This document shows, in pieces, positions 1 to 64,000 of a DNA stretch of 64,000 nt (position 1 is the first letter of the stretch; each line of letters begins with the position of its first letter). Position numbers and translations under genes: made by a program. The notes under the pieces are model-generated. The model was not told the origin of the DNA, searched no databases, and saw only the letters and a list, made by a program, of their open reading frames with translations. The stretch is from Pseudorhodoferax aquiterrae (GTDB taxonomy: Bacteria; Pseudomonadota; Gammaproteobacteria; Burkholderiales; Burkholderiaceae_C): contig NZ_BMYK01000004.1 of assembly GCF_014652235.1 (NCBI RefSeq), positions 1-64,000 on the forward strand. Direction: 5' to 3'.

Positions 1-3
1 CGC

Positions 4-18
4 GCCTCGGCACGAGGC
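4..18. other. Perfect small hairpin at window edge
   Basis: Six-base-pair stem with a 3-nt loop (GCCTCG-GCA-CGAGGC). It lies beyond the broken end of the GST remnant and could belong to the 3' end of a gene outside the window. There is no T-run, so a terminator role is only a guess. Confidence 0.3.
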
Positions 19-48
19 TGCCGACCCCTTCTTCACGAAAGATCCGGG

Positions 49-213
49 CTAGAGAGAGCGCGCTGGCACCGCTTCGCGGTAAGGAAAGAGCCCAAGCCAG
101 GGTTTGGCTTGGTCCACCACGCGTGGCGTGAAGGCGATGCCGCTGGCGTACAGCGCGATCAATGCCTTCCACCAGTCCGAGGCAAGCGGATGGAAGTACA
201 GCGTCGGTTCCAT
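49..213 (-). pseudogene. Glutathione S-transferase, N-terminal remnant
   Basis: A 54-codon frame. Its first ~34 residues look like the thioredoxin-fold start of a glutathione S-transferase: LYFHPLASDWWKALIALY, then a short stretch ending FTPRVVD. GSTs are normally about 200-230 residues and continue with a proline-containing GSH-binding strand. Here the similarity stops at about position 112 and the frame runs through unrelated residues to a TAG at 49-51. The gene therefore appears cut off, with foreign or rearranged sequence joined at roughly 108-120. It is divergent from the small membrane gene at 260. A frameshifted but otherwise intact gene extending left of the window cannot be excluded, but nothing GST-like is visible in 1-48. 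Confidence 0.5.
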
Positions 214-259
214 GGGGCATCCTCCGGGAGCCAACAGCGTGCGGCGAGAATCGCGCCCC

Positions 260-688
260 ATGCAACTCAAGAAGATTCTCGTCCCTCTGGCCATCCTGGC
301 GGTGTTGTTCTTCGCTTTCCGCAACTACGGCTGGCCCGGCATCGTGCTGGTCGGCGGGGCGCTGACGATGTGGGCGCTGCTGCACGTCACACGCATGATG
401 CAGGTCATGAAGCGTGCGGCCGACCGGCCCATCGGCTTCGTCGGCAGCGCGGTCATGCTCAACGCCAAGCTCAAGCCCGGCCACACGCTGCTGCACGTGG
501 TGGCCATGACGCGCGCGCTCGGCCAGCTCCTGACCCCCAAGGACGAGCAGCCCGAGGTCTACCGCTGGACCGATGCGGGCGGCTCCTACGTCGATTGCAC
601 CTTCCAGGGCGGCAAGCTCGTCCAGTGGCAGATGACACGGCCCGAGCCTGCGCCCGAGCCGGCCGAGGCCCCTTCGGCAGCGCCGTAA
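260..688 (+). CDS. Small inner-membrane protein of unknown function
   Basis: 142 residues. I do not recognise a named family. Residues ~5-22 and ~26-42 are hydrophobic and form one or two membrane passes right at the N-terminus (ILVPLAILAVLFFAF, then GIVLVGGALTMWALL). A soluble domain of about 75 residues with several aromatic and charged positions follows, and the tail is Pro/Ala/Glu-rich. The start at 260 is chosen because the membrane segment begins immediately after it; the open frame upstream has no membrane-protein character. It lies 53 bp before ilvE on the same strand and may be co-transcribed. Probably a conserved Comamonadaceae hypothetical, but no function can be inferred. Confidence 0.7.
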   Translation: MQLKKILVPLAILAVLFFAFRNYGWPGIVLVGGALTMWALLHVTRMMQVMKRAADRPIGFVGSAVMLNAKLKPGHTLLHVVAMTRALGQLLTPKDEQPEVYRWTDAGGSYVDCTFQGGKLVQWQMTRPEPAPEPAEAPSAAP

Positions 689-741
689 AATCCGCGGTTT
701 TTCGCCCCACGGCAGCTTCCCAAGACAAGGATTCGCGCACC

Positions 742-1686
742 ATGAGCCTCATTCCCCCCGCGCCCTCCATGGCCGACCGCGACGGCAAGATCTGGATGGA
801 TGGCCAGATGGTCGACTGGCGCGACGCGAAGGTGCACGTGCTGACGCACACGCTGCACTACGGCTGCGGCGCGTTCGAGGGCGTGCGCGCCTACAACACG
901 GTGAACGGCACGGCCATCTTCCGCCTGCAGGAGCACACCCAGCGCCTGTTCAACAGCGCCAAGATCCTGCGCATGCAGATCCCGTTCAGCCAGGAGCAGC
1001 TCAACCAGGCCCAGCTCGACGTCGTGCGCGAGAACCAGCTGGAAAGCTGCTACCTGCGCCCGTTGGTCTGGATCGGTTCGCAGAAGCTGGGCGTGAGCCC
1101 CAAGGGCAACACCATCCACGCCATGGTCGCGGCCTGGGCCTGGGGCGCCTACCTGGGCGAAGAGGGCATGAAGCGCGGCATCCGCGTGAAGACCTCCAGC
1201 TACACGCGCCACCACGTCAACATCACGATGACGCAGGCCAAGGCGGTCAGCAACTACAGCAACTCCATCCTCGCGAACATGGAAGCCCTGGACGACGGCT
1301 ACGACGAGGCGCTGCTGCTGGACTCCTCGGGCTTCGTCAGCGAAGGCGCGGGCGAGAACGTGTTCGTGGTCAAGGACGGCGTGGTCTACACGCCCGACCT
1401 GTCGGCCGGCGCACTGAACGGCATCACGCGCAACACCGTGCTGCACATCTGCAAGGACCTCGGCATCGAGCTCGTCCAGAAGCGCATCACGCGCGACGAG
1501 ATCTACATCGCCGACGAAGCCTTCTTCACGGGCACGGCTGCCGAAGTCACGCCGATCCGCGAACTCGACCGCGTGCAGCTGGGCAGCGGCTCGCGCGGCC
1601 CGGTCACCGAAAAAATCCAGAACGCGTTCTTCGACATCGTGAACGGACGCAATCCCAAGTACGCCCACTGGCTGACCAACGTATGA
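742..1686 (+). CDS. ilvE: Branched-chain amino acid aminotransferase
   Basis: 314 residues, the full length of a class IV (fold type IV) PLP aminotransferase. It catalyses the last step of leucine, isoleucine and valine synthesis, moving an amino group from glutamate to the branched 2-oxo acid in the cytoplasm. Family signatures seen: HTLHYGCGAFEGVRAY near residues 36-51, the probable PLP lysine K167 in TQAKAVSNY, EALLLDSSGFVSEGAGENVF, and GTAAEVTPIRELD near the C-terminus. The stop overlaps the start of the zinc-finger gene (ATGA), so the two are translationally coupled. The pairing of ilvE with a zinc-finger protein and a heptosyltransferase is, to my knowledge, common in beta-proteobacteria. 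Confidence 0.95.
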   Translation: MSLIPPAPSMADRDGKIWMDGQMVDWRDAKVHVLTHTLHYGCGAFEGVRAYNTVNGTAIFRLQEHTQRLFNSAKILRMQIPFSQEQLNQAQLDVVRENQLESCYLRPLVWIGSQKLGVSPKGNTIHAMVAAWAWGAYLGEEGMKRGIRVKTSSYTRHHVNITMTQAKAVSNYSNSILANMEALDDGYDEALLLDSSGFVSEGAGENVFVVKDGVVYTPDLSAGALNGITRNTVLHICKDLGIELVQKRITRDEIYIADEAFFTGTAAEVTPIRELDRVQLGSGSRGPVTEKIQNAFFDIVNGRNPKYAHWLTNV

Positions 1687-1892
1687 GCACCACCGCCACC
1701 ATCGAACTGCTGGCCAAGGACCTGAACGCCCAGGGTGGCGTGTTCTGCCCCGCCCCCAAGGCCGGCATGCAGCTGTGGAACACCCACCCCAAGGTCTACC
1801 TGGACGTGGCCAAGACTGGCGCGGCCAAGTGCCCCTACTGCGGCACCACCTACCAGCTCAAGGCCGGTGAGGTCTTCGGCCACGCGCACTGA
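1683..1892 (+). CDS. zf-CHCC zinc-finger domain protein
   Basis: 69 residues, the usual size of the bacterial zf-CHCC family, whose fold is shared with the zinc-binding mitochondrial complex I subunit NDUFS6. Likely ligands are C22 (GGVFCPAP), H35 (NTHP), and C50 and C53 in KCPYCGTTYQL. Its role in bacteria is not established. It starts inside the ilvE stop codon and its 3' end overlaps the 5' end of the heptosyltransferase frame, so all three are probably one transcript with coupled translation. Confidence 0.85.
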   Translation: MSTTATIELLAKDLNAQGGVFCPAPKAGMQLWNTHPKVYLDVAKTGAAKCPYCGTTYQLKAGEVFGHAH

Positions 1893-2892
1893 GGCGCGCT
1901 CGCTCGTCATCGCGCCGCAGTGGATCGGCGACGCGGTGATGACGGAGCCGCTGATGCTGCGGCTGCACCAACGCGGTGAGCGGCTCAGCGTCGGCGCGCT
2001 GCCCTGGGTGGCGCCGGTCTACCGCGCCATGCCGCAGGTGGCCGAGGTCATCGAGTTCCCGTTCCAGCACGGCGGCCTGCAGTGGCAGGCGCGCCGCGCC
2101 ATGGCGCGCCAGCTGCGTGGCCGCTTCGACAACGCCTACGTGCTGCCGAACTCGGCCAAGAGCGCGCTGCTGCCCTTCCTGGCCGGCATCCGGCGCCGTG
2201 TCGGCTACCACGGCGAGATGCGCTACGGCCTGCTCACGCAGCGGCTGCCCAATCCGCCGCGCGACGAGCGCCCGTCCATGGTGGGCTTCTACTCGGCCCT
2301 GGCGGGCGAGCCCGGCACCGAGGCCGACCGGCCGCGGCTGCTGCTGCCGCCAGCGCAGGTCGATGCAGTGCTCGCGGCCCATGGCCTGGCGCGGCGCGGC
2401 TACCACGTGTTTGCGCCGGGGGCGGAGTTCGGCCCGTCCAAGCGCTGGCCGCCCGGCCACTACGCCGAACTCGCAGCCGGCCTGGCCCTGCCCGTGCTGC
2501 TGCTGGGCTCGGGCAAGGAGCATGCGCTGTGCGAGGAGATCGCGCAGGCTGCGCCGGAGCGCTGTACGAACCTCGCGGGCAAGACCGCATTGCTCGATGC
2601 CTTCGGCCTGATCGCCGCGGCCCATAGCGTGGTCAGCAACGATTCGGGCCTCATGCACGTGGCAGCAGCCTTCGGCACGCCGCAGGTCGCGGTCTACGGC
2701 TCCACGAGCCCCGAGCACACGCCGCCGCTCAGCGACGCGGCCACGGTGTTATGGCTCAAGCGCGACCCAGCCTACCAGCCGCCGCTGGACTGCGCGCCCT
2801 GCTTCGAGCGCACCTGCCCGCTGGGCCACAACCGCTGCATGGTCGACATCGGGCCTGCGCGCGTTGCATCCGCGCTCGCTACCATCGCCTGA
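1867..2892 (+). CDS. waaF: Lipopolysaccharide heptosyltransferase II
   Basis: 341 residues from the chosen GTG. GT9-family glycosyltransferase that adds the second heptose to the LPS inner core, acting at the cytoplasmic face of the inner membrane. Signatures seen: SLVIAPQWIGDAVMTEPL at the N-terminus, APGAEFGPSKRWPPGHYAEL in the middle (nucleotide-sugar binding region), DSGLMHVAAAFGTPQVAVYG, and a Cys-rich C-terminus (CAPCFERTCPLG). No ATG lies near the conserved N-terminus. GTG at 1867 gives an eight-residue lead before the conserved block and overlaps the zinc-finger gene by 26 bp. The exact start is uncertain, but the frame and identity are not. Confidence 0.85.
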   Translation: MRSSATRTEARSLVIAPQWIGDAVMTEPLMLRLHQRGERLSVGALPWVAPVYRAMPQVAEVIEFPFQHGGLQWQARRAMARQLRGRFDNAYVLPNSAKSALLPFLAGIRRRVGYHGEMRYGLLTQRLPNPPRDERPSMVGFYSALAGEPGTEADRPRLLLPPAQVDAVLAAHGLARRGYHVFAPGAEFGPSKRWPPGHYAELAAGLALPVLLLGSGKEHALCEEIAQAAPERCTNLAGKTALLDAFGLIAAAHSVVSNDSGLMHVAAAFGTPQVAVYGSTSPEHTPPLSDAATVLWLKRDPAYQPPLDCAPCFERTCPLGHNRCMVDIGPARVASALATIA

Positions 2893-2912
2893 ACTTTCTG
2901 CAGGAGACGGCC

Positions 2913-3941
2913 ATGCGCCATGCATTCCTGGGCACGGAGCTGCCCATCGTCCAGGCTCCCATGGCCGGCGTCCAACGCAGCCGGCTCGCGGCCAGCGTTT
3001 GCGCGGCCGGTGGCCTGGGCTCGCTGCCCGGGGCGATGTTCGACGCGGCCGGCCTGCGCACCGAGCTGCAGGCACTGGCGGCGGCCGCGACCGGGCCCTG
3101 GAACGTCAACTTCTTCGTGCACCAGCCGCCCGCACCCGACGCCGCGGCCGAGTCGCGCTGGCGCGAGCGCCTGGCGCCTTACTACGCCGAATTCGGCATC
3201 GACCCCGCCGGCGTGCCGGCCGGTGCCGGCCGCCAGCCCTTCACGGCCGCCATGGCCGAGGTGCTGGAGGAGTTCCGGCCGGCCGTGGTCAGTTTCCACT
3301 TCGGCCTGCCGGCGCCCGAGCTGCTCGCGCGCGTGAAGGCGCGCGGCGCCCAGGTCTGGTCCTCGGCCACCACCGTCGCCGAAGCCGTCTGGCTGCAGCA
3401 GCACGGGGCCGACGTGGTCATCGCCCAAGGCCTGGAGGCCGGCGGCCACCGCGGGCATTTCCTGTCGCACGACCTCGGCTTGCAGAGCGGCACCATGGCG
3501 TTGTTGCCGCAGGTGGTCGACGCGGTCTCGGTGCCCGTGGTGGCGGCCGGTGGCATCGCCGATGCGCGCGGCGTGCAAGCCGCACTGGCGCTGGGCGCGG
3601 CGGCCGTGCAGGTCGGCACGGCCTACCTGGGCTGCGACGAGGCCGAGACCAGCGCGCTGCACCGCGCCGCGCTGCGCGACCTGGCTGCACCGACCGAGCT
3701 GACGCGGCTGTTCACGGGCCGCCCTGCGCGCGGCATCGTCAACCGGCTCATGCGCGAGCTCGGCGCGCTGAGCCCGGACGCGCCGGCCTTCCCGACCGCG
3801 ACCGCGGCACTGGCACCCTTGAAGGCCAGGGCAGAAGCCCAGGGGCGAGCCGATTTCACTTCACTGTGGTCCGGCCAGAACCGCAGCGGCTGCAACGAGC
3901 CCAGCGCGGCCGCCTTGACCCGCGCACTGGCCGGGCGCTGA
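2913..3941 (+). CDS. NAD(P)H-dependent flavin oxidoreductase / nitronate monooxygenase-like
   Basis: 342 residues with a TIM-barrel FMN-binding fold of the 2-nitropropane dioxygenase family. Motifs in order: LPIVQAPMAGVQ at the N-terminus, AAGGLGSLPGAMF, a central VVIAQGLEAGGHRGHF and GGIADARGVQAALALGAAAVQVGTAYL for FMN phosphate binding. Members oxidise alkyl nitronates or act as NADH:quinone reductases, and substrate cannot be told from sequence. It follows the heptosyltransferase by 20 bp, with the ribosome-binding sequence GGAG upstream of the ATG. Confidence 0.85.
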   Translation: MRHAFLGTELPIVQAPMAGVQRSRLAASVCAAGGLGSLPGAMFDAAGLRTELQALAAAATGPWNVNFFVHQPPAPDAAAESRWRERLAPYYAEFGIDPAGVPAGAGRQPFTAAMAEVLEEFRPAVVSFHFGLPAPELLARVKARGAQVWSSATTVAEAVWLQQHGADVVIAQGLEAGGHRGHFLSHDLGLQSGTMALLPQVVDAVSVPVVAAGGIADARGVQAALALGAAAVQVGTAYLGCDEAETSALHRAALRDLAAPTELTRLFTGRPARGIVNRLMRELGALSPDAPAFPTATAALAPLKARAEAQGRADFTSLWSGQNRSGCNEPSAAALTRALAGR

Positions 3942-4243
3942 ACGCGCACCTCCGCATGGACGCCCGCCACATGCGCCGGGTGGTGGCGATCACCGAGCCC
4001 GGCAGCCCCACGCAGGGTGCCGCGCGCCTGGCCCTGCGCAGCAGCCGGCACTCGCGCAGACGCTGAACCGGCGCGCGGCCGGGCTCGGTGCGAAGCCGTC
4101 CGAGCGCAGCCGCTGCGGCGCTGCGGTGACGGGGCCCGCCCGGCCATCCTGGAGCCGCATTGCGCGCTCGCGGCCCTGTGGCGCATGCGCCCGCGGGCGC
4201 GCTTATTGCTATCGCTGCCCGTCATTCCCGACGAGAGGACGCC
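3942..4243. other. 302-bp stretch without a convincing gene
   Basis: No frame here has a recognisable product. A short frame near 3957-4066 reads MRRVVAITEPGSP, which faintly resembles the start of a zinc-type quinone oxidoreductase, but it degrades at once, so it could be a remnant or chance. The promoter and the GAGAGGA ribosome-binding site (about 4233) of the downstream Bug receptor must lie at the right end. Confidence 0.4.
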
Positions 4244-5221
4244 ATGGCCCCCTTCCAACCCACCCGGCGCAGCGCGCTGCAATGGCTCTGCGCCGGCACG
4301 GCGGCCGCCGCGCTGCCGGCCCGCGCGCAGTGGCCCGACAAGCCCATCAAGATCGTGGTGACCTTCCCGCCGGGCGGCTCCAGCGACGTGCTGGCGCGGC
4401 TGATGGCCGAGCAACTGGCCAAGAAGCTCGGGCAGCCGGTGGTGGTCGACAACCGGCCTGGTGCGGGCGGGACCATCGGTGGTGCATCGGTGGCCGGCGC
4501 GCCGGCCGACGGGTACACGCTGATGCTGTCGAACACGACGCCCATCGCGCTCGGTCCGTTCACGATGGAAAAGCAGCCCTACGACCCGGTGGCGGCCTTC
4601 ACGCACATCGCCTACCTGGGCGCGGCGCCGCTGGTCATCATGGCCAGCAAGCCGTCGGGCCTGAAGAGCTATGCCGAGTTCGAGGCAGCCGCGAAGAAGG
4701 CCCAGATGGACTTCGGTTCGGGCGGCCCGGGGTCCATCGGCCACATCCATGGCGAGCTGCTCAAGAAGACGGCAGGCCTGAACATGGTGCACGTGCCCTA
4801 CCGTGGCGGCGCGCCCATGACCACCGACCTCATCGCGGGCACCATTGCGGTGGGCATCGACGTGATCACTGCCTATGTGCCCTTCTTCAAGAGCGGGCAG
4901 CTGGTGCCGCTGGCGGTGACGGGCACGCAGCGCTCGCCGCTGATGCCGGACGTGCCCACCATCGTGGAGCTGCAGCGGCCCACTCTGGTGCTGGAGAACT
5001 TCTTCGGCCTGTCCGGCCCGGCCCGGCTGCCGGCCGATCTGGTCGCGCGCCTGAACACCGCGTGCAACGAGGTGCTGGTCATGCCCGAGATCCAGAAGAA
5101 GCTCGGCGAGCTGGGCATCGTTGCCCGACCCGAGACGGTCGCGATGTTCAACGGCCTGGTGAAGGAGCAGGTGACCGTGCTCGGCCAGGCGGTCAAGGGC
5201 GCGGGCATCAAGCTGAGCTGA
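4244..5221 (+). CDS. Bug/TctC-family periplasmic solute receptor
   Basis: 325 residues, typical for the tripartite tricarboxylate transporter receptor family. A Tat-like or Sec N-terminus (RRSALQWLCAGTAAAALPARAQ) ends in an A-x-A cleavage site. The mature part opens with WPDKPIKIVVTFPPGGSSD, the family hallmark, followed by VVVDNRPGAGGTIG and, later, VPYRGGAPMTTDL. Such receptors bind carboxylates or similar acids in the periplasm. No TctA/TctB membrane partners are adjacent, so the receptor is an orphan, as is usual in Burkholderiales. The ligand is unknown. Confidence 0.9.
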   Translation: MAPFQPTRRSALQWLCAGTAAAALPARAQWPDKPIKIVVTFPPGGSSDVLARLMAEQLAKKLGQPVVVDNRPGAGGTIGGASVAGAPADGYTLMLSNTTPIALGPFTMEKQPYDPVAAFTHIAYLGAAPLVIMASKPSGLKSYAEFEAAAKKAQMDFGSGGPGSIGHIHGELLKKTAGLNMVHVPYRGGAPMTTDLIAGTIAVGIDVITAYVPFFKSGQLVPLAVTGTQRSPLMPDVPTIVELQRPTLVLENFFGLSGPARLPADLVARLNTACNEVLVMPEIQKKLGELGIVARPETVAMFNGLVKEQVTVLGQAVKGAGIKLS

Positions 5222-5259
5222 GAACCGGTGCACGCACCGCTCGCACCCACGCGAGGCCC
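5221..5259 (+). repeat. Stop-codon-abutting repeat, copy A
   Basis: This 39-nt stretch matches the left end of the element at 15581 in 34 of 39 positions, by hand alignment. Both begin on the last A of a TGA stop codon and share a core reading ACCGCTCRCACCCACGCG. No matching right end is seen before the VOC gene at 5409, so this may be a solo end. Confidence 0.55.
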
Positions 5260-5408
5260 TGGACCGGGCCGGGGCGTGCCGGGCCGCAGGCGGGGCATGG
5301 TGTTCCAGAGGAAGGCCGCTTGCTGTTGCTTTTGCATACGTCGCGCCGATGGAACTGGCGCCCGCTTGCTGCCAAGATGGCAGCTTTCGTCCACGCCAGG
5401 AGACGCGC

Positions 5409-5891
5409 ATGCAGCCCAAGAACACCGTGTGCCTGTGGTTCGACAAGGATGCCGAAGCCGCCGCCACCTTCTACGCCCAAACGTTTCCCGACAGCGCGGT
5501 CGGCGCCGTGCATCGCGCACCGGGCGACTACCCCGCGGGCAAGCAGGGCGACGTGCTGACCGTGGAGTTCACGGTGGCCGGCATCCCCTGCGTGGGTCTC
5601 AATGGCGGCGCCGCGTTCAAGCACAGCGAGGCCTTCTCCTTCCAGATCGCGACCGACGACCAGGCCGAGACCGACCGGCTGTGGAACGCCATCGTCGGCA
5701 ACGGTGGCCAGGAGAGCGAGTGCGGTTGGTGCAAGGACCGCTGGGGCCTGTCTTGGCAGATCACGCCGCGCGTGCTTCTGGAAGGCTTCGCCGATCCCGA
5801 TCCGGCCGTGGCCAAGCGCGTGTTCGAGGCGATGATGACGATGAAGAAGATCGACGTCGCCGCCATCGAGGCGGCGCGGCGCGGCGGCTGA
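5409..5891 (+). CDS. VOC-superfamily protein, PhnB / 3-demethylubiquinone methyltransferase-like
   Basis: 160 residues of the glyoxalase/bleomycin-resistance fold, PhnB-like branch. Seen: CLWFDKDAEAAATFYAQTFPDS at residues 8-29, then GLNGG, AFSFQIATDDQAETDRLWNAIVGNGG and CGWCKDRWGLSWQITPRVL, all typical of this group. In this branch the classical metal-binding residues are often lost and the reaction is usually unknown. The methyltransferase name carried by such proteins is historical. The start at 5409 follows a GGAGACGC ribosome-binding region. Confidence 0.85.
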   Translation: MQPKNTVCLWFDKDAEAAATFYAQTFPDSAVGAVHRAPGDYPAGKQGDVLTVEFTVAGIPCVGLNGGAAFKHSEAFSFQIATDDQAETDRLWNAIVGNGGQESECGWCKDRWGLSWQITPRVLLEGFADPDPAVAKRVFEAMMTMKKIDVAAIEAARRGG

Positions 5892-5921
5892 GACCGCCGG
5901 CTGGCGCATACTCGTCGCCCC

Positions 5922-6242
5922 ATGGAAGATCCGAACCAGACCCTCATCCCGCCCGCCTTCATGGCGCTGTACAGCGCCAATGGCCGGCCCACGGCCACGC
6001 GCGCGCATGTGGAGGCGCGCCACGACCTGTGCGAGGACATGGCGGTGCAGATGACCACGCTGTGCGCGAGCCTGGAGCACAAGCACGACCTCTCCAAGGA
6101 AGAGGTGCTGCGCCGCTGCTGGATGGGCCTGCTGCAGGACGGCAGCGGCGTCGAGCCGCCCGAGGCGAACTGGGTCGTGGCGCGCACGGCCGAACTGCTG
6201 GAATGGCCGCAGCCGGCCTTCCTGCAGGCCGCTGCGCCTTAA
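5922..6242 (+). CDS. Conserved hypothetical protein, 106 residues
   Basis: Small, soluble, helix-rich protein with no signal peptide. I cannot place it in a named family. Features: an N-terminal LIPPAFMALYSANGRPTAT, a central run of acidic and His-rich residues (CEDMAVQMTTLCASLEHKHDLSKEEVLRRCW) and a C-terminal WVVARTAELLEWPQP. It is 30 bp downstream of the VOC gene on the same strand. Its TAA stop shares bases with the stop codon of the convergent sensor kinase (6239-6242, TTAA), so transcription of each gene must run into or end within the other. Confidence 0.7.
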   Translation: MEDPNQTLIPPAFMALYSANGRPTATRAHVEARHDLCEDMAVQMTTLCASLEHKHDLSKEEVLRRCWMGLLQDGSGVEPPEANWVVARTAELLEWPQPAFLQAAAP

Positions 6243-7531
6243 ACCGCGTCCGGCAGCGCGATCACGAAGCAGGCGCCGCCGCCCTCGCGGCCCTCGCAGC
6301 GCACCGAGCCGCCATGGCGTTCGGCAATCGATTTGACCAGCGCCAGCCCCAGACCCACGCCGCCGTTGCTCTCGCTGGCACCAGGCAGGCGGTAGAAGGG
6401 CTCGAAGATGCGCTCGCGCAGCGCCGGCGGCACGCCGGGCCCGCGGTCGAACACGCGCAGCACGGCCTGGCGGCCGTCGTGCTGCAGGCTCGCGCTGACC
6501 TCGCCGCGGCCGTAGCGGCGCGCGTTCTCCAGCAGGTTGCGCACGGCGCGGCGCAACAGCTTGGGCACGCCGCGCACCTGCACGGGCGCGGCATCGCTGC
6601 CATCGGCGGCAGCGGCCTCGAAGGCCACGTCCAGCCGCGCGCATTCCTCCGCCGTGAGGCCGGTCCAGTCCACCTCTTCGACGGTGCCCATGTCGGCCTC
6701 GCGCGCATCGAGCCGGCTGGCCAGCAGGATTTCGTCGACGAGCTGGTCGAGCTCGGCGATGTTGCGGCTGATCTCGTCGCGGATGGCGGGCGTGGGCGCC
6801 GTGCCCATGAGTTCCAGCCCCATGCGGATGCGTGCCAGCGGCGAGCGCAGCTCGTGCGAGGCATTGGCCAGCAGGGACTTCTGCGCGCGCATGAGCTGCT
6901 CGATGCGTTCGGCCGCGCTGTTGAAGCGCTGCGCCAGGAAGCCGACCTCGTCGTCGCCCGCCACCGGCACGCGCGCCGACAGGTCGCCCGCGCCCCAGCG
7001 CTCCACGCCGCTCTGCAGCCGTTCGAGCCGCCGCGTGAGCCGGCGCGCCACCGGGTACATGACCAGCGCGCAGCCGATGCCCACCATGCCCAGCACCCAC
7101 AGGAAGCCATCCGGCGGACGGCCCCAGATGGAACGCGGCGGGCGCGGCATGTGGATCACGAGCTCCTGCCCGTCGCGCATGCGCACCATGAACTCCGGAC
7201 CGCTCTTGAGCTGCGCGTACTTGGCCACGGTGTCCGGGTCGGGCGGCGTGTTCTCGCCGTCGGCATGCGCGGGCACCTGCCCGTCCGGCCCGCGCATGCC
7301 GCGCCAGGCGCCCTGGCCGATCACCTCGCCGGCCATGTTCTGTACGACCACCGTGCGCGCCGGCGGGTCGGTCGTGATGCGCCAGACCCAGCCCAGCAGC
7401 AGCATGAGCACGGCCACGGCGGCCAGCACCGACAGCCAGATGCGCACGTACAGGCGCTGCAGCACGCCGGGCAGGCGCCGCGGCGGCGCCTCGGAGCCCG
7501 GTCGCTCAGTCCTGCTGCTTGGCGAAGACAT
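6239..7531 (-). CDS. Two-component sensor histidine kinase
   Basis: 430 residues, RstB/CpxA-like layout: transmembrane segment ~31-50, periplasmic loop of about 90 residues, second segment ~143-162, HAMP linker ~163-215, HisKA box SHELRSPLARIR with phospho-acceptor H226, then the ATP-binding domain with an N-box (AVRNLLENARRYG), DRGPGVP, and GGVGLGLALVKSIAERHGG. It senses an envelope signal and phosphorylates the response regulator encoded just upstream. The two genes overlap by 26 bp, implying coupled translation. The stimulus is unknown; adjacency to an AmpG-like permease suggests a cell-wall link, which is inference only. Confidence 0.92.
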   Translation of the reverse strand: MSSPSSRTERPGSEAPPRRLPGVLQRLYVRIWLSVLAAVAVLMLLLGWVWRITTDPPARTVVVQNMAGEVIGQGAWRGMRGPDGQVPAHADGENTPPDPDTVAKYAQLKSGPEFMVRMRDGQELVIHMPRPPRSIWGRPPDGFLWVLGMVGIGCALVMYPVARRLTRRLERLQSGVERWGAGDLSARVPVAGDDEVGFLAQRFNSAAERIEQLMRAQKSLLANASHELRSPLARIRMGLELMGTAPTPAIRDEISRNIAELDQLVDEILLASRLDAREADMGTVEEVDWTGLTAEECARLDVAFEAAAADGSDAAPVQVRGVPKLLRRAVRNLLENARRYGRGEVSASLQHDGRQAVLRVFDRGPGVPPALRERIFEPFYRLPGASESNGGVGLGLALVKSIAERHGGSVRCEGREGGGACFVIALPDAV

Positions 7532-8216
7532 AGCCGGCGCCGCGCACCGTCACGATGCGCTTGGGATTCTTGGGGTCGGCCTCGATGGCCGCGCGGATGC
7601 GCCCCATGTGCACGTCGATCGAGCGGTCGAAGGCTTCGAGCTCGCGCCCGCGCACGGCCTCCATGATCTGGTCGCGGCTCAGCACGCGGCCGGCGCGCTC
7701 GGCCAGCGTGACCAGCAGGTCGAACTGGTAGGCCGTCAGCTCGCAGGGCTGGCCGGCCACGGTCACGCTGCGTGCATCGCGGTCGATCTCCAGCGAACCG
7801 AAGCGCAGCACCTGGCTGGCCACGGGCGCACCCTCGCTGCGCCGGCGCAGCACGGCGCGGATGCGCGCCAGCAGTTCGCGCGGCTCGAAGGGCTTGGGCA
7901 GGTAGTCGTCGGCGCCCAGCTCCAGGCCGATGATGCGGTCCAGCGGGTCGCCCTTGGCCGTCAGCATGAGCACCGGCACGCGCGCCATCTCGCCCTGGGC
8001 GGCGCGGATGCGGCGGCAGACCTCCAGGCCGTCCATGTCGGGCAGCATCAGGTCCAGGATCACGAGCTCGGGCAGGCCGCCGGGCTGCTGCAGCCGCGCC
8101 AGCCCCTCGGTGGCCGTGGCCTGGTGCTCCACCGCGAAGCCGGACTGGCCCAGGTAGGCGCCCACCATCTGGGCCAGCCGGGTGTCGTCCTCGATCATCA
8201 GCAAAGGAGTGCTCAT
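7506..8216 (-). CDS. OmpR/PhoB-family response regulator
   Basis: 236 residues. The receiver domain has acidic pocket E9-D10-D11, phospho-acceptor D55 in LVILDLMLPDMDG, and the conserved Thr/Lys pair in LMLTAKGD and DDYLPKPFEPREL. The C-terminal winged helix ends with the usual GAGYVF block. It is the RstA-like partner of the kinase at 6239-7531. ATG at 8216 is preferred over longer frames because the receiver domain starts right after it and the upstream codons resemble no receiver sequence. Direct repeats at 8286-8300 may be its own binding site. Confidence 0.93.
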   Translation of the reverse strand: MSTPLLMIEDDTRLAQMVGAYLGQSGFAVEHQATATEGLARLQQPGGLPELVILDLMLPDMDGLEVCRRIRAAQGEMARVPVLMLTAKGDPLDRIIGLELGADDYLPKPFEPRELLARIRAVLRRRSEGAPVASQVLRFGSLEIDRDARSVTVAGQPCELTAYQFDLLVTLAERAGRVLSRDQIMEAVRGRELEAFDRSIDVHMGRIRAAIEADPKNPKRIVTVRGAGYVFAKQQD

Positions 8217-8285
8217 GGTGTTCTTCTGTGCAGGCAGGGGAGGCGCCATGGTGCGGCACACGCGCCGCCCTGTGGTGTCACCGCC

Positions 8286-8300
8286 GTAAAGTTAAGTAAA
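8286..8300. promoter_or_regulatory. Candidate OmpR-type tandem half-sites upstream of the response regulator
   Basis: Three consecutive AT-rich pentamers, GTAAA-GTTAA-GTAAA, in an otherwise GC-rich region. The two identical pentamers are 10 bp apart, one helical turn, which is how OmpR/PhoB-family dimers bind DNA. They lie 70 bp before the regulator's ATG, between it and ampG. On the minus strand they are also flanked by an inverted repeat, ACCGCC / GGCGGT, which could instead make them the loop of an ampG terminator hairpin. Confidence 0.4.
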
Positions 8301-8306
8301 AGGCGG

Positions 8307-9668
8307 TCAGCGCGGCAGGGCGGGCAGCCGCCGACCGACCAGCCAGACCAGCGCCAGCACGGGCACGCCCAGAAGCGCCGTGCCCGTGAAGAAGCTGGTG
8401 TAGCCGAAGGCATCGACGTACTGGCCCGAAAAGCCCGCGATGAATTTGGGCAAGAGCAGCATCAGCGAGCTGAACAGCGCGTACTGCGTGGCGGAGTACT
8501 GCACGTTGGTCAGGCTCGACAGGTAGGCGATGAAGGCGGCCGAGGCGATGCCGCCGGCCAGGTTGTCGGCCGAGACCACCAGCGTGAGCGCCGCGAGATC
8601 GTGGCCGCGGCCGGCCATCCACGCGAACAGCAGGTTGCTGGCCGCGCTCAGCACCGCACCCAGCATCAGCACGCGCAGCACGCCCAGGCGCATGGCCAGC
8701 GCGCCGCCGACGAAGGCGCCCACCAGCGTCATGACCACGCCGTAGACCTTGCTCACGGTGGCCACCTCGGCTTCGGAAAAGCCCATGTCCACGTAGAAGG
8801 GGTTGGCCATGATGCCCATCACCACGTCGCTGATGCGGTAGACGGCGATCAGGGCGAGGATCTGCGCCGCCTGCCAGCCGTAGCGGCGGAAGAAATCGGC
8901 GAAGGGCTCGACCAGCGTCTGCTGCAGCCACTCGTCCGGGCTGCGCGCGGGCCGGAAGGCGCGCGGCGCCGGCTCGCGCGAGAGCAGCACGGTCAGCACG
9001 CCGACGGCCATGCTGGCAGCCATGGCCAGGTAGGCCGTGGTCCAGGCCGGGTTCTCGTAGCCCTGGGCCTGCACGCGCACGCCGGCCACGATCCAGAGCA
9101 CGCCGGCGCCGGCCCAGATCATGGCCAGCCGGTAGCCGGTCTGGTAGGCGGCAGCCAACGCGGCCTGCTTGTCGGTGGCGGCCGATTCGATGCGGAAGGC
9201 ATCCAGTGCGATGTCCTGGGTGGCCGAGCCGAAGGCCACCAGCAGCGCGCACCAGACCAGCGCCTGCAGCCCGCCGCGCGGATCCGCCAGCGCCATGCCC
9301 ACCAGGCCGGCCACGACCATGCCCTGCGACAGCAGCAGCCAGCTGCGGCGCCGGCCCAGCCAGGCCGTCAGCAGCGGCAGCGGCAGCCGGTCGACCAGCG
9401 GCGCCCAGACCCACTTGAAGCCATAGGCCAGGCCGACCCAGCTCAGGTAACCGATGGTGGTGCGGTCGATGCCGGCGCCGCGCAGACGAAAGCTCAGCGT
9501 GCCCAGCACCAGCAGCAGCGGCAGCCCGGCCGAGAAGCCCAGCGCCAGCATGCGCAGCGTGGCCGGCTCGAGGTAGACGCGCAGGGTCTGGCCCCAGGAA
9601 GGCTTGGGCGGTGCGGCGGGGGCCGGTGCGACCTCGAGTTCTGCGGGCTTTGCCGGGCGGGATGTCAT
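8307..9668 (-). CDS. ampG: AmpG-like muropeptide permease (MFS)
   Basis: 453 residues with about 12 to 14 hydrophobic segments. AmpG-family traits: LGFSAGLPLLLVLGTLSFRLRG in the first segments, YLSWVGLAYGFKWVWAPLVDRLPLPL, RRRSWLL, and QDIALDAFRIE. AmpG carries anhydro-muropeptides released by cell-wall turnover from periplasm to cytoplasm for recycling. In species with an inducible AmpC beta-lactamase it also feeds the induction signal; no ampC or ampR is visible here. It is upstream of and co-directional with the two-component genes, so all three may be one operon. It is divergent from the protease at 9719. Confidence 0.85.
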   Translation of the reverse strand: MTSRPAKPAELEVAPAPAAPPKPSWGQTLRVYLEPATLRMLALGFSAGLPLLLVLGTLSFRLRGAGIDRTTIGYLSWVGLAYGFKWVWAPLVDRLPLPLLTAWLGRRRSWLLLSQGMVVAGLVGMALADPRGGLQALVWCALLVAFGSATQDIALDAFRIESAATDKQAALAAAYQTGYRLAMIWAGAGVLWIVAGVRVQAQGYENPAWTTAYLAMAASMAVGVLTVLLSREPAPRAFRPARSPDEWLQQTLVEPFADFFRRYGWQAAQILALIAVYRISDVVMGIMANPFYVDMGFSEAEVATVSKVYGVVMTLVGAFVGGALAMRLGVLRVLMLGAVLSAASNLLFAWMAGRGHDLAALTLVVSADNLAGGIASAAFIAYLSSLTNVQYSATQYALFSSLMLLLPKFIAGFSGQYVDAFGYTSFFTGTALLGVPVLALVWLVGRRLPALPR

Positions 9669-9684
9669 CTGGGAATAATACGTG

Positions 9685-9706
9685 GCGGCCTTCTGTCACA
9701 GGCCGC
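9685..9706. other. Inverted repeat in divergent ampG/protease promoter region
   Basis: Seven-base arms GCGGCCT and AGGCCGC separated by 8 nt, filling much of the 50-bp gap between two divergent genes. It could be an operator or a 5'-leader hairpin of the protease mRNA. No regulator can be assigned. Confidence 0.3.
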
Positions 9707-9718
9707 GCGAAGCACCCG

Positions 9719-10534
9719 ATGAAGCCCTTGAAGACCCTCGTCGCGCTCGGCCTGGCCGGCGCCCTGCTGAGCACCCCGGCGCTGGCGCAGCGCGAGGGGG
9801 TCAACGTCGGCCAGAACTCGGTCTTCACCGGCCTGGTCTCGGCCGAGCAGATGGAGGCCACCGCGCTGCAGCAGTACCGCCAGGTGCTGCGCGAGGCGGC
9901 CCAGCAGAACGCGCTGGCGCCCGCCAACAACCCGCAGCTGCAGCGCCTGCGCGCGATCGCCGAGCGCATCATTCCGCACGCGATCGACTGGAACCCGCGC
10001 GCCAAGGACTGGAAGTGGGAGGTCAACCTGATCGGCAGCAAGCAGGTCAACGCCTGGTGCATGCCGGGCGGCAAGATCGCCTTCTACACGGGCATCCTGA
10101 ACCAGCTCAAGCTCAGCGACGACGAGGTCGCGGCCGTGATGGGCCACGAGATCGCGCATGCGCTGCGCGAGCACGCCCGCGAGCGCGCCGGCAAGAACGC
10201 CGCCACCAGCCTGGGCGCCAACGTGCTGGCCCAGGTGCTGGGCGTGGGCGCGATCGGCCAGCAGGTGATCGGCGGCGGTGCCCAGCTGCTGAGCCTGTCC
10301 TTCTCGCGCGAGAACGAGACCGAGGCCGACCTCGTGGGCCTGGAGCTGGCTGCGCGCGCCGGCTACGACCCGCGTGCCGCCGTCACGCTGTGGCAGAAGA
10401 TGAACGCGGCCGCCCAGGGCGCGCCGCCGCAGTGGCTCAGCACCCACCCCTCCGGCAACACGCGCATCGCGGGCATCGAGCGCAACCTGCCCAAGGTCAT
10501 GCCCTTGTACGAGCGCGCGAAACAAGGCGGCTGA
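9719..10534 (+). CDS. M48-family periplasmic metalloprotease
   Basis: 271 residues. A Sec signal peptide (residues 1-23, cleavage after ALA) is followed by a zinc metalloprotease domain with the HEIAH motif at H143-H147 and the downstream glutamate ligand in SRENETEADLVGLELAARAGYDP. NAWCMPGGKIAFYTGIL is also characteristic of the LoiP/BepA-like group. Such proteases degrade or help fold misassembled outer-membrane and envelope proteins. No TPR domain follows, so it is closer to LoiP/YcaL than to BepA in layout. Confidence 0.9.
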   Translation: MKPLKTLVALGLAGALLSTPALAQREGVNVGQNSVFTGLVSAEQMEATALQQYRQVLREAAQQNALAPANNPQLQRLRAIAERIIPHAIDWNPRAKDWKWEVNLIGSKQVNAWCMPGGKIAFYTGILNQLKLSDDEVAAVMGHEIAHALREHARERAGKNAATSLGANVLAQVLGVGAIGQQVIGGGAQLLSLSFSRENETEADLVGLELAARAGYDPRAAVTLWQKMNAAAQGAPPQWLSTHPSGNTRIAGIERNLPKVMPLYERAKQGG

Positions 10535-10596
10535 CGGTGTAACGTGCCGTCACACCCCGTCATGAGGCCGTCAAGACGGCTTCCAAGAATCCGGGG

Positions 10597-14253
<3,657 letters not shown>

Positions 14254-14265
14254 GTCCCGAAAGAG

Positions 14266-14276
14266 GTCCATCGGAC
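14266..14276. promoter_or_regulatory. Candidate NorR enhancer site 1
   Basis: GTCC-ATC-GGAC, a perfect inverted repeat fitting the GT-N7-AC core known for NorR. Its centre is 26 bp from that of site 2. It is 69 bp upstream of the sigma54 promoter element and immediately upstream of the chosen norR start. Confidence 0.5.
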
Positions 14277-14291
14277 TGGTCTTTGGCAAGG

Positions 14292-14302
14292 GTCATTTTG
14301 AC
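14292..14302. promoter_or_regulatory. Candidate NorR enhancer site 2
   Basis: GTCA-TTT-TGAC, a perfect inverted repeat fitting GT-N7-AC. It lies 42 bp upstream of the sigma54 promoter, a normal distance for an enhancer acting by DNA looping. Confidence 0.6.
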
Positions 14303-14343
14303 TGCAAGTGCGGCAAGATGTTGTGGCATCAGGGGTTTGTCCC

Positions 14344-14359
14344 TGGCACGGAGGCTGCC
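14344..14359 (+). promoter_or_regulatory. Sigma54 (RpoN) promoter of hmp
   Basis: TGGCACGGAGGCTGCC: the invariant GG (14345-14346) and GC (14357-14358) are exactly 10 nt apart, the -24/-12 arrangement of sigma54 promoters. The -24 box is a perfect TGGCACG. Transcription should begin near 14370, giving a leader of about 25 nt before the hmp ATG. It pairs logically with the NorR activator next door. Confidence 0.75.
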
Positions 14360-14393
14360 TATGCCCGCATGTCATTCACCAAGAGAGTCCCTC

Positions 14394-15581
14394 ATGCTGA
14401 CCCCTGCGCAACGCGACATCGTCAAGAGCACCGTGCCCCTGCTGGAAACCGGCGGCGAGGCGCTGACCACGCACTTCTACAAGGGCCTGTTCCGCGACCA
14501 CCCCGAGGTGCGGCCGCTGTTCAACCAGGCCCACCAGGCCAGTGGCGACCAACCCCGGGCGCTGGCCCATGGCGTGCTGATGTACGCGAAGAACATCGAC
14601 CGGCTCGAAGCCCTGGGGCCGCTGGCGCAGCAGATCGTGCAAAAGCACGTGGCGCTGCAGGTGCTGCCCGCGCATTACCCGCTGGTCGGCGACAGCCTGC
14701 TGCGCGCGATCCGCGAGGTGCTGGGCGCCGAGATCGCCACCGATGCCGTGATCGAAGCCTGGGCGAAAGCCTATGGCCAGCTGGCCGACCTGTTGATCGG
14801 CGCCGAGGCCGCGGTCTATGCCGACAACGCCCAGGCCCCCGGCGGCTGGCGCGGCGCGCGTGCCTTCCGCGTGGCGGGCAAGCAGCGCGAGAGCGCCGAG
14901 ATCACGTCCTTCCACTTGGTGCCCGCCGATGGCGGACCGCTGCTGGACTTCAAGCCCGGCCAGTTCCTGGGCCTGCGGCTGGTGGTGGACGGCCAGGAGA
15001 TCCGCCGCAACTACTCGCTGTCGGCCGCGCCCGACGGCCGGCGGTACCGCATCAGCGTCAAGCGGGAGCCGGGCGGCGTGGCCTCCAACCATCTGCACGA
15101 CCGGGTGCAGGAGGGTGATCTGCTCGACGTGTTCCCGCCGGCCGGCGAGTTCACGCTGGCCGACAGCGGCAAGCCGCTGGTGCTGATCAGCGGCGGTGTC
15201 GGCATCACGCCCACCCTGGCCATGCTGGATGCCGCGCTGGCCGCGCCGGGCCGGCGACCCGTGCACTTCATCCACTGCGCGCGCAATGCCGACGTGCATG
15301 CCTTCCGCGCCCATGTGGATGCGCAGGCCGCGCGGCATCCGCGTTTGCAGGTGTTCTACTGCCATGACGAGCCTGCCGGTGCCGGGCCCGCACCGCATGC
15401 CATCGGCCGGCTCGACCGCGCGCGGCTGGCCGACTGGCTGCCCGCGGACCGCGACCTCGACGCCTACTTCCTGGGGCCCAAGCCCTTCATGGCCCAGCTG
15501 CGACGCGACCTGCAGGCGCTGGGCGTGCCGCCCGAGCAGAGCCGCTACGAGTTCTTCGGGCCGGCCTCCGCCCTGGCCTGA
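14394..15581 (+). CDS. hmp: Flavohaemoglobin, nitric oxide dioxygenase
   Basis: 395 residues, full length. The globin domain (1-~140) has distal Y29 and proximal H85 in VQKHVAL. The reductase FAD domain has RNYSLSAAP, and the NAD domain has SGGVGITPT and a C-terminal YFLGPKPFM and YEFFGP. It converts NO to nitrate with O2 and NAD(P)H in the cytoplasm. The sigma54 promoter and NorR sites upstream and the divergent norR gene indicate NO-induced expression. In E. coli NorR drives norVW instead and hmp is controlled by NsrR, so this pairing replaces norVW with hmp, an arrangement known in some other beta-proteobacteria. Confidence 0.96.
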   Translation: MLTPAQRDIVKSTVPLLETGGEALTTHFYKGLFRDHPEVRPLFNQAHQASGDQPRALAHGVLMYAKNIDRLEALGPLAQQIVQKHVALQVLPAHYPLVGDSLLRAIREVLGAEIATDAVIEAWAKAYGQLADLLIGAEAAVYADNAQAPGGWRGARAFRVAGKQRESAEITSFHLVPADGGPLLDFKPGQFLGLRLVVDGQEIRRNYSLSAAPDGRRYRISVKREPGGVASNHLHDRVQEGDLLDVFPPAGEFTLADSGKPLVLISGGVGITPTLAMLDAALAAPGRRPVHFIHCARNADVHAFRAHVDAQAARHPRLQVFYCHDEPAGAGPAPHAIGRLDRARLADWLPADRDLDAYFLGPKPFMAQLRRDLQALGVPPEQSRYEFFGPASALA

Positions 15582-15803
15582 GAACGTGTGAACGAACCGC
15601 TCACACCCACGCGAGGCCCCCAATGAGCACCTGTTTCCATCATGACCGTCGCGCCAGGGGCCTCGCCCTTCGGGCCGGGGCGCGCCAGGCCGCATGCGGG
15701 CGTTGCGGTCCTTGCCCGGGCACGAGCCCGGGCTGCGGCCCGCGCCTACGCCTGCGGCCCGCCGCGCCCCGTCGTGGGCGCGATCGGTTCATTCACACGT
15801 TCT
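15581..15803. repeat. 223-bp element with 19-bp inverted ends (MITE-like)
   Basis: Left end AGAACGTGTGAACGAACCG (15581-15599) is matched by the reverse complement of 15785-15803 at 18 of 19 positions. The first base is the last base of the hmp stop codon. The interior is non-coding and contains a strong hairpin (CCCGGGC-ACGA-GCCCGGG, 15715-15732). No target duplication is obvious. Related left ends occur at 5221 and 60204, both also on stop codons, and a related end in reverse orientation at 54573-54594. Confidence 0.65.
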
Positions 15804-15830
15804 GAGCGCCGGCGCGGCGGAGCGCATGCG

Positions 15831-16202
15831 CTACCAGGGCGCGGCGGCCGGCGTGCCCTGGTGGTAGCGCAACTGCCAGCCGGCCGCGGTCTGCACCCAC
15901 AGCGACATGCGCAGCGTGTGCTGCGCGGGGTGGCCCGCCTGGCGCTGCACGGAGCGAAAGTGCAGCAGCGCGGTCTCCGGCGACAAGCCTTCCACGCGAA
16001 AACCGTCCGACACCACATCGGGCCGCTGCGCCTGGCCCACAAGCCAGGCCAGCACGGTGGCGCGGTCGTACGCACGGCCCGAGCGGCCGATCTCGTGGAA
16101 GTCGGCATGCAGCAGTTGCTCCAGCCGCTCGGACGTGCAGGGTCGGCCGGGATGGTGCAGCTCGGTTTCGAGCGCCTGGAGTGCGCCGAGCAGGGCGGTC
16201 AT
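15831..16202 (-). CDS. DUF4440 / SnoaL-like (NTF2-fold) protein
   Basis: 123 residues. It starts with a helix (LLGALQALETELH) and ERLEQLLHADFHEIGRSGRAYDR, then has a beta-rich half ending LWVQTAAGWQLRYHQGTPA, typical of the DUF4440 branch of the NTF2-like superfamily. Members include small enzymes and binding proteins; no activity can be assigned. Its ATG overlaps the stop of the adenylyltransferase gene (positions 16199-16202), so the two are translationally coupled, which suggests a shared purpose or at least shared expression. Confidence 0.8.
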   Translation of the reverse strand: MTALLGALQALETELHHPGRPCTSERLEQLLHADFHEIGRSGRAYDRATVLAWLVGQAQRPDVVSDGFRVEGLSPETALLHFRSVQRQAGHPAQHTLRMSLWVQTAAGWQLRYHQGTPAAAPW

Positions 16203-17011
16203 GCCGGCGGGACCGGTGTGCGTGCGAGTTCGCGCACGATGGCGTGTTTGCAGAACAGGATGGTGGCGGCGACCTGCTCGGGCCGCCAGGCCTGCGCGCC
16301 GTCCTGGCCGCTGCGGTAGGCCAGGGCCGCGGCCTGCATGCACGCGCGGTGCTGCGCGGGCAGGCGGTCCGCGGCCCAGGCGGCGGCATCGTCCTTGCTG
16401 GCAATGCCGCCTGTGCAGGCGCTGAACCAGATCCGGGCCAGGGCCAGCAGGATGTTGCGCTCCTCGCCCTGCCAGTCGGGCGGAGCGTTCCACTGCGCCA
16501 CCGTGTCGGCCAGCGCGCGCCGGAAGTCGGCGGCGGGCACCGGCTCGAACAAGTCCTGTGCCGGAGGGCCCCGCAAGGCCAGGCTGTGCTGGCGCAGCTT
16601 GGTGAGGAGGATGGCCAGGTCGTGGTCGGCCATGGGCGGCTCGAAACGCCCGGCCTGCAGGTCGGCGCGCAGCCATTCGCCGAACTGCAGTTCGCGCCGT
16701 GGCGGGTAGCGCCAGGGCCGCAGCGCGGGCAGGGCGACGACGGTCACCTCGAGCGCCCGCAATTCGGCGGAGCTGCCGGGCCAGGCCGAATGCGCCAGCA
16801 GCGCCTGCAGCAGCGCGTTGCGCACCTCGGGCGGCAGTGGCGCGGCCACGCTCACCATGAGGTCGATGTCGCTGCCAGGCTGCAGCCCGCCGTCGACCGC
16901 CGAGCCGTAGAGGTGCACGGCGCGCAACTGTTCACCGAGCTGGCGCTGCAGCAGGGCCAGCACGCCGGCGAGCTGGGCTGCGATGGTGTCGGGTGCGCTG
17001 TCGATGGCCAT
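16199..17011 (-). CDS. aadA-like: AadA-type aminoglycoside (3'')(9) adenylyltransferase
   Basis: 270 residues, close to the usual ~260 of AadA. The nucleotidyltransferase motif LYGSAVDGGLQPGSDIDLMV at residues 34-53 carries the two metal-binding aspartates D48 and D50. The C-terminal helical domain matches the AadA pattern: PPRRELQFGEWLR, DHDLAILLTKLRQHS, DWQGEERNILLALARIWFSACTGGIASKD. Known members adenylate streptomycin and spectinomycin. There is no integron attC or transposase nearby and the base composition looks native, so this is probably an intrinsic chromosomal homologue. Actual resistance is untested. Confidence 0.88.
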   Translation of the reverse strand: MAIDSAPDTIAAQLAGVLALLQRQLGEQLRAVHLYGSAVDGGLQPGSDIDLMVSVAAPLPPEVRNALLQALLAHSAWPGSSAELRALEVTVVALPALRPWRYPPRRELQFGEWLRADLQAGRFEPPMADHDLAILLTKLRQHSLALRGPPAQDLFEPVPAADFRRALADTVAQWNAPPDWQGEERNILLALARIWFSACTGGIASKDDAAAWAADRLPAQHRACMQAAALAYRSGQDGAQAWRPEQVAATILFCKHAIVRELARTPVPPA

Positions 17012-17013
17012 GG

Positions 17014-17262
17014 TCAGCGCGCATCTCCGGCCCGTGCCTGGGCGAGCGCGATGGCCGCCTGGATCGCCGCCCGTGCCTGCGGACTGTTCTTCCAGCAGCT
17101 GGAGCCGAGCAGCGACGCCGCGCTGGTCACGATGTCCAGCGCATTGGCCTTGGCGAGGTGTGCCAGCGATTCGAAGCCAAGCTGCTCCAGGCGGAAGACC
17201 ACGGTGGGGCCGATGCCCTTCACGGCGAGCAGGGCCTGGCGTTCTGAAAGCGGAAAGGGCAT
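17014..17262 (-). CDS. Helix-hairpin-helix 'pathogenicity locus' (Cdd1-like) protein
   Basis: 82 residues from the ATG at 17262. A helix-hairpin-helix signature, LLAVKGIGPTVVFRLEQLGF, suggests DNA binding. The rest (SLLGSSCWKNSPQARAAIQAAI) matches the small family called pathogenicity locus/Cdd1, whose role is unknown. The start at 17262 is preferred because an AAGG lies 11 nt upstream and the conserved protein begins MPFPLSERQALL. A longer frame reaches 17361 but its first residues look random. It is 2 bp upstream of the aadA-like gene, so it probably leads that operon. Confidence 0.75.
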   Translation of the reverse strand: MPFPLSERQALLAVKGIGPTVVFRLEQLGFESLAHLAKANALDIVTSAASLLGSSCWKNSPQARAAIQAAIALAQARAGDAR

Positions 17263-17417
17263 GCGGGCGGTTGCCTTGGGATGGCTGGCGAGGATAGCGC
17301 GTCCGTCACGCAGAGCGGTGAACAGCACCTTGGTCAGCGCCCGCTGGGCTCGCTGCAGCACAATGCGCCCCGGTCGTCAAACAACATCCGCCACCCCACA
17401 GCGACCGGAGGCCCGCC

Positions 17418-18287
17418 ATGTTCATGCCAGAACTTCTCAAGACCGTGATCCGGGAGTTGACCTTGCGCGAGCCCCTGGCCCGCACGCCCGAGCCCAGCCA
17501 GGCCATGGAGGAGGAGGACGCCGTGGCCGCCTATGCCAACGGCGGCCGCGAGAACGGCGCGCTGTCGGGCGCCTACCTCTACCACCTGGCGCAGATGTGC
17601 CGCATGGTGCCGCCCGGCGGCACGGTGCTGGACCTGGGCTGCGGCCCCGGCAACCTGCTCGGCCAGCTGGCCGAGCTGAACCCCGGCGCCCGTTTCATCG
17701 GTGCCGACCTGTCGCAGCCCATGCTGGAGCGCGCGGCCCAGGCTTTCCGCGCGCGCGGCATCGCCAATGCCGCGCTGCAGTGCGAGGACATGACCCTGCT
17801 GTCCGGCATCGCCGACCAGAGCATCGACCTGGCCGTCTCCTCCATGGCCTTCCACCACCTGCCGGATGAGGACGCGCTGGACCGCGCCTTCGCCCAGGTG
17901 GCGCGCGTGCTCAAGCCGCAGGGCACGGTCTACTTCAACGACTTCGGCCGCCTGCGCAGCGCCGAGTCGATCCGCTACTTCGTGAGCCGCGCCGCCGCCG
18001 GCGAGAGCCCCGCGCTGATCGACGACTACATCCACTCGCTGCACGCGGCCTTCACGCTGCAGGATTTCCAGCGCGTGGCGCAGCGCCACCTGGCCGGCCG
18101 CGCGCAGATCTACGCCACGGCCGTGAGCCCGTTCACGGTGGTGCTGCGCAGCCCCGTGGCCATGGGCCCGGCCAGCGTCGCGCCGCAGCTGCAGCAGCGC
18201 TTTCGCGCGCTGCCGCCGGCGCGCAAGGCCGACGTGCGCCAGCTGGCGCTGTTCCTGCGGCTGGGCGGCTTGCCCAGCGCGATGTAG
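17418..18287 (+). CDS. Class I SAM-dependent methyltransferase
   Basis: 289 residues. SAM-binding motif I VLDLGCGPGNLLGQL at about residues 69-83, followed by FIGADLSQPMLERA and the motif II/III region IDLAVSSMAFHHLPDEDALDRAF and RVLKPQGTVYFNDFGRL. No membrane segment. The acceptor cannot be predicted; the fold also fits small-molecule and lipid methyltransferases. It stands alone, divergent from the HHH gene and convergent with the membrane protein at 18297 (9-bp gap). Confidence 0.85.
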   Translation: MFMPELLKTVIRELTLREPLARTPEPSQAMEEEDAVAAYANGGRENGALSGAYLYHLAQMCRMVPPGGTVLDLGCGPGNLLGQLAELNPGARFIGADLSQPMLERAAQAFRARGIANAALQCEDMTLLSGIADQSIDLAVSSMAFHHLPDEDALDRAFAQVARVLKPQGTVYFNDFGRLRSAESIRYFVSRAAAGESPALIDDYIHSLHAAFTLQDFQRVAQRHLAGRAQIYATAVSPFTVVLRSPVAMGPASVAPQLQQRFRALPPARKADVRQLALFLRLGGLPSAM

Positions 18288-18296
18288 CGGGCCGGT

Positions 18297-19592
18297 TCAG
18301 CGGTACAGGGCCAGCGTGCCGATGCGCCGTTCGATGTCGGCCTGCATGCGCTTGTAGGCCCGGCTGCCGGGTTCGCCGTAACGCTTGTGGAACTGGGCCT
18401 GCGGCAGGAACTCCGGCAGGTCGCGCACGCTAGGCAGCAGGTCCTGTTCGGTCAGGCCCGCGGCCACGCGGCGCTGCAGCCGCTCCTGGGCCGCGGCCGG
18501 CCCGACCGCCAGCGCCCCCAGGCGCGCGCCGGCCCGGTCCGCCGCGAAGTCCACGAACGAGAAGCCGCTGCCGCCCGCGCCCGCGTCGTCCAGCTCCTTG
18601 TAGAGCCCGACCGCGTCGGCCAGCGGCGTGCCGGCCACGGCGGCCAGCGCGGCCGACACGCTGAAGTGCTGGGCCAGGTCGCCGCGGCCGGCCAGGTGCA
18701 CGCGCTGCGGCCGTGGTGAGGGACCGTCGGCCGCGGCCGGCGCGATAGCCTGCAGCCCCTTGCCGTTGACATAGAAGGCCAGCACCAGCAGCGCGGCGCG
18801 CTGCTCCTGCGCGCGCGCCTCGGGCGTGGCCTTGGCGCCGCCCGCGCGTTCGGCGGCCAGGGCCAGCAGCGGCTGCAGCAGTTCGTGCAGGGCCAGGCCC
18901 TGCGGCTGCGGTGCCTGCACCAGCTGCGCCAGCCGCTGCTGCTGGGCGCGCAGGCGCTGCACCTCCTCGGGCGGCAGCAGGGCGGCCTGCAGCGGGCCGG
19001 GCAGGCCGTCGTGCCAGGCGTAGACCACGCTCAGGGCCTGCGGCGTGATCTGCACGCGCTGCACCGCATCGGCCGCGGTGCCGAGCCCCGGGTTCTGCTG
19101 CAGCCAGGCCAGCCCGCGCGCGAGCAGCCAGTCGGACACGGCCTGCGGCAGCTCCAGCCGGCCCAGGCGCAGCGCCTGCACCCGCGGCAGGCCCTCGGTC
19201 TGCACCAGCTGCCCCTGTACGTTGAGCCAGGAGCCGAACGGGCTGCTGGGCAGCGGCAGGCTCAGCTGCACGCGCGCCCGGCCGTCCTGCAGCTCGGCCA
19301 CGGCCTGGCCGCGGGCCAGCTGCGCGGCCAGGTGCGGCAGCAGCAGGTCCAGTTCCTCGGGGGTCAGCGTGATGGTGCGCAGCACGCCCGGCGCGGCCTT
19401 GCGCGGGTCGTTGCGTTCGGCCAGCCGCAGCGCGCGCGCCAAGTCGGCCGGCGTGGTCACGGCCAGGCGCACCACGCTGGGCTGGTGGTCGGTGCAGTAC
19501 CAGGCCAGCACCAGCAGACCGACCACGCCCAGCGGCAGGATCACGGCGGCAGACAGCAGCAGGGCGGCGAGGCTCTTGGCAAGGAAACGCAT
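18297..19592 (-). CDS. Signal-anchored membrane protein of unknown function
   Basis: 431 residues. One long hydrophobic segment at the N-terminus (~9-32) anchors a large, presumably periplasmic domain. Ala/Leu/Gln-rich helices dominate, with beta-like stretches such as RVQLSLPLPSSPFGSWLNVQG near residues 110-130. The C-terminus has a conserved-looking FVDFAADRAGARLGALAVGP and FHKRYGEPGSRAYKRMQADIERRIGTLALYR. I do not recognise a family. It stands alone between a convergent methyltransferase and a divergent synthase-like gene. Confidence 0.75.
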   Translation of the reverse strand: MRFLAKSLAALLLSAAVILPLGVVGLLVLAWYCTDHQPSVVRLAVTTPADLARALRLAERNDPRKAAPGVLRTITLTPEELDLLLPHLAAQLARGQAVAELQDGRARVQLSLPLPSSPFGSWLNVQGQLVQTEGLPRVQALRLGRLELPQAVSDWLLARGLAWLQQNPGLGTAADAVQRVQITPQALSVVYAWHDGLPGPLQAALLPPEEVQRLRAQQQRLAQLVQAPQPQGLALHELLQPLLALAAERAGGAKATPEARAQEQRAALLVLAFYVNGKGLQAIAPAAADGPSPRPQRVHLAGRGDLAQHFSVSAALAAVAGTPLADAVGLYKELDDAGAGGSGFSFVDFAADRAGARLGALAVGPAAAQERLQRRVAAGLTEQDLLPSVRDLPEFLPQAQFHKRYGEPGSRAYKRMQADIERRIGTLALYR

Positions 19593-19698
19593 CGGTCGAT
19601 GCTACGGCATGGGGCGGTGTCATCCCGGCTTGTCCGGCGGCTGCGATCATGGTTCACTGCGCCCGCTGCGGCCCCCACAACAACCATCACAGAGCACC

Positions 19699-21375
19699 AT
19701 GCGACCGACCTCGCCCTCCCTCTTTCCTTTGCGTTACAGCAGCTTCGCGCTGTGCGTGGCCGGCCTCGTGGCCAGCGCCGTCGCGGTGGCGCTGCTGCTC
19801 ACGGCCTGGCCGGCCTGGCTGGCGCTGCTGGTGTTCGCCGGCCTCAGCGGCACCGGCGTGCACGACCTGCGCCAGACGCGCCACGCCATCCTGCGCAACT
19901 ACCCGGTGATCGGCCACATGCGCTTCCTGCTGGAGTTCATCCGGCCCGAGATCCGCCAGTACTTCATCGAGAGCGACGCCGAGGCCGCGCCGTTCTCGCG
20001 CGCGCAGCGCTCGCTGGTCTACCAGCGTGCCAAGGGCGACCCGGACAACCGACCCTTCGGCACCCACCTGGACGTGAGCCTTCTGGGCTACGAGTGGATC
20101 AACCACTCCATGCGGCCGACGCGGCTGGCCGGCCACGACTTCCGGGTGCAGATCGGCGACACCGCTGGCCCGGCCCATGCCCACCCCTGCACCCAGCCCT
20201 ACAGCGCCAGTGTGTTCAACATCTCGGCCATGAGCTTCGGCGCGCTGTCGGCCAATGCCATCCAGGCGCTGAACCGCGGCGCCAGGCTCGGCGGCTTCGC
20301 GCACGACACGGGCGAGGGCTCGATCTCGCAGTACCACCGCCAGCATGGCGGCGACCTGATCTGGGAGATCGGCTCGGGCTACTTCGGCTGCCGCAACGAG
20401 GACGGCAGCTTCAGCCCCGAGCGCTTCGTGGCCAACGCCACCGATCCGCAGGTCAAGATGATCGAGATCAAGATCAGCCAGGGCGCCAAGCCCGGCCACG
20501 GCGGCGTGCTGCCCGGCCCCAAGGTGACGCCCGAGATCGCCGCGGCGCGCGGCGTGCCGGTAGGCATCGATTGCATCTCGCCGTCTTCACACAGCGCCTT
20601 CGGCACGCCGCTCCAGATGATGCGCTTCATCGCCGAGCTGCGGCGCCTGTCGGGCGGCAAGCCCGTGGGCTTCAAGTTCTGCCTGGGTCATCCCTGGGAA
20701 TGGTTCGCCATCGTCAAGGCCATGCTGCAGACCGGCATCACGCCGGACTTCATCGTCGTCGACGGTGCCGAGGGCGGAACGGGCGCGGCGCCCGTGGAGT
20801 TCAGCGACCACGTAGGCGCGCCGCTGCAGGAGGGTCTGCTGATGGTGCACAACACGCTGGTCGGCGTGAACCTGCGCCAGCGCATCAAGATCGGCTGCGC
20901 CGGCAAGGTGATCACGGCCTTCGACGTGGCGCGCATGATGGCGCTGGGGGCGGACTGGTGCAATTCGGCGCGCGGTTTCATGATGGCGCTGGGTTGCATC
21001 CAGGCCCAGGCCTGCCACACCGGCCACTGCCCCACGGGCGTGACCACCCAGGACCCGCTGCGCCAGCAGGCGCTGGTGGTCCCGGCCAAGGCCGAGCGCG
21101 TGCACAACTTCCACCGCAGCACGCTGCATGCGCTGCAGGAGCTCGTGCAGGCCGCCGGCCTGGAGCATCCGCAGCAGATCACGGCCCACCACATCGTGCG
21201 CCGCATCTCCGACACCGAGGTGCGGCTGCTGTCCAACCTGATCACGCGCGTGGCCCCAGGCGCGCTGCTGGGGCCGGTGGACGGCCTGCACAACGTGTTC
21301 CGCTACTACTGGCCGATCGCCACGGCCGACAGCTTCCAGCCGCTCAAGGAGGGGCTGCACGCGGCCGCGGTGTGA
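19699..21375 (+). CDS. FMN-binding glutamate synthase-domain membrane protein
   Basis: 558 residues. Two N-terminal membrane segments (~12-34 and ~38-55) are followed by the FMN- and 3Fe-4S-binding barrel of glutamate synthase (GltS central domain). Seen: FNISAMSFGALSANAI, GHGGVLPGPKVTPEI, VDGAEGGTGAAPVEF and a cysteine cluster, QACHTGHCPTGVTTQDP. There is no amidotransferase domain, so it is not a complete glutamate synthase. Relatives include membrane-tethered oxidoreductases of unknown substrate and N-methylglutamate synthase subunits. It stands alone; no partner subunit is adjacent. Confidence 0.88.
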   Translation: MRPTSPSLFPLRYSSFALCVAGLVASAVAVALLLTAWPAWLALLVFAGLSGTGVHDLRQTRHAILRNYPVIGHMRFLLEFIRPEIRQYFIESDAEAAPFSRAQRSLVYQRAKGDPDNRPFGTHLDVSLLGYEWINHSMRPTRLAGHDFRVQIGDTAGPAHAHPCTQPYSASVFNISAMSFGALSANAIQALNRGARLGGFAHDTGEGSISQYHRQHGGDLIWEIGSGYFGCRNEDGSFSPERFVANATDPQVKMIEIKISQGAKPGHGGVLPGPKVTPEIAAARGVPVGIDCISPSSHSAFGTPLQMMRFIAELRRLSGGKPVGFKFCLGHPWEWFAIVKAMLQTGITPDFIVVDGAEGGTGAAPVEFSDHVGAPLQEGLLMVHNTLVGVNLRQRIKIGCAGKVITAFDVARMMALGADWCNSARGFMMALGCIQAQACHTGHCPTGVTTQDPLRQQALVVPAKAERVHNFHRSTLHALQELVQAAGLEHPQQITAHHIVRRISDTEVRLLSNLITRVAPGALLGPVDGLHNVFRYYWPIATADSFQPLKEGLHAAAV

Positions 21376-21378
21376 GGC

Positions 21379-21546
21379 TCAGGTCTTCTCGCGCTCGGGC
21401 GCCAGCGGCTTGCCTGGCTTGTCGCGGCCCAGCTCTTCCATCATCTTTTCGCCCTCGCGGTCCTTGCCGTCGCTGGGCACGGATTCTTCGGCGGTGGGTT
21501 CGGGCTCGTCCTTCATCGGCGGTGCGGCCTGGCGGGTGTCGGGCAT
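21379..21546 (-). CDS. Small highly charged hypothetical protein, 55 residues
   Basis: Very hydrophilic, Pro/Glu/Lys-rich and probably disordered: DEPEPTAEESVPSDGKDREGEK followed by MMEELGRDKPGKP. A good ribosome-binding site (GGAGAC, 8 nt before the ATG at 21546) supports it as a real gene. No family recognised. It ends 3 bp from the stop of the synthase-domain gene, convergently. Confidence 0.5.
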   Translation of the reverse strand: MPDTRQAAPPMKDEPEPTAEESVPSDGKDREGEKMMEELGRDKPGKPLAPEREKT

Positions 21547-21724
21547 GGTGGGTCTCCGGTTCGTGGCACAGGCGTAGAGCTTCGTGCCGCCTGGCCGGCC
21601 TGTCGCCCCTACGCGACCGCGATCGTGTGTAGTCGCCGGCCGACGCCGGGCCCGGCATGGCACGGGTTTCGCGTGGTGTTTCACGGACAATCGACGCCCC
21701 AGCGAACGGAGAACCACCTTGGAC

Positions 21725-22198
21725 ATGCCTGCCCACCAGCTCACGATGACCGTGCTCATGACACCCGACACGGCCAACTTCTCGGGCAACGTGCACGGCG
21801 GCACCATTCTGAAGCTGCTGGACCAGGTGGCCTATGCCTGCGCGGCGCGCTATTCGGGCTGCTACGTGGTCACGCTGTCGGTGGACCAGGTCATGTTCCG
21901 CGAGCCCATCCTGGTGGGCGAGCTCGTGACCTTCCTGGCCTCGGTCAACTACACGGGCACCTCGTCGATGGAGATCGGCATCAAGGTGATCGCCGAGAAC
22001 ATCCGCACCCAGGCCTCGCGCCATGTGAACAGCTGCTTCTTCACCATGGTGGCGGTGGACGAGGACCGCAAGCCGGTGGCCGTGGCGCCGCTGCGCCCGT
22101 TCTCGCCCGACGAACGCCGCCGCCACGCCCAGGCGCTCGAGCGCAAGCAGCTGCGGCACGAGCTGGCCAAGCGCGCGCAGGACATCCGCACGGCCTGA
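21725..22198 (+). CDS. Acyl-CoA thioesterase, hot-dog fold (YciA/BFIT type)
   Basis: 157 residues. Hot-dog motif NFSGNVHGGTILKLLDQVAYACAARY near residues 18-43, with the Asp in LLDQVA expected to be catalytic, then VDQVMFREPILVGELV and a C-terminal RKQLRHELAKRAQ helix. It hydrolyses acyl-CoA to free acid and CoA. An in-frame TTG at 21719 has the better spacing (7 nt) from a GGAG ribosome-binding site, so the protein may be two residues longer. A stem-loop with T-run follows the gene. Confidence 0.88.
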   Translation: MPAHQLTMTVLMTPDTANFSGNVHGGTILKLLDQVAYACAARYSGCYVVTLSVDQVMFREPILVGELVTFLASVNYTGTSSMEIGIKVIAENIRTQASRHVNSCFFTMVAVDEDRKPVAVAPLRPFSPDERRRHAQALERKQLRHELAKRAQDIRTA

Positions 22199-22211
22199 AC
22201 ACGTCCGGGGC

Positions 22212-22249
22212 CACTGCGCTGCAGGGCGGCCGTTCCGCAGTGCAGTTTT
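22212..22249 (+). terminator. Rho-independent terminator after the thioesterase
   Basis: Perfect 7-bp stem CACTGCG (22212-22218) / CGCAGTG (22236-22242), followed within 4 nt by TTTT. It lies 14 bp after the thioesterase stop, separating that gene from the ligase operon. Confidence 0.6.
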
Positions 22250-22350
22250 GGAGTTGGCCGCGCGGGCCGGCCGCAGGGGCCGCGGGTCCAGCTTGCGCCA
22301 TACCATCCTGCGCAGAGAACGCTGCCACGCGTTCCGCACAGGAGACAGGC

Positions 22351-23904
22351 GTGACCCACCCGACCACGGCGCCGCCCCGGCGCATCCATGAACTGCTGGA
22401 CCCCTGGGTGCTGTCGCAGCCCGATGCGCCGGCCGTGCGCGACGCCCACGCCGCGCTGGACTATGCCGCGCTCGACCAGGCCGGGCAGGCCGCGGCCGCA
22501 GCGCTGCAGGCCGCCGGTGTGCGCGCCGGCGACCGCGTGCTGCTGGTCGGCGAGAACTGCGTGGCCCTGTGCGTGCTGGTGCTCGCGCTGAGCCGGCTGG
22601 ACGCCTGGCCGGCCACCGTCAACGCGCGCCTGTCGCCGCGCGAGATCGACGCGTTCATCGCCCACGCCGGCGCGCGGCGCGTGCTCTACACGGCCCATGT
22701 CTCGGCCGATGCGGCCCGCCACGCAGAGCGGCATGGCGCCGCCGCTGTGGACTGGCCCGGCCTGCAGGGCTTGCTGCTCGGCCCGCTGGACGCCGGCACG
22801 CAGCCGGAACCGTGCGCCGCCGCGGCCAGCGAGCAGGTGGCGGCCATGATCTACACCTCCGGCACCTCGGGCGCGCCCAAGGGCGTGATGCTGAGCCATG
22901 CCAACCTGCTGTTCGCGGCCCACACGCTGCGCACGCAGCGGCGCTTCGGCCCCGGCGACCTGCTGTACGGGGTGCTGCCGATGGCGCATGTGGTGGGCCT
23001 GTCGATCCAGTTCCTGGGCAGCATGGCCAGCGGCGCGGCGCTGCTGCTGGAGCCGCGCTTCACGCCGCAGGCGTTGGCCGCTGCACTGGAGCAGCAGGGC
23101 GCCACCGTGTTCATGGGCGTGCCGGCCATGTTCGCGCGGCTGCTGGAGCAGCGCCAGGGCCGGCCGCTGGCGGCGCCGCGGCTGCGTTTCATCGGCGTGT
23201 CGGGCTCGCCGCTGACCACCAGCCTGAAGGCCGAGGTGGAGCGCTTCTTCGGCCTGCCGCTGCACAACGGTTACGGCCTGACCGAAACCGCGCCCACGGT
23301 GGCGCAGACACCCGTCGATGCGCCGCGCGCCGACTGCGCCGTGGGCCCGCCGGTGCCCGGCGTGCAGGTGCGCCTGCTGGACCGCAACGGCCAGCCCGTG
23401 GCGCCGGGCGAGGTCGGCGAGCTGCACGTGCGCGGCCCCAACGTGATGCGCGGCTACTACCGCAATCCGGTGCAGACGCAGGCCGCCGTCGATGGCCAGG
23501 GCTGGTTCAACACCGGCGACCTGGCGCGCCGCACCGACGACGGCGCGCTGCACATCGCCGGCCGCACGCGCGAACTCATCATCCGCTCGGGCTTCAATGT
23601 CTACCCGGTCGAGGTGGAGCAGGCGATCAACGCCTTCCCGCAGGTCGTGCAATCCGCCGTGGTCGGGCGCAGCGTGGACCACAACGAAGAAGTGGTCGCC
23701 TTCGTCGAGACCCGGGGCGGCGCCGCGCTGGACGAGGACGGCCTGCGCCGTCACCTGCGCGAGCAGCTGTCGCCCTACAAGCTGCCCAGCGAGATCCGCG
23801 TCCTGCCGGCGCTGCCGGCCGCGCCCACGGGCAAGGTGCTCAAGAACGTTCTGAAAACCATGGCTTGTCAGCCGGCGCAGGCCGCCGTGCCGCCGCTGCT
23901 GTGA
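22351..23904 (+). CDS. Acyl-CoA synthetase (class I adenylate-forming enzyme)
   Basis: 517 residues from GTG, which has GGAGAC 5 nt upstream. ANL superfamily: phosphate loop YTSGTSGAPKGVMLSH at about residues 170-185, A5 motif NGYGLTETAPT, A7/A8 region GWFNTGDLAR and GRTRELIIRSGFNVYPVEVEQ, and the C-terminal catalytic lysine in PTGKVLK. It activates a carboxylic acid with ATP and joins it to CoA. It heads a three-gene set with an SDR and a DsbA-fold isomerase. That set suggests degradation of an aromatic or fatty acid, but the substrate cannot be read from sequence. Confidence 0.9.
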   Translation: MTHPTTAPPRRIHELLDPWVLSQPDAPAVRDAHAALDYAALDQAGQAAAAALQAAGVRAGDRVLLVGENCVALCVLVLALSRLDAWPATVNARLSPREIDAFIAHAGARRVLYTAHVSADAARHAERHGAAAVDWPGLQGLLLGPLDAGTQPEPCAAAASEQVAAMIYTSGTSGAPKGVMLSHANLLFAAHTLRTQRRFGPGDLLYGVLPMAHVVGLSIQFLGSMASGAALLLEPRFTPQALAAALEQQGATVFMGVPAMFARLLEQRQGRPLAAPRLRFIGVSGSPLTTSLKAEVERFFGLPLHNGYGLTETAPTVAQTPVDAPRADCAVGPPVPGVQVRLLDRNGQPVAPGEVGELHVRGPNVMRGYYRNPVQTQAAVDGQGWFNTGDLARRTDDGALHIAGRTRELIIRSGFNVYPVEVEQAINAFPQVVQSAVVGRSVDHNEEVVAFVETRGGAALDEDGLRRHLREQLSPYKLPSEIRVLPALPAAPTGKVLKNVLKTMACQPAQAAVPPLL

Positions 23905-23929
23905 GCCCCCCATCATCCAAGGAGATCGC

Positions 23930-24664
23930 ATGACAACTTCCACCCCCAAGGCCGTCCTCGTCATCGGCGCCGGCGACGCCACCGGCGGCGCCATCGCCCG
24001 GCGCTTCGCGCGCGAGGGCTACATCGCCTGCGTGACGCGGCGCAGCGCCGACAAGCTCGCGCCGCTGGTCGCGCAGATCGAAGCCGAGGGCGGCAAGGCC
24101 CATGCCTTCGGCAGCGATGCGCGCAAGGAAGAGGAGATGGTGGCCCTGGTGCAGAAGATCGAGGCCGAGATCGCACCCATCGAGGTGGCCGTCTTCAACA
24201 TCGGTGCCAACGTGCGCTTTCCGATCACCGAGACCACGGCCCGCGTGTACTACAAGGTCTGGGAGATGGCCTGCTTCGGCGGCTTCCTGATGGGCCGCGA
24301 GGTGGCCCGCGCCATGCTGCCGCGCGGGCGCGGCACCATCCTGTTCACGGGCGCCACGGCCAGCCTGCGCGGGCGCGACGGCTATGCGGCCTTCGCCGGC
24401 GCCAAGGCCGCGCTGCGCGCGCTGGCGCAGAGCATGGCGCGCGAGCTGGGCCCCCAGGGCATCCATGTGGCGCACCCGGTCATCGACGGCCCCATCGACA
24501 CCGAATTCATCCGCACCACCTTCCCCGAGCGCTATGCGCTCAAGGAGCAGCAGGGCATCGTCGACCCCGAGAGCATCGCCGAGACCTACTGGCAACTGCA
24601 CCGGCAGCCGCGCAACGCCTGGACGCACGAACTCGAGCTGCGGCCCTGGATGGAAGCCTGGTGA
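23930..24664 (+). CDS. SDR-family oxidoreductase, atypical active site
   Basis: 244 residues, Rossmann fold. The cofactor motif is shifted: GAGDATGGAIARRFAREG at residues 13-30. NAG-type strand is FNIGANVRF. In the catalytic region the usual YxxxK reads F155-A-G-A-K159 (AAFAGAKAALRALAQSMARELGP), so the proton-donating tyrosine is phenylalanine. Either another residue (Y152 is close) takes the role or the protein is not a classical dehydrogenase. It lies 25 bp after the acyl-CoA synthetase, and a ribosome-binding site AAGGAGA precedes its ATG. Confidence 0.85.
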   Translation: MTTSTPKAVLVIGAGDATGGAIARRFAREGYIACVTRRSADKLAPLVAQIEAEGGKAHAFGSDARKEEEMVALVQKIEAEIAPIEVAVFNIGANVRFPITETTARVYYKVWEMACFGGFLMGREVARAMLPRGRGTILFTGATASLRGRDGYAAFAGAKAALRALAQSMARELGPQGIHVAHPVIDGPIDTEFIRTTFPERYALKEQQGIVDPESIAETYWQLHRQPRNAWTHELELRPWMEAW

Positions 24665-24693
24665 ACCCGGAACAACCCACAAGGAGACAACGC

Positions 24694-25308
24694 ATGTCCA
24701 CCCCCACCGTCCAGTTCCTGTTCGACTTCGGCAGCCCCAACGCCTACCTGTGCCACCGGGTCATCCCGGCCATCGAGGCGCGCACCGGCGTGCCCTTCGT
24801 GTACCAGCCCATCCTGCTGGGCGGCCTGTTCAAGCTGGCCAACAACCGCTCGCCGGCCGAGGCCTTCGCCGACATTCCCAACAAGCGCGCCTACGACCGG
24901 CTGGAGGTCAACCGCTTCGTCGCCCGGCATGGCCTGGCCAACTACCGCTTCAACCCCTTCTTCCCGATCAACACCCTGCAGCTCATGCGCGGCGCGGTGG
25001 CGGCGCAGAAACTGGCCTGCTTCGCGCCCTATGTGGAGGCGGTCTACGTCGCGATGTGGGAACGCGGCCTGGACATGGGGCAGGCGGCCGTCGTGACGGC
25101 CACGCTGGAGGAGGCCGGCCTGCCCGCTGCCCAGCTGCTGGCCACGGCGCAGGACGCCGACGTGAAAACCCGGCTGCTGGCCAACACCAACGAGGCGCAC
25201 GCGCGCGGCGCCTTCGGCTCGCCGAGCTTCCTGGTCGGCGACGAGCTGTTCTTCGGCAAGGACCGGCTGCGCGAGGTCGAGGAAGAGATCGTGCGCCAGC
25301 GCGGCTGA
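24694..25308 (+). CDS. 2-Hydroxychromene-2-carboxylate isomerase-like protein (DsbA fold)
   Basis: 204 residues. Thioredoxin/DsbA-like kappa-class GST fold. The N-terminal FLFDFGSPNAYL contains the serine (S14) that takes the place of the DsbA cysteine in this family, followed by PAIEARTGVPFVYQPILLGGLFKL and, near the end, GAFGSPSFLVGDELFFGKDRL. Known members (NahD) isomerise hydroxychromene carboxylate in naphthalene degradation using glutathione. Without the other naphthalene genes here, a general GSH-dependent isomerase is safer. It follows the SDR by 29 bp, preceded by AAGGAGA. Confidence 0.85.
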   Translation: MSTPTVQFLFDFGSPNAYLCHRVIPAIEARTGVPFVYQPILLGGLFKLANNRSPAEAFADIPNKRAYDRLEVNRFVARHGLANYRFNPFFPINTLQLMRGAVAAQKLACFAPYVEAVYVAMWERGLDMGQAAVVTATLEEAGLPAAQLLATAQDADVKTRLLANTNEAHARGAFGSPSFLVGDELFFGKDRLREVEEEIVRQRG

Positions 25309-25345
25309 GGCACACCCTTGGGGCGGCCGTCCCGCACCGGCCACG

Positions 25346-26173
25346 TCACTGCTGGAGCCGCGCCTCGATCGTGCGCACGGTCTCGATCAGCCGCGGCCGC
25401 ACCTGTTGCAGCAGGTGCTGGGCCGAGCCCGCGCTGGCCGGGCAGGCCGCATTGACGACCATGGGCGGCAGGCCCTGGCCGGTGCGCAGCGGCACCGCGA
25501 TGGCGTGGATCTCGGCATGCCAGTCGCCCAGCGAACTGCAGCAGCCGTGGGCAGCCAGCTCGGCCACGGCCTGGTCGATGCCGGCCTGCAGGCGCGGCCA
25601 CTGCAGCGGGTCGAGCGCCCGCAGGCGTTCCTCCAGGCCCTGGCGCAGGGCGGGTTCGGCCCCGGCCAGGACGGCACGGCCCATGGCGCTGGGCGCCAGC
25701 GGGATGCGCGAGCCGATCTCCAGCCGCAGCGTCACCAGCGAGTAGCTGCGGCAACTCTCGATGTAGAGCATGGCCAGGTCGTCGCGCGTGCCCAGCGAGA
25801 CCAGCGTGCTGGTGGCGTTGGCCAGGGCCTGCATCAGCGGCCGGCCGACCTCCTTGACATCCAGCCGTGCCAGCGTGGTGCCGCCCAGGGCCAGCGCCGC
25901 CACACCCAGGCGGTAGCGACCCGATTCCTCGATGTGGTGCAGGTAGTCCAGCCGCGTGAGCGTGTGGGTGAGCCGCGTGATGGTGGACTTGGGCAGTTGG
26001 CAGCGCTGCGCCAGCTCCTGGTTTCCGAGGCGCTCCTCGCCCGACTTGAAGCAGCTCAGCACCTTGAGACCGCGCGCCAGCGCGGTGACGAAGTGGCGGT
26101 CCTGCGGGTCGCGCGCGGCCCGGTGGGCATCGGCGCGGGGGCTCTGCACGGCAGTTGTCGATCGCTTGGGCAT
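25346..26173 (-). CDS. IclR-family transcriptional regulator
   Basis: 275 residues. N-terminal winged helix (RGLKVLSCFKSGEERLGNQELAQRC then LPKSTITRLTHTL) and C-terminal effector domain (GRYRLGVAALALGG, DLAMLYIESCRS, SRIPLAPSAMGRAVLAG, GDWHAEIHAIAVPL). It converges on the ligase-SDR-isomerase set, which is the most likely target, though this is inferred from position only. ATG at 26173 is chosen over an upstream start at 26203 because the extra residues are not family-like. Confidence 0.88.
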   Translation of the reverse strand: MPKRSTTAVQSPRADAHRAARDPQDRHFVTALARGLKVLSCFKSGEERLGNQELAQRCQLPKSTITRLTHTLTRLDYLHHIEESGRYRLGVAALALGGTTLARLDVKEVGRPLMQALANATSTLVSLGTRDDLAMLYIESCRSYSLVTLRLEIGSRIPLAPSAMGRAVLAGAEPALRQGLEERLRALDPLQWPRLQAGIDQAVAELAAHGCCSSLGDWHAEIHAIAVPLRTGQGLPPMVVNAACPASAGSAQHLLQQVRPRLIETVRTIEARLQQ

Positions 26174-26246
26174 GCGCTCCTCGCGGCCATCGCCGCCGCA
26201 CAACGGAAGAGCGGAATCTTAGACTGCTGTGCAGAACGCCCAGGCT

Positions 26247-26825
26247 CTAGGGACAACCCGCCGGCACCGCGATCCGGTGCTCCTGCGCCAGTTGCTTGGC
26301 GCGCGCCAGCACGGCGGGATCGGTGAAGCGCGGCCCCAGCACCAGCGCGATGAACTTGAAGTCCACCGGCGCGGTGGCCCCCTCGGCCGCCTGGAACAAC
26401 GCGACCACCATCACCGGGCTCTTGCACGAGACGCGGATCACGTCGCGGTAGTAGGCGCGCCAGAGGCGGCCGAACACGATGGGATTGAGTTCGCGCGTGA
26501 TGACCCACTCGTCGAACGCGTACTGCCAGTACTTGGTCAGCTGCGCGAACTGGGCGGGTTCGGGCATCTCGGTCAGCGTCCAGAAACGGGCCGGCATGGT
26601 CGCGCGCAGCGCATTGAAGCCCACGCGCAGGTGGCGGAAGGTGTCGGCGCGCGAAGCCAGCAGCGTGAACGACAGGCCGATGAATGCGACCGTGGCCGAG
26701 CAGGCCAGGATGAGCACCGTCAGCAAGGGCACGCTGATCCAGCCGAAAACCAGCGGCTGCGCCCCGGCGGGCGGTGCGGCACTGGCGGCGAGCTGGGCGA
26801 TGGCGGGAGCGGCGGCCGGCGTCAT
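26247..26825 (-). CDS. Single-pass membrane protein behind a LexA-type box
   Basis: 192 residues. I do not recognise the family. A Pro/Ala-rich N-terminus (1-~22) precedes one strong membrane segment (~29-54, LVFGWISVPLLTVLILACSATVAFIGL). A basic, aromatic-rich soluble domain follows, with MPARFWTLTEMPEPAQFAQLT and KYWQYAFDEWVITRELNP, then a C-terminal VDFKFIALVLGPRF. A perfect 16-bp palindrome fitting the SOS box lies 67 bp upstream of the ATG and overlaps a plausible promoter, so DNA-damage control is likely. A TTG at 26882 could start a longer frame but would sit almost at the predicted transcript start, so 26825 is preferred. Confidence 0.65.
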   Translation of the reverse strand: MTPAAAPAIAQLAASAAPPAGAQPLVFGWISVPLLTVLILACSATVAFIGLSFTLLASRADTFRHLRVGFNALRATMPARFWTLTEMPEPAQFAQLTKYWQYAFDEWVITRELNPIVFGRLWRAYYRDVIRVSCKSPVMVVALFQAAEGATAPVDFKFIALVLGPRFTDPAVLARAKQLAQEHRIAVPAGCP

Positions 26826-26892
26826 GGTGGCGGAAAAAGGCGCAGCGAGAGGGGAATCGGAGCCACCGGCGGTGGCCTGCAATCGATCTTAG

Positions 26893-26908
26893 CTGTATTT
26901 AAATACAG
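26893..26908 (-). promoter_or_regulatory. LexA (SOS) box and overlapping promoter
   Basis: A perfect 16-bp palindrome CTGTATTTAAATACAG, matching the CTGT-N8-ACAG LexA consensus of proteobacteria. On the minus strand a TTGCAA (26921-26926) stands 17 bp before TTTAAA (26898-26903), giving a sigma70-like promoter whose -10 is covered by the box. Only the membrane-protein gene at 26247-26825 is downstream; the gene on the other side is the 3' end of a LysR gene. Confidence 0.7.
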
Positions 26909-26917
26909 TATTTGGCG

Positions 26918-27859
26918 TCATTGCAACGATTCGTTTCCGTCGTCGTCACCCTCCGTCGTTACCGGCTTGGCAGCCTCGGCGGGCCGCAGTTGGCGCAGCG
27001 CGCGCAGCACGCCCTCCACCAGCGCGTTCTGCGGTCCGGGCCGCCACACCGCGTAGGTTTCGGACAGCGCCGTGACGCCCTGCAGCGGGCGGAACACCAC
27101 GCCGCCCAGGCCACAGCGCTGCATGGCCTGCGGCACCAGCGCCACGCCCAGGCCCTGGGCCACCATGGAGACCACGGCCAGCCAGTGGCGCACCTCGTGC
27201 CGCACCTCGGGCAGGAAACCGGCCTGGGCGCAGATGGCGAGGATGCGCTCGTGGTAATCGGGCGAGGCCACGCGCGAGAACAGCACGACGGCCTCGTCGC
27301 GCAGCGCGGCGGGATCGACACGCCGGCGCCGCGCCAGCGCATGGGCCTCCGGCAAACAGGCCACGAAGGGCTCGCTGAGCAGCAGGCGCGACTGCAGCTC
27401 CGCGGGCAGCCGCGCCGTGTGCATGAAGCCCAGGTCCAGCCGGTCGTGCAGGAGGTCGGTGATCTGTTCGGCCGAATTGAGCTCGGCCAGGCCGATGCGC
27501 ACGGCCGGGTGGCCGGCCTGGAAGCGGCGCAGCGCCTGCGGCAGGCCGCGGTACAGCATGGCGCCCACGAAGCCGATCCGCAGCCGCCCGGCCGAACCGG
27601 CCGCCACCTCGCGCGCTTCGAGCGCGGCCTCCTCGGCCTGGCGCAGCAGCTTGCGGGCCGAGGCCCGCAGCGCCTGGCCGGCCGGCGTGAGCCGCACCTG
27701 CTTGCTGTTGCGCTCGAACAGGCGTGCGCCCACGGCGTCCTCGAGCTGGCGGATCGCCACCGACAGCGGTGGCTGCGAGATCGCGAGCCGCTCGGCCGCG
27801 CGGCCGAAGTGCAGTTCGTCGGCCAGCACGGCGAAGTAGCGCAGGTGGCGCAGCTCCAT
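26918..27859 (-). CDS. LysR-family transcriptional regulator
   Basis: 313 residues. The N-terminal helix-turn-helix is MELRHLRYFAVLADELHFGRAAERL with AISQPPLSVAIRQLEDAVGARLFER, followed by the periplasmic-binding-like effector domain. The RHLRYFxxLADELHFGRAAERL and PPLS pattern is that of the BenM/CatM group controlling aromatic and organic-acid catabolism. It has no obvious divergent target; its neighbours on both sides are on the same strand. Confidence 0.88.
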   Translation of the reverse strand: MELRHLRYFAVLADELHFGRAAERLAISQPPLSVAIRQLEDAVGARLFERNSKQVRLTPAGQALRASARKLLRQAEEAALEAREVAAGSAGRLRIGFVGAMLYRGLPQALRRFQAGHPAVRIGLAELNSAEQITDLLHDRLDLGFMHTARLPAELQSRLLLSEPFVACLPEAHALARRRRVDPAALRDEAVVLFSRVASPDYHERILAICAQAGFLPEVRHEVRHWLAVVSMVAQGLGVALVPQAMQRCGLGGVVFRPLQGVTALSETYAVWRPGPQNALVEGVLRALRQLRPAEAAKPVTTEGDDDGNESLQ

Positions 27860-27916
27860 CGGTCAGGGCGGGGGCGAAGACATGGGCGCGACCATAGCAG
27901 GCGCGCGCGGCGTGCC

Positions 27917-28789
27917 TCAGGCCAGCGCCTGCCTCATTTGCTCGACCAGGGCCTGTGCGGCGGTGCTCCAGGGCAGGTCGCGCGGGCGCAGCGCGTAGGC
28001 GGTGGTGCGCACCTCGGGTGCCAGCGGCCGCACGGCCAGCGCGGGCAGCCGCCGCGCGTGCCGCGCCGACCAGTGGTCCAGCACCGCCCAGCCCAGGCCC
28101 TGCGCCGCCAGCTCCACGGCTGCGTGGTAGCTCGAGGTGGTGACGCGGGCCGGGGGCGCGAGCGCGTGCGCGTCGTAGGCGCTGTGCAGCTGCCGGCCGA
28201 TCGGGTCGGCCGGGTCGAGGTCGATCAGCGGCTGCGCGGCCAGCGCCTGCAGCGGCACCGGGCCCTCCGGCAGCCCCCGGCCCACGCAGACCACATGGCC
28301 GTGGCCGATGGCCTGGTCCACCGCCGCGGGGTGGCTGGAGGGCTCCAGCGCGAAGCCCAGGTCGGCCTCGCGCCGCACGATGGCGTCGGCGATCTGGCGC
28401 GAGTGCAGCGTGCGCAGCGTCAGCCGCACGCGCGGGTGCGCGCTGTTCCAGCGGCCCAGCGCCTGCGGCAGCGCTTCGATCGACAGGCCCGGCACGCACA
28501 GCACGCGCAGCACCATGTCCGAGCCGGCGCCCAGGTTGGCGGCGCTGCGGCGCACGGCGTCCAGCTGGGCATACAGGTCTTCCACGTCGGGGAACAGGCG
28601 CTGCGCCTCCACCGTGGGCACGAGCCGGCCGCGCACACGCTCGAACAGCGGCACGCCGATGCTCTGCTCGGCCTGCTGCAGCAGGCGCGAGGCGGCGGGC
28701 TGGGTGATGTGCAGCGTGTCGGCCGCACCCTTGACGGTGCCGGCCTGCATGACGGCGTGGAAGATCTCGATGTGGCGGATGCGGAACAT
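27917..28789 (-). CDS. LysR-family regulator, probably of the D-amino-acid module
   Basis: 290 residues. HTH MFRIRHIEIFHAVMQAGTVKGAADTLHITQPAASRLLQQAE, close to regulators of opine and arginine/octopine catabolism (NocR/OccR type). The remainder is the effector-binding domain. It is 46 bp downstream of dadA on the same strand, so the two may be co-transcribed. That position suggests it controls dadA and the divergent receptor/deacylase genes. ATG at 28789 is chosen because the family motif begins there; upstream codons are dadA tail sequence in another frame. Confidence 0.88.
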   Translation of the reverse strand: MFRIRHIEIFHAVMQAGTVKGAADTLHITQPAASRLLQQAEQSIGVPLFERVRGRLVPTVEAQRLFPDVEDLYAQLDAVRRSAANLGAGSDMVLRVLCVPGLSIEALPQALGRWNSAHPRVRLTLRTLHSRQIADAIVRREADLGFALEPSSHPAAVDQAIGHGHVVCVGRGLPEGPVPLQALAAQPLIDLDPADPIGRQLHSAYDAHALAPPARVTTSSYHAAVELAAQGLGWAVLDHWSARHARRLPALAVRPLAPEVRTTAYALRPRDLPWSTAAQALVEQMRQALA

Positions 28790-28835
28790 GGCAGGGGGCG
28801 GGGCGCGGCGGCCCGGCGCAGTCTGACACAGCGCC

Positions 28836-30122
28836 TCAGGCGCCGGCCAGCCCGGCGCGGCAGGCGGCGGCGAAACCGGGCAGCGGGCGACCCGCCAGCA
28901 CGTCCGCCAGCAGCTGCGCCGAGCCGAAAGCCAGCGTGAAGCCCAGCGCGCCCTGGCCGGCGTTGAGGTAGACATTGGCATGCCGCGCCGCGCGCCCGAT
29001 GCTGGGCAGGCCGGTCGGGGTGGCCGGGCGCAGGCCGGCCCAGGGGTGCAGCTCGGCCGGCGTGCTGCGCAGGCCGAACACCATGCGCACTGTCTCCAGC
29101 AGCCGCGCGATGCGCCGCGGATCGATGCGCGTGTCCTGGCCCACGAGTTCGGCGAAGCCGGCCACGCGCAGGCGCCGCGCCGCGCCCGTGCCGAGCGGGG
29201 CGAACACCGTCTTGAGGGCGGTGTCGGTCAGGCTGGTCGCGGGCATGCGCTCCACGTGGGCTGCGTCCACGTCGATGCTGTAGCCCTTGAGCGGCTGCAC
29301 CGGCAGGCCGATGCCGAGCGGGCGCACCAACGGCGCGGACTGGGCACCGGCCGCGACCACGCAGGCATCGAAGCCGATGCCATGCTCCGCGCCGCCGTGC
29401 TCGGCGAACAGGCCACGCACCTGGCCGCCGCGCAGGTCCCAGCGCAGGAAACGGTGTTCCCACAGCGCGCCGTAGCGCGGGCCGGCGGCCAGCTGCTCGG
29501 CCAGCGTGGCGCAGACCTTGGCGCAATCGGCCACGGCCTCGCTGGGCGTCCACACGCCGCCGGCCAGTGGTGCGTCGGCGTGCAAGGCGGGCTCGCGCGC
29601 GAGGCACTGGCGCGCGTCCAGGATCTCCTGGGCCGGGCCCAGGCCGGCCTGCAGCGCCACCTGGCGGCGCGCGCCGGCCAGGCCCTGGGCGCTGCGGTAC
29701 AGCACCAGCTTGCCCTGCTGCGCATGCTCGATGCGCGCGTCCGGCACGTCGGCACGCCAGCGCGCGAACTGCTGCTGGCTTTGCATCGACAGGCCCAGCA
29801 GTGCGCGCGTCGCTGCGTCCGCGCGCTGCTGGGTGCAGGCCGCAAGGAACTGCAGGCACCAGTGCCAGGCCGCCGGTGCGACGCCGGGACGCAGGCGCAG
29901 CGGCGAATGGCGCGCCAGCAGCAGCTGCGGAATCTGCGCCGGGATCGCGGGCGAGGCCAGCGGCGCCACATAGCCGTAGCTGAGCTGGGCGCCGTTCTGC
30001 GCACTGGCGCCCCGGCCCGGCCCGGCAGCCGCATCCAGCAACATCACCTCGTGGCCATCCGCGACGAGTGCGCGCGCCGTTGTCAATCCCACGATGCCAC
30101 CACCGACCACCACCACGCGCAC
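28836..30122 (-). CDS. dadA-like: D-amino acid dehydrogenase (FAD)
   Basis: 428 residues. FAD-binding N-terminus VVVVGGGIVGLTTARALVADG at 3-23 and the DadA signature SAQNGAQLSYGYVAPLASP near residues 39-57. The C-terminal PWAGLRPATPTGLPSIGRA and NAGQGALGFTLAFGSAQLLADVLAGR are typical. It oxidises D-amino acids to 2-oxo acids and ammonia, passing electrons to the quinone pool at the inner membrane. The alanine racemase dadX usually paired with it is absent. Instead it faces an amino-acid receptor and a D-aminoacylase, forming a D-amino-acid use module. Confidence 0.88.
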   Translation of the reverse strand: MRVVVVGGGIVGLTTARALVADGHEVMLLDAAAGPGRGASAQNGAQLSYGYVAPLASPAIPAQIPQLLLARHSPLRLRPGVAPAAWHWCLQFLAACTQQRADAATRALLGLSMQSQQQFARWRADVPDARIEHAQQGKLVLYRSAQGLAGARRQVALQAGLGPAQEILDARQCLAREPALHADAPLAGGVWTPSEAVADCAKVCATLAEQLAAGPRYGALWEHRFLRWDLRGGQVRGLFAEHGGAEHGIGFDACVVAAGAQSAPLVRPLGIGLPVQPLKGYSIDVDAAHVERMPATSLTDTALKTVFAPLGTGAARRLRVAGFAELVGQDTRIDPRRIARLLETVRMVFGLRSTPAELHPWAGLRPATPTGLPSIGRAARHANVYLNAGQGALGFTLAFGSAQLLADVLAGRPLPGFAAACRAGLAGA

Positions 30123-30200
30123 GCCAAGCCTCCGTCGAATGAACGGTGCCCATCATGGCGCGTGTGCCGCGGCCCGTCGATTGCCGCAATGGCGATGGGC

Positions 30201-30217
30201 CATGCCGCCACGGCATG
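30201..30217. promoter_or_regulatory. Palindromic operator candidate between dadA and the receptor gene
   Basis: CATGCCG-CCA-CGGCATG, seven-base perfect arms with a 3-nt centre, in the 260-bp divergent promoter region. Its position suits a regulator acting on both directions, most simply the LysR at 27917. No other feature was seen in this gap apart from ribosome-binding sequence AGGAG before 30383. Confidence 0.45.
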
Positions 30218-30382
30218 CGGCCCGGGCTCCGCGTTGAGGCCAGGCCGGGCGCGTTCCGGTGCATGCGCTGCAGGCATACGCGATGGCGATTTCGCTACTC
30301 GCGGTGGACGGGGCCGCTCCGTACAGTGCGCCTCGTCCTCGTCCCCGGCTGCATGCCATTTCCACACAGGAGTAGAGAACCG

Positions 30383-31291
30383 ATGTTCGACTGGACCCGT
30401 ACCGCTTTCGCCGTGGCACTGTGTGCCGGCGCCCTCGCCGCCCAGGCGCAGCAGCCGCCGCAGGCCACGCTGGCCAAGGTCGCCCAGACCGGCACCATCC
30501 AGCTGAGCTACCGCGAGTCCTCGGTGCCGTTCAGCTACCTCGCGGGCGGTCAGCCGATCGGTTTCGGGGTGGACATCTGCGACCGCATCGTCGAGGCGGT
30601 CAAGGCCAGGACGGGCCGCGCCGATCTCAAGGTGGTGCGCATGCCGGTGACCTCGGCCAACCGCATCCCGCTGGTCGTCAACGGCACGGTCGACCTGGAG
30701 TGCGGCTCGACCACCAACAACGTCGCGCGGCGCGAACAGGTGGAGTTCGCGGTGAACTACTTCTACACCGGCACCCGGCTGATGGTGAAGAAGGGCGCCG
30801 GCATCCAGGGCCTGGCCGACCTGAAGGGCCGCAAGCTGGCCACGACCACGGGCACCACCAACCTGCAGGTGCTGCGCAAATACCTCAAGGACCACGACCA
30901 GGACACCGAACTGCTGACCTCCAAGGACCATGCGGACGGTGCACTGCTGGCCGAGACCGGCCGCGTGGACGCCTACGCCATGGACGACATCCTGCTGTAC
31001 GGTCTGATCGCCAACGCCAAGAACCCGTCGGAGTGGGCCGTCGTCGGCGAGCCGCTGCAGGTCGAGCCCTACGCCATCATGCTGCGCAAGAACGACCCGG
31101 AGTTCAAGAGGCTGGTGGACGATGCGCTGGTGGCCTTGATGAAGAGCGGCGAGTTCGAGAAGCTCTACGACAAGTGGTTCCAGCAGCCCATCGCGCCGCG
31201 CCAGGTGGCGCTGGGCGTGCCCATGAGTGCCGAGCTGCGCCGCAACCTGCGCGAGTTCAGCGACCGGCCGGCGGCTTCGCCGGCACCCTGA
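30383..31291 (+). CDS. Amino-acid ABC transporter periplasmic receptor (GltI type)
   Basis: 302 residues. Sec signal peptide (1-~22, cleavage after AQA). Family 3 solute-binding fold: TIQLSYRESSVPFSYLAGGQPIG, DICDRIVEAVK, and NGTVDLECGSTTNNVARREQVEF match the glutamate/aspartate receptor GltI. No permease or ATPase gene is adjacent, so it must share a transporter encoded elsewhere or act as a sensor. Its 12-bp gap to the deacylase gene indicates one operon, and divergence from dadA suggests D-amino acids or their N-acyl forms as ligand (inference). Confidence 0.88.
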   Translation: MFDWTRTAFAVALCAGALAAQAQQPPQATLAKVAQTGTIQLSYRESSVPFSYLAGGQPIGFGVDICDRIVEAVKARTGRADLKVVRMPVTSANRIPLVVNGTVDLECGSTTNNVARREQVEFAVNYFYTGTRLMVKKGAGIQGLADLKGRKLATTTGTTNLQVLRKYLKDHDQDTELLTSKDHADGALLAETGRVDAYAMDDILLYGLIANAKNPSEWAVVGEPLQVEPYAIMLRKNDPEFKRLVDDALVALMKSGEFEKLYDKWFQQPIAPRQVALGVPMSAELRRNLREFSDRPAASPAP

Positions 31292-31303
31292 GCGGCGCGC
31301 ACC

Positions 31304-33055
31304 ATGAAGATGCACCATCCGACCCTGCTGGCCGCGGCAACGCTGCTGCTGGCCACCCAGGCCGCCTGTGGCGCCTCCGACGCGCCGCCGGCCCCTGTCG
31401 ACGTGCTGATCCGCGGCGGCACGGTCTACAACGGCGACGACCTGACGCCCACCGTGGCCGATGTCGGCGTGGCGGGCGACCGCATCGTGTTCGTCGGCCA
31501 GGCGCCCGGGGGCCTGACGGCGGGGCGGGTGATCGAGGCCGCCGGCATGGTCGTGGCACCGGGCTTCATCGACGCCCACACCCATGCCGACGGCGACCTG
31601 CTGTCGGAGGTGGCTGAAAAGCGCCTGAACCTGCCCTTCGTCACGCAGGGCGTGACCACCGCCGTGATCGGCAACGACGGCTACGGCAGCCACGACATCG
31701 CCGGCCAGGCCGAGCGCCTGCGCGTTCACCCACCCGGCACCAACGTGGCGATGTTCGTGGGCTTCGGCCCGGTGCGCCAGAGCCAGCTCGGCAACGAGAA
31801 CAAGGCACCGGACGCGGCACAGACCGCGGCCATGCAGGCCCTTGTGGCGCGCGCCATGTGCGAGGGCGCCATCGGTTTTTCCACCGGGCTCTACTACACG
31901 CCGCAGAACTTCTCGACCACCGAGGAAGTCATCGCGGTGGCCCGGGCCGCCGCTGCGCATGGCGGGCTCTACGACAGCCACATCCGCGACGAGCAGACGG
32001 CCACCGGCCTGCCTGCCGCCGTGGCCGAGGCGCTGCGCGTCGGCCGCGAGGCCGGCATGCCGGTGCATATCGCGCACGTCAAGGCGCTCGGGGCCGACGC
32101 CAAGGGCAAGAGCGCCCAGATCATCGCCCTGGTCGAGGCCGCGCAGGCGGCGGGGCAGAAGGTCACGGCCGACCAGTACCCCTGGCTGGCCTCCAGCACG
32201 CGGCTGTCGGCCGCGCTGATCCCGCCCTGGGCCAATGCCGGCGGCCGCGCTGCGCTGCTCGCGCGCCTGGACGATCCCGCCGTGCAGGCGCGGCTGCGCG
32301 CCGACATCGCGGAGAACCTGCGCCTGCGCTACGGTGCCGAGGCCATTCTGATCGCGGCCGGCAACCCCCGCTACGTGGGCCGGACCCTCGCACAGATCGC
32401 CCAGGCGGCCCAGGTCGATGCGGTGGACGCGGTGCTGCTGGTGCTGCGCGAGGGCGACAACCTGATCGCCAACTTCAACCAGAGCGACGACGACGTGCGT
32501 GCCTTCATGGCGAAGCCCTGGGTCGGCACCTCGTCGGATTCGTCCGCCGGCCATCCGCGCGCGGTCGGCTCGTTCGCGCAGAAGTACGCGGAGTACGTGG
32601 TGCGGCAGCGCCACATCTCGCTGGGCCAGTTCGTGCGCAGCAGCACCGCCTTCACGGCCGATGCGCTGGGCATTGCAGAGCGTGGGCGCCTGAAGGCCGG
32701 GCACTTCGCCGACATCGTGGTGTTCGACCCGGCGCGGTTCGCCGCCCGGGCCACCTACACCGCGCCGACCGTGCTGTCCACGGGCGTGGTGCTGACCATG
32801 GTCAACGGTCAGGCCGTGGTGGAGAACGACGTGCCGCGCAGGGTGGCGGCCGGGCGGGCGCTGCTGCGCGCGCCGCGCGCTGGCCTCTGCCCCGCGCCGA
32901 CGGCCGCGGCGGCGGTGAAGATGAGCCTGGCGCTGGACGGCGTGGCGCACAACCACGCGCAGTGCGGCGGTGGCAGCGTCGCCCTGGCGCAGGGCAGCTT
33001 CGCACCGGTGGTCCAGGCCGGCCCGCTGGCGCACCTGCTCGTCACGCAGCGATAG
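31304..33055 (+). CDS. N-acyl-D-amino-acid deacylase (D-aminoacylase), exported
   Basis: 583 residues. Amidohydrolase superfamily, D-aminoacylase branch: VDVLIRGGTVYNG at the N-terminus, metal motif PGFIDAHTHADGDL, a central YDSHIRDEQ and VHIAHVKALG, and late SDSSAGHPRAVGSF with GRLKAGHFADIVVFDP. A signal peptide (residues 1-~22, LLLATQAACG) suggests export, possibly as a lipoprotein although the lipobox is weak. Export is less common for this enzyme. It releases free D-amino acids from N-acylated forms, for oxidation by the neighbouring DadA-like enzyme. About 70 residues after the amidohydrolase core have no clear match. Confidence 0.85.
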   Translation: MKMHHPTLLAAATLLLATQAACGASDAPPAPVDVLIRGGTVYNGDDLTPTVADVGVAGDRIVFVGQAPGGLTAGRVIEAAGMVVAPGFIDAHTHADGDLLSEVAEKRLNLPFVTQGVTTAVIGNDGYGSHDIAGQAERLRVHPPGTNVAMFVGFGPVRQSQLGNENKAPDAAQTAAMQALVARAMCEGAIGFSTGLYYTPQNFSTTEEVIAVARAAAAHGGLYDSHIRDEQTATGLPAAVAEALRVGREAGMPVHIAHVKALGADAKGKSAQIIALVEAAQAAGQKVTADQYPWLASSTRLSAALIPPWANAGGRAALLARLDDPAVQARLRADIAENLRLRYGAEAILIAAGNPRYVGRTLAQIAQAAQVDAVDAVLLVLREGDNLIANFNQSDDDVRAFMAKPWVGTSSDSSAGHPRAVGSFAQKYAEYVVRQRHISLGQFVRSSTAFTADALGIAERGRLKAGHFADIVVFDPARFAARATYTAPTVLSTGVVLTMVNGQAVVENDVPRRVAAGRALLRAPRAGLCPAPTAAAAVKMSLALDGVAHNHAQCGGGSVALAQGSFAPVVQAGPLAHLLVTQR

Positions 33056-33133
33056 GAACCGCGTATAGATCGAGACACCGACAATATTGGACGTGCATGG
33101 CTGGCGGCCGAACAATCCGGCCCAGGAGACACC

Positions 33134-34819
33134 ATGACCGCCCACCCCATTCCCGACCGCCACGGCCAGAACCTGTTCAGCACCGACACCGAGCTGCAGC
33201 AGCTGCTGGCCCTGTACCTGCCCGACGATCTGCGTCGCCACATGCTGCCGCACTTCGAGCGCCTGGGCGGCCTGGCCGGCGGCCCGCTCGACGAACTGGC
33301 CGGAACGGCCGACCGCAACCCGCCCGTGCTGGAGCACCGCACGCGCACGGGCCTGGACCAGCAGACCATCGTCAAGCACCCGGCCTATGTGGAGATGGAG
33401 CGGCTGGCCCTGAGCGAGTTCGCGATGGGTTCCATCTCGCACCGCGACGAGAGCTTCGGCTGGCAGGGCCAGATGCCGCCGGCCGTCAAGTACGTGCTGT
33501 TCTACCTGTTCGTGCAGGCGGAATTCGGCCTGTGCTGCCCGGTCTCGATGACGGACTCGCTCACGCGCACGCTCAAGAAGTTCGGCGACCCCGCACTCGT
33601 GGCGCGCTGCCTGCCGCGCCTGACCTCGCTGGACGCAGGCGAACTGGCCCAGGGCGCCATGTTCATGACCGAGCAGGCCGCAGGCTCGGACATCGCCGCC
33701 ACCCTGACGCGCGCCAGCGCCCAGCCCGATGGCAGCTGGCGGCTGACCGGGGACAAGTGGTTCTGCTCCAACCCCGACGCCGACTTCGCGATGGTGCTGG
33801 CCCGGCCCGACGACGCGCCGCCCGGCATCAAGGGCGTCTCGCTGTTCCTGCTGCCGCGCCGGCTGGAGGACGGCAGCCTGAACCGCTACCGCATCGTGCG
33901 GCTCAAGCACAAGCTGGGCACGCGCTCCATGGCCTCGGGCGAGATCACGCTGGAGGGCGCGCGGGCCTGGCTGGTCGGCGAGCCCGGCCGCGGTTTCGTG
34001 CAAATGGCCGACATGGTCAACAACTCGCGCCTGTCCAACGGCGTGCGCTCGGCCGGCATGATGCGCCGCGCCTGCGCCGAAGCCGAGTTCATCGCCAGCC
34101 AGCGCATGGCCTTCGGCAAGCGCCTGGCCGACATGCCGCTCATGCAGCGCCAGCTCGACAAGCTGCGGCTGCCGGCCGAGCAGGCGCGCACCATGGTGTT
34201 CCAGACCGCGCAGGCGCTGCAACGTTCCGACGCAGGCGAAGAGGGCGCCTACGCGCTGCTGCGCATCCTCACGCCCATGATCAAGTTCCGCGCCTGCCGC
34301 GACGCGCGCAAGGTCACGGGCGACGCGATGGAGGTGCGCGGCGGCTGCGGCTACATCGAGGAATGGTCCGACGCGCGCCTGGTGCGCGACGCGCACCTGG
34401 GCTCGATCTGGGAAGGCACGAGCAACATCGTGGCGCTCGACGTGGTGCGCGCGATCCAGCGCGAGAACGCGCTGCCCGTGCTGCAAACCCATCTGCACGC
34501 GCTGCTGGACGAGGCGGGCCTGGCCCCGGCTTTCGACCGGGCGCTGCGCGAGGCGCTCGCGCGGGCCGCCGCGCTGGCCCAGACCGCGGCAGCGCAGGGC
34601 GGCGAGGTGCTCGCGCGCCAGGCCGCCTCCGGCCTGTACCACTGCAGCAGTGCCATCGCCATGGCCTGGGAGGCGCAGCGCACCGGCTCGGCCGCGCGGC
34701 TGCGCTGGGCGCAGCTCGTGCTGCTGCACCGCGTGCTGCCGCGCGACCCGCTGGCCGTCGCCGACATCCCGGCCAACTGGCATGCCGGCGCGCTGCGCCC
34801 GGCCGCCGTCACCGCCTGA
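33134..34819 (+). CDS. Acyl-CoA dehydrogenase, AidB-like branch
   Basis: 561 residues, longer than a classical ~380-residue acyl-CoA dehydrogenase. Core motifs: MTEQAAGSDIAATLTRA with TGDKWFCSNPDADF, KHKLGTRSMASGEITLEGA, and GCGYIEEWSDARLVRDAHLGSIWEGTSNI near the C-terminus. The extra N- and C-terminal helical parts resemble AidB-type proteins. These bind FAD and oxidise acyl-CoA or, for AidB, protect DNA from alkylation. It leads a set with a Bug receptor, a PaaI thioesterase and a CaiB CoA-transferase, which favours a catabolic role over DNA repair. Confidence 0.87.
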   Translation: MTAHPIPDRHGQNLFSTDTELQQLLALYLPDDLRRHMLPHFERLGGLAGGPLDELAGTADRNPPVLEHRTRTGLDQQTIVKHPAYVEMERLALSEFAMGSISHRDESFGWQGQMPPAVKYVLFYLFVQAEFGLCCPVSMTDSLTRTLKKFGDPALVARCLPRLTSLDAGELAQGAMFMTEQAAGSDIAATLTRASAQPDGSWRLTGDKWFCSNPDADFAMVLARPDDAPPGIKGVSLFLLPRRLEDGSLNRYRIVRLKHKLGTRSMASGEITLEGARAWLVGEPGRGFVQMADMVNNSRLSNGVRSAGMMRRACAEAEFIASQRMAFGKRLADMPLMQRQLDKLRLPAEQARTMVFQTAQALQRSDAGEEGAYALLRILTPMIKFRACRDARKVTGDAMEVRGGCGYIEEWSDARLVRDAHLGSIWEGTSNIVALDVVRAIQRENALPVLQTHLHALLDEAGLAPAFDRALREALARAAALAQTAAAQGGEVLARQAASGLYHCSSAIAMAWEAQRTGSAARLRWAQLVLLHRVLPRDPLAVADIPANWHAGALRPAAVTA

Positions 34820-34888
34820 TTCCCGCCTTCTCGCGGCCCCCGCCAGATTCCGGCGGGTGGCCGCCGCATCGCCCCCAAGGAGACAACC

Positions 34889-35863
34889 ATGCGCATCCTC
34901 GCCACCTTGCTGTCCGCCGCCCTGCTGGCCATCGCGCCGATCGGCCAGGCCCAGGCCCAGAGCTTCCCCGACAAACCCGTCATGCTGGTCGTTCCCTTCC
35001 CGCCCGGCGGGCCGACCGATGCCATGGCCCGCACCATCGCGGCCGAGATGAAGGACAGGCTGGGCCAGCCCGTGATCGTGGAGAACCGCGCGGGTGCGGG
35101 CGGCAACATCGGCGCCGAATACGTGGCGCGTGCCGCGGCCGACGGCCAGACCCTGCTGTTCGGCACCTCGGGCCCGCTGGCCATCAACGCGAGCCTGTAC
35201 CGCAAGAGCACCTACGACCCCGTCAAGAGCTTCGCCCCGGTCATCCAGGTCGGCCACCTGCCCAACATCCTGGTGGTCAACCCCGGCGTGCCGGCGCAGA
35301 ACGTCAAGGAGCTGGTGGCCTACGCCAAGGCCCACCCGGGCAAGCTCAGCTATGCGTCCTCGGGCAACGGCGCGTCCTCGCACCTGGCCGGCGTGCTGTT
35401 CAACGAGAAGGCCGGCACCGACATCCAGCACATCCCCTACAAGGGAACGGGCCCGGCGCTCAACGACCTGCTGGGCGGCCAGGTCAGCATGAGCTTCACC
35501 GACGTGCTGACCGCGCTGCCCTATGTGCGGAGCGGCAAGCTGCGTGCGCTGGGCATCGCCACGGCGCAGCGCTCGCAGGCCCTGCCGGACCTGCCCGCCA
35601 TCGCCGAGCAGGGCGTGCCGGGCTACGACGTGAGCGTGTTCTTCGGCATCGTCGCGCCGGCCGGAACCCCAGCGGACCGCATCGCCAGGCTCAACAAGGC
35701 CTTCGTCGAGGTGCTGGCCAGCCCCAAGCTCAAGGAGCTGTTCGCCGCGCAGGGGCTGGAGGCGGCGCCCGACCACACGCCCGCGCAGCTGGCGAAGTTC
35801 ATCGCGGCGCAGAAGACGGCCTGGGCGGCGGTGGTCCAGCAGTCCGGTGCGCAACTCGACTGA
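34889..35863 (+). CDS. Bug/TctC-family periplasmic solute receptor
   Basis: 324 residues. Sec signal peptide with AQAQ cleavage region at ~22-26. The mature start SFPDKPVMLVVPFPPGGPTDAMAR, IVENRAGAGGNIGAEYVARAAADGQTLL, and IPYKGTGPALNDLLGGQVSMSF are all family hallmarks. Binds an unknown organic acid in the periplasm. It lies within the acyl-CoA dehydrogenase / thioesterase / CoA-transferase set, so it probably delivers that pathway's substrate. A strong AAGGAGA precedes the ATG. Confidence 0.92.
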   Translation: MRILATLLSAALLAIAPIGQAQAQSFPDKPVMLVVPFPPGGPTDAMARTIAAEMKDRLGQPVIVENRAGAGGNIGAEYVARAAADGQTLLFGTSGPLAINASLYRKSTYDPVKSFAPVIQVGHLPNILVVNPGVPAQNVKELVAYAKAHPGKLSYASSGNGASSHLAGVLFNEKAGTDIQHIPYKGTGPALNDLLGGQVSMSFTDVLTALPYVRSGKLRALGIATAQRSQALPDLPAIAEQGVPGYDVSVFFGIVAPAGTPADRIARLNKAFVEVLASPKLKELFAAQGLEAAPDHTPAQLAKFIAAQKTAWAAVVQQSGAQLD

Positions 35864-35912
35864 AAGCCCCTGTCCATTAACCTCGGGTGCTTTCGATCCA
35901 CCGACGTCTTCC

Positions 35913-36338
35913 ATGCCCTCTTTCGACAACGAAGCCCCCGACACCCTGTTCAGCCTGCGCATGCCCATGGTCCAGGCCTTCGGCCTGCGCGGCCTGCACA
36001 TCGACGGCGACGAGGCCCGTGTGCTGATGCCGGCCAACCCGCAGCACGCCAACAGCCGCGGCGACGTGCACGGCGGCGCCTACGCCGTGCTGATGGACAG
36101 CGTGCTCTCCTGCGCCGCGCGCGCCCACGATCCTGCGCGCTTCGGCGTGATCACGGTCGACATGGCGCTGCACTACGTGGCCGGCACGCGCGGCGATGTC
36201 ATCGCCACGGCCCGCTGCGAGCGCCGCGGCAAGTCGCTGTGCTTCGTGCGCGGCGAGGCCCGCGACGCCGACGGCAACCTGCTGACGCTGGCGACCGGCA
36301 CCTTCAAGCTGGTCGAGCGGGCCCCTTCCAAGAACTAG
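35913..36338 (+). CDS. PaaI-family acyl-CoA thioesterase
   Basis: 141 residues, hot-dog fold. The key helix is NSRGDVHGGAYAVLMDSVLSCAARAH, with the Asp of LMDSVL as the expected catalytic residue, then FGVITVDMALHYVAGTRGDVIATARCERRGKSLCFVRGEA. It hydrolyses aryl- or acyl-CoA esters, preventing CoA trapping. The ATG at 35913 is chosen since upstream codons are not hot-dog-like. It is 11 bp before the CoA-transferase gene and likely co-translated in one operon. Confidence 0.88.
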   Translation: MPSFDNEAPDTLFSLRMPMVQAFGLRGLHIDGDEARVLMPANPQHANSRGDVHGGAYAVLMDSVLSCAARAHDPARFGVITVDMALHYVAGTRGDVIATARCERRGKSLCFVRGEARDADGNLLTLATGTFKLVERAPSKN

Positions 36339-36349
36339 GAGACTTCCCC

Positions 36350-37468
36350 ATGACGATCGCCCCCGGCGCCCTGGCCGGCATCCGCGTGCTCGACCTCTCG
36401 CGCATCCTCGGCGGCCCGTATTGCGGCCAGATCCTCGGCGACCACGGCGCCGACGTGCTCAAGGTCGAACCGCCCGGGGGCGACGACACGCGCACCTGGG
36501 GGCCACCCTTCCGCGACGGCGTGGCCTCCTACTACCACGGCCTGAACCGCAACAAGCGCGTGCAGCACCTGGACCTCACGGACCCTGCCGAGCGCGACAA
36601 GCTGCTGGCGCTGGTGGCACAGGCCGATGTGCTGGTCGAGAACTTCAAGACCGGCACCATGGAGCGCTGGGGCATCGGCTACGAACAGCTGCGCGAGCGC
36701 TTCCCGCGGCTCGTCTGGTGCCGCGTCTCGGGCTTCGGCGCCGACGGCCCGCTCGGCGCCCTGCCGGGCTACGACGCCGCCGTGCAGGCCATGACCGGCC
36801 TCATGAGCGTGAACGGCGAGGCCGGCGGCGAGCCGCTGCGCGTGGGCCTGCCCGTGGTCGACATGGTCACGGGCCTGAACGCCGTGATCGGTGTGCTGCT
36901 GGCGCTGCAGGAGCGGCACCGCAGCGGCCAGGGCCAGCTGGTGGAGGCCGCGCTCTACGACGCCGGCATCTCCCTGCTGCACCCGCATGCGGCCAACTGG
37001 TTCATGGACGGCCGCGTGCCGGGCCGCACCGGCAACGCCCATCCCAACATCTACCCCTACGACACGGTGCGCACGGCCACCGACCCGGTGTTCCTGGCCG
37101 TGGGCAACGACCGCCAGTTCGCGGCCCTGTGCCGCGTGATCGGCGTGCCGGAACTGGCCGAGCACGCGGACTACCGCACGGCGGGTGGCCGCTCGGTGCA
37201 CCGCGCCGCGCTCAAGCCGCTGCTCGAAGCCGCGCTGGCCACCTTCGACGGCCGCCAGCTCGTCGACGACCTCATGGCCGCCGGCGTGCCGGCCGCGCCG
37301 GTGCTGCCGGTGGATGCCGCGCTCACGCACCCGCACACGGCGCACCGCGGCATGGTGGTGGAGCTCGCAGGCGGCTACCGCGGCGTGGGCGCGCCCGTGA
37401 AGCTCTCGCGCACGCCGGCCAGCTACCGGCATGCGCCGCTGACGCCGGGGGAGCGGTTCGAGGGGTAG
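36350..37468 (+). CDS. CaiB/BaiF family III CoA-transferase
   Basis: 372 residues. N-terminal GIRVLDLSRILGGPYCGQILGDHGADVLKVEPPGGDDTR, then YHGLNRNKR and LVENFKTGTMERWGIGYEQL. The catalytic Asp expected near residue ~160-170 is in VSGFGADGPLGALPGYDAAVQAM. It moves CoA between carboxylic acids. Together with the receptor, dehydrogenase and thioesterase before it, it completes an uptake-activation-oxidation set. The gene is followed by a toxin-antitoxin pair under its own promoter. Confidence 0.92.
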   Translation: MTIAPGALAGIRVLDLSRILGGPYCGQILGDHGADVLKVEPPGGDDTRTWGPPFRDGVASYYHGLNRNKRVQHLDLTDPAERDKLLALVAQADVLVENFKTGTMERWGIGYEQLRERFPRLVWCRVSGFGADGPLGALPGYDAAVQAMTGLMSVNGEAGGEPLRVGLPVVDMVTGLNAVIGVLLALQERHRSGQGQLVEAALYDAGISLLHPHAANWFMDGRVPGRTGNAHPNIYPYDTVRTATDPVFLAVGNDRQFAALCRVIGVPELAEHADYRTAGGRSVHRAALKPLLEAALATFDGRQLVDDLMAAGVPAAPVLPVDAALTHPHTAHRGMVVELAGGYRGVGAPVKLSRTPASYRHAPLTPGERFEG

Positions 37469-37486
37469 ACGGCGCACGGCCGATGC

Positions 37487-37515
37487 TTGATGTTACGTAC
37501 GCGATAACGTACGAT
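37487..37515 (+). promoter_or_regulatory. yefM-yoeB promoter and operator
   Basis: A -35 TTGATG (37487-37492) and -10 TACGAT (37510-37515) are separated by exactly 17 bp. Two CGTACG palindromes (37496-37501 and 37508-37513) sit 12 bp apart centre to centre inside this promoter. In E. coli the YefM operator also has two repeats with a shared hexamer core (TGTACA) 12 bp apart. The region is AT-rich against its surroundings. Confidence 0.65.
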
Positions 37516-37540
37516 TGAGCCGCATCCTTGGAGACTTGCC

Positions 37541-37783
37541 ATGAGCACGTTCACAGCCAGCGAGGCGCGGGCCAATCTGTACCGCCTCATCGACCAAGCG
37601 GCCGAATCCCATCAGCCCATCCACATCGCCGGCAAGCGGGCCAGTGCCGTGCTGCTTTCGTCCGAAGACTGGGAGGCGATCCAGGAAACGCTGTACCTGC
37701 TGTCGGTGCCAGGCATGCGCGAGTCGATCAAGGACGCGATGTCCGAGCCCCTGGCCAAGAGCGTCAAAGAGCTCGACTGGTGA
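37541..37783 (+). CDS. yefM: YefM antitoxin (Phd/YefM family)
   Basis: 80 residues. The N-terminal DNA-binding part is typical (MSTFTASEARANLYRLIDQAAE, then HIAGKRASAVLLSSEDWEAIQETLYLLS). The C-terminal acidic/amphipathic tail (PLAKSVKELDW) wraps the toxin. It neutralises YoeB and, with it, represses the operon. The last codons overlap the toxin's GTG start by 4 bp, giving coupled translation with antitoxin first. A GGAGA ribosome-binding site precedes the ATG. Confidence 0.93.
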   Translation: MSTFTASEARANLYRLIDQAAESHQPIHIAGKRASAVLLSSEDWEAIQETLYLLSVPGMRESIKDAMSEPLAKSVKELDW

Positions 37784-38043
37784 CCTGGCAGCTTGTCTTC
37801 TCGAAGTACGCCGAGAAGGACGCCAAGAAACTGGTTGCCGCCGGACTGAAGCCCAAGACGCAGGCTCTGCTGCGCATTCTGGCGAGCGATCCGTTCCAGA
37901 ACCCGCCGCCGTACGAGAAGCTCGTGGGTGATCTGCACGGCGCTTACTCGCGCCGCATCAACATCCAGCACCGTCTGGTCTACGAAGTCTTTCGCGCAGA
38001 GCACACCGTCCGTGTGCTGCGGATGTGGACCCACTACGAGTGA
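37780..38043 (+). CDS. yoeB: YoeB toxin, ribosome-dependent mRNA endonuclease
   Basis: 87 residues from GTG at 37780. RelE/ParE fold. It keeps the YoeB catalytic set: glutamate in PYEKLVGDL, arginine in YSRRINIQHRLVYEV, and the C-terminal RMWTHYE with its histidine and tyrosine. It cleaves mRNA in the ribosomal A site. The GTG start overlaps the antitoxin stop (GTGA), which is the usual way of keeping toxin translation low and coupled. Its last 10 bases overlap the end of the convergent LysR gene. Confidence 0.93.
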   Translation: MTWQLVFSKYAEKDAKKLVAAGLKPKTQALLRILASDPFQNPPPYEKLVGDLHGAYSRRINIQHRLVYEVFRAEHTVRVLRMWTHYE

Positions 38044-38951
38044 TCTGACAGCGCTGCCCCCGTGCAGTGCGCCACGAATTCCGCCGCCGTGCGCCCCAGC
38101 GGCTTGTGCCGGTGCGTCACCACTGCGAGCCGGCGCGACGCCGCCGGCAGCCGCGTGCGCAGCGCGACCAGCCAGCCCTCCGCCAGCGCCTGCGCCACGG
38201 CCTGGCGTGACAGGCAGCCCAGCCCCGCACCGGCCGCGACCAGGCGCTTGATCGCCTCGGTGCTGCCGAGCTCGAAGCCCACGTCCAGCCGGTCCAGGTG
38301 CGCCATGAGCCAGTTGTCCGTGGCCTGGCGCGTGCCGGATTCGGGCTCGCGCAGGATCCAGGTGGTATCGGCCAGCTGACGCGCCGTGGCCGTGCGCGCG
38401 GCCAGCGGGTGGTCGGGCGCCGCCACGATCACGAGCTCGTCCTCGCGCCAGGCTTGCACCGCCAGGTCGGGATGGGTCTGCGGCCCTTCGATGAAGCCCA
38501 CGTCCACCGTGAAGGCGGCCACCGCCTCGATCACTTCGCTGGTGTTGGCGATGCGCAGGCGCACGCGGCTGCGCGGGTGGGCCCGCGTCCAGTCGGCCAC
38601 CAGGCCGGGCAGCAGGTATTCGCCGATCGTGAAGCTGGCCGCCACGTGCAGCGGCGTGGCGTGCTCGCCAGCGAACAGGGTCTGCAGCTCGCCGGCCTGC
38701 TCCAGCACGGTGCGGGCCCGCGGCAGCAGGGCGCGGCCGTTCTCGTTGAGCAGCAGGCGCCGGCCCACGCGGTCGAACAGCGTCACGCCCAGGGCCGCTT
38801 CGAGTTCGGCCAGCGCGGCGCTGGCCGCGGACTGCGAGCGTGACACGCGGCCGGCCGCGCCGCGCGTGGAGCCGGCCTGCGCGGTGGCGACGAACACCTC
38901 CAGCTGGCGCAGGTTCAAGCGCAGGCGCTGATCGGGTTTTTCGATCATCAT
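38034..38951 (-). CDS. LysR-family regulator next to soeABC
   Basis: 305 residues. HTH LNLRQLEVFVATAQAGSTRGAAGRVSRSQSAASAALAELEAALG, then an effector domain with FTIGEYLLPGLVADWTRAHPRSRVRLRI and SGTRQATDNWLM. The motif set resembles the CysB/YeiE-like group, where YeiE is linked to sulfite response in enteric bacteria. Divergent from the sulfite-dehydrogenase genes with about 100 bp between, so it is the likely regulator. Two consecutive ATGs (38951, 38948) make the start ambiguous by one residue. Confidence 0.88.
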   Translation of the reverse strand: MMIEKPDQRLRLNLRQLEVFVATAQAGSTRGAAGRVSRSQSAASAALAELEAALGVTLFDRVGRRLLLNENGRALLPRARTVLEQAGELQTLFAGEHATPLHVAASFTIGEYLLPGLVADWTRAHPRSRVRLRIANTSEVIEAVAAFTVDVGFIEGPQTHPDLAVQAWREDELVIVAAPDHPLAARTATARQLADTTWILREPESGTRQATDNWLMAHLDRLDVGFELGSTEAIKRLVAAGAGLGCLSRQAVAQALAEGWLVALRTRLPAASRRLAVVTHRHKPLGRTAAEFVAHCTGAALSDHS

Positions 38952-39014
38952 GAGAAAAATTATCGGCTTTTTGATGGCGTGGGGCGGCTTTACGATGGCT
39001 TGCCGGTTATTTGC

Positions 39015-39034
39015 TTATGCCGATCGGCGCATAA
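39015..39034. promoter_or_regulatory. Candidate LysR operator upstream of soeA
   Basis: TTATGC-N8-GCATAA inverted repeat in an AT-enriched 103-bp divergent promoter region. It lies 20 bp before the chosen soeA start and fits the dyad layout of LysR-type sites. Confidence 0.45.
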
Positions 39035-39054
39035 CGAAACTCCACGAGGCGCCT

Positions 39055-41997
39055 GTGCTGCAGTTCCTCTCTCCCGAGCCCTTGCACGACCCCTTGGCCG
39101 CGCCCACGCCCACCGACGCGACCACGGTCAAGACCACCACCTGCTACATGTGCGCCTGCCGCTGCGGCATCCGCGTGCATCTGCGCGAGGGCGAGCAGGG
39201 CCCGGAAGTGCGCTACATCGACGGCAACCCCGACCACCCGCTGAACCAGGGCGTGATCTGCGCCAAGGGCTCGGCCGGCATCATGAAGCAGTACTCGCCG
39301 GCGCGGCTCACGCAGCCGCTCAGGCGCAAGCCGGGCAGTGAGCGCGGTGCGGGCGCGTTCGAGCCCATTTCCTGGGACGAGGCCCTGGCCCTGTTGACCG
39401 AGCGGCTCGCGAAGATCCGCGCCACCGACCCCAAGAAGTTCGCGCTGTTCACGGGCCGCGACCAGATGCAGGCGCTCACGGGCTTGTTCGCGCGCCAGTT
39501 CGGCACGCCCAACTACGCGGCGCATGGCGGCTTCTGCTCGGTGAACATGGCGGCCGGCATGATCTACACCATCGGCGGCAGCTTCTGGGAGTTCGGCGGG
39601 CCGGACCTGGAGCGTTCCAGGCTGTTCGTCATGATCGGCACGGCCGAGGACCACCACAGCAACCCGATGAAGATGGCGCTCGGCAAGTTCAAGCGCGCGG
39701 GCGGGCGCTTCATCGCGATCAACCCCATCCGCACGGGCTACGCCGCGATCGCCGACGAATGGATCCCGATCAAGCCCGGCACCGACGGCGCACTGCTCAT
39801 GGCGCTGCTGCACGTGCTGATCGCGGACGACCTGGTCGACCACGACTTCCTCAAGCGTTTCACCAACGCGCCGCAGCTCGTGGTGCTGGACGGCGGCGCG
39901 CGCGACGGCCTGTTCGCCTTCGACCCCGACCCGCAGCGCGGGCCGCCCGGCGATGGCCGGCATCCGCACAACAAGCTCATCTGGTGCAGGAACGGCCAGC
40001 GCGTGCTGAATGCCTACCCCGAAGGCATTGCCGAGGGCTGCGACCCCGCGCTCGAAGGCCACTACCTGCTTGCCGACGGCACGCGCGTCGCGCCCGCATT
40101 CCAGCTGCTGCGCGAGCGCGTGGCCTCGTGCACGCCCGAGTGGGCCGAGGCCATCTGCGGCGTGCCGGCCGCGCGCATCCGCCGGTTGGCGCGCGAGATG
40201 GGCGAGACCGCCATGCACCAGGCCTTCGAGCTGCCCATCCCCTGGGAGGACGCCTGGGGCAAGCAGCACGCCACCACCATCGGCCGTCCTGTGGCCTTCC
40301 ACGCCATGCGTGGCCTGGCGGCGCATTCCAATGGTTTCCAGACCGTGCGGGCGTTGGCCGTGCTCATGAGCGTGCTGGGCACCATCGACCGGCCGGGCGG
40401 CTTTCGCCACAAGGCGCCGTACCCGCGCCACATCGTCCCAAACTACCGGGCCTTCAACGACCCGGACATGATCCAGCCTAACACGCCGCTCAACGCCGCG
40501 CCGCTGGGTTTTCCGGCCAACCCGGACGAGCTGGCCATCTACCCCGATGGCTCGCCGATCCGCATCGACCACGCCTTCTCGTGGGAGCATCCGCTGTCGG
40601 CCCACGGGCTCATGCACAACGTGATCACCAACGCGGTCAAGGGCGACCCGTACCGCATCGACACGCTGCTGATCTTCATGGCCAACATGGCCTGGAACAG
40701 CAGCATGAACACGCAGGCCGTGCGCGAGATGCTGAACCGCAAGGACGCGGATGGCGAGTACCGTATCCCGTTCCTGGTCGTCTGCGACGCGTTCCAGAGC
40801 GAGACCGTGGCCTTCGCCGACCTGGTGCTGCCCGACACCACGTATCTCGAGCGCCACGACGTGATGAGCATGCTGGACCGGCCGATCTCCGAATTCGACG
40901 GCCCGGTCGACTCGGTGCGCGTGCCGGTGCTGCCGCCCACCGGCCAGTGCCGGCCGTTCCAGGAGGTGCTGATCGAACTGGGCTCGCGGCTGAAGTTCCC
41001 GGCCTTCACCACGGCCGAGGGCGAACGCAAGTTCAAGGACTACCCGGACTTCGTCGTCAACTTCCAGCCGCAGCCCGGCATCGGCTTCCTGATGGGCTGG
41101 CGCGGCAAGGACGGCACCGAACACCTGCGTGGCGAGCCGAATCCGAAGCAGTGGGAGATGTACGCGCAGAACAACTGCGTGTTCCAGTACCACATGCCCG
41201 AGGGCATGCAGTACATGCGCAACTGGAACCGCGCCTACCTGGACTTCGCCAAGGACAAGGGCTGGCGCCAGAAGAACGACCCGGTGCAACTGGCGCTGTA
41301 CAGCGACACGCTGCAGTGCTTCCGGCTCGCGGCCCGGGGCCAATGCGGCGGCCGCCAGCCGCCCGAGCACCTGCGCGAACGCATCGCCACCTACTTCGAT
41401 CCGCTGCCCTTCTGGTATGCGCCGCTGGAGGAGGCCGCCACCGACCTCGCGGCCTACCCGCTCAACGCGGTCACCCAGCGGCCCATGGCCATGTACCACT
41501 CCTGGGATTCGCAGAACGCCTGGCTGCGCCAGATCCACAGCCACAATTACCTGCACGTGAACCCGAAGACGGCGCAGGCCGCCGGCATCGCCGATGGGGG
41601 CTGGTGCTGGGTCGAGAGCCCCTGGGGCAAGGTGCGTGGCATGGCCCGCTACACCGAGGCCGTGGAGCCCGGCACGGTGTGGACCTGGAACGCCATCGGC
41701 AAGGCCGACAGCGCCTGGCAGCTCGCGCCCGGCGCGGACGAGGCGCGCAAGGGCTTTCTGTTGAACCACCTGATCAGCGAGGAACTGCCCTGTGCGGGCA
41801 CGCCTGCCGGCACGATCAGCAATTCCGACCCCATCACGGGCCAGGCCGGCTGGTACGACGTGCGCGTGCGCATCCGGCCGGCCGGGCCCGAGGAGCCGCA
41901 GGAGAGCTATCCGCAGTTCGCGGCCGTGCCGCCTGCGCCCGGCGTGCGCGGCAAGGCGCAGCGCGTGCTGGCCTACTTCGCGGGAGGAAAAAAATGA
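39055..41997 (+). CDS. soeA: Sulfite dehydrogenase (quinone), molybdopterin subunit SoeA
   Basis: 980 residues. N-terminal 4Fe-4S motif TTTCYMCACRCGIRVHL (C30, C33, C37, with the fourth cysteine in GVICAKGSAGIM), then molybdopterin domains. GGFCSVNMAAGMIYTIGG supplies the likely Mo-ligand cysteine. The C-terminal dinucleotide-binding part includes GMARYTEAVEPGTVW. This pattern is that of SoeA, which oxidises sulfite to sulfate at the cytoplasmic face. No Tat signal is present, as expected for SoeA. GTG at 39055 is chosen: GAGG stands 5 nt upstream, while the ATG at 38950 overlaps the lysR start codon and would place the whole promoter region inside the gene. Polysulfide or thiosulfate reductase is an alternative. 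Confidence 0.85.
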   Translation: MLQFLSPEPLHDPLAAPTPTDATTVKTTTCYMCACRCGIRVHLREGEQGPEVRYIDGNPDHPLNQGVICAKGSAGIMKQYSPARLTQPLRRKPGSERGAGAFEPISWDEALALLTERLAKIRATDPKKFALFTGRDQMQALTGLFARQFGTPNYAAHGGFCSVNMAAGMIYTIGGSFWEFGGPDLERSRLFVMIGTAEDHHSNPMKMALGKFKRAGGRFIAINPIRTGYAAIADEWIPIKPGTDGALLMALLHVLIADDLVDHDFLKRFTNAPQLVVLDGGARDGLFAFDPDPQRGPPGDGRHPHNKLIWCRNGQRVLNAYPEGIAEGCDPALEGHYLLADGTRVAPAFQLLRERVASCTPEWAEAICGVPAARIRRLAREMGETAMHQAFELPIPWEDAWGKQHATTIGRPVAFHAMRGLAAHSNGFQTVRALAVLMSVLGTIDRPGGFRHKAPYPRHIVPNYRAFNDPDMIQPNTPLNAAPLGFPANPDELAIYPDGSPIRIDHAFSWEHPLSAHGLMHNVITNAVKGDPYRIDTLLIFMANMAWNSSMNTQAVREMLNRKDADGEYRIPFLVVCDAFQSETVAFADLVLPDTTYLERHDVMSMLDRPISEFDGPVDSVRVPVLPPTGQCRPFQEVLIELGSRLKFPAFTTAEGERKFKDYPDFVVNFQPQPGIGFLMGWRGKDGTEHLRGEPNPKQWEMYAQNNCVFQYHMPEGMQYMRNWNRAYLDFAKDKGWRQKNDPVQLALYSDTLQCFRLAARGQCGGRQPPEHLRERIATYFDPLPFWYAPLEEAATDLAAYPLNAVTQRPMAMYHSWDSQNAWLRQIHSHNYLHVNPKTAQAAGIADGGWCWVESPWGKVRGMARYTEAVEPGTVWTWNAIGKADSAWQLAPGADEARKGFLLNHLISEELPCAGTPAGTISNSDPITGQAGWYDVRVRIRPAGPEEPQESYPQFAAVPPAPGVRGKAQRVLAYFAGGKK

Positions 41998-42083
41998 CCC
42001 CCACGCTCCCCCGCTTCGCGCGGTCCGCTGCCCCCCGAGGGGGCGCTTCAGTGCCTTCGGGCGGCCGGGCGGCACTGAAATGA
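41994..42083 (+). CDS. 29-residue linker ORF between soeA and soeB
   Basis: The ATG (41994) overlaps the soeA stop and has a near-ideal Shine-Dalgarno GGAGG six nt upstream (41983-41987). Its TGA (42081-42083) overlaps the soeB ATG (42080). Its codons are the inserted repeat (starting MTPTLPRFARS, rich in Arg, Gly, Ala), so the peptide itself is unlikely to have a job. Its use is probably to carry ribosomes from soeA across the insertion to soeB. It was found from the start/stop overlaps and has no homology support. Confidence 0.45.
   Translation: MTPTLPRFARSAAPRGGASVPSGGRAALK
41998..42077. repeat. 80-bp REP/MITE-like insertion between soeA and soeB
   Basis: Flanked by identical AAATGA hexamers (41992-41997 and 42078-42083) that look like a target duplication. 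It contains a C-run/G-run hairpin (42032-42043) and TTCAGTGCC...GGCACTGAA (42047-42055 / 42071-42079), whose right arm ends at the soeB start codon. I recall very similar GC-rich sequences between many Comamonadaceae genes, but could not search. Confidence 0.6.
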
Positions 42084-42835
42084 TCCAGTGGCTCAAGGAC
42101 CTGTTGAACCCGCAGCCGCTGGTGTCGCCGGCTCCCGCCCCTGCGCCAGCCCATCCGCCCAGCGCGCGCTGGCAGCAAGGCGACACGCTGGCCAAGCAGC
42201 TTGCGCTGGTGATCGACCTCAACGTCTGCGTGGGCTGCCATGCCTGCGTGACCTCGTGCAAGGAGTGGAACACCTCGGGCTCGGCCGGCCCGCTCGCCGA
42301 CGAGCGCGCCTACGCGGCCGACCCCACGGGCACCTTCTTCAACCGCGTGCAGACCTACGAGGCGGGCGTGTTTCCGACCATGGACACGGTGCACTTTCCC
42401 AAGAGCTGTCTGCACTGCGAGGACCCGCCCTGCGTGCCGGTCTGTCCCACGGGCGCGAGCTACAAGCGCGCCGCCGACGGCATCGTGCTGGTGGACTACG
42501 ACAAGTGCATCGGCTGCAAGTACTGCGCCTGGGCCTGCCCCTACGGCGCGCGCGAGCTGGACGAAGAGCGCCAGGTCATGACCAAGTGCACGCTGTGCGT
42601 GGACCGCGTGCACGACGACAAGCTCGCGCCGGAAGACCGCAAGCCCGCCTGCGTGAAGGCCTGCCCGACCAACGCGCGGCTGTTCGGCGACGTGAAGGAC
42701 CCGACCAGCGAGGTCTCCATCGCGATCCGCGAGCGCGGCGGCTATGCGCTGATGCCCGAGTGGGAGACGCAGCCGGCCAACCGCTACCTGCCGCGGCGCA
42801 CCATGCAGTCCGACGGCCAGGGAGGGCAGGCATGA
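42080..42835 (+). CDS. soeB: Sulfite dehydrogenase iron-sulfur subunit SoeB
   Basis: 251 residues. Four cysteine clusters for [4Fe-4S] centres: CVGCHACVTSC (~50-60), CLHCEDPPCVPVCP, CIGCKYCAWACP, and CTLCVDR with CVKACP. This is the DmsB/PsrB/SoeB electron-transfer subunit passing electrons from SoeA to the membrane subunit. There is no usable ribosome-binding site directly before the ATG: the preceding bases form one arm of a hairpin. Translation probably depends on coupling to the 29-codon ORF upstream. The stop overlaps the soeC start (ATGA). Confidence 0.9.
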   Translation: MIQWLKDLLNPQPLVSPAPAPAPAHPPSARWQQGDTLAKQLALVIDLNVCVGCHACVTSCKEWNTSGSAGPLADERAYAADPTGTFFNRVQTYEAGVFPTMDTVHFPKSCLHCEDPPCVPVCPTGASYKRAADGIVLVDYDKCIGCKYCAWACPYGARELDEERQVMTKCTLCVDRVHDDKLAPEDRKPACVKACPTNARLFGDVKDPTSEVSIAIRERGGYALMPEWETQPANRYLPRRTMQSDGQGGQA

Positions 42836-43758
42836 ACCCGGCCATGTCGGTGGTGGTGTTCACGGCCATCGCCGGCGCCGCGCAGGGGCTGGTGGTGGCG
42901 CTGGCCGTGGCCACGCTGATCGGCGTGCCGATGGCGGGCGGCTTCGTCGCCCATGCGCTGCTGCTGGCCGCCGCCATGGCCACGGTCGGGCTGCTGTCGT
43001 CCTTCGGCCACCTGGGCCGACCGGCGCGGGCCTGGCGCGCCGTGCTCATGTGGCGCACCTCCTGGCTTTCGCGCGAATGCCTGGTGCTGCCGGCCTTCAT
43101 CGGCTGGACGCTGCTGTGGTGGGCGCTGCTGCCGGCCGACGGCACTGCCCCGGTCTGGTTGCCGCTGGGCGCCTTGCTGCTGTCCGCACTGCTGTGGCTG
43201 TGCACGGCCATGATCTACGCCTGCCTGCGCTTCATCCAGGAATGGGCGCAGCCGCTCACGCTGGTCAACTTCATCCTCATCGGGCAGGGTGCGGGCCTGG
43301 TGCTGGTCAGTGCGCTGGCCGCAGGGGCGGGTGAAGAGGCCTTGCTGGCCCGCACCGGGCCGGCCGCGCTGGGCGTGCTGCTGGCGGCGCTGGCCGCGCG
43401 CTGCCTCACGCTGGCGCGCAATGCGGCGCTGCGACCCAGGTCCACGCTGCACAGCGCCACCGGCATCCGCACGCCGCAGCTCGTGCAGAAGTCCATGGGC
43501 ATGTCGGCCGGCGCGTTCAACACGCGCGAGTTCTTCCATGGTCGGACCGCCATGTTCCTGAAGAACCTCAAGTGGCTGTTCCTGCTGTGCGGCTTCGTGC
43601 TGCCCGGGCTCTGCGCGGCCGCGGCGCTGGCCGGTGGCCCGGCCTGGCTGTGGCCGCTGGCCGTGGCGCTGCAGGTGCCAGGGCTGCTGGCCGAGCGCTG
43701 GTTCTTCTTCGCCCAGGCCCGGCATCCGCAGAACCTGTACTACCAGGTCGTGTCCTGA
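42832..43758 (+). CDS. soeC: Sulfite dehydrogenase membrane anchor SoeC (DmsC family)
   Basis: 308 residues with about eight membrane segments. DmsC-like features: AGAAQGLVVALA, LSSFGHLGRPARAWRAVLMWRTSWLSRE in the first half, CTAMIYACLRFIQEW, and a C-terminal LAERWFFFAQARHPQNLYYQ. It anchors SoeAB and hands electrons to the quinone pool. The stretch from GIRTPQLVQKSMGMSAGAFNTREFFHG is a cytoplasmic-facing loop seen in the SoeC group. The operon ends here with a strong GC hairpin. Confidence 0.88.
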   Translation: MNPAMSVVVFTAIAGAAQGLVVALAVATLIGVPMAGGFVAHALLLAAAMATVGLLSSFGHLGRPARAWRAVLMWRTSWLSRECLVLPAFIGWTLLWWALLPADGTAPVWLPLGALLLSALLWLCTAMIYACLRFIQEWAQPLTLVNFILIGQGAGLVLVSALAAGAGEEALLARTGPAALGVLLAALAARCLTLARNAALRPRSTLHSATGIRTPQLVQKSMGMSAGAFNTREFFHGRTAMFLKNLKWLFLLCGFVLPGLCAAAALAGGPAWLWPLAVALQVPGLLAERWFFFAQARHPQNLYYQVVS

Positions 43759-43765
43759 AGAGTGC

Positions 43766-43786
43766 CCGGGCCGGGCGCCGGCCCGG
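43766..43786 (+). terminator. GC-rich hairpin after soeC
   Basis: Perfect 9-bp stem, CCGGGCCGG / CCGGCCCGG, with a 3-nt loop, 8 bp after the soeC stop. There is no T-run, so it may terminate weakly or protect the 3' end of the mRNA. Confidence 0.5.
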
Positions 43787-43892
43787 AAGCTCTGAATGAA
43801 TCGATCACGGTGATGGTCACAACGTGGTACGCCGGCCACAGGCGACCGAAGCAGGCCGCCGCCCGTCAGCCGGCAAGCCGGCCGGTGCAGCT

Positions 43893-44942
43893 TCAGCCCG
43901 GCGCCGGCCCGGTACTGGCGCGCACCACCAACGTGGCCGGCAGCAGCGGGTTGGCGGGCGGGGCATCGCCGCGCAGGCTGGCCAGCAGCAGCCGGCCGGC
44001 CTGCTCGCCGATCTCCTGGATCGGCAGCCGCACGGTGGTCAGCGGCGGGTGCAGGAAGGCGGCGAAGTCGTTGTCGTTGAAGCTGGCCACCGACATCTGC
44101 GCCGGCACGGCGATGCCGGCCTGGTCCAGCGCCGAGAGCGCACCGGCGGCCAGGTAGTCGTTGGCGCAGACCACGGCCGTGACCGGCGTGCGCCGGGCCA
44201 GCAGCGTCTGCATGGCCGCGAAGCCCGGTGCGAACCCGGTCTCGGTCTCGACCACGGCTTCGGGGTGCAGCTGCAGCCCGTGCCGGGCGACGGCTGCCGT
44301 GAGCCCGCGCAGGCGGCGCTGGGCGCGCTCGTTGTCCACGGTGCTGCCGCTCAGGATGCCGATGCGGCGGTGGCCCAGGCTGGCCAGGTGCGCGACCAAC
44401 TGCGCGCCCGCGTCGGCCTCGTCGAAACCCACGCAAGGCCCCTGCGCGCTGTGCTCGGCCCACAGCAAGACGAAGGGGCGCCGGTGCGCGGCCAGCGCCG
44501 CGAACACGGCCGGCGGCTGGTCGGCGCCGAGCAAGGCCACGGCGTCGACGCCGCGCTCCAGCAGCGCGCGCAGCAGGGCCGGGTCGTGGCCGCGCGCGCG
44601 TTCGGGCGCCGACAGCAGCAGCGTGTAGCCCGCAGCGGCCAGCGTCGCTTCCAGCGCCTGCACCATGGTCGGAAACGAGGAGCGGCCGAAGCGCGGGACG
44701 ATGGCGCCCACCGTGAAGCTGCGGCGCATGGCCAGCGCGCGCGCCGCGCCGTTGGCCACATAGCCCAGGCGCTCGGCCGCGGCCAGTACGCGTGTGCGCG
44801 TGGCCTCGCTGAGCATGTCCGGGCGCGACAGCGCGCGCGAGACCGTGCCGGCGGACACGCCGGCCAGCGCGGCCACGTCGGCCAGCGAGGCCGAGCGGGA
44901 CGCTTCGGTGGAACCGGGGACGTCGGGAGAAGAGGGTGGCAT
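43893..44942 (-). CDS. LacI-family transcriptional regulator
   Basis: 349 residues. HTH and hinge: SLADVAALAGVSAGTVSRALSRPDMLSEATRTRVLAAAERLGYVANGAARAL. Effector domain with ILSGSTVDNERAQRRLRGL, VVCANDYLAAGAL, and SVASFNDNDFAAFLHPPLTTVRLPIQEIGEQAG, the GntR/GalR branch. It is divergent from a Bug receptor gene with a perfect 16-bp palindrome between, so it should regulate the receptor and amidohydrolase and probably itself. Sugar-responsive in most species; here the target suggests an organic-acid effector instead. Confidence 0.9.
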   Translation of the reverse strand: MPPSSPDVPGSTEASRSASLADVAALAGVSAGTVSRALSRPDMLSEATRTRVLAAAERLGYVANGAARALAMRRSFTVGAIVPRFGRSSFPTMVQALEATLAAAGYTLLLSAPERARGHDPALLRALLERGVDAVALLGADQPPAVFAALAAHRRPFVLLWAEHSAQGPCVGFDEADAGAQLVAHLASLGHRRIGILSGSTVDNERAQRRLRGLTAAVARHGLQLHPEAVVETETGFAPGFAAMQTLLARRTPVTAVVCANDYLAAGALSALDQAGIAVPAQMSVASFNDNDFAAFLHPPLTTVRLPIQEIGEQAGRLLLASLRGDAPPANPLLPATLVVRASTGPAPG

Positions 44943-45087
44943 GGTGCGCAGTGTCGCCCATTCCGGCGTGGTCCGATGCCGTCGCTGCAAGCGCATGCAG
45001 AAAGCGTGCTGCAGGCCGCTGAAACAGCGCGTACAGGCGTAAGGGAAAGACCCAGGTGCACCGTCAACAGCCCTGTGATGACAATCA

Positions 45088-45103
45088 ATGCAAGCGCTTG
45101 CAT
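45088..45103. promoter_or_regulatory. LacI-type operator, perfect 16-bp palindrome
   Basis: ATGCAAGCGCTTGCAT is fully palindromic with the central CG typical of LacI/GalR operators, in the 211-bp divergent region. It is 51 bp upstream of the Bug receptor start. The same stretch continues into a partly related AAACGCTT (45103-45110). No other clear feature was found in this gap. Confidence 0.75.
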
Positions 45104-45153
45104 AAACGCTTCCTGCACGCGGCGCGTGCAAGGACATCCAAGGAGACGACCCC

Positions 45154-46140
45154 ATGCGCAGCTTTTCCCGCCGCGGCCTGCTGGCCCTGTCGCTCGCCGC
45201 TCTGCCGTTCGCGCCCGTTCGCGCGCAGGACGCCTTTCCGATTCCCGGCAAACCGATCCGCATGATCGTGCCGTTCTCGGCCGGCTCCGGCTCGGACGTC
45301 ACGGTCCGCGTGCTCGCCAAGCTCATGACCGAGGAACTGGGCGGCCACCCCGTCGTGGTCGAGAACCGGCCCGGCGCGGGCACCTTCATCGGTGCGCAGG
45401 AGGTGGCGCGCGCACCGGGCGATGGCCACACGCTGCTCTACACCATCGTGGTCACGCACACGCAGAACCCGCACCTGTACGCCAAGCTGCCCTACGACCC
45501 GGTCAAGGACTACACGCCGCTCGTGCAGGTCATGAAGTCGGCCACCGTGCTGATCGCGCCGCCCAACGCGCCGTTCAACAACGTCAAGGAACTCGTGGCC
45601 TATGCCAAAGCCCATCCGGGCAAGCTCAGCTATGCCTCGTACGCGCAGGGGTCGACCTCGCACCTGAACGGCGAGCTGCTCAAGATGCGCACGGGCATCG
45701 ACATGGTCCACATCCCGTACAAGGGCACGGCCGACGCCTCGCGCGCGCTGATGGCCGGTGACGTGCAGCTGTACTTCGACGGCACGGCCTCGGCCGTGGA
45801 GGCCATCAAGGCCGGTCGCGCCAAGGGCCTGGGCGCGGCCACGCCCACGCGGGTCTCGGTGCTGGCCGATCTGCCGACCATCGCCGAGCAGGGCGTGCCT
45901 GGCCTGGACATCGTGGGCTGGCAGGGTGTGTTCGGCCCCGGCAACATGCCGCCGGCCGTGGCGAAGAAGGTGTCGGACCTGCTGTCGAAGATCGCGCGCG
46001 GCCCCGAAATCCTGAAGCTGGTCCAGCTGCAGGGCAACGAGCCCTCGGGTGCGCCGGCCGCCGAGTTCGCGGCCATCGTGCGGGCCGACTCCGAGCGCTG
46101 GGGCGAAGTCATCCGCGCCGCCAAGATTCGACTGGATTGA
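45154..46140 (+). CDS. Bug/TctC-family periplasmic solute receptor
   Basis: 328 residues. Signal with a twin-arginine pair (SFSRRGLLALSLAALPFAPVRAQ); cleavage after VRA. Mature start IPGKPIRMIVPFSAGSGSD, VVVENRPGAGTFIGAQEVARAPGDGHTLL, IPYKGTADASRALMAGDVQLYFDG. Binds an unknown acid. It is 14 bp before the amidohydrolase gene, so the two form one LacI-controlled operon. Pairing a Bug receptor with a D-aminoacylase-type hydrolase suggests an N-acyl or amide-containing substrate (inference). Confidence 0.92.
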   Translation: MRSFSRRGLLALSLAALPFAPVRAQDAFPIPGKPIRMIVPFSAGSGSDVTVRVLAKLMTEELGGHPVVVENRPGAGTFIGAQEVARAPGDGHTLLYTIVVTHTQNPHLYAKLPYDPVKDYTPLVQVMKSATVLIAPPNAPFNNVKELVAYAKAHPGKLSYASYAQGSTSHLNGELLKMRTGIDMVHIPYKGTADASRALMAGDVQLYFDGTASAVEAIKAGRAKGLGAATPTRVSVLADLPTIAEQGVPGLDIVGWQGVFGPGNMPPAVAKKVSDLLSKIARGPEILKLVQLQGNEPSGAPAAEFAAIVRADSERWGEVIRAAKIRLD

Positions 46141-46154
46141 GAAGGGAGACCACC

Positions 46155-47876
46155 ATGTTCGATACCGTCATCCGCGGCGGCACCATCGTCGACGGCAGCG
46201 GCGCGTCCCGCTTCACGGGCGACGTCGGCATCACCGGCGGCCGCATCGTCGAGGTCGGCGGCAAGCTCGGCGCCGGCCGGCGCGAAGTCGATGCCACGGG
46301 CGCCATCGTCACGCCCGGCTGGGTCGACGTGCACACGCACTACGACGGCCAGGTCACCTGGGACCCCTACCTGAGCCCCTCCACCGACCACGGCGTGACC
46401 AGCGTGGTCATGGGCAACTGCGGCGTGGGCTTCGCGCCCGTGCGGCCCGACAGGCGCGACTGGCTCATCAGCGTGATGGAGGGCGTGGAGGACATCCCCG
46501 GCACCGTGCTGGCCGAGGGCATCCAGTGGGAGTGGGAGAGCTTTCCCGAGTACCTCGATGCGCTGGCGCGCAAGCCGCGCGCGCTCGACGTGGGCGCCCA
46601 GATCCCGCATTCGGCGCTGCGCACCTACGTGATGGGCGAGCGCGGCATCACGCACGACGAGGCCACGCCCGAGGACATCGCGCAGATGGTGCGGCTGGTG
46701 CGCGAAGGCCTCTCGGCCGGCGCGCTGGGCTTCTCGACCACGCGCACGCTGATCCACAAGTACCAGCAGCGCAAGTACCCGCCCGGCACCTTCGCCTCGC
46801 CCGACGAGATCCTGGGCATCGCGCGGGCCATGGGAGAGGTCGGCCACGGCGTGTTCCAGATGACCTCCAACCACAGCCAGATGGAGACCGAGGTGCCCTG
46901 GCTGGCCGAGGTGGCGCGGCGCAACCGCCTGCCCGTGGCCTTCGCGCTGGTGCAGACCGACCAGACGCCGGACACCTGGAAGCGCCTGCTGGCCGCGCTG
47001 GACGATGCGCAGAAGGAAGACATCCCGCTCTACGGCGCCGTGGCCGGCCGGCCTGCGGGCATCCTGATGGCCTGGCTGGGTTCCACCCATCCCTTCATGG
47101 CGCATCCGCTGTGGCAACAGATGGCCGCGCTGCCCTGGGAGCAGAAGCTGGCGCGCCTGCGCGACCCGGCGGTGCGCGCCCAGCTGACCGACGCGGCGGC
47201 GATGCGCCAGGCCATGGAGCACGACTCGCGCCTGGCCTACCTCACGCAGAGCTTCCACAAGATGTACGCGCTGGGCGCCGAGCCCGACTACGAGCCGGCG
47301 CAGGAGACGAGCATCGCGGCCATCGCGCAGCGCGAAGGCCGCTCGCCGCTGGAGGTGGCCTACGACATGCTGATGGCGCAGGACGGCAAGGGCATCGTCT
47401 ACTTCCCGAGCTTCAACTACGCCTACAACGACCTCAGCCAGCTGCACACCCAGCTGCAGCACCCGCGCACCATGATGAGCCTGGCCGATGGCGGCGCGCA
47501 CTGCGGCTACATCTGCGACGTGAGCATGCCCACCTACATGCTCACGCACTGGGCGCGCGACCGTTCGCGCGGCCCCACGCTGCCGCTGGAACTCATGGTG
47601 CAGCGCCAGACCCGCGACACCGCCGCCATCTACGGCCTGCACGACCGCGGCCTGCTGCAGAGCGGCTACCTGGCCGATCTGAACATCATCGACTTCGACC
47701 GGCTGCGCATCCCGCCACCCTACGTGGCCTTCGACCTGCCGGCCGGCGGCCGCCGGCTGGTGCAGACGGCCGAGGGCTACCGCGCCACCTTCAAGGCCGG
47801 CGAGGCCATCATGGAGAACGGCGAGCGCACCGGCGCGCTGCCGGGCCGGTTGCTGCGCGGGCCGCAGAAGCGCTGA
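46155..47876 (+). CDS. Amidohydrolase of the N-acyl-D-amino-acid deacylase group
   Basis: 573 residues. N-terminal [23 protein letters not shown], metal motif [18 protein letters not shown], the [11 protein letters not shown] cysteine motif common in D-aminoacylases, and late [20 protein letters not shown]. No signal peptide, unlike the paralogue at 31304, so it acts in the cytoplasm. It should hydrolyse an N-acyl amino acid or cyclic amide; substrate unknown. A GGGAGA ribosome-binding site precedes the ATG. The gene is followed by a gntR gene that starts the next module. Confidence 0.87.
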
Positions 47877-47965
47877 AAACGCGCCCTGGAAGGGCGAGGG
47901 GTGCGGAGTATATTCAGCCGCTGCCGGGGCGCACGCACCGGTGCTCTTGCCTGAACGCCCACCCC

Positions 47966-48682
47966 ATGACCGCCCCCACCCGCGAGCGCGCCCGCCGCCC
48001 CGCCGAAACCGAGGAAGCCGACCTCGACGCCGAAGCGCTGCCGCGCGGCCACACGCTGGCCGACCTGGCCTACCAGCGGCTGCACCACGAGCTCATGAGC
48101 GGCGCATTGCTGCCCGAGCAGGTGCTGACCGTGCGCGGCGTGGCCGAGCGCTACGGCGTCAGCCTCACGCCTGTGCGCGAGGCGGTGCAGCGCCTGGTGG
48201 CCGAGCGTGGCCTGGAGGTCGTGGGGGGCCGCGTGATCCGTGTGCCGCGGCTGGACGTGGAGACCTACCGCGAGATCCTCAAGATCCGCATGGAACTGGA
48301 GCCTCTGGCAGCGCGCGAGGCGGCCACGCGCATTGCCCACGAGGAGATCCGCCGGCTCGAGCAGGTAGTGGTCCAGCATGTGGCAGCCATCCGCGCGGGT
48401 GACGCGCGCCGCACGCTGGCTGAGAACACGGACTTTCACCTTTCAATATATCGAGCATCCCAGCAGACCATCCTGGTCGGCTTCATCGAGGTGCTGTGGC
48501 GCCGCGTGGGTCCCACGCTGAACCTGCTGTTCCCGCGCTATTGCGGCAGCCTTACAGGGCACGAGAACCACTTGGCCGCCATGGAGGCGCTGCACCGCCG
48601 GGATGCAGAAGCCCTGGCCAAGGCGGTGCGCGACGATCTGGTGCACGGGTCGAGCTTCCTCGTGCGCCTGCTGGATCCATGA
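47966..48682 (+). CDS. GntR-family regulator (FCD type)
   Basis: 238 residues. A disordered acidic/basic lead of about 28 residues, winged helix LADLAYQRLHHELMSGALLPEQVLTVRGVAERYGVSLTPVREAVQRLVAERGLEVV read in pieces, and an all-helical FCD effector domain (EILKIRMELEPLAAREAATRI, NTDFHLSIYRAS, GHENHLAAMEAL) that usually binds carboxylates through a metal. It precedes the TauABC-type transporter and decarboxylase on the same strand. The upstream region holds TATATTC at 47909-47915, repeated before the transporter. Confidence 0.9.
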   Translation: MTAPTRERARRPAETEEADLDAEALPRGHTLADLAYQRLHHELMSGALLPEQVLTVRGVAERYGVSLTPVREAVQRLVAERGLEVVGGRVIRVPRLDVETYREILKIRMELEPLAAREAATRIAHEEIRRLEQVVVQHVAAIRAGDARRTLAENTDFHLSIYRASQQTILVGFIEVLWRRVGPTLNLLFPRYCGSLTGHENHLAAMEALHRRDAEALAKAVRDDLVHGSSFLVRLLDP

Positions 48683-48701
48683 TTCTGCAGCCTCTGGCTG
48701 T

Positions 48702-48730
48702 TTGACAATATATTCTGCTTGACCTACTGT
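48702..48730 (+). promoter_or_regulatory. Sigma70-type promoter of the TauABC-like operon
   Basis: A perfect -35 TTGACA (48702-48707), a 17-bp spacer, and a weak -10 TACTGT (48725-48730). The spacer contains ATATATTC, sharing TATATTC with the region upstream of the gntR gene, so GntR binding here is plausible. Confidence 0.5.
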
Positions 48731-48796
48731 CCGGCCTGCGCAGCCGGAACGGTTCCGGCTGCGTGCTCCGCCCACGCCATCCAAAGAGGTCGCCGC

Positions 48797-49828
48797 ATGC
48801 AGTTCCTGTTGTCCCGCCGCGAGTTCCAGCGCGCCGCTGCCCAGATGTTCATCGCCTCGTCCGCCGGCCTGGTGGGCACGGCGGCCCGGGCCCAGGCCCG
48901 CCAGGTGCGGCTGGGCACCTTCGGCTCCATCGACGCGCAGAACTACATCCGTGCCAAGGACGCCATCGCCGGCACCTTCGGGCCGGGCGTCACGGGCAGC
49001 TTCGTGACCGTGCGCGCGGGCTCCGAGGTGATCTCGGCCATGGCCGGCGGCAGCCTGGACATCTGCAACATCGGCTCAAGCCCCATGGTGGTGGGCTACG
49101 CCAACGGACTCAAGGCCTCCATGGTCTACGTCTACAAGAGCATCGTCGACAGCGAATGCATGGTGGTGCAGGGCAATTCCGGCATCAACACGCTGGCGGA
49201 ACTGCGCGGCAAGAAGATCGGCCTGCCCTTCAACACCTCGGTGCACTTCGCGGCCATCGCGGCGCTCAAGACCGCCGGGCTCGGCATCGCCGACGTCCGG
49301 CTCATCAACATGCGGGCCGACCAGATCGCCTCGGCCTGGCAGCGCCGCGAGATCGACGCGGCCTACATCTGGGTACCCGTCGTGCCGCGCCTCACGGACG
49401 ACGGCGGCCGCATCATCTTCAAGACAGGCGACCTGGCCGACAAGAGCGGCCTGGTGATCTTCGACGGCCTGCTGGTGCGCGACGAGTTCAAGCAGCAGTC
49501 GCCGGACCTGGTGCTGGCCTTCCTCAAGGACTTCGAGAAGATCGCCCAGGCCTTCAAGCAGGACCCCAAGGACGTGGTCGCCACCATGACCAAGTTCCTG
49601 GGCGTGGACGAGCCGGCCGTCATGCGTTCGCTCAACACCTTCTACCCGGTGCCCGCGCGCGAGCAGGTCACGTCCAAATGGATGGGGCGGCCCGGTGAGA
49701 AGGGCACAGGCGTGGAGAAGACGCTGCAGACCCAGGCGCAGTTCCTGCAGGAGTCGGGCCAGATCGCCGCCATGCCCAAGGACTGGGCCGGGCTGGTGGA
49801 CGCGAGCTTCGTCGCGAAGATGGCATGA
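48797..49828 (+). CDS. TauA/SsuA-type ABC transporter periplasmic receptor
   Basis: 343 residues. Signal peptide with an RR pair (LLSRREFQRAAAQMFIASSAGLVGTAARAQ). Mature NMT1/TauA-type fold: RLGTFGSIDAQNYIRAKDA, TVRAGSEVISAMAGGSLDICNIGSSP, GNSGINTLAELRGKKIGLPFNTSVHF, QRREIDAAYIWVPV. Taurine and sulfonate receptors have this layout, but so do receptors for nitrate, pyrimidines and amino acids. Its stop overlaps the ATPase start (ATGA). Its operon ends with a PLP decarboxylase, so an amino-acid-like ligand is reasonable. Confidence 0.88.
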   Translation: MQFLLSRREFQRAAAQMFIASSAGLVGTAARAQARQVRLGTFGSIDAQNYIRAKDAIAGTFGPGVTGSFVTVRAGSEVISAMAGGSLDICNIGSSPMVVGYANGLKASMVYVYKSIVDSECMVVQGNSGINTLAELRGKKIGLPFNTSVHFAAIAALKTAGLGIADVRLINMRADQIASAWQRREIDAAYIWVPVVPRLTDDGGRIIFKTGDLADKSGLVIFDGLLVRDEFKQQSPDLVLAFLKDFEKIAQAFKQDPKDVVATMTKFLGVDEPAVMRSLNTFYPVPAREQVTSKWMGRPGEKGTGVEKTLQTQAQFLQESGQIAAMPKDWAGLVDASFVAKMA

Positions 49829-50628
49829 GCGCGGCGGCTGCCCCCAAGGCGCGCTTCGACCAGGTGTCCAAGCGCTTCGGCGAGGGCGAGCGCGCGGTGC
49901 AGGCGCTCGAACCCATCACGCTGGACATCGCGGCCAACGCCTTCGTGTGCCTGGTCGGCCCCTCGGGCTGCGGCAAGAGCACGCTGCTGAACCTGCTCGC
50001 GGGCTTCGACACGCCGACCACGGGCCAGGTGCTCATGGACGGACTGCCCGTGCGCGGCCCCGATGCCCGGCGCGGCGTGGTGTTCCAGCAGGGCGCCCTG
50101 TTCACCTGGATGACCGTACTCGACAACGTGGCCTTCGGTCCGCTGGCCACCGGAACACCGCGCGCCGAGGCTGAGCGCATCGCCATGGGCTTCCTGGAGA
50201 TGGTGGGGCTGGCGGCGTTCGCGCGGCGCTACCCCTACGAGCTGTCGGGCGGCATGCAGCAGCGCGTGGGCATCGCCCGGGCGCTGGCCAACGATCCGGA
50301 GATCCTGCTCATGGACGAGCCCTTCGCCGCGCTGGACGCGCAGACGCGGGAACTGCTGCAGGAGGAAATCAAGCGCATCTGGCTGCACACGCGCAAGACC
50401 GTGCTGTGGATCACCCACAGCATCGAGGAGGCGCTGTTCCTGGCCACCGACATCGTCGTCATGTCGGCGCGGCCGGGCCGCATCAAGGCGCGCTTCGCGC
50501 CCACTTTCGCGCAGAGCACCGCACCGGGCCTGGCGACCAGCGCGGAGTTCGTGCGCATGAAGGCCGAGATCGTCGGCCTGCTGCACGATGAGGCGCGCAC
50601 GGCGCAGCGGCAGGAGGAGGCGCGGTGA
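49825..50628 (+). CDS. TauB/SsuB-type ABC transporter ATPase
   Basis: 267 residues. Walker A GPSGCGKSTLLNLLAGFD at ~45-62, Q-loop VFQQGALFTWMTVLDNV, signature LSGGMQQRVGIARALA, Walker B ILLMDEPFAALDAQTR, switch histidine WITHSIEEALFLATDIVV. It powers import with the permease downstream. Its stop overlaps the GTG of the permease by 4 bp. Confidence 0.95.
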   Translation: MSAAAAPKARFDQVSKRFGEGERAVQALEPITLDIAANAFVCLVGPSGCGKSTLLNLLAGFDTPTTGQVLMDGLPVRGPDARRGVVFQQGALFTWMTVLDNVAFGPLATGTPRAEAERIAMGFLEMVGLAAFARRYPYELSGGMQQRVGIARALANDPEILLMDEPFAALDAQTRELLQEEIKRIWLHTRKTVLWITHSIEEALFLATDIVVMSARPGRIKARFAPTFAQSTAPGLATSAEFVRMKAEIVGLLHDEARTAQRQEEAR

Positions 50629-51425
50629 GCGGCCGTCTTTCCGCCAGGAACCGCGGACGCCTGCTGAACACGGCGTCGTTCGCCGCGCTGCTGCTGGTGT
50701 GGGTGGTGTTGACCATCGACCTGGGCGGCGGGCCGCTGGTGGCACCGCTGTTCCTGCCCTCGCCGCAGTCGGTGGCCACCACCTTCGTCACGCTGCTGCG
50801 AAACGGCTACCAGGGCGAGAGCCTGTTCCACCACCTGGGCATCAGCCTGATGCGTTTCGGCCTGGGCTTTTCCATCGCCGCACTGCTGGCCATCCCGCTG
50901 GGCCTGTGGATGGGCATGAACGAGACGGTGAAGGGCCTGTGCGACCCGCCCATCGAGATCACGCGGCCCATGCCCAAGCTGGCGCTGCTGCCACTGCTCA
51001 TCATCTGGTTCGGCATCGGCGAGGTGTCCAAGGTCGTGATCATCGTGCTGGCGCTGTTCCCGGTGCTGTCCATCAGCGCCATGCAGGCCGTGCGGGGCGT
51101 GGGCCTGCGCAAGGTGCAGGCGGCGTTGGCGCTGGGGGCTTCGCGCGGCATGGTGTTCCGCCGCGTGATCTTCCCAGCCAGCCTGCCGGGCATCTTCACC
51201 GGGCTGCGCGTGAGCATCGGCCTGGGCGTGACCATGCTGGTGGGCGCCGAGATGATCGCCACCAGCGACGGCATCGCCTGGATGGCGCTGTCGGCGGCGG
51301 ATTTCCTGCTGACCAACGTGGTGCTCGTGGGCGCGCTGATCATGGCCGTGCTGGGCTACGGGCTGGACCTGCTCGCGCGGGCCATCGAGAACAAGGTCGT
51401 CCACTGGGGCGGCCGGGAAGGATGA
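50625..51425 (+). CDS. TauC/SsuC-type ABC transporter permease
   Basis: 266 residues from GTG at 50625. About six membrane segments and the EAA loop LALGASRGMVFRRVIFPASLPGIFTGLRVSIGLG read in part. GLGFSIAALLAIPLGLWMGMN and RPMPKLALLPLLIIWFGIGEVSK are typical of TauC-like permeases. Its last bases overlap the start of the decarboxylase gene (ATGA at 51422-51425), so transporter and enzyme are made together. Confidence 0.93.
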   Translation: MSGRLSARNRGRLLNTASFAALLLVWVVLTIDLGGGPLVAPLFLPSPQSVATTFVTLLRNGYQGESLFHHLGISLMRFGLGFSIAALLAIPLGLWMGMNETVKGLCDPPIEITRPMPKLALLPLLIIWFGIGEVSKVVIIVLALFPVLSISAMQAVRGVGLRKVQAALALGASRGMVFRRVIFPASLPGIFTGLRVSIGLGVTMLVGAEMIATSDGIAWMALSAADFLLTNVVLVGALIMAVLGYGLDLLARAIENKVVHWGGREG

Positions 51426-52675
51426 ACCCCATGTCCGACATTGAACTGCCCCAGCAGGGCATCGCCTGGGACCAGCTCGAACAGGAGCTGCTGGACGCCG
51501 GCCGCGGCGACGTGGACTGGCGCGGCGGCCGCGTGCCCATGTTCATCCACTACGCCGGGGAGGACGCGCTGCAGGTGGCCAAGAAGGCCTATGCGATGTA
51601 CTTCTCCGAGAACGGGCTGGGGCCGCGCGCGTTCGGCAGCCTGGCGCGCTTCGAGCGTGAGGTCGTGGCCATGGGCTTGTCGCTCCTGCACGGCGGTCCC
51701 GGCGCGCGCGGCGCCATGACCACGGGCGGCACCGAGAGCATCTTCCTGGCCGTCAAGTGCGCGCGCGACCGCGCGCGCGCCCAGGGCCGCACGGGACCCT
51801 TGTCCATCGTGCTGCCGCTCAGCGCCCACCCGGCCTTCGACAAGGCCGCGCACTTCATGGAGCTGCAGGTGGCGCGTGTGCCGCTGGGCCAGGGCTTCCT
51901 GGCCGACCCGGCCGCGATGGAGGCGGCCGTCACGCCGCAGACCATCCTCTTGGTCGGCTCCGCGCCAGCCTTCCCGCATGGCGTGGTCGATCCCATTGCC
52001 GAACTGGCGGCCGTGGCGCAGCGCCGCGGCCTGTGGATGCACGTGGACGCCTGCGTGGGCGGCTACTTCATTCCTTTCGCACGCCAGCTCGGCGCGCGCG
52101 TGCCCGACTTCGACTTCGCCGTGCCCGGCGTGACCAGCATCTCGGCCGACCTGCACAAGTACGGCTACACCGCCAAGGGCGCGTCCACGCTGTTCTTCGC
52201 GCACGAGGAGGACTTCGCGCGCATGGGCTGGCATTTCGACGGCTGGCCGCGCGGGCAGTACTTCACGCACTCGCTGGTGGGTACGCGGGCCGGTGGTGCC
52301 ATCGCGGCAGCCTGGGCCGTGCTGCGTTTCCTGGGCCGGGACGGCTACCTGCGCATCACGCAGCGCGTGCTCGCCACGCGTGCGCGGCTGCAACAGGGCG
52401 CCGCTGCGCTGGGACTGCCCACGCTGGGCGATCCGCAGCTGTCCATCCTGGCCTACGGCTCGCCCGAGCGCGACATGGCTGCGGTGGGCCAGGGCATGAC
52501 GGACCGCGGCTGGACCATGGGCTATGTGCGCGCGCCCGACGGCCTGCACCACATGCTCAACCTCACGCATGAGCCCGTGGCCGAGCTGTACCTGGCGCAC
52601 CTGGCCGAGGTGCTTCGCGACCCCGCGACGCGGCGCACGGGCCCCGGCGGCCAGGGCGTGCAGGCGCATTACTGA
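51422..52675 (+). CDS. Group II PLP-dependent decarboxylase / sphingosine-1-phosphate-lyase-like enzyme
   Basis: 417 residues. Motifs: MTTGGTESIFLAVKCARD (PLP phosphate), APAFPHGVVDPI, MHVDACVGGYFIPFARQ with the PLP-binding Asp, and SISADLHKYGYTAKGAS with the Schiff-base lysine. The LHKYGY context and overall layout are closer to sphingosine-1-phosphate lyases than to glutamate decarboxylases. It could decarboxylate an amino acid or cleave a C-C bond of an amino alcohol. Four-base overlap with a TauC-type permease implies it processes the imported compound, such as an amino sulfonate or amino phosphate; this is inference. Confidence 0.87.
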   Translation: MNPMSDIELPQQGIAWDQLEQELLDAGRGDVDWRGGRVPMFIHYAGEDALQVAKKAYAMYFSENGLGPRAFGSLARFEREVVAMGLSLLHGGPGARGAMTTGGTESIFLAVKCARDRARAQGRTGPLSIVLPLSAHPAFDKAAHFMELQVARVPLGQGFLADPAAMEAAVTPQTILLVGSAPAFPHGVVDPIAELAAVAQRRGLWMHVDACVGGYFIPFARQLGARVPDFDFAVPGVTSISADLHKYGYTAKGASTLFFAHEEDFARMGWHFDGWPRGQYFTHSLVGTRAGGAIAAAWAVLRFLGRDGYLRITQRVLATRARLQQGAAALGLPTLGDPQLSILAYGSPERDMAAVGQGMTDRGWTMGYVRAPDGLHHMLNLTHEPVAELYLAHLAEVLRDPATRRTGPGGQGVQAHY

Positions 52676-52681
52676 GCGTGA

Positions 52682-52709
52682 GCGCGCCGGGCCGGCCGGC
52701 CCGGCGCGC
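52682..52709. terminator. Perfect 28-bp GC palindrome between convergent genes
   Basis: Twelve-base perfect arms around a GGCC centre, entirely G and C, 6 bp after the decarboxylase stop and 12 bp from the convergent cytochrome gene's stop. Most likely a bidirectional transcription end or mRNA-stabilising hairpin. No T-run is present. Confidence 0.55.
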
Positions 52710-52721
52710 CCCGGTGCGGCA

Positions 52722-53033
52722 TCAGGGCAGTTGCAGGATCCAGCGCGCAAGCGTGAGCGCCTCGGCGTCGGAGACCTGCGTCTGCGGCGGCATCGGCGTG
52801 CTGCCCCAGACACCGCCGCTGCCTTCGCGGATCTTCTGCGCGAGCTTGGCGTCGGCGCCCTTGTCGTCCGCGTACTTGGCCGCGACGCTCTTGAACGCCG
52901 GCCCCAGATGGTTCTTGTCGATCCTGTGGCAGGCGAAGCAGTTCTTGGTCTTGTACATCTCGTCGTTGGCCTGGGCCGCCGGGCCGACCGACCACAGTGC
53001 GCCCGCGACGAAGAGCAGGAGGGCCGGTTTCAT
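52722..53033 (-). CDS. Periplasmic class I cytochrome c
   Basis: 103 residues. Sec signal peptide (1-~22, cleavage after AQA), one haem site NCFACHR (CxxCH) at about 32-36, and an axial methionine candidate in GSTPMPPQTQVSDAEALTLARWIL. The pattern matches cytochrome c551/c552. It is 26 bp downstream of the PQQ sugar dehydrogenase gene on the same strand, so it is the probable electron acceptor of that enzyme. Confidence 0.92.
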   Translation of the reverse strand: MKPALLLFVAGALWSVGPAAQANDEMYKTKNCFACHRIDKNHLGPAFKSVAAKYADDKGADAKLAQKIREGSGGVWGSTPMPPQTQVSDAEALTLARWILQLP

Positions 53034-53059
53034 GGCACCAGGTGTGCTGCGGCCCGGCA

Positions 53060-54337
53060 TCAGCCCGGCGTGAGGCGCGCGATCGCGCCCTCGTCCGTGG
53101 CCACGTAGAGGTTGCCATCCGGTCCCTGCACCAGCGAACGGAAGCGCCCGGCCGGCATGGGCAGCGTGACCGTGGTGCGGGTGGCCGACAGGCCGTCGGC
53201 CGCGATGGCCAGCACGTCCAGCCGGTTGCCGACCGGTGTGCCGTGGATGCCGATGCCGGTCAGGCTGACGATCATGCGCCCGTCCCAGCTCTTCCATTGC
53301 GGGCCGGATAGGAAGGTGCCCGAGGACATGCCCTGCGACAGGCCGTCGTTGTTCCAGGCCGGCTTCATCGCGTTCGGGTAGGTCTTGGTGTCCGTCATCG
53401 GCATGAAGGCGGCCCGCACCTTGGGATCGACGGCGCCCATCTGGTTGGGGCTGTAGCCGCAGTAGTTGTCGGGGCAGGCGCCGCGCCCGGCCATGTTGGG
53501 CCGCGGGTCCCAGCCGGCATTGCCGCCCGGCACCAGGGCCGTCACCTCGTCGCTGTGCCAGGGACCGTTCTCGGCCGTGTAGGGCTGGTTGGTGCCTGGT
53601 CGGAAGGCGATGCCCTGCGGGTTGCGGTGCCCGTAGGTGTAGATCCGCGCATCGAAGCCGGCCGGTGCGCCGTTGCCGGGCGCGGCCTTGCCGTCGCGGT
53701 CGATGCGCAGCACCTTGCCGCCGATGCGGGTGGGGCTCTGCGGCACCTCGCCGTTGTGCGTGTCGCCGCTGGTCACGTACAGGTAGCCGTCGCCGGGGCT
53801 GAAGCGGATGCGTCCGCCGTTGTGCGCGCCGGGGCCGCCGAAGGGGTGGTCGCTCGCGCGCGGCTTGTAGGGGATGTCGGTGACGATGTCCACGCGCTCG
53901 GAGACGGCGGTCGCGCCGCTGTTGACCTTGAACCGCATCACGCGGTTGGTGCCAGGCGCCGTCATGCTCGAGGTCGACATGACGTAGAGGTAGCGGTTGC
54001 TCGCGAAGTTCGGGTCGACGGCCACGCCCATCATGCCGGCCTGGCCTTCGCAGAACAGGTCGTTCGCGCTGGCCGGATAGCCCTTGGCGTCCTTCATGCC
54101 CAGCAGCTTGACGACGTTGCCGTTGGCCTGGCGCACCGACAGGCCGTGGCATTTCTCGGTGAAGAACATGGTGCCGTCCGGCAGGAAGGCCATGTCCCAG
54201 GGGCTCTCGAGTTTGTTCAGGATGGGCGTGTACGAGAGCGTGGGTGGGGCGGCCTGCGGCGCCGCCGTGTTCACCGTGGAAGGCGTGCTGCAGGCTGCGA
54301 GCACACCGGTCAGCACCCCCAAGATCAGTCGATTCAT
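53060..54337 (-). CDS. PQQ-dependent aldose sugar dehydrogenase, lipoprotein
   Basis: 425 residues. Lipoprotein signal ending GVLAACS, so it is tethered in the envelope. Beta-propeller (GSDH/Asd, YliI-like) motifs: LESPWDMAFLPDGTMFFTEK, MMGVAVDPNFASNRYLYV, PGAHNGGRIRFSPGDGYLYVTSGD, YGHRNPQGIAFRPG, NGPWHSDEVTAL and a final GPDGNLYVATDEGAIARL. It oxidises aldoses in the periplasm with PQQ and passes electrons to cytochrome c. No PQQ synthesis genes are in the window. Confidence 0.9.
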   Translation of the reverse strand: MNRLILGVLTGVLAACSTPSTVNTAAPQAAPPTLSYTPILNKLESPWDMAFLPDGTMFFTEKCHGLSVRQANGNVVKLLGMKDAKGYPASANDLFCEGQAGMMGVAVDPNFASNRYLYVMSTSSMTAPGTNRVMRFKVNSGATAVSERVDIVTDIPYKPRASDHPFGGPGAHNGGRIRFSPGDGYLYVTSGDTHNGEVPQSPTRIGGKVLRIDRDGKAAPGNGAPAGFDARIYTYGHRNPQGIAFRPGTNQPYTAENGPWHSDEVTALVPGGNAGWDPRPNMAGRGACPDNYCGYSPNQMGAVDPKVRAAFMPMTDTKTYPNAMKPAWNNDGLSQGMSSGTFLSGPQWKSWDGRMIVSLTGIGIHGTPVGNRLDVLAIAADGLSATRTTVTLPMPAGRFRSLVQGPDGNLYVATDEGAIARLTPG

Positions 54338-54683
54338 GGAACGTCTCCTATCGGGTCTTGCTCTTGGAACGTCTGGACGGTCTATCCGCAGCCGTGCCGG
54401 GGCTCGCGGCTTTCATTCGAAGCGTGGGCGCGCCGCGTGGGCCTGTGCCAGCGCCAGGTGCCCGCGCGAAGGAGTCGCCTGCCCGCACAGCCGGTGGCTG
54501 GACGGGCGGGCCCGACCCCGCAGGTGGTGCCAACGCAGCTGCGCTGGTGGCGCCCCCACCTTGCGGGCTCCGGAACGATCGTCTACACGTTCTTGTCCCC
54601 TCTGTGGAAGGGGAGCCGATGCTATGCCCGCGCCGCGCGGCCGGTCAAGCGGGCGCCGACGGGGCGCAGCGGCGCCGGGCGCC
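54338..54683. other. 346-bp non-coding stretch between sugar dehydrogenase and marR
   Basis: No credible gene. Three things stand out: the dehydrogenase ribosome-binding site (GGAGA, minus strand) at the left end; a stem TCCCCT/AGGGGA (54596-54601 / 54609-54614) that could end marR transcription on the minus strand; and, right next to it at 54573-54594, a sequence resembling the 19-bp end of the 15581 element (14 of 19 on the minus strand). Confidence 0.45.
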
Positions 54684-55208
54684 TCAGGCCTGTCCGCCGG
54701 CCTCGTCCAGCATCTGCTGCGCCTCCTCCGTCAGCGCGTCGAGCGCGCGGCAGAACGCGGCGTAGTCCTGCTCGCCCAGGCGCTGGCGCAGCCGGTCCTG
54801 CCGGGCCAGCGAGGCCGGGACGCCCTGGCGCAGCAGGGCCAGGCTGGCCGGCGTCAGCGACAGCACCTGGCGGCGCCGGTCGGCGCTGTCGCTGCCTTGC
54901 GTGACCAGCCCCTTCTCGGCCAGCTCGAAGGCCACGCGGCTGACCTGGCTGTGGTCGAAACTGCATAGGCGCGCCACGTCGCCGGAACTCGACGGGCCCA
55001 GCCGGTTCAGGCTCACGAGCACCCGCCACTGCCGGCTCGTCAGGCCCAGGGCATCCTTGACCGACACGTCCACCAGCCGCGACAGCAGCTGCGACAGCAC
55101 CGACACGCGGAAGGTGATCAATTGCTCCGGCGCATGCGCACGCAGCGCAGCGGCGCTCGCCGCGGCAACGGTACGGGGTCTTTTATTTGCTTTGTCAAAG
55201 GTTGCCAT
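54684..55208 (-). CDS. MarR-family transcriptional regulator
   Basis: 174 residues. Winged helix: LTSRQWRVLVSLNRLGPSSSGDVARLCSFDHSQVSRVAFELAEKGLVTQGSDSADRRRQVLSLT, read in pieces, with helices for dimerisation on both sides. It is divergent from a Bug-CaiB-CitE operon, 49 bp away, and probably represses it until the acid or its CoA ester is present. The start at 55208 is taken as MATFDKANK; a start 9 bases upstream is possible. Confidence 0.88.
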   Translation of the reverse strand: MATFDKANKRPRTVAAASAAALRAHAPEQLITFRVSVLSQLLSRLVDVSVKDALGLTSRQWRVLVSLNRLGPSSSGDVARLCSFDHSQVSRVAFELAEKGLVTQGSDSADRRRQVLSLTPASLALLRQGVPASLARQDRLRQRLGEQDYAAFCRALDALTEEAQQMLDEAGGQA

Positions 55209-55210
55209 AG

Positions 55211-55221
55211 CACACATTGTG
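55211..55221. promoter_or_regulatory. Candidate MarR operator
   Basis: CACA-CAT-TGTG inverted repeat in the 49-bp region between marR and the divergent Bug gene, where a dimeric repressor could cover both promoters. Short, so the call is modest. Confidence 0.35.
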
Positions 55222-55257
55222 GTAGCCTCTCCAGGATTCGAGCATCTGGAGACAGGC

Positions 55258-56247
55258 ATGTATTGTGGAACCCGCCGGCGCATGTTCCGGTGCTGGGCCG
55301 CCGCGGCGGCGTCAACGCTGGTCCTCGCGCTGCCCGCCGTGGCGCCGGCGGCGGACTGGCCGACCCGGCCCGTCACGCTGGTTGTGCCCCAGGGCGCGGG
55401 CTCCGGCAGCGACGTGGTCGCGCGCCTGCTGGCCCAGCACATGGGCACGGCGCTGGGCCAGCCGGTGGTGGTGGACAACCGCACCGGAGGCGGCGGCATC
55501 ATCGCGCACCAGGCGGTGGCCCGCGCGCAGCCCGATGGCTACACGCTGCTGCTGAGCTCCACCGCGCAGCTGCTGGTGGTGCCGGCCATGAACGCCGCGG
55601 CCCGCTACCAGCTGGACGACTTCGCGGCCGTGGCGCCCGTGTTGCGCGCGCCGTTCGCCATCCTCGTGGCCAACACGCCGGCCGCGCCCAGAACGCTGGC
55701 CGAACTGGTGGCGCAGCTGCGCAGCCAGCCGGCGGCCTATGCGTCCGCCGGCACCGGCACCATGACGCACCTGGGCTCGGAGATCTTCCTGCGCCGCGCC
55801 GGCCTGCAGGCCACGCACGTGCCCTACAAGGGCAGCGGCGCGGCCCTGACCGACCTGATGGGCGGCCAGGTGCTGTTCGCCACCGATTCGCTGACGGCGG
55901 CGCTCACGCACGTGCGCTCGGGCAAGCTGCGGGTGCTGGCCGTGACCGGCGGGCAGCGCGAGGCTTCGCTGCCCGACGTTCCCACGCTGGCCGAGGCCGG
56001 TTATCCCGGCGAGCCGATCGCCGTGATCGGCGGCATCTTCGCGCCCAAGGGGTTGCCACCGGCGCTGGGCGACAAACTCGCGGCGGCGGTCGACGCGGCG
56101 CTGCGCAACTCCGAGGTGGTGCAGCGCTTCGCCGCGATGGAGACGGGCATGCTGCGCGGCGGCAACGATGCCTTCCTGGCGCAGCTGCGCCAGGAGGCGC
56201 CGCTCTGGCAGGCCCTGGTGCGCCAGCTCGCGCTGAAGGCCGATTGA
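55258..56247 (+). CDS. Bug/TctC-family periplasmic solute receptor
   Basis: 329 residues. Signal peptide of ~31 residues ending ALPAVAPAAD. Mature DWPTRPVTLVVPQGAGSGSD, VVVDNRTGGGGIIAHQAVARAQPDGYTLL, VPYKGSGAALTDLMGGQVLF. It should deliver the substrate of the following CoA-transferase: its stop overlaps that gene's ATG by one base (TGATG). The ATG at 55258 follows a GGAGACAGGC ribosome-binding sequence. Confidence 0.92.
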   Translation: MYCGTRRRMFRCWAAAAASTLVLALPAVAPAADWPTRPVTLVVPQGAGSGSDVVARLLAQHMGTALGQPVVVDNRTGGGGIIAHQAVARAQPDGYTLLLSSTAQLLVVPAMNAAARYQLDDFAAVAPVLRAPFAILVANTPAAPRTLAELVAQLRSQPAAYASAGTGTMTHLGSEIFLRRAGLQATHVPYKGSGAALTDLMGGQVLFATDSLTAALTHVRSGKLRVLAVTGGQREASLPDVPTLAEAGYPGEPIAVIGGIFAPKGLPPALGDKLAAAVDAALRNSEVVQRFAAMETGMLRGGNDAFLAQLRQEAPLWQALVRQLALKAD

Positions 56248-57464
56248 TGCCGCAGCGCATCGCCCCCGATCCGACAGCGCGCGGCCCGCTCGCCGGTGTG
56301 CGCGTGGTCGACCTGTCGCGCCTGGTCGCCGGCAACATGCTGTCGCTGCAGCTGGCCGACTTCGGCGCCGATGTGATCAAGGTGGAATCGCTGGAGGGCG
56401 ACACGCTGCGCCAGTGGTGCGAGCCCGACCCGCAGGGCGGCGCGCCGTTCGACGCCTGGTGGCGCACCTACGCGCGCAACAAGCGCAGTCTGGCGCTGGA
56501 CCTGCGCGACGCCCAGGCGATGGCGCTGCTGCGCCGCCTGCTGGCCTCGGCCCAGGTGCTGGTGGAGAGCTTCCGGCCCGGCACGCTGGAAGCCATGGGC
56601 CTGGCGCCCGCGCTGCTGCAGGCCGCGCATCCCGGCCTGGTGGTGGTGCGCATCTCCGGCTGGGGCCAGAGCGGCCCGTACCGGGAGCTGCCGGGCTTCG
56701 GCAGCCTGGTCGAGGGTTTCAGCGGCTACGCGCACAAGCACCTGGAGAACGGCACGCCGCGCCTGCCCAACCTGGCCCTGGCCGACATGGTCGCCGGCCT
56801 GACGGGCGCGTTCGCCACGCTGGCGGCGCTGCGCGAGGTCGAGGTGCATGGCGGCCGCGGCCAGGTGATCGACCTGTCGCTGCTCGATCCCATGCTGGCC
56901 ATCCTGGGGCCGGACGTCAGCTGCTACGCGCACGCCGGGCAGGCGCCCGACCCCACGCGCAAGATCGCCTCGCCGCGCGGGGTCTACCGCTGCCGCGACG
57001 GCGGCTGGGTGGCCCTGTCCGGCTCCACGGACGCGATGGCGCGCCGCGTGATGGAGGCCATCGGCGCCGCCGCGCTGGCGGACGACCCGCGCTTCGCGAC
57101 CAATGCGGCACGCCTGCGCCACGATGCGGAGCTCGACGCGATGGTGGCCCGCTTCATCGCCGCGCACGATCTGCCGGACTGTCTCGCGCTGTTCCGCGCC
57201 CAGGGGGTCACGGTCGGCCCCGTGCTCGACGCACCCGGTCTGCTGGCCGACGCCCACGTGGCGGCGCGCGGCTGCTACGTCGCGGTGGGCGAGCAGGCCA
57301 CGGTGATGCACGCGGTGACGCCACGCCTGTCCGGCACGCCGGGCGGCATCCGGCGCGAGGCGCCGGCCCTGGGCGAGCACACCCGCGCGCTGGCGCTGGA
57401 GCTGGGCCTGGACGAGGGCGAACTGCAGGCGCTGCTGGCGCGCAAGGCGGCACGGTGCAGCTGA
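56247..57464 (+). CDS. CaiB/BaiF family III CoA-transferase
   Basis: 405 residues. GVRVVDLSRLVAGNMLSLQLADFGADVIKVES at the N-terminus, then YARNKRSLALDL, LVESFRPGTLEAMGLAPALL, and the catalytic-region ISGWGQSGPYRELPGFGSLVEGFSGYAH where many family III enzymes carry the nucleophilic Asp in a PGFD-type motif; here the position reads PGFG-S, so the exact nucleophile should be checked by alignment. It activates an acid by CoA transfer, feeding the lyase encoded next, with which it overlaps by 10 bp. Confidence 0.9.
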   Translation: MPQRIAPDPTARGPLAGVRVVDLSRLVAGNMLSLQLADFGADVIKVESLEGDTLRQWCEPDPQGGAPFDAWWRTYARNKRSLALDLRDAQAMALLRRLLASAQVLVESFRPGTLEAMGLAPALLQAAHPGLVVVRISGWGQSGPYRELPGFGSLVEGFSGYAHKHLENGTPRLPNLALADMVAGLTGAFATLAALREVEVHGGRGQVIDLSLLDPMLAILGPDVSCYAHAGQAPDPTRKIASPRGVYRCRDGGWVALSGSTDAMARRVMEAIGAAALADDPRFATNAARLRHDAELDAMVARFIAAHDLPDCLALFRAQGVTVGPVLDAPGLLADAHVAARGCYVAVGEQATVMHAVTPRLSGTPGGIRREAPALGEHTRALALELGLDEGELQALLARKAARCS

Positions 57465-58318
57465 GTGCGCTGCGTTCGCTGCTGTTCCTGCCCGCTACCG
57501 CGGAGCACCTGCTGGCCCGGGCCGCGCAGCGCGGTGCCGACGCGCTGGTGATCGACCTGGAAGACGCCGTGCCGCCCGCGCGCAAGCAGGAGGCGCGCGG
57601 TCTGGCCACGCTGGCGGTGGCGGCGCTGTCGGGCCGGGCGCCGTTGCTGCTGCGGGTCAATGCCGAGCCCGCGCTGCTGGCGCAGGACATCGCCAGCGCG
57701 CCGCTGGCGCAGATCGACGCGGTGATGCTGCCCAAGGTGGAATCGGCGCAGCAGGTGCAGGCGCTGGTGGCCATGCTTGCGCAGAGCGGCCACGCCACGC
57801 CGGTGGTCGCGCTGATCGAGACGGCGCTTGGCGTGGTGCAGGCCGCGTCCATCGCCCAGGCCGGCCCCGGCCTGGCCGCACTCGGCTTCGGCGCGGAAGA
57901 CTATGCCGCAGAGATGGGTGTAGCGCCGCAGCCGCGCTCGCTGCTCTGGCCGGCGCAACAGGTCGCCACCTGCGCCCGTGCCTGGCAGCTGCCGTGTTGG
58001 GGCCTGCCGGGCAGCGTGGCGGAGATCGACGACATGGCCGCCTTTTCGGACCTGGTGGCCCAAGCCCGCGCCGTCGGCTTCACCGGCACGGTGTGCATCC
58101 ATCCCCGCCAGGTCGGCGTGGCCAATGCCGGCTTCGGTCCCACGGCCGACGAGCTGGCCTGGGCCGCCCGGGTGGTGGTGGCCGACCACGAGGCCGCGGC
58201 GCGCGGTCTGGGCGCGGTCGTGCTCGACGGCCGGATGGTCGACCGCCCGATCGTGGAGCGCGCACGGCGCTGGTTGCTGGCAAGGCAGCAGGCGCCCCGA
58301 ATCCAGGGCGGTCGCTAG
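57455..58318 (+). CDS. HpcH/HpaI (CitE-like) CoA-ester lyase
   Basis: 287 residues from GTG at 57455. LRSLLFLPATAEHLLARAAQRGADALVIDLEDAVPPARKQEAR, PLLLRVNAE, VMLPKVESAQQV, VVALIETALGVVQA, LGFGAEDYAAEMG and TVCIHPRQVGVANAGFGP are CitE-like: the glutamate and aspartate of the metal site (E in ALIETALG, D in GAEDYAAEMG) are present. Members cleave malyl-CoA, citramalyl-CoA or related hydroxy-acyl-CoA. With the CoA-transferase and receptor this makes a compact acid uptake, activation and cleavage route. Confidence 0.9.
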   Translation: MQLSALRSLLFLPATAEHLLARAAQRGADALVIDLEDAVPPARKQEARGLATLAVAALSGRAPLLLRVNAEPALLAQDIASAPLAQIDAVMLPKVESAQQVQALVAMLAQSGHATPVVALIETALGVVQAASIAQAGPGLAALGFGAEDYAAEMGVAPQPRSLLWPAQQVATCARAWQLPCWGLPGSVAEIDDMAAFSDLVAQARAVGFTGTVCIHPRQVGVANAGFGPTADELAWAARVVVADHEAAARGLGAVVLDGRMVDRPIVERARRWLLARQQAPRIQGGR

Positions 58319-58377
58319 CGACGTACTGGCCGCCGCGCGCAAGGGCGCCGCCCGGTCTTTGGGTCAGAGACGGCTGA

Positions 58378-58396
58378 CGCAAAGGCGGCCTTTGCG
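58378..58396. terminator. Hairpin between the lyase and phoD
   Basis: Perfect 8-bp stem CGCAAAGG / CCTTTGCG with a CGG loop, in the 158-bp gap. It could end the lyase transcript, but there is no T-run. The surrounding sequence, GC-rich and non-coding, looks like another family repeat (recollection, unsearched). Confidence 0.4.
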
Positions 58397-58476
58397 CCTG
58401 CTGCGCGTTGCCTTCCCATCGGCAACCCTCCGAGCCGTTCGGCGGCACCCCGCAGCCAGGACAACAAAAACGAACC

Positions 58477-60204
58477 ATGAAGCACTCATCGCTCGACGGC
58501 ACCCCTTCGGCACCCGCCAGCCAAGGTGTCGGCAAAGAACCTTCCCGCCGGCGCTTCATGCGCAGCGCGATGCTGTATGCGGTGGCGGTCGGATCCGGGG
58601 GCTTGACGGCCTGTGGCGGCGGGGACGGCGATGGCGGCACGCCGCCACCGCCGCAAGAACCGAGCGACGCCTTCGCGCATGGGGTGGCCAGCGGAGATCC
58701 GCTCGTGGATCGCGTGATCCTGTGGACCCGCGTGACGCCCGCCGCGCCCGGCAATTTCGCGGTGGTCTGGGAGATGTCGAGCGACGCGAACTTCGGCGCC
58801 ATCGTCGGGCGCGGAACCGTCGGCACCGGTCCGGCGCAAGACTACACGGTGAAAGTGGATGTGACGGGACTGCAGCCCGCAAGCACCTACTTCTATCGCT
58901 TCCTGTATGGCGAAGAGCGCTCGCCCACCGGCCGGACGAAGACGCTGCCCGCCGGAGATGTTGCGCAGGTCAAGCTGGCCGTGCTGTCGTGCGCCAACTT
59001 TCCCGCTGGGTACTTCAACGTGTACGCCGACGTGGCAGAACGTGGCGACATCGATGTCGCTTTGCACCTGGGCGACTACATCTACGAGTACGGACTGCTG
59101 GGCTATGCATCGCAGACCGCTTTCGTGATCGACCGGGAATCCAGCCCCCGGCAGGAGATCCTGACACTGTCGGACTACCGGCAGCGGCATGCGCAGTACA
59201 AGTCCGACCCGGACCTGCGCGCGCTGCATGCGGTGGTGCCGCTCATTGCCGTCTGGGACGACCACGACGTTGCGGACAACGCTTGGTCCGGCGGTGCGGC
59301 CAACCACGACAGTGCCTCGGAGGGAAGCTTTGCCGAGCGCCGTGCGGCCGCGGTGCAGGCCTGGCAGGAATGGCTGCCGGTCCGCGTGCCCGATGCCGCC
59401 AATCCACTGAAGATCTACCGCAGCTTCGACTTCGGCAGTCTCGCGTCGCTGCACATGCTGGACACGCGGCTGATCGGGCGCGACGAACAGCTCGCCTTGC
59501 CCGCATACCTCGAAGGCCAGGGACTGGGGCCCGGGCGGCAGTTGTTGGGCACGGAACAGTCGGCGTGGCTGACAGCACAGATGACGGCCTCCCACGCGAC
59601 GTGGCAGGTGCTCGGCCAGCAGGTGCTGATGGCGCGCATGGAGATTCCGCTGTCCGTCGCTTCGTCGCTGACGCTCGAGACGCTGGCGGAGTACACACTG
59701 GCCAAGGCGACGCCGGAGGAGCTGCGCAGCGATGCGCAGCGCGCCTTGGTGAACCAACGGCGCGCGCCCTACAACCTGGACGCCTGGGATGGCTATCCGG
59801 CAGCGCGCGAGTCGGTGCTGGCGGTCGCCCGCGATGCGAACAAGAACCTCATCTCCCTGGCAGGCGACACCCACAACGCGTGGGCCAGCGATCTGACCGA
59901 TGCAGCCGGTCTGACCGTGGGCGTGGAGTTCGCTACCGCTTCGGTCAGCTCCCCGGGGTTCGAACGCGCGCTCCCCCTGATCTCCAGCGCCGTGCTGGAG
60001 GACGGCTTTGCCGACATGATTCCCGACCTGCGCTACGCCGAACTCAGCCAGCGCGGCTATGTCGTGCTGACCTTGACGCCGGATGAGGCGCGTGGCGAGT
60101 GGGTGCAGGTCGATACCGTCTGGAGTCGCGACTACCAGAGCAGGACGGTGAAGACGCTGCGAACCTTGCCGGGTGCCGGCAACCGCAGAATCCTCGACGC
60201 CTGA
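58477..60204 (+). CDS. phoD: PhoD-type alkaline phosphatase/phosphodiesterase, Tat lipoprotein
   Basis: 575 residues. N-terminus: Tat motif SRRRFMRSAML and, just after, lipobox GLTAC, so it is probably exported folded and lipid-anchored. PhoD N-domain FAHGVASGDPLVDRVILWTRVTP, then metallophosphatase motifs CANFPAGYFNVYADVAE, HLGDYIYEYG, AVWDDHDVADN, LGTEQSAWLTAQM and LAGDTHNAWASDL. It releases phosphate from phosphodiesters and esters outside the inner membrane. No clear Pho box was found before it. The ribosome-binding site is weak. Confidence 0.9.
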   Translation: MKHSSLDGTPSAPASQGVGKEPSRRRFMRSAMLYAVAVGSGGLTACGGGDGDGGTPPPPQEPSDAFAHGVASGDPLVDRVILWTRVTPAAPGNFAVVWEMSSDANFGAIVGRGTVGTGPAQDYTVKVDVTGLQPASTYFYRFLYGEERSPTGRTKTLPAGDVAQVKLAVLSCANFPAGYFNVYADVAERGDIDVALHLGDYIYEYGLLGYASQTAFVIDRESSPRQEILTLSDYRQRHAQYKSDPDLRALHAVVPLIAVWDDHDVADNAWSGGAANHDSASEGSFAERRAAAVQAWQEWLPVRVPDAANPLKIYRSFDFGSLASLHMLDTRLIGRDEQLALPAYLEGQGLGPGRQLLGTEQSAWLTAQMTASHATWQVLGQQVLMARMEIPLSVASSLTLETLAEYTLAKATPEELRSDAQRALVNQRRAPYNLDAWDGYPAARESVLAVARDANKNLISLAGDTHNAWASDLTDAAGLTVGVEFATASVSSPGFERALPLISSAVLEDGFADMIPDLRYAELSQRGYVVLTLTPDEARGEWVQVDTVWSRDYQSRTVKTLRTLPGAGNRRILDA

Positions 60205-60225
60205 GCACGTGTGAACGGGCGGCTC
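60204..60225 (+). repeat. Stop-codon-abutting repeat, copy C
   Basis: Matches the left end of the 15581 element at 18 of 22 positions, including ACGTGTGAACG, and again starts on the last base of a TGA stop (phoD). No right end is seen before the minus-strand gene ending at 60340. The 135-bp gap holds nothing else I can name. Confidence 0.45.
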
Positions 60226-60339
60226 GCGCGGCCGGCCGTTGGACTCGAAGCGCCACACCGTCGACGTGTCTGGATCAGGGCCGTGCGCGTCCAGCGTTCG
60301 GAGGGATCGCGCGGACGTGGGGACGCGCCGTGCAGCTTC

Positions 60340-61299
60340 TCAGGCACCGGCGCCCTGTGCCGGCCACTCGGGTTGCACCAGCGCATCGAGCGCGGCCACC
60401 GGCAGCCGCCCCTGCAGGCCGATGGCCACCACCTTGGCGCCGCCCGTGGGCGCCGCGGCCGGACGCACGCGTGCGGTGCGCCCGGCGAACTGGAGCTCGC
60501 ACCACTGGGTGGGGCCCGTGCGCACGATGCCCTTGAGACGCAGCACGCCGGCCGGGACGTTCGCGAGCCAGTTGGTCAGCGCCGTCTCGGACAGCGCGGC
60601 CTGCGGCTGCGCCGACCAGGTCGCGTACTGCCGGCCATGGTGCGGCGGCGCCATCTGCAGCCGTGCATCGCGGCGCGGTGCAGCCGCCGCCTGGCGCAGC
60701 AGCGCGGCGCCGCTCAGCAGCGCGGTGGGCACTTCGGCCTGCACGGCCTCGCAGCGGCATGCACCGGCGGCGTGCGCATCGGCCCAGGCATGCACGCGGG
60801 CCAGCTGTTCCGCGTCCACGAGGTCCGTCTTGTTGAGGACCAGCAGGTCGGCGCGGGCCACCTGCCGCGCCAGCGTGTCGGCCAGCAGCGGATCGGCCGC
60901 CTGCGCCAGCACGGCACTGGCGTCCACCAGCACCACCACGCCGTCCAGCACCAGCGCCGGATCGGCATGGCCGAGCTGGGCGATGCGCCAGGGGTCGGAG
61001 ACGCCACTGGCCTCCACCACCACGGCGTCGAAGTCCTGCCGCCGCTCCAGCACCTGGAGCAGCGCCATCGACAGGTCGTCGCCGATCTGGCAGCACACGC
61101 AGCCGTTGGTCAGGGCCACGGTGTCGCCGCTGTTGGCCTGCACCAGTTCCACATCCAGGTTCAGCGCGCCGAAGTCGTTGACCAGCACGGCCAGCCGCTG
61201 GCCACCGGCATGGCGCAGCCAATGGTTCAGCAGCGTGGTCTTGCCGGCGCCCAGGAAGCCGCCCAGCACCGTGAGCGGCAGGCGTGGGACGGCGCTCAC
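60340..61299 (-). CDS. CobW/COG0523-family GTP-binding metallochaperone
   Basis: 319 residues from GTG at 61299. Walker A GGFLGAGKTTLLNH at ~9-22, the family metal motif NGCVCCQIGDDL (CxCC), switch EASGVSDPWRIAQ, the G-domain NKTDLVD, and a CobW C-terminal domain. Such GTPases insert metals (Zn, Co, Fe) into client enzymes. The start overlaps the stop of the amidohydrolase gene by 4 bp (GTGA), so the two are co-translated and the amidohydrolase is a possible client. An orthologue for cobalamin synthesis is less likely: no cob genes are nearby. Confidence 0.9.
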   Translation of the reverse strand: MSAVPRLPLTVLGGFLGAGKTTLLNHWLRHAGGQRLAVLVNDFGALNLDVELVQANSGDTVALTNGCVCCQIGDDLSMALLQVLERRQDFDAVVVEASGVSDPWRIAQLGHADPALVLDGVVVLVDASAVLAQAADPLLADTLARQVARADLLVLNKTDLVDAEQLARVHAWADAHAAGACRCEAVQAEVPTALLSGAALLRQAAAAPRRDARLQMAPPHHGRQYATWSAQPQAALSETALTNWLANVPAGVLRLKGIVRTGPTQWCELQFAGRTARVRPAAAPTGGAKVVAIGLQGRLPVAALDALVQPEWPAQGAGA

Positions 61300-62963
61300 T
61301 TGGCCTCGAACACCCGGCCGGACAGCACCGTGCCCCAGACGCGGATGTCCTTGAGCGCCATGGGATCGACCGTGAGCGGGTCGTCCTCCAGCACGCAGAA
61401 GTCGGCACGCTTGCCGCAGGCGATGGAGCCGATCTCGTGGTCCAGCCTGAGCGTGTAGGCCGGCCCCAGCGTGATGGCGTGCAGCGCCTGCGGCACCGTC
61501 AGCCGCTCGGCCTCGCCGAGCACGCGGCCCTTGGGCGTGACGCGGTTGACCGCGCACCAGGCCGTGAACAGCGGCCCCAGCGGCGTGACCGGTGCGTCCG
61601 AATGGATGGCCAGCGGCACGCCGGCGGCCAGTGCACTTGCGCAGGCGTCCAGCCGCATGGCGCGGTCTGGGCCCATGGTCATCTCGTAGTGCTGGTCGCC
61701 CCAGTACCACAGGTGGTTGGCGAACAGGTTGGCCGCGAGGCCCAGCGCGGCCATGCGGCGGAACAGCGGCGCGTCGATCATCTGGCCGTGCTGCAGCGTG
61801 TGGCGGTGGTCGGGCCGTGGCGCGCGCGCCAGCACGCGGCCGATGGCGTCGATCGCCGCCTCGCTGGCCTCGTCGCCGTTGGTGTGGGTGTGCACTAGGA
61901 GACCGGCGCGGTGGTAGGTCTCGAAATCGGCCTCGTACTGCGCCGGCGCCATGACCCAGATGCCGTTGGGCGCGCCGTTGAAGTGGCCGGGCCAGCGCAG
62001 CCGGGCGGAGAAGCCCTGGATCGAGCCGTCCAGCATCATCTTGACGAGGCCGTAGCGCAGCCGGTCGGTGTTGCGCGCCATCAGCGCCTTCACATGCTCG
62101 GCGCCGGCCTGGGCCGCGTGCGTGCCGTGGAAGGCCTGGAAGGCCGGCAGGATGCGGATGGAGACGGCGTCGTCGGCCAGCGCCGCCTCGAGCACGCGCA
62201 CATCGTCCTCGCCCAGCTTGTTGACGAGGTCGGTGGCGGTGGTCACGCCCTGGCGGCAGGCCAGCCGCGCGAACGAGCGCACGCCGGCCTCGGTCATGGG
62301 CGCCAGCAGGCCGGCATTGCCGATCTTGCGCAGCACCAGGAACATGGCGGCCGGTTCCTGCAGTTCGCCCGTGGGCTCGCCGGCCCGGGCATGGCCGGCC
62401 GCGAACTTGACCACGCCTTCGACCTCGTTGTCGCGCGTGATCTCGGCGATGCGCAGCATGGCCGTGTTCACGTTCATGAGGTGGCCGTTGGCGTGCGCGA
62501 TGATGATGGGCCGCGTGGTGCTGGCGCGGTCCAGGTGTTCCACCGTCATGCGCTCGCCGCCGAAGTAAATCGGGTCAAAGCCCCAGGCGATCAGCGGCGC
62601 GCCAGCGCCCTGGCCCGCGGCGTCCATGCGCGCCGAGACCTCGGCCAGGCGCGCGACCACGGCGTCCATCGAGCGCAGGCCCGGCCAGACCTGGCCGTCG
62701 GGGTCGCGCCGGTCGAACCAGCCCGTGTACGTCCACTCCCACATGCTGCCTTCCTTGAGGTGGCAGTGGCCTTCGACCAGCCCGGGCATCAGCACCTTGT
62801 CGGCGAAGCGTTCGTCCAGTTCGTAGGGGCCCCAGGCGGCGCAGCGTTCCAGGTCGCCGACGGCCAGGATGCGGCCCTCGCGCACGGCCACGTGGGTGGC
62901 TTCGGGTTGGCCGGCTTCGAGCGTGATGATCTTGCGGGCGCGGTAGACGGTGGTCGTGGTCAT
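61296..62963 (-). CDS. Metal-dependent amidohydrolase, YtcJ type
   Basis: 555 residues. YtcJ/NfdA-like: ARKIITLEAGQPEATHVAVREGRILAVGD, metal motif PGLVEGHCHLKEGSMWEW, IIAHANGHLMNVNTAML, LVHTHTNGDEASEAAIDAI, THRHTLQHGQMI-type HRHTLQHGQ, and AIHSDAPVTPLGPLFTAW. N-substituted formamide deformylase belongs here, but most members are uncharacterised. No signal peptide. Lies between a DppF-type transporter ATPase and a CobW GTPase, suggesting hydrolysis of an imported peptide- or amide-like compound. Confidence 0.87.
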   Translation of the reverse strand: MTTTTVYRARKIITLEAGQPEATHVAVREGRILAVGDLERCAAWGPYELDERFADKVLMPGLVEGHCHLKEGSMWEWTYTGWFDRRDPDGQVWPGLRSMDAVVARLAEVSARMDAAGQGAGAPLIAWGFDPIYFGGERMTVEHLDRASTTRPIIIAHANGHLMNVNTAMLRIAEITRDNEVEGVVKFAAGHARAGEPTGELQEPAAMFLVLRKIGNAGLLAPMTEAGVRSFARLACRQGVTTATDLVNKLGEDDVRVLEAALADDAVSIRILPAFQAFHGTHAAQAGAEHVKALMARNTDRLRYGLVKMMLDGSIQGFSARLRWPGHFNGAPNGIWVMAPAQYEADFETYHRAGLLVHTHTNGDEASEAAIDAIGRVLARAPRPDHRHTLQHGQMIDAPLFRRMAALGLAANLFANHLWYWGDQHYEMTMGPDRAMRLDACASALAAGVPLAIHSDAPVTPLGPLFTAWCAVNRVTPKGRVLGEAERLTVPQALHAITLGPAYTLRLDHEIGSIACGKRADFCVLEDDPLTVDPMALKDIRVWGTVLSGRVFEAK

Positions 62964-62978
62964 GCGGTGGAGGGGCTT

Positions 62979-64000
62979 TCAGGCTGGCATGGCCAGCGGT
63001 GCGACGGGCGAGCCGCCATGGTTCTCGACGCGGATGCAGCGCACCCAGTGGCCCGGCGCGGCCTCGCGCAGCGGCGGCAGCTCGGCCGCGCAGGCCGGCA
63101 CGGCCACCGGGCAGCGGCCGGCGAAGCGGCAGCCCGGCGGCGGGTTGATCGGGCTCGGTGGATCGCCCGTGAGCTTGATGCGCTGCGCGGCGCGCTGGCG
63201 CCCGCCACCCACCGTGGGCACGGCCGACATCAGCGCCACGCTGTAGGGGTGCAGCGGCTGGGCGAAGAAGGTCTTGCGCGGTGCGCGTTCCACGATCTGG
63301 CCCAGGTACATCACGGCGATGTCGTCGCAGATGTGTTCGACCACGGCCATGTCGTGCGAGATGAACAAGAAGGTCAGGCCCAGCTCCTTCTGCAGCCTGG
63401 CCAGCAGGTTCAGGATCTGCGCACGGATGGCGATGTCCAGGGCCGACACGGGTTCGTCGCAAACCACCAGCTCGGGGTTGGTGGCCAGCGCGCGCGCGAT
63501 GTTGATGCGCTGGCGCTGCCCGCCCGAGAACTGGTGCGGGAACAGGTGCTGTTGCTCGGGCCGCAGCCCGACCTGGGTGAACAGCTCGGCCACGCGCGCC
63601 TCGCGCTCGCTGGGCGTGCCGACCTGCATGAGGTCCAGCGGCGCGCGCACGGCGGCGCCGGCGCGCTGGCGCGGGTTCAGCGAGGAGAACGGGTCCTGGA
63701 ACACGATCTGCATGCGCCGGCGCGCCTGGCGCAGGGCCTCGCCGGACAGTGCGGCCAGGTCGGTGTCGCCCAGCCGCAGGCGGCCCGCCGTCACGGGCGC
63801 CAGCCGCATCACGGCCAGCGCCGTGGTGGTCTTGCCCGAGCCCGATTCGCCGACCACGGCCAGCGTGCTGCCGCGGCGCACGCTGAAGGACACGCCGTCG
63901 ACGGCCTTGACCACCTCGGGCGGCTGGAACATGCCGCTGCGCGGCCGCGGGAAATGCACCTGCAGGTCGTCCACCTGCAGCAGGGTGTCTTCGGTGCGCG
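62979..64000 (-). CDS. Oligopeptide/dipeptide ABC transporter ATPase (DppF/OppF type), 5' end outside the window
   Basis: At least 340 codons; the frame is still open at position 64000, so the true start lies beyond it. Walker A GESGSGKTTTALAVMRL, Q-loop VFQDPFSSLNPRQRAG, signature FSGGQRQRINIARALATNPELVVCDEPVSALD read in parts, SHDMAVVEHICDDIAVMYLGQIVE, and the C-terminal oligopeptide signature with CRFAGRCPVAVPAC cysteines (usual in OppF/DppD). It energises import of peptides or glycosides. A GTG at 63974 could start a shorter form but would cut the usual N-terminus. Gap to the amidohydrolase is 15 bp: same operon. Confidence 0.9.
   Translation of the reverse strand, partial: RTEDTLLQVDDLQVHFPRPRSGMFQPPEVVKAVDGVSFSVRRGSTLAVVGESGSGKTTTALAVMRLAPVTAGRLRLGDTDLAALSGEALRQARRRMQIVFQDPFSSLNPRQRAGAAVRAPLDLMQVGTPSEREARVAELFTQVGLRPEQQHLFPHQFSGGQRQRINIARALATNPELVVCDEPVSALDIAIRAQILNLLARLQKELGLTFLFISHDMAVVEHICDDIAVMYLGQIVERAPRKTFFAQPLHPYSVALMSAVPTVGGGRQRAAQRIKLTGDPPSPINPPPGCRFAGRCPVAVPACAAELPPLREAAPGHWVRCIRVENHGGSPVAPLAMPA

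Follow-up and report, generated by a model that had tools for sequence, protein, structure and literature searches.

An insertion within an operon would be expected to do harm, and the junction of two genes in Pseudorhodoferax aquiterrae raises the question of how an operon can carry a repeat at the start codon of an internal gene and yet survive. The window analysed is a stretch of 64,000 nucleotides (positions 1 to 64,000 of contig NZ_BMYK01000004.1, assembly GCF_014652235.1), and the features of the soe junction are all on its forward strand. The upstream gene, soeA (38950–41997, 1015 aa in the ORF list), codes for a molybdopterin oxidoreductase (Pfam PF00384, PF01568 and PF04879), the downstream gene, soeB (42080–42835, 251 aa), for a 4Fe-4S subunit (Pfam Fer4_11), and soeC (42832–43758, the end being that of the ORF list) for a DmsC-like membrane anchor (Pfam PF04976). 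The name soe is that of the original prediction for this locus, and none of the NCBIfam models listed reached its cut-off for these genes.

The soeB and soeC genes overlap by an ATGA (42832–42835). The soeA stop codon (TGA, 41995–41997) and the soeB start codon (ATG, 42080–42082) are each part of an AAATGA hexamer (41992–41997 and 42078–42083), with 80 bp between the two hexamers (41998–42077). A Shine-Dalgarno-like GGAGG (41983–41987; −10.3 kcal/mol against the anti-Shine-Dalgarno sequence) precedes a mini-ORF of 29 codons plus TGA, MTPTLPRFARSAAPRGGASVPSGGRAALK (41994–42083), whose start overlaps the soeA stop and whose stop overlaps the soeB start, also as ATGA. The repeat copy at this junction spans 41998–42079 as matched by a covariance model (R1, 89.9 bits), has a GC content of 0.79, and contains an inner palindrome, GCCCCCCGAGGGGGC (42030–42044), that is mostly conserved in 50 aligned copies, followed by a terminal hairpin (42047–42079) with 9-bp arms at 42047–42055 and 42071–42079. 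The original prediction had named the 80-bp repeat, the hexamers, the GGAGG, the hairpin arms and the 29-codon ORF, and the coordinates of all of these are confirmed on the sequence. A search of Rfam with the region 41900–42200 gave no match at E≤1.

The 80-bp stretch had also been proposed to be a repeat that was inserted into an ancestral ATGA overlap of the soeA stop and soeB start, and both parts of this proposal hold. The genome has 27 BLAST matches to the stretch, including the soe copy itself, and 30 covariance-model matches at E≤0.01, one of which is within this window. Uninserted alleles, whose absence from relatives would have counted against the proposal, are present in three of five congeners: the junction reads GGAGGCAAGAAATGATCCAG in genome G003 (...GGAGGCAAGAAATGATCC) and GGAGGCCGGAGATGATCCAG in G001 (...GGAGGCCGGAGATGATCC), in both of which the soeA stop overlaps the soeB start and the soeB ATG is the same as in P. 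aquiterrae, and in G002 the soe flanks are adjacent, judging by their coordinates. The GGAGG precedes the soeB start in the empty alleles and the mini-ORF in the filled allele. In the other two congeners (G004 and G005) the best match to the junction query is a repeat, not the soe flanks, and the soe genes are therefore probably absent from these.

The flanks of eight further copies in P. aquiterrae were searched in the congeners, and each has at least one form without the repeat. The native starts at these empty sites include ATGA overlaps (L008, L012 and, reversed, L017) and TGACATG (L005 and L020). At L016 the native start is apparently GTGA, and because the mini-ORF of the filled allele likewise begins with GTG, the left codon seems to be the original start, used by the mini-ORF. 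A ninth pair is at a transposase-like gene, Y1_Tnp, where the site is filled in P. aquiterrae (G000) and G005 and empty in G001–G004. The empty and filled sites, together with tandem repeat units (three at L069), point to movement of the repeat in the past, presumably by some mobilising machinery. In some congeners the corresponding sites carry inserts of a different kind, unrelated to the repeat (L172, L183 and L185).

The identity of the two hexamers at soe stands, but the duplication that they were taken to reflect does not extend beyond the shared ATG: over 67 sites, the surroundings of the left and right starts show no identity beyond ATG above that of shuffled pairs, and a target duplication of AAATGA or longer is rejected. 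The site L008 and its orthologs, at a gene that is mutL-like by eye, have a duplicated look over about 11–13 bp in G001 and G005, which fails overall.

The repeat copies were compared in a census of 143, consisting of 28 of the 30 copies in P. aquiterrae (E≤3e-4), 76 copies from four congeners (taken from 78 stretches of G001–G004 among the matches listed, with G005 and one G004 copy left out), and 39 copies from 21 other genera, picked by hand from the top-scoring matches in 21 genomes with at most three per genome. Two copies at contig ends were dropped before the flanks were counted, and each set of tandem neighbours entered the counts a single time. Gene calling relied on codon-position GC in place of a gene finder, and since many of the copies used to train the search model end in CTGAC, the search is biased towards such copies. 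By script, 112 of the 143 copies have sense coding downstream, which correspond to 88 distinct sites after merging of orthologous sites; 31 copies were scored without sense coding, a few of these being misread (L113, the same as L006, is coupled, and L293 is sense by eye). A site is scored as coupled when the ORF from the left start (ATG, else GTG or TTG) has its stop within −8 to +4 of the downstream start.

Coupled mini-ORFs are present at 70 of the 88 distinct sense sites (14/18 in P. aquiterrae, 33/41 in the congeners and 23/29 in other genera), as compared to 2 and 9 of 88 if reading starts one or two bases later. The uncoupled sites include five in-frame fusions, seven with other arrangements, four without a second start, and two without a left start. 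The bridging ORF and its stop-start geometry were part of the original prediction and are correct, but a rescue peculiar to soeB is not; 70 of 88 distinct sites share the bridge, in frames and lengths that vary, which makes it a property of the repeat family. The silencing that the insertion should have caused and the alternative of a translational dosage device, both raised in the original prediction, are conjectural. Taken as a whole, the original interpretation is partly supported.

The coupled mini-ORFs have 25–41 codons (median 28), and their stops are positioned at −4 (26 sites), +1 (24), −2 (8), −5 (8), −6 (3) or −7 (1) relative to the downstream start. Of the 88 sense sites, 79 have a left ATG within 16 nt, compared with 188 of 1056 control windows. 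Core length varies from 73 to 91 bp at unique sites. Together with the left and right offsets it defines 54 distinct geometries, of which 46 are coupled, versus 2 and 7 in the shifted frames. As 34 of the 41 geometries seen only once are coupled, this frame closure is not accounted for by a single layout passed on by inheritance. Where the spacing puts the gene two bases out of phase (phase 2), an A follows the ATG at 27 of 41 sites, versus 8 of 31 phase-1 sites (p=0.0009), and at phase-2 sites without this A closure is possible at −2 or −5. When both strands are scanned, 66 of 79 forward rows are coupled, and the reverse-oriented rows fit the rule more weakly, with 6 of 37 coupled and 4 of 37 fused. 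Two of the reverse fusions (L132 and L214) are orthologous and extend a protein that is prepilin-like by eye (GFTLVELTV).

An earlier and biased set of 58 stretches with an exact CTTCGGGCGGCCGGGCGGCACTGACATG agrees with coupling: of 56 rows with a right ATG, some of them chance matches, 43 have a stop at −4 and seven at +1, with three exceptions and three lacking a left ATG, and four stretches (L067, L071, L092 and L099) gave no row, their left ends being unrecognised. A Variovorax sp. PBL-E5 record has the end of the upstream gene at 1485, the ATG of the mini-ORF at 1493 and its TGA at 1577–1579, and the permease gene, annotated by others, starts at the predicted codon at 1581, 1 nt past the mini-ORF stop. 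Seven plasmid records have a match to the repeat, four of them without annotation near the match, and the plasmid records with copies are all typed as non-mobilizable. The match in a Rhodoferax plasmid record is inside an opposite-strand gene and that in an Acidovorax record is between two opposite-strand genes, and as annotated neither has a coupling arrangement.

The second feature common to the copies is the hairpin. At soeB, the 45 bases ending with the ATG fold with −21.6 kcal/mol and pairing reaches the base before the ATG; the corresponding 45-nt segment, taken up to and including the downstream start codon, has a median of −21.6 kcal/mol over the 67 coupled copies in which a left ATG is present, and in these the final hairpin pair is most often on the base before the start codon (29/67). 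Covariation was evaluated at 74 of the 88 sites, the rest having no core match or a duplicate sequence, and the 9-bp terminal stem forms 8.05 of its 9 pairs on average, versus 4.78 when arms are exchanged between copies. The distal arm is highly variable, with 60 different arms among the 74 copies. Some stem arms recur at different sites, and at L009, L012, L227 and L285 the stem arm contains the gene start; on inspection, a stem copied from the host was considered.

The hairpin at soeB abuts the start codon, as had been predicted, but the accompanying claim that soeB has no ribosome-binding site is too strong, with a GGGCGG upstream of soeB, located inside the hairpin, scoring −5.8 kcal/mol against the anti-Shine-Dalgarno sequence. 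The median score is −5.8 kcal/mol at right starts, −3.4 at left starts and −2.4 at random upstream coding positions, and scores of −4 kcal/mol or lower are seen at 52 of 67 right starts, 31 of 67 left starts and 37 of 201 random coding positions. Right starts score better because the G-rich arm pairs with the anti-Shine-Dalgarno sequence. The right start is hidden, rather than lacking signals, and as right starts outscore left ones, independent initiation of the downstream gene could still occur.

The soeA/soeB junction is one case of a general pattern in Variovorax-related bacteria, usually at operon-internal gene starts, and from the geometry of the sites we think it quite probable that the repeat is a mobile mini-cistron, such that ribosomes would pass from the native start through the mini-ORF to re-initiate at the displaced gene. 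A unit of about 80–90 bp would enter at the start codon of an operon-internal gene, mostly in the direction of transcription, and the native ribosome-binding site and start codon would now begin a mini-ORF of 25–41 codons running through the repeat, with its stop at −7 to +1 nt relative to a second start codon, which belongs to the displaced gene. This second start would be hidden by the terminal hairpin, to be exposed when a ribosome in the course of translating the mini-ORF melts the hairpin and re-initiates, and we propose that the operon survives the insertion because its start is unmasked in this way. Rather than turning the gene off, the insertion would probably deliver ribosomes to it.

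A close rival, to which we give a little less than an even chance, is that survivorship alone accounts for these arrangements: the repeat would insert at a short ATG motif anywhere, those insertions that hit a start codon and happen to close the frame would alone be tolerated, and the mini-ORF would protect the operon without ever having been selected as a device. The same frame closure is expected from this account, as are peptides that differ by frame, and a target motif combined with filtering would fit as well. It also predicts that neutral places such as convergent gaps should hold many copies, but only one of the 104 assessed copies of P. aquiterrae and its congeners was scored as convergent; 13 are divergent and 90 (66 forward, 24 reverse) have coding flanks that run in the same direction. 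Survivorship overlaps with an evolved device, and the two accounts could both hold.

The hairpins could instead suggest a non-coding structural element, acting as an mRNA stabiliser, an attenuator or in Rho protection, with the open frames being incidental. The presence of two hairpins and the strong covariation of the terminal stem are in keeping with this, but closure in 46 of 54 geometries, compared to 2 and 7 in the shifted frames, is unexpected without translation, and we regard this explanation as unlikely.

The repeat is common in its bacterial family, being present in 113 of 150 sampled genomes (E≤1e-7, with as many as 31 copies by this scoring) and in 106 of 141 sampled genera. In a class-wide sample it is found in three of 143 genomes, these being P. 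aquiterrae itself, the family member G118, and a genome of another family with a single weak match. A REP/RAYT-type element moved by a host Y1 transposase was a further candidate, and each of six genomes of the genus has one Y1_Tnp gene; the only one found in P. aquiterrae is directly behind a repeat copy, and the same is true in G005. However, this site is empty in G001–G004, and the loci of G000 and G005 are the only two with a nearby repeat among 35 Y1 loci searched (six of the genus and 29 of 30 others, L336 having been left out). There is also no co-occurrence over the 150 genomes in a table compiled by hand (both present in 86, repeat only in 27, Y1 only in 26, neither in 11; p=0.52), and 11 of 53 genomes with at least seven repeat copies have no Y1_Tnp match. 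A Y1/RAYT mobiliser was rejected on these observations, and this origin for the repeat is very improbable.

Least credible of all is that the mini-ORF encodes a conserved functional peptide, a candidate rejected because, although the frame is open in coupled copies, the mini-ORFs use all three frames of the repeat (28, 19 and 11 of 70 by a simple motif count, with 12 unassigned) and give different peptides, and that of the window matched no Pfam family; with all three frames in use, it is frame closure that is kept and not the peptide.

Beyond the mobile mini-cistron itself, we tentatively raise a broader and rather doubtful reading, in which the repeat would belong to a second class of selfish mini-cistrons, with an evolutionary origin of its own. 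Such elements would pick the start codons of operon genes as their targets and bring with them a frame-flexible ORF and a site-specific hairpin. Any of the three frames would then pass ribosomes to the trapped gene, and the freely varying, still complementary stem might help to recognise or copy the target.

In its predicted mode of action the repeat is like the MIRUs of mycobacteria, which, in the relevant parts of a 2025 review (PMC12548453), insert at start codons with a coupled internal ORF. Similarities include insertion at operonic start codons, as seen from the empty sites and from the 90 of 104 copies between co-directional flanks, and an internal ORF whose stop meets the start of the gene, here at 70 of 88 sites. 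The differences are that the present repeat is in another phylum, has a covarying hairpin abutting the start codon, and uses several spacings besides the NTGA overlap as well as all three frames. MIRU insertion may have DTGA as its target, for which a literature search returned no paper. In the relevant parts of the same review (PMC12548453), NTGA (+1) and TGATG (−2) are the usual overlaps of termination-reinitiation pairs and −4 (TGA-N-ATG) is within the efficient coupling range; the mini-ORF stops at +1, −2 and −4 resemble such pairs, but here one partner is a mobile repeat.

By description, and not by sequence, the repeat is probably the Beta-proteobacterial repeat element, BRE (Hot et al. 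2011, PMC3110155), the pertinent sections of which give a length of about 90 bp (75–91 bp) and a GC content of 63.7–78.9%, a mostly intergenic location with some overlaps of ORF ends, tandem arrays, a distribution in Comamonadaceae and Bordetella, and suspected mobility. The present repeat has a core of 73–91 bp versus 75–91 bp, a GC content (0.79) at the top of the published range, tandem units (L069), and hosts that include Comamonadaceae genera. Those sections of PMC3110155 differ in describing BRE without start-codon placement or coupling, and leave its function open. Among the titles and abstract openings returned by a literature search, the BRE paper is the only one on such a repeat, and coupling by a repeat is undescribed in them; the inner palindrome, searched as text, retrieved a single paper, which is unrelated.

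REP and BIME elements are also dispersed palindromic repeats, and many hosts of the present repeat have a Y1 transposase gene, but unlike REP/BIME with RAYT there is no co-occurrence or general linkage with Y1. Most of the present copies are between co-directional genes, at starts, a location for which REP elements are not known. A passage search of a REP/RAYT paper (PMC2817692) returned nothing relevant. The repeat is also unlike a MITE in having no target-site duplication at the 67 sites.

The repeat seems to have overcome the harm of insertion in operons by being a cistron itself. The natural pairs of filled and empty sites, nine besides soe, are settings for measuring translational coupling, hairpin melting and polarity. 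If the mini-cistron proposal is true, then in these bacteria many unannotated ORFs of 25–41 codons would affect how ordinary metabolic genes are translated, and the repeat family would be a case of convergence with the mycobacterial MIRUs.

The terminal stems of the repeat, 9-bp-arm hairpins abutting the next start codon, were compared across 74 copies; their arms vary from site to site with complementarity retained, and in some of these copies the arms take in the start codon of the gene. The motif ATGAAAA lies within the right arm of copies at different sites (L232, L276, L285, L308 and L309), which puts a start codon and a lysine codon inside the hairpin. At L009 (G000:C21:100607-100686), a copy at a gene judged by eye to be biotin-carboxylase-like, the gene start reads ATGCGGAAA in the filled allele versus ATGAAAAAA in two empty alleles, and codon 2 fits the stem.

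The repeat also forms tandem arrays, with periods of 82 bp at L069 (where three consecutive mini-ORFs result), 81 bp in another genome of the family (G118:C1:2692256-2692576), and 84 bp in a congener (G005:C12:36914-37161). The joined flanks of copy L020 have a second match in the P. aquiterrae genome (G000:C37:9992-10309; 85%) that lacks the repeat, and at three of the sites occupied by the repeat in P. aquiterrae congeners carry other inserts (L172, L183 and L185).

A single Y1_Tnp gene is present in each of six genomes of the genus, at the same place in all, and is positioned before gltB (as judged by eye). Only P. aquiterrae and G005 among these six have a repeat copy immediately upstream of the Y1_Tnp ATG. 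The locus in P. aquiterrae is G000:C3:175508-175906 (handles L143 and L010).

One reversed copy (L132, G000:C4:438679-438757), together with its G001 ortholog, L214, is fused in-frame to a protein that appears prepilin-like by eye, so the repeat may encode the leader of this protein.
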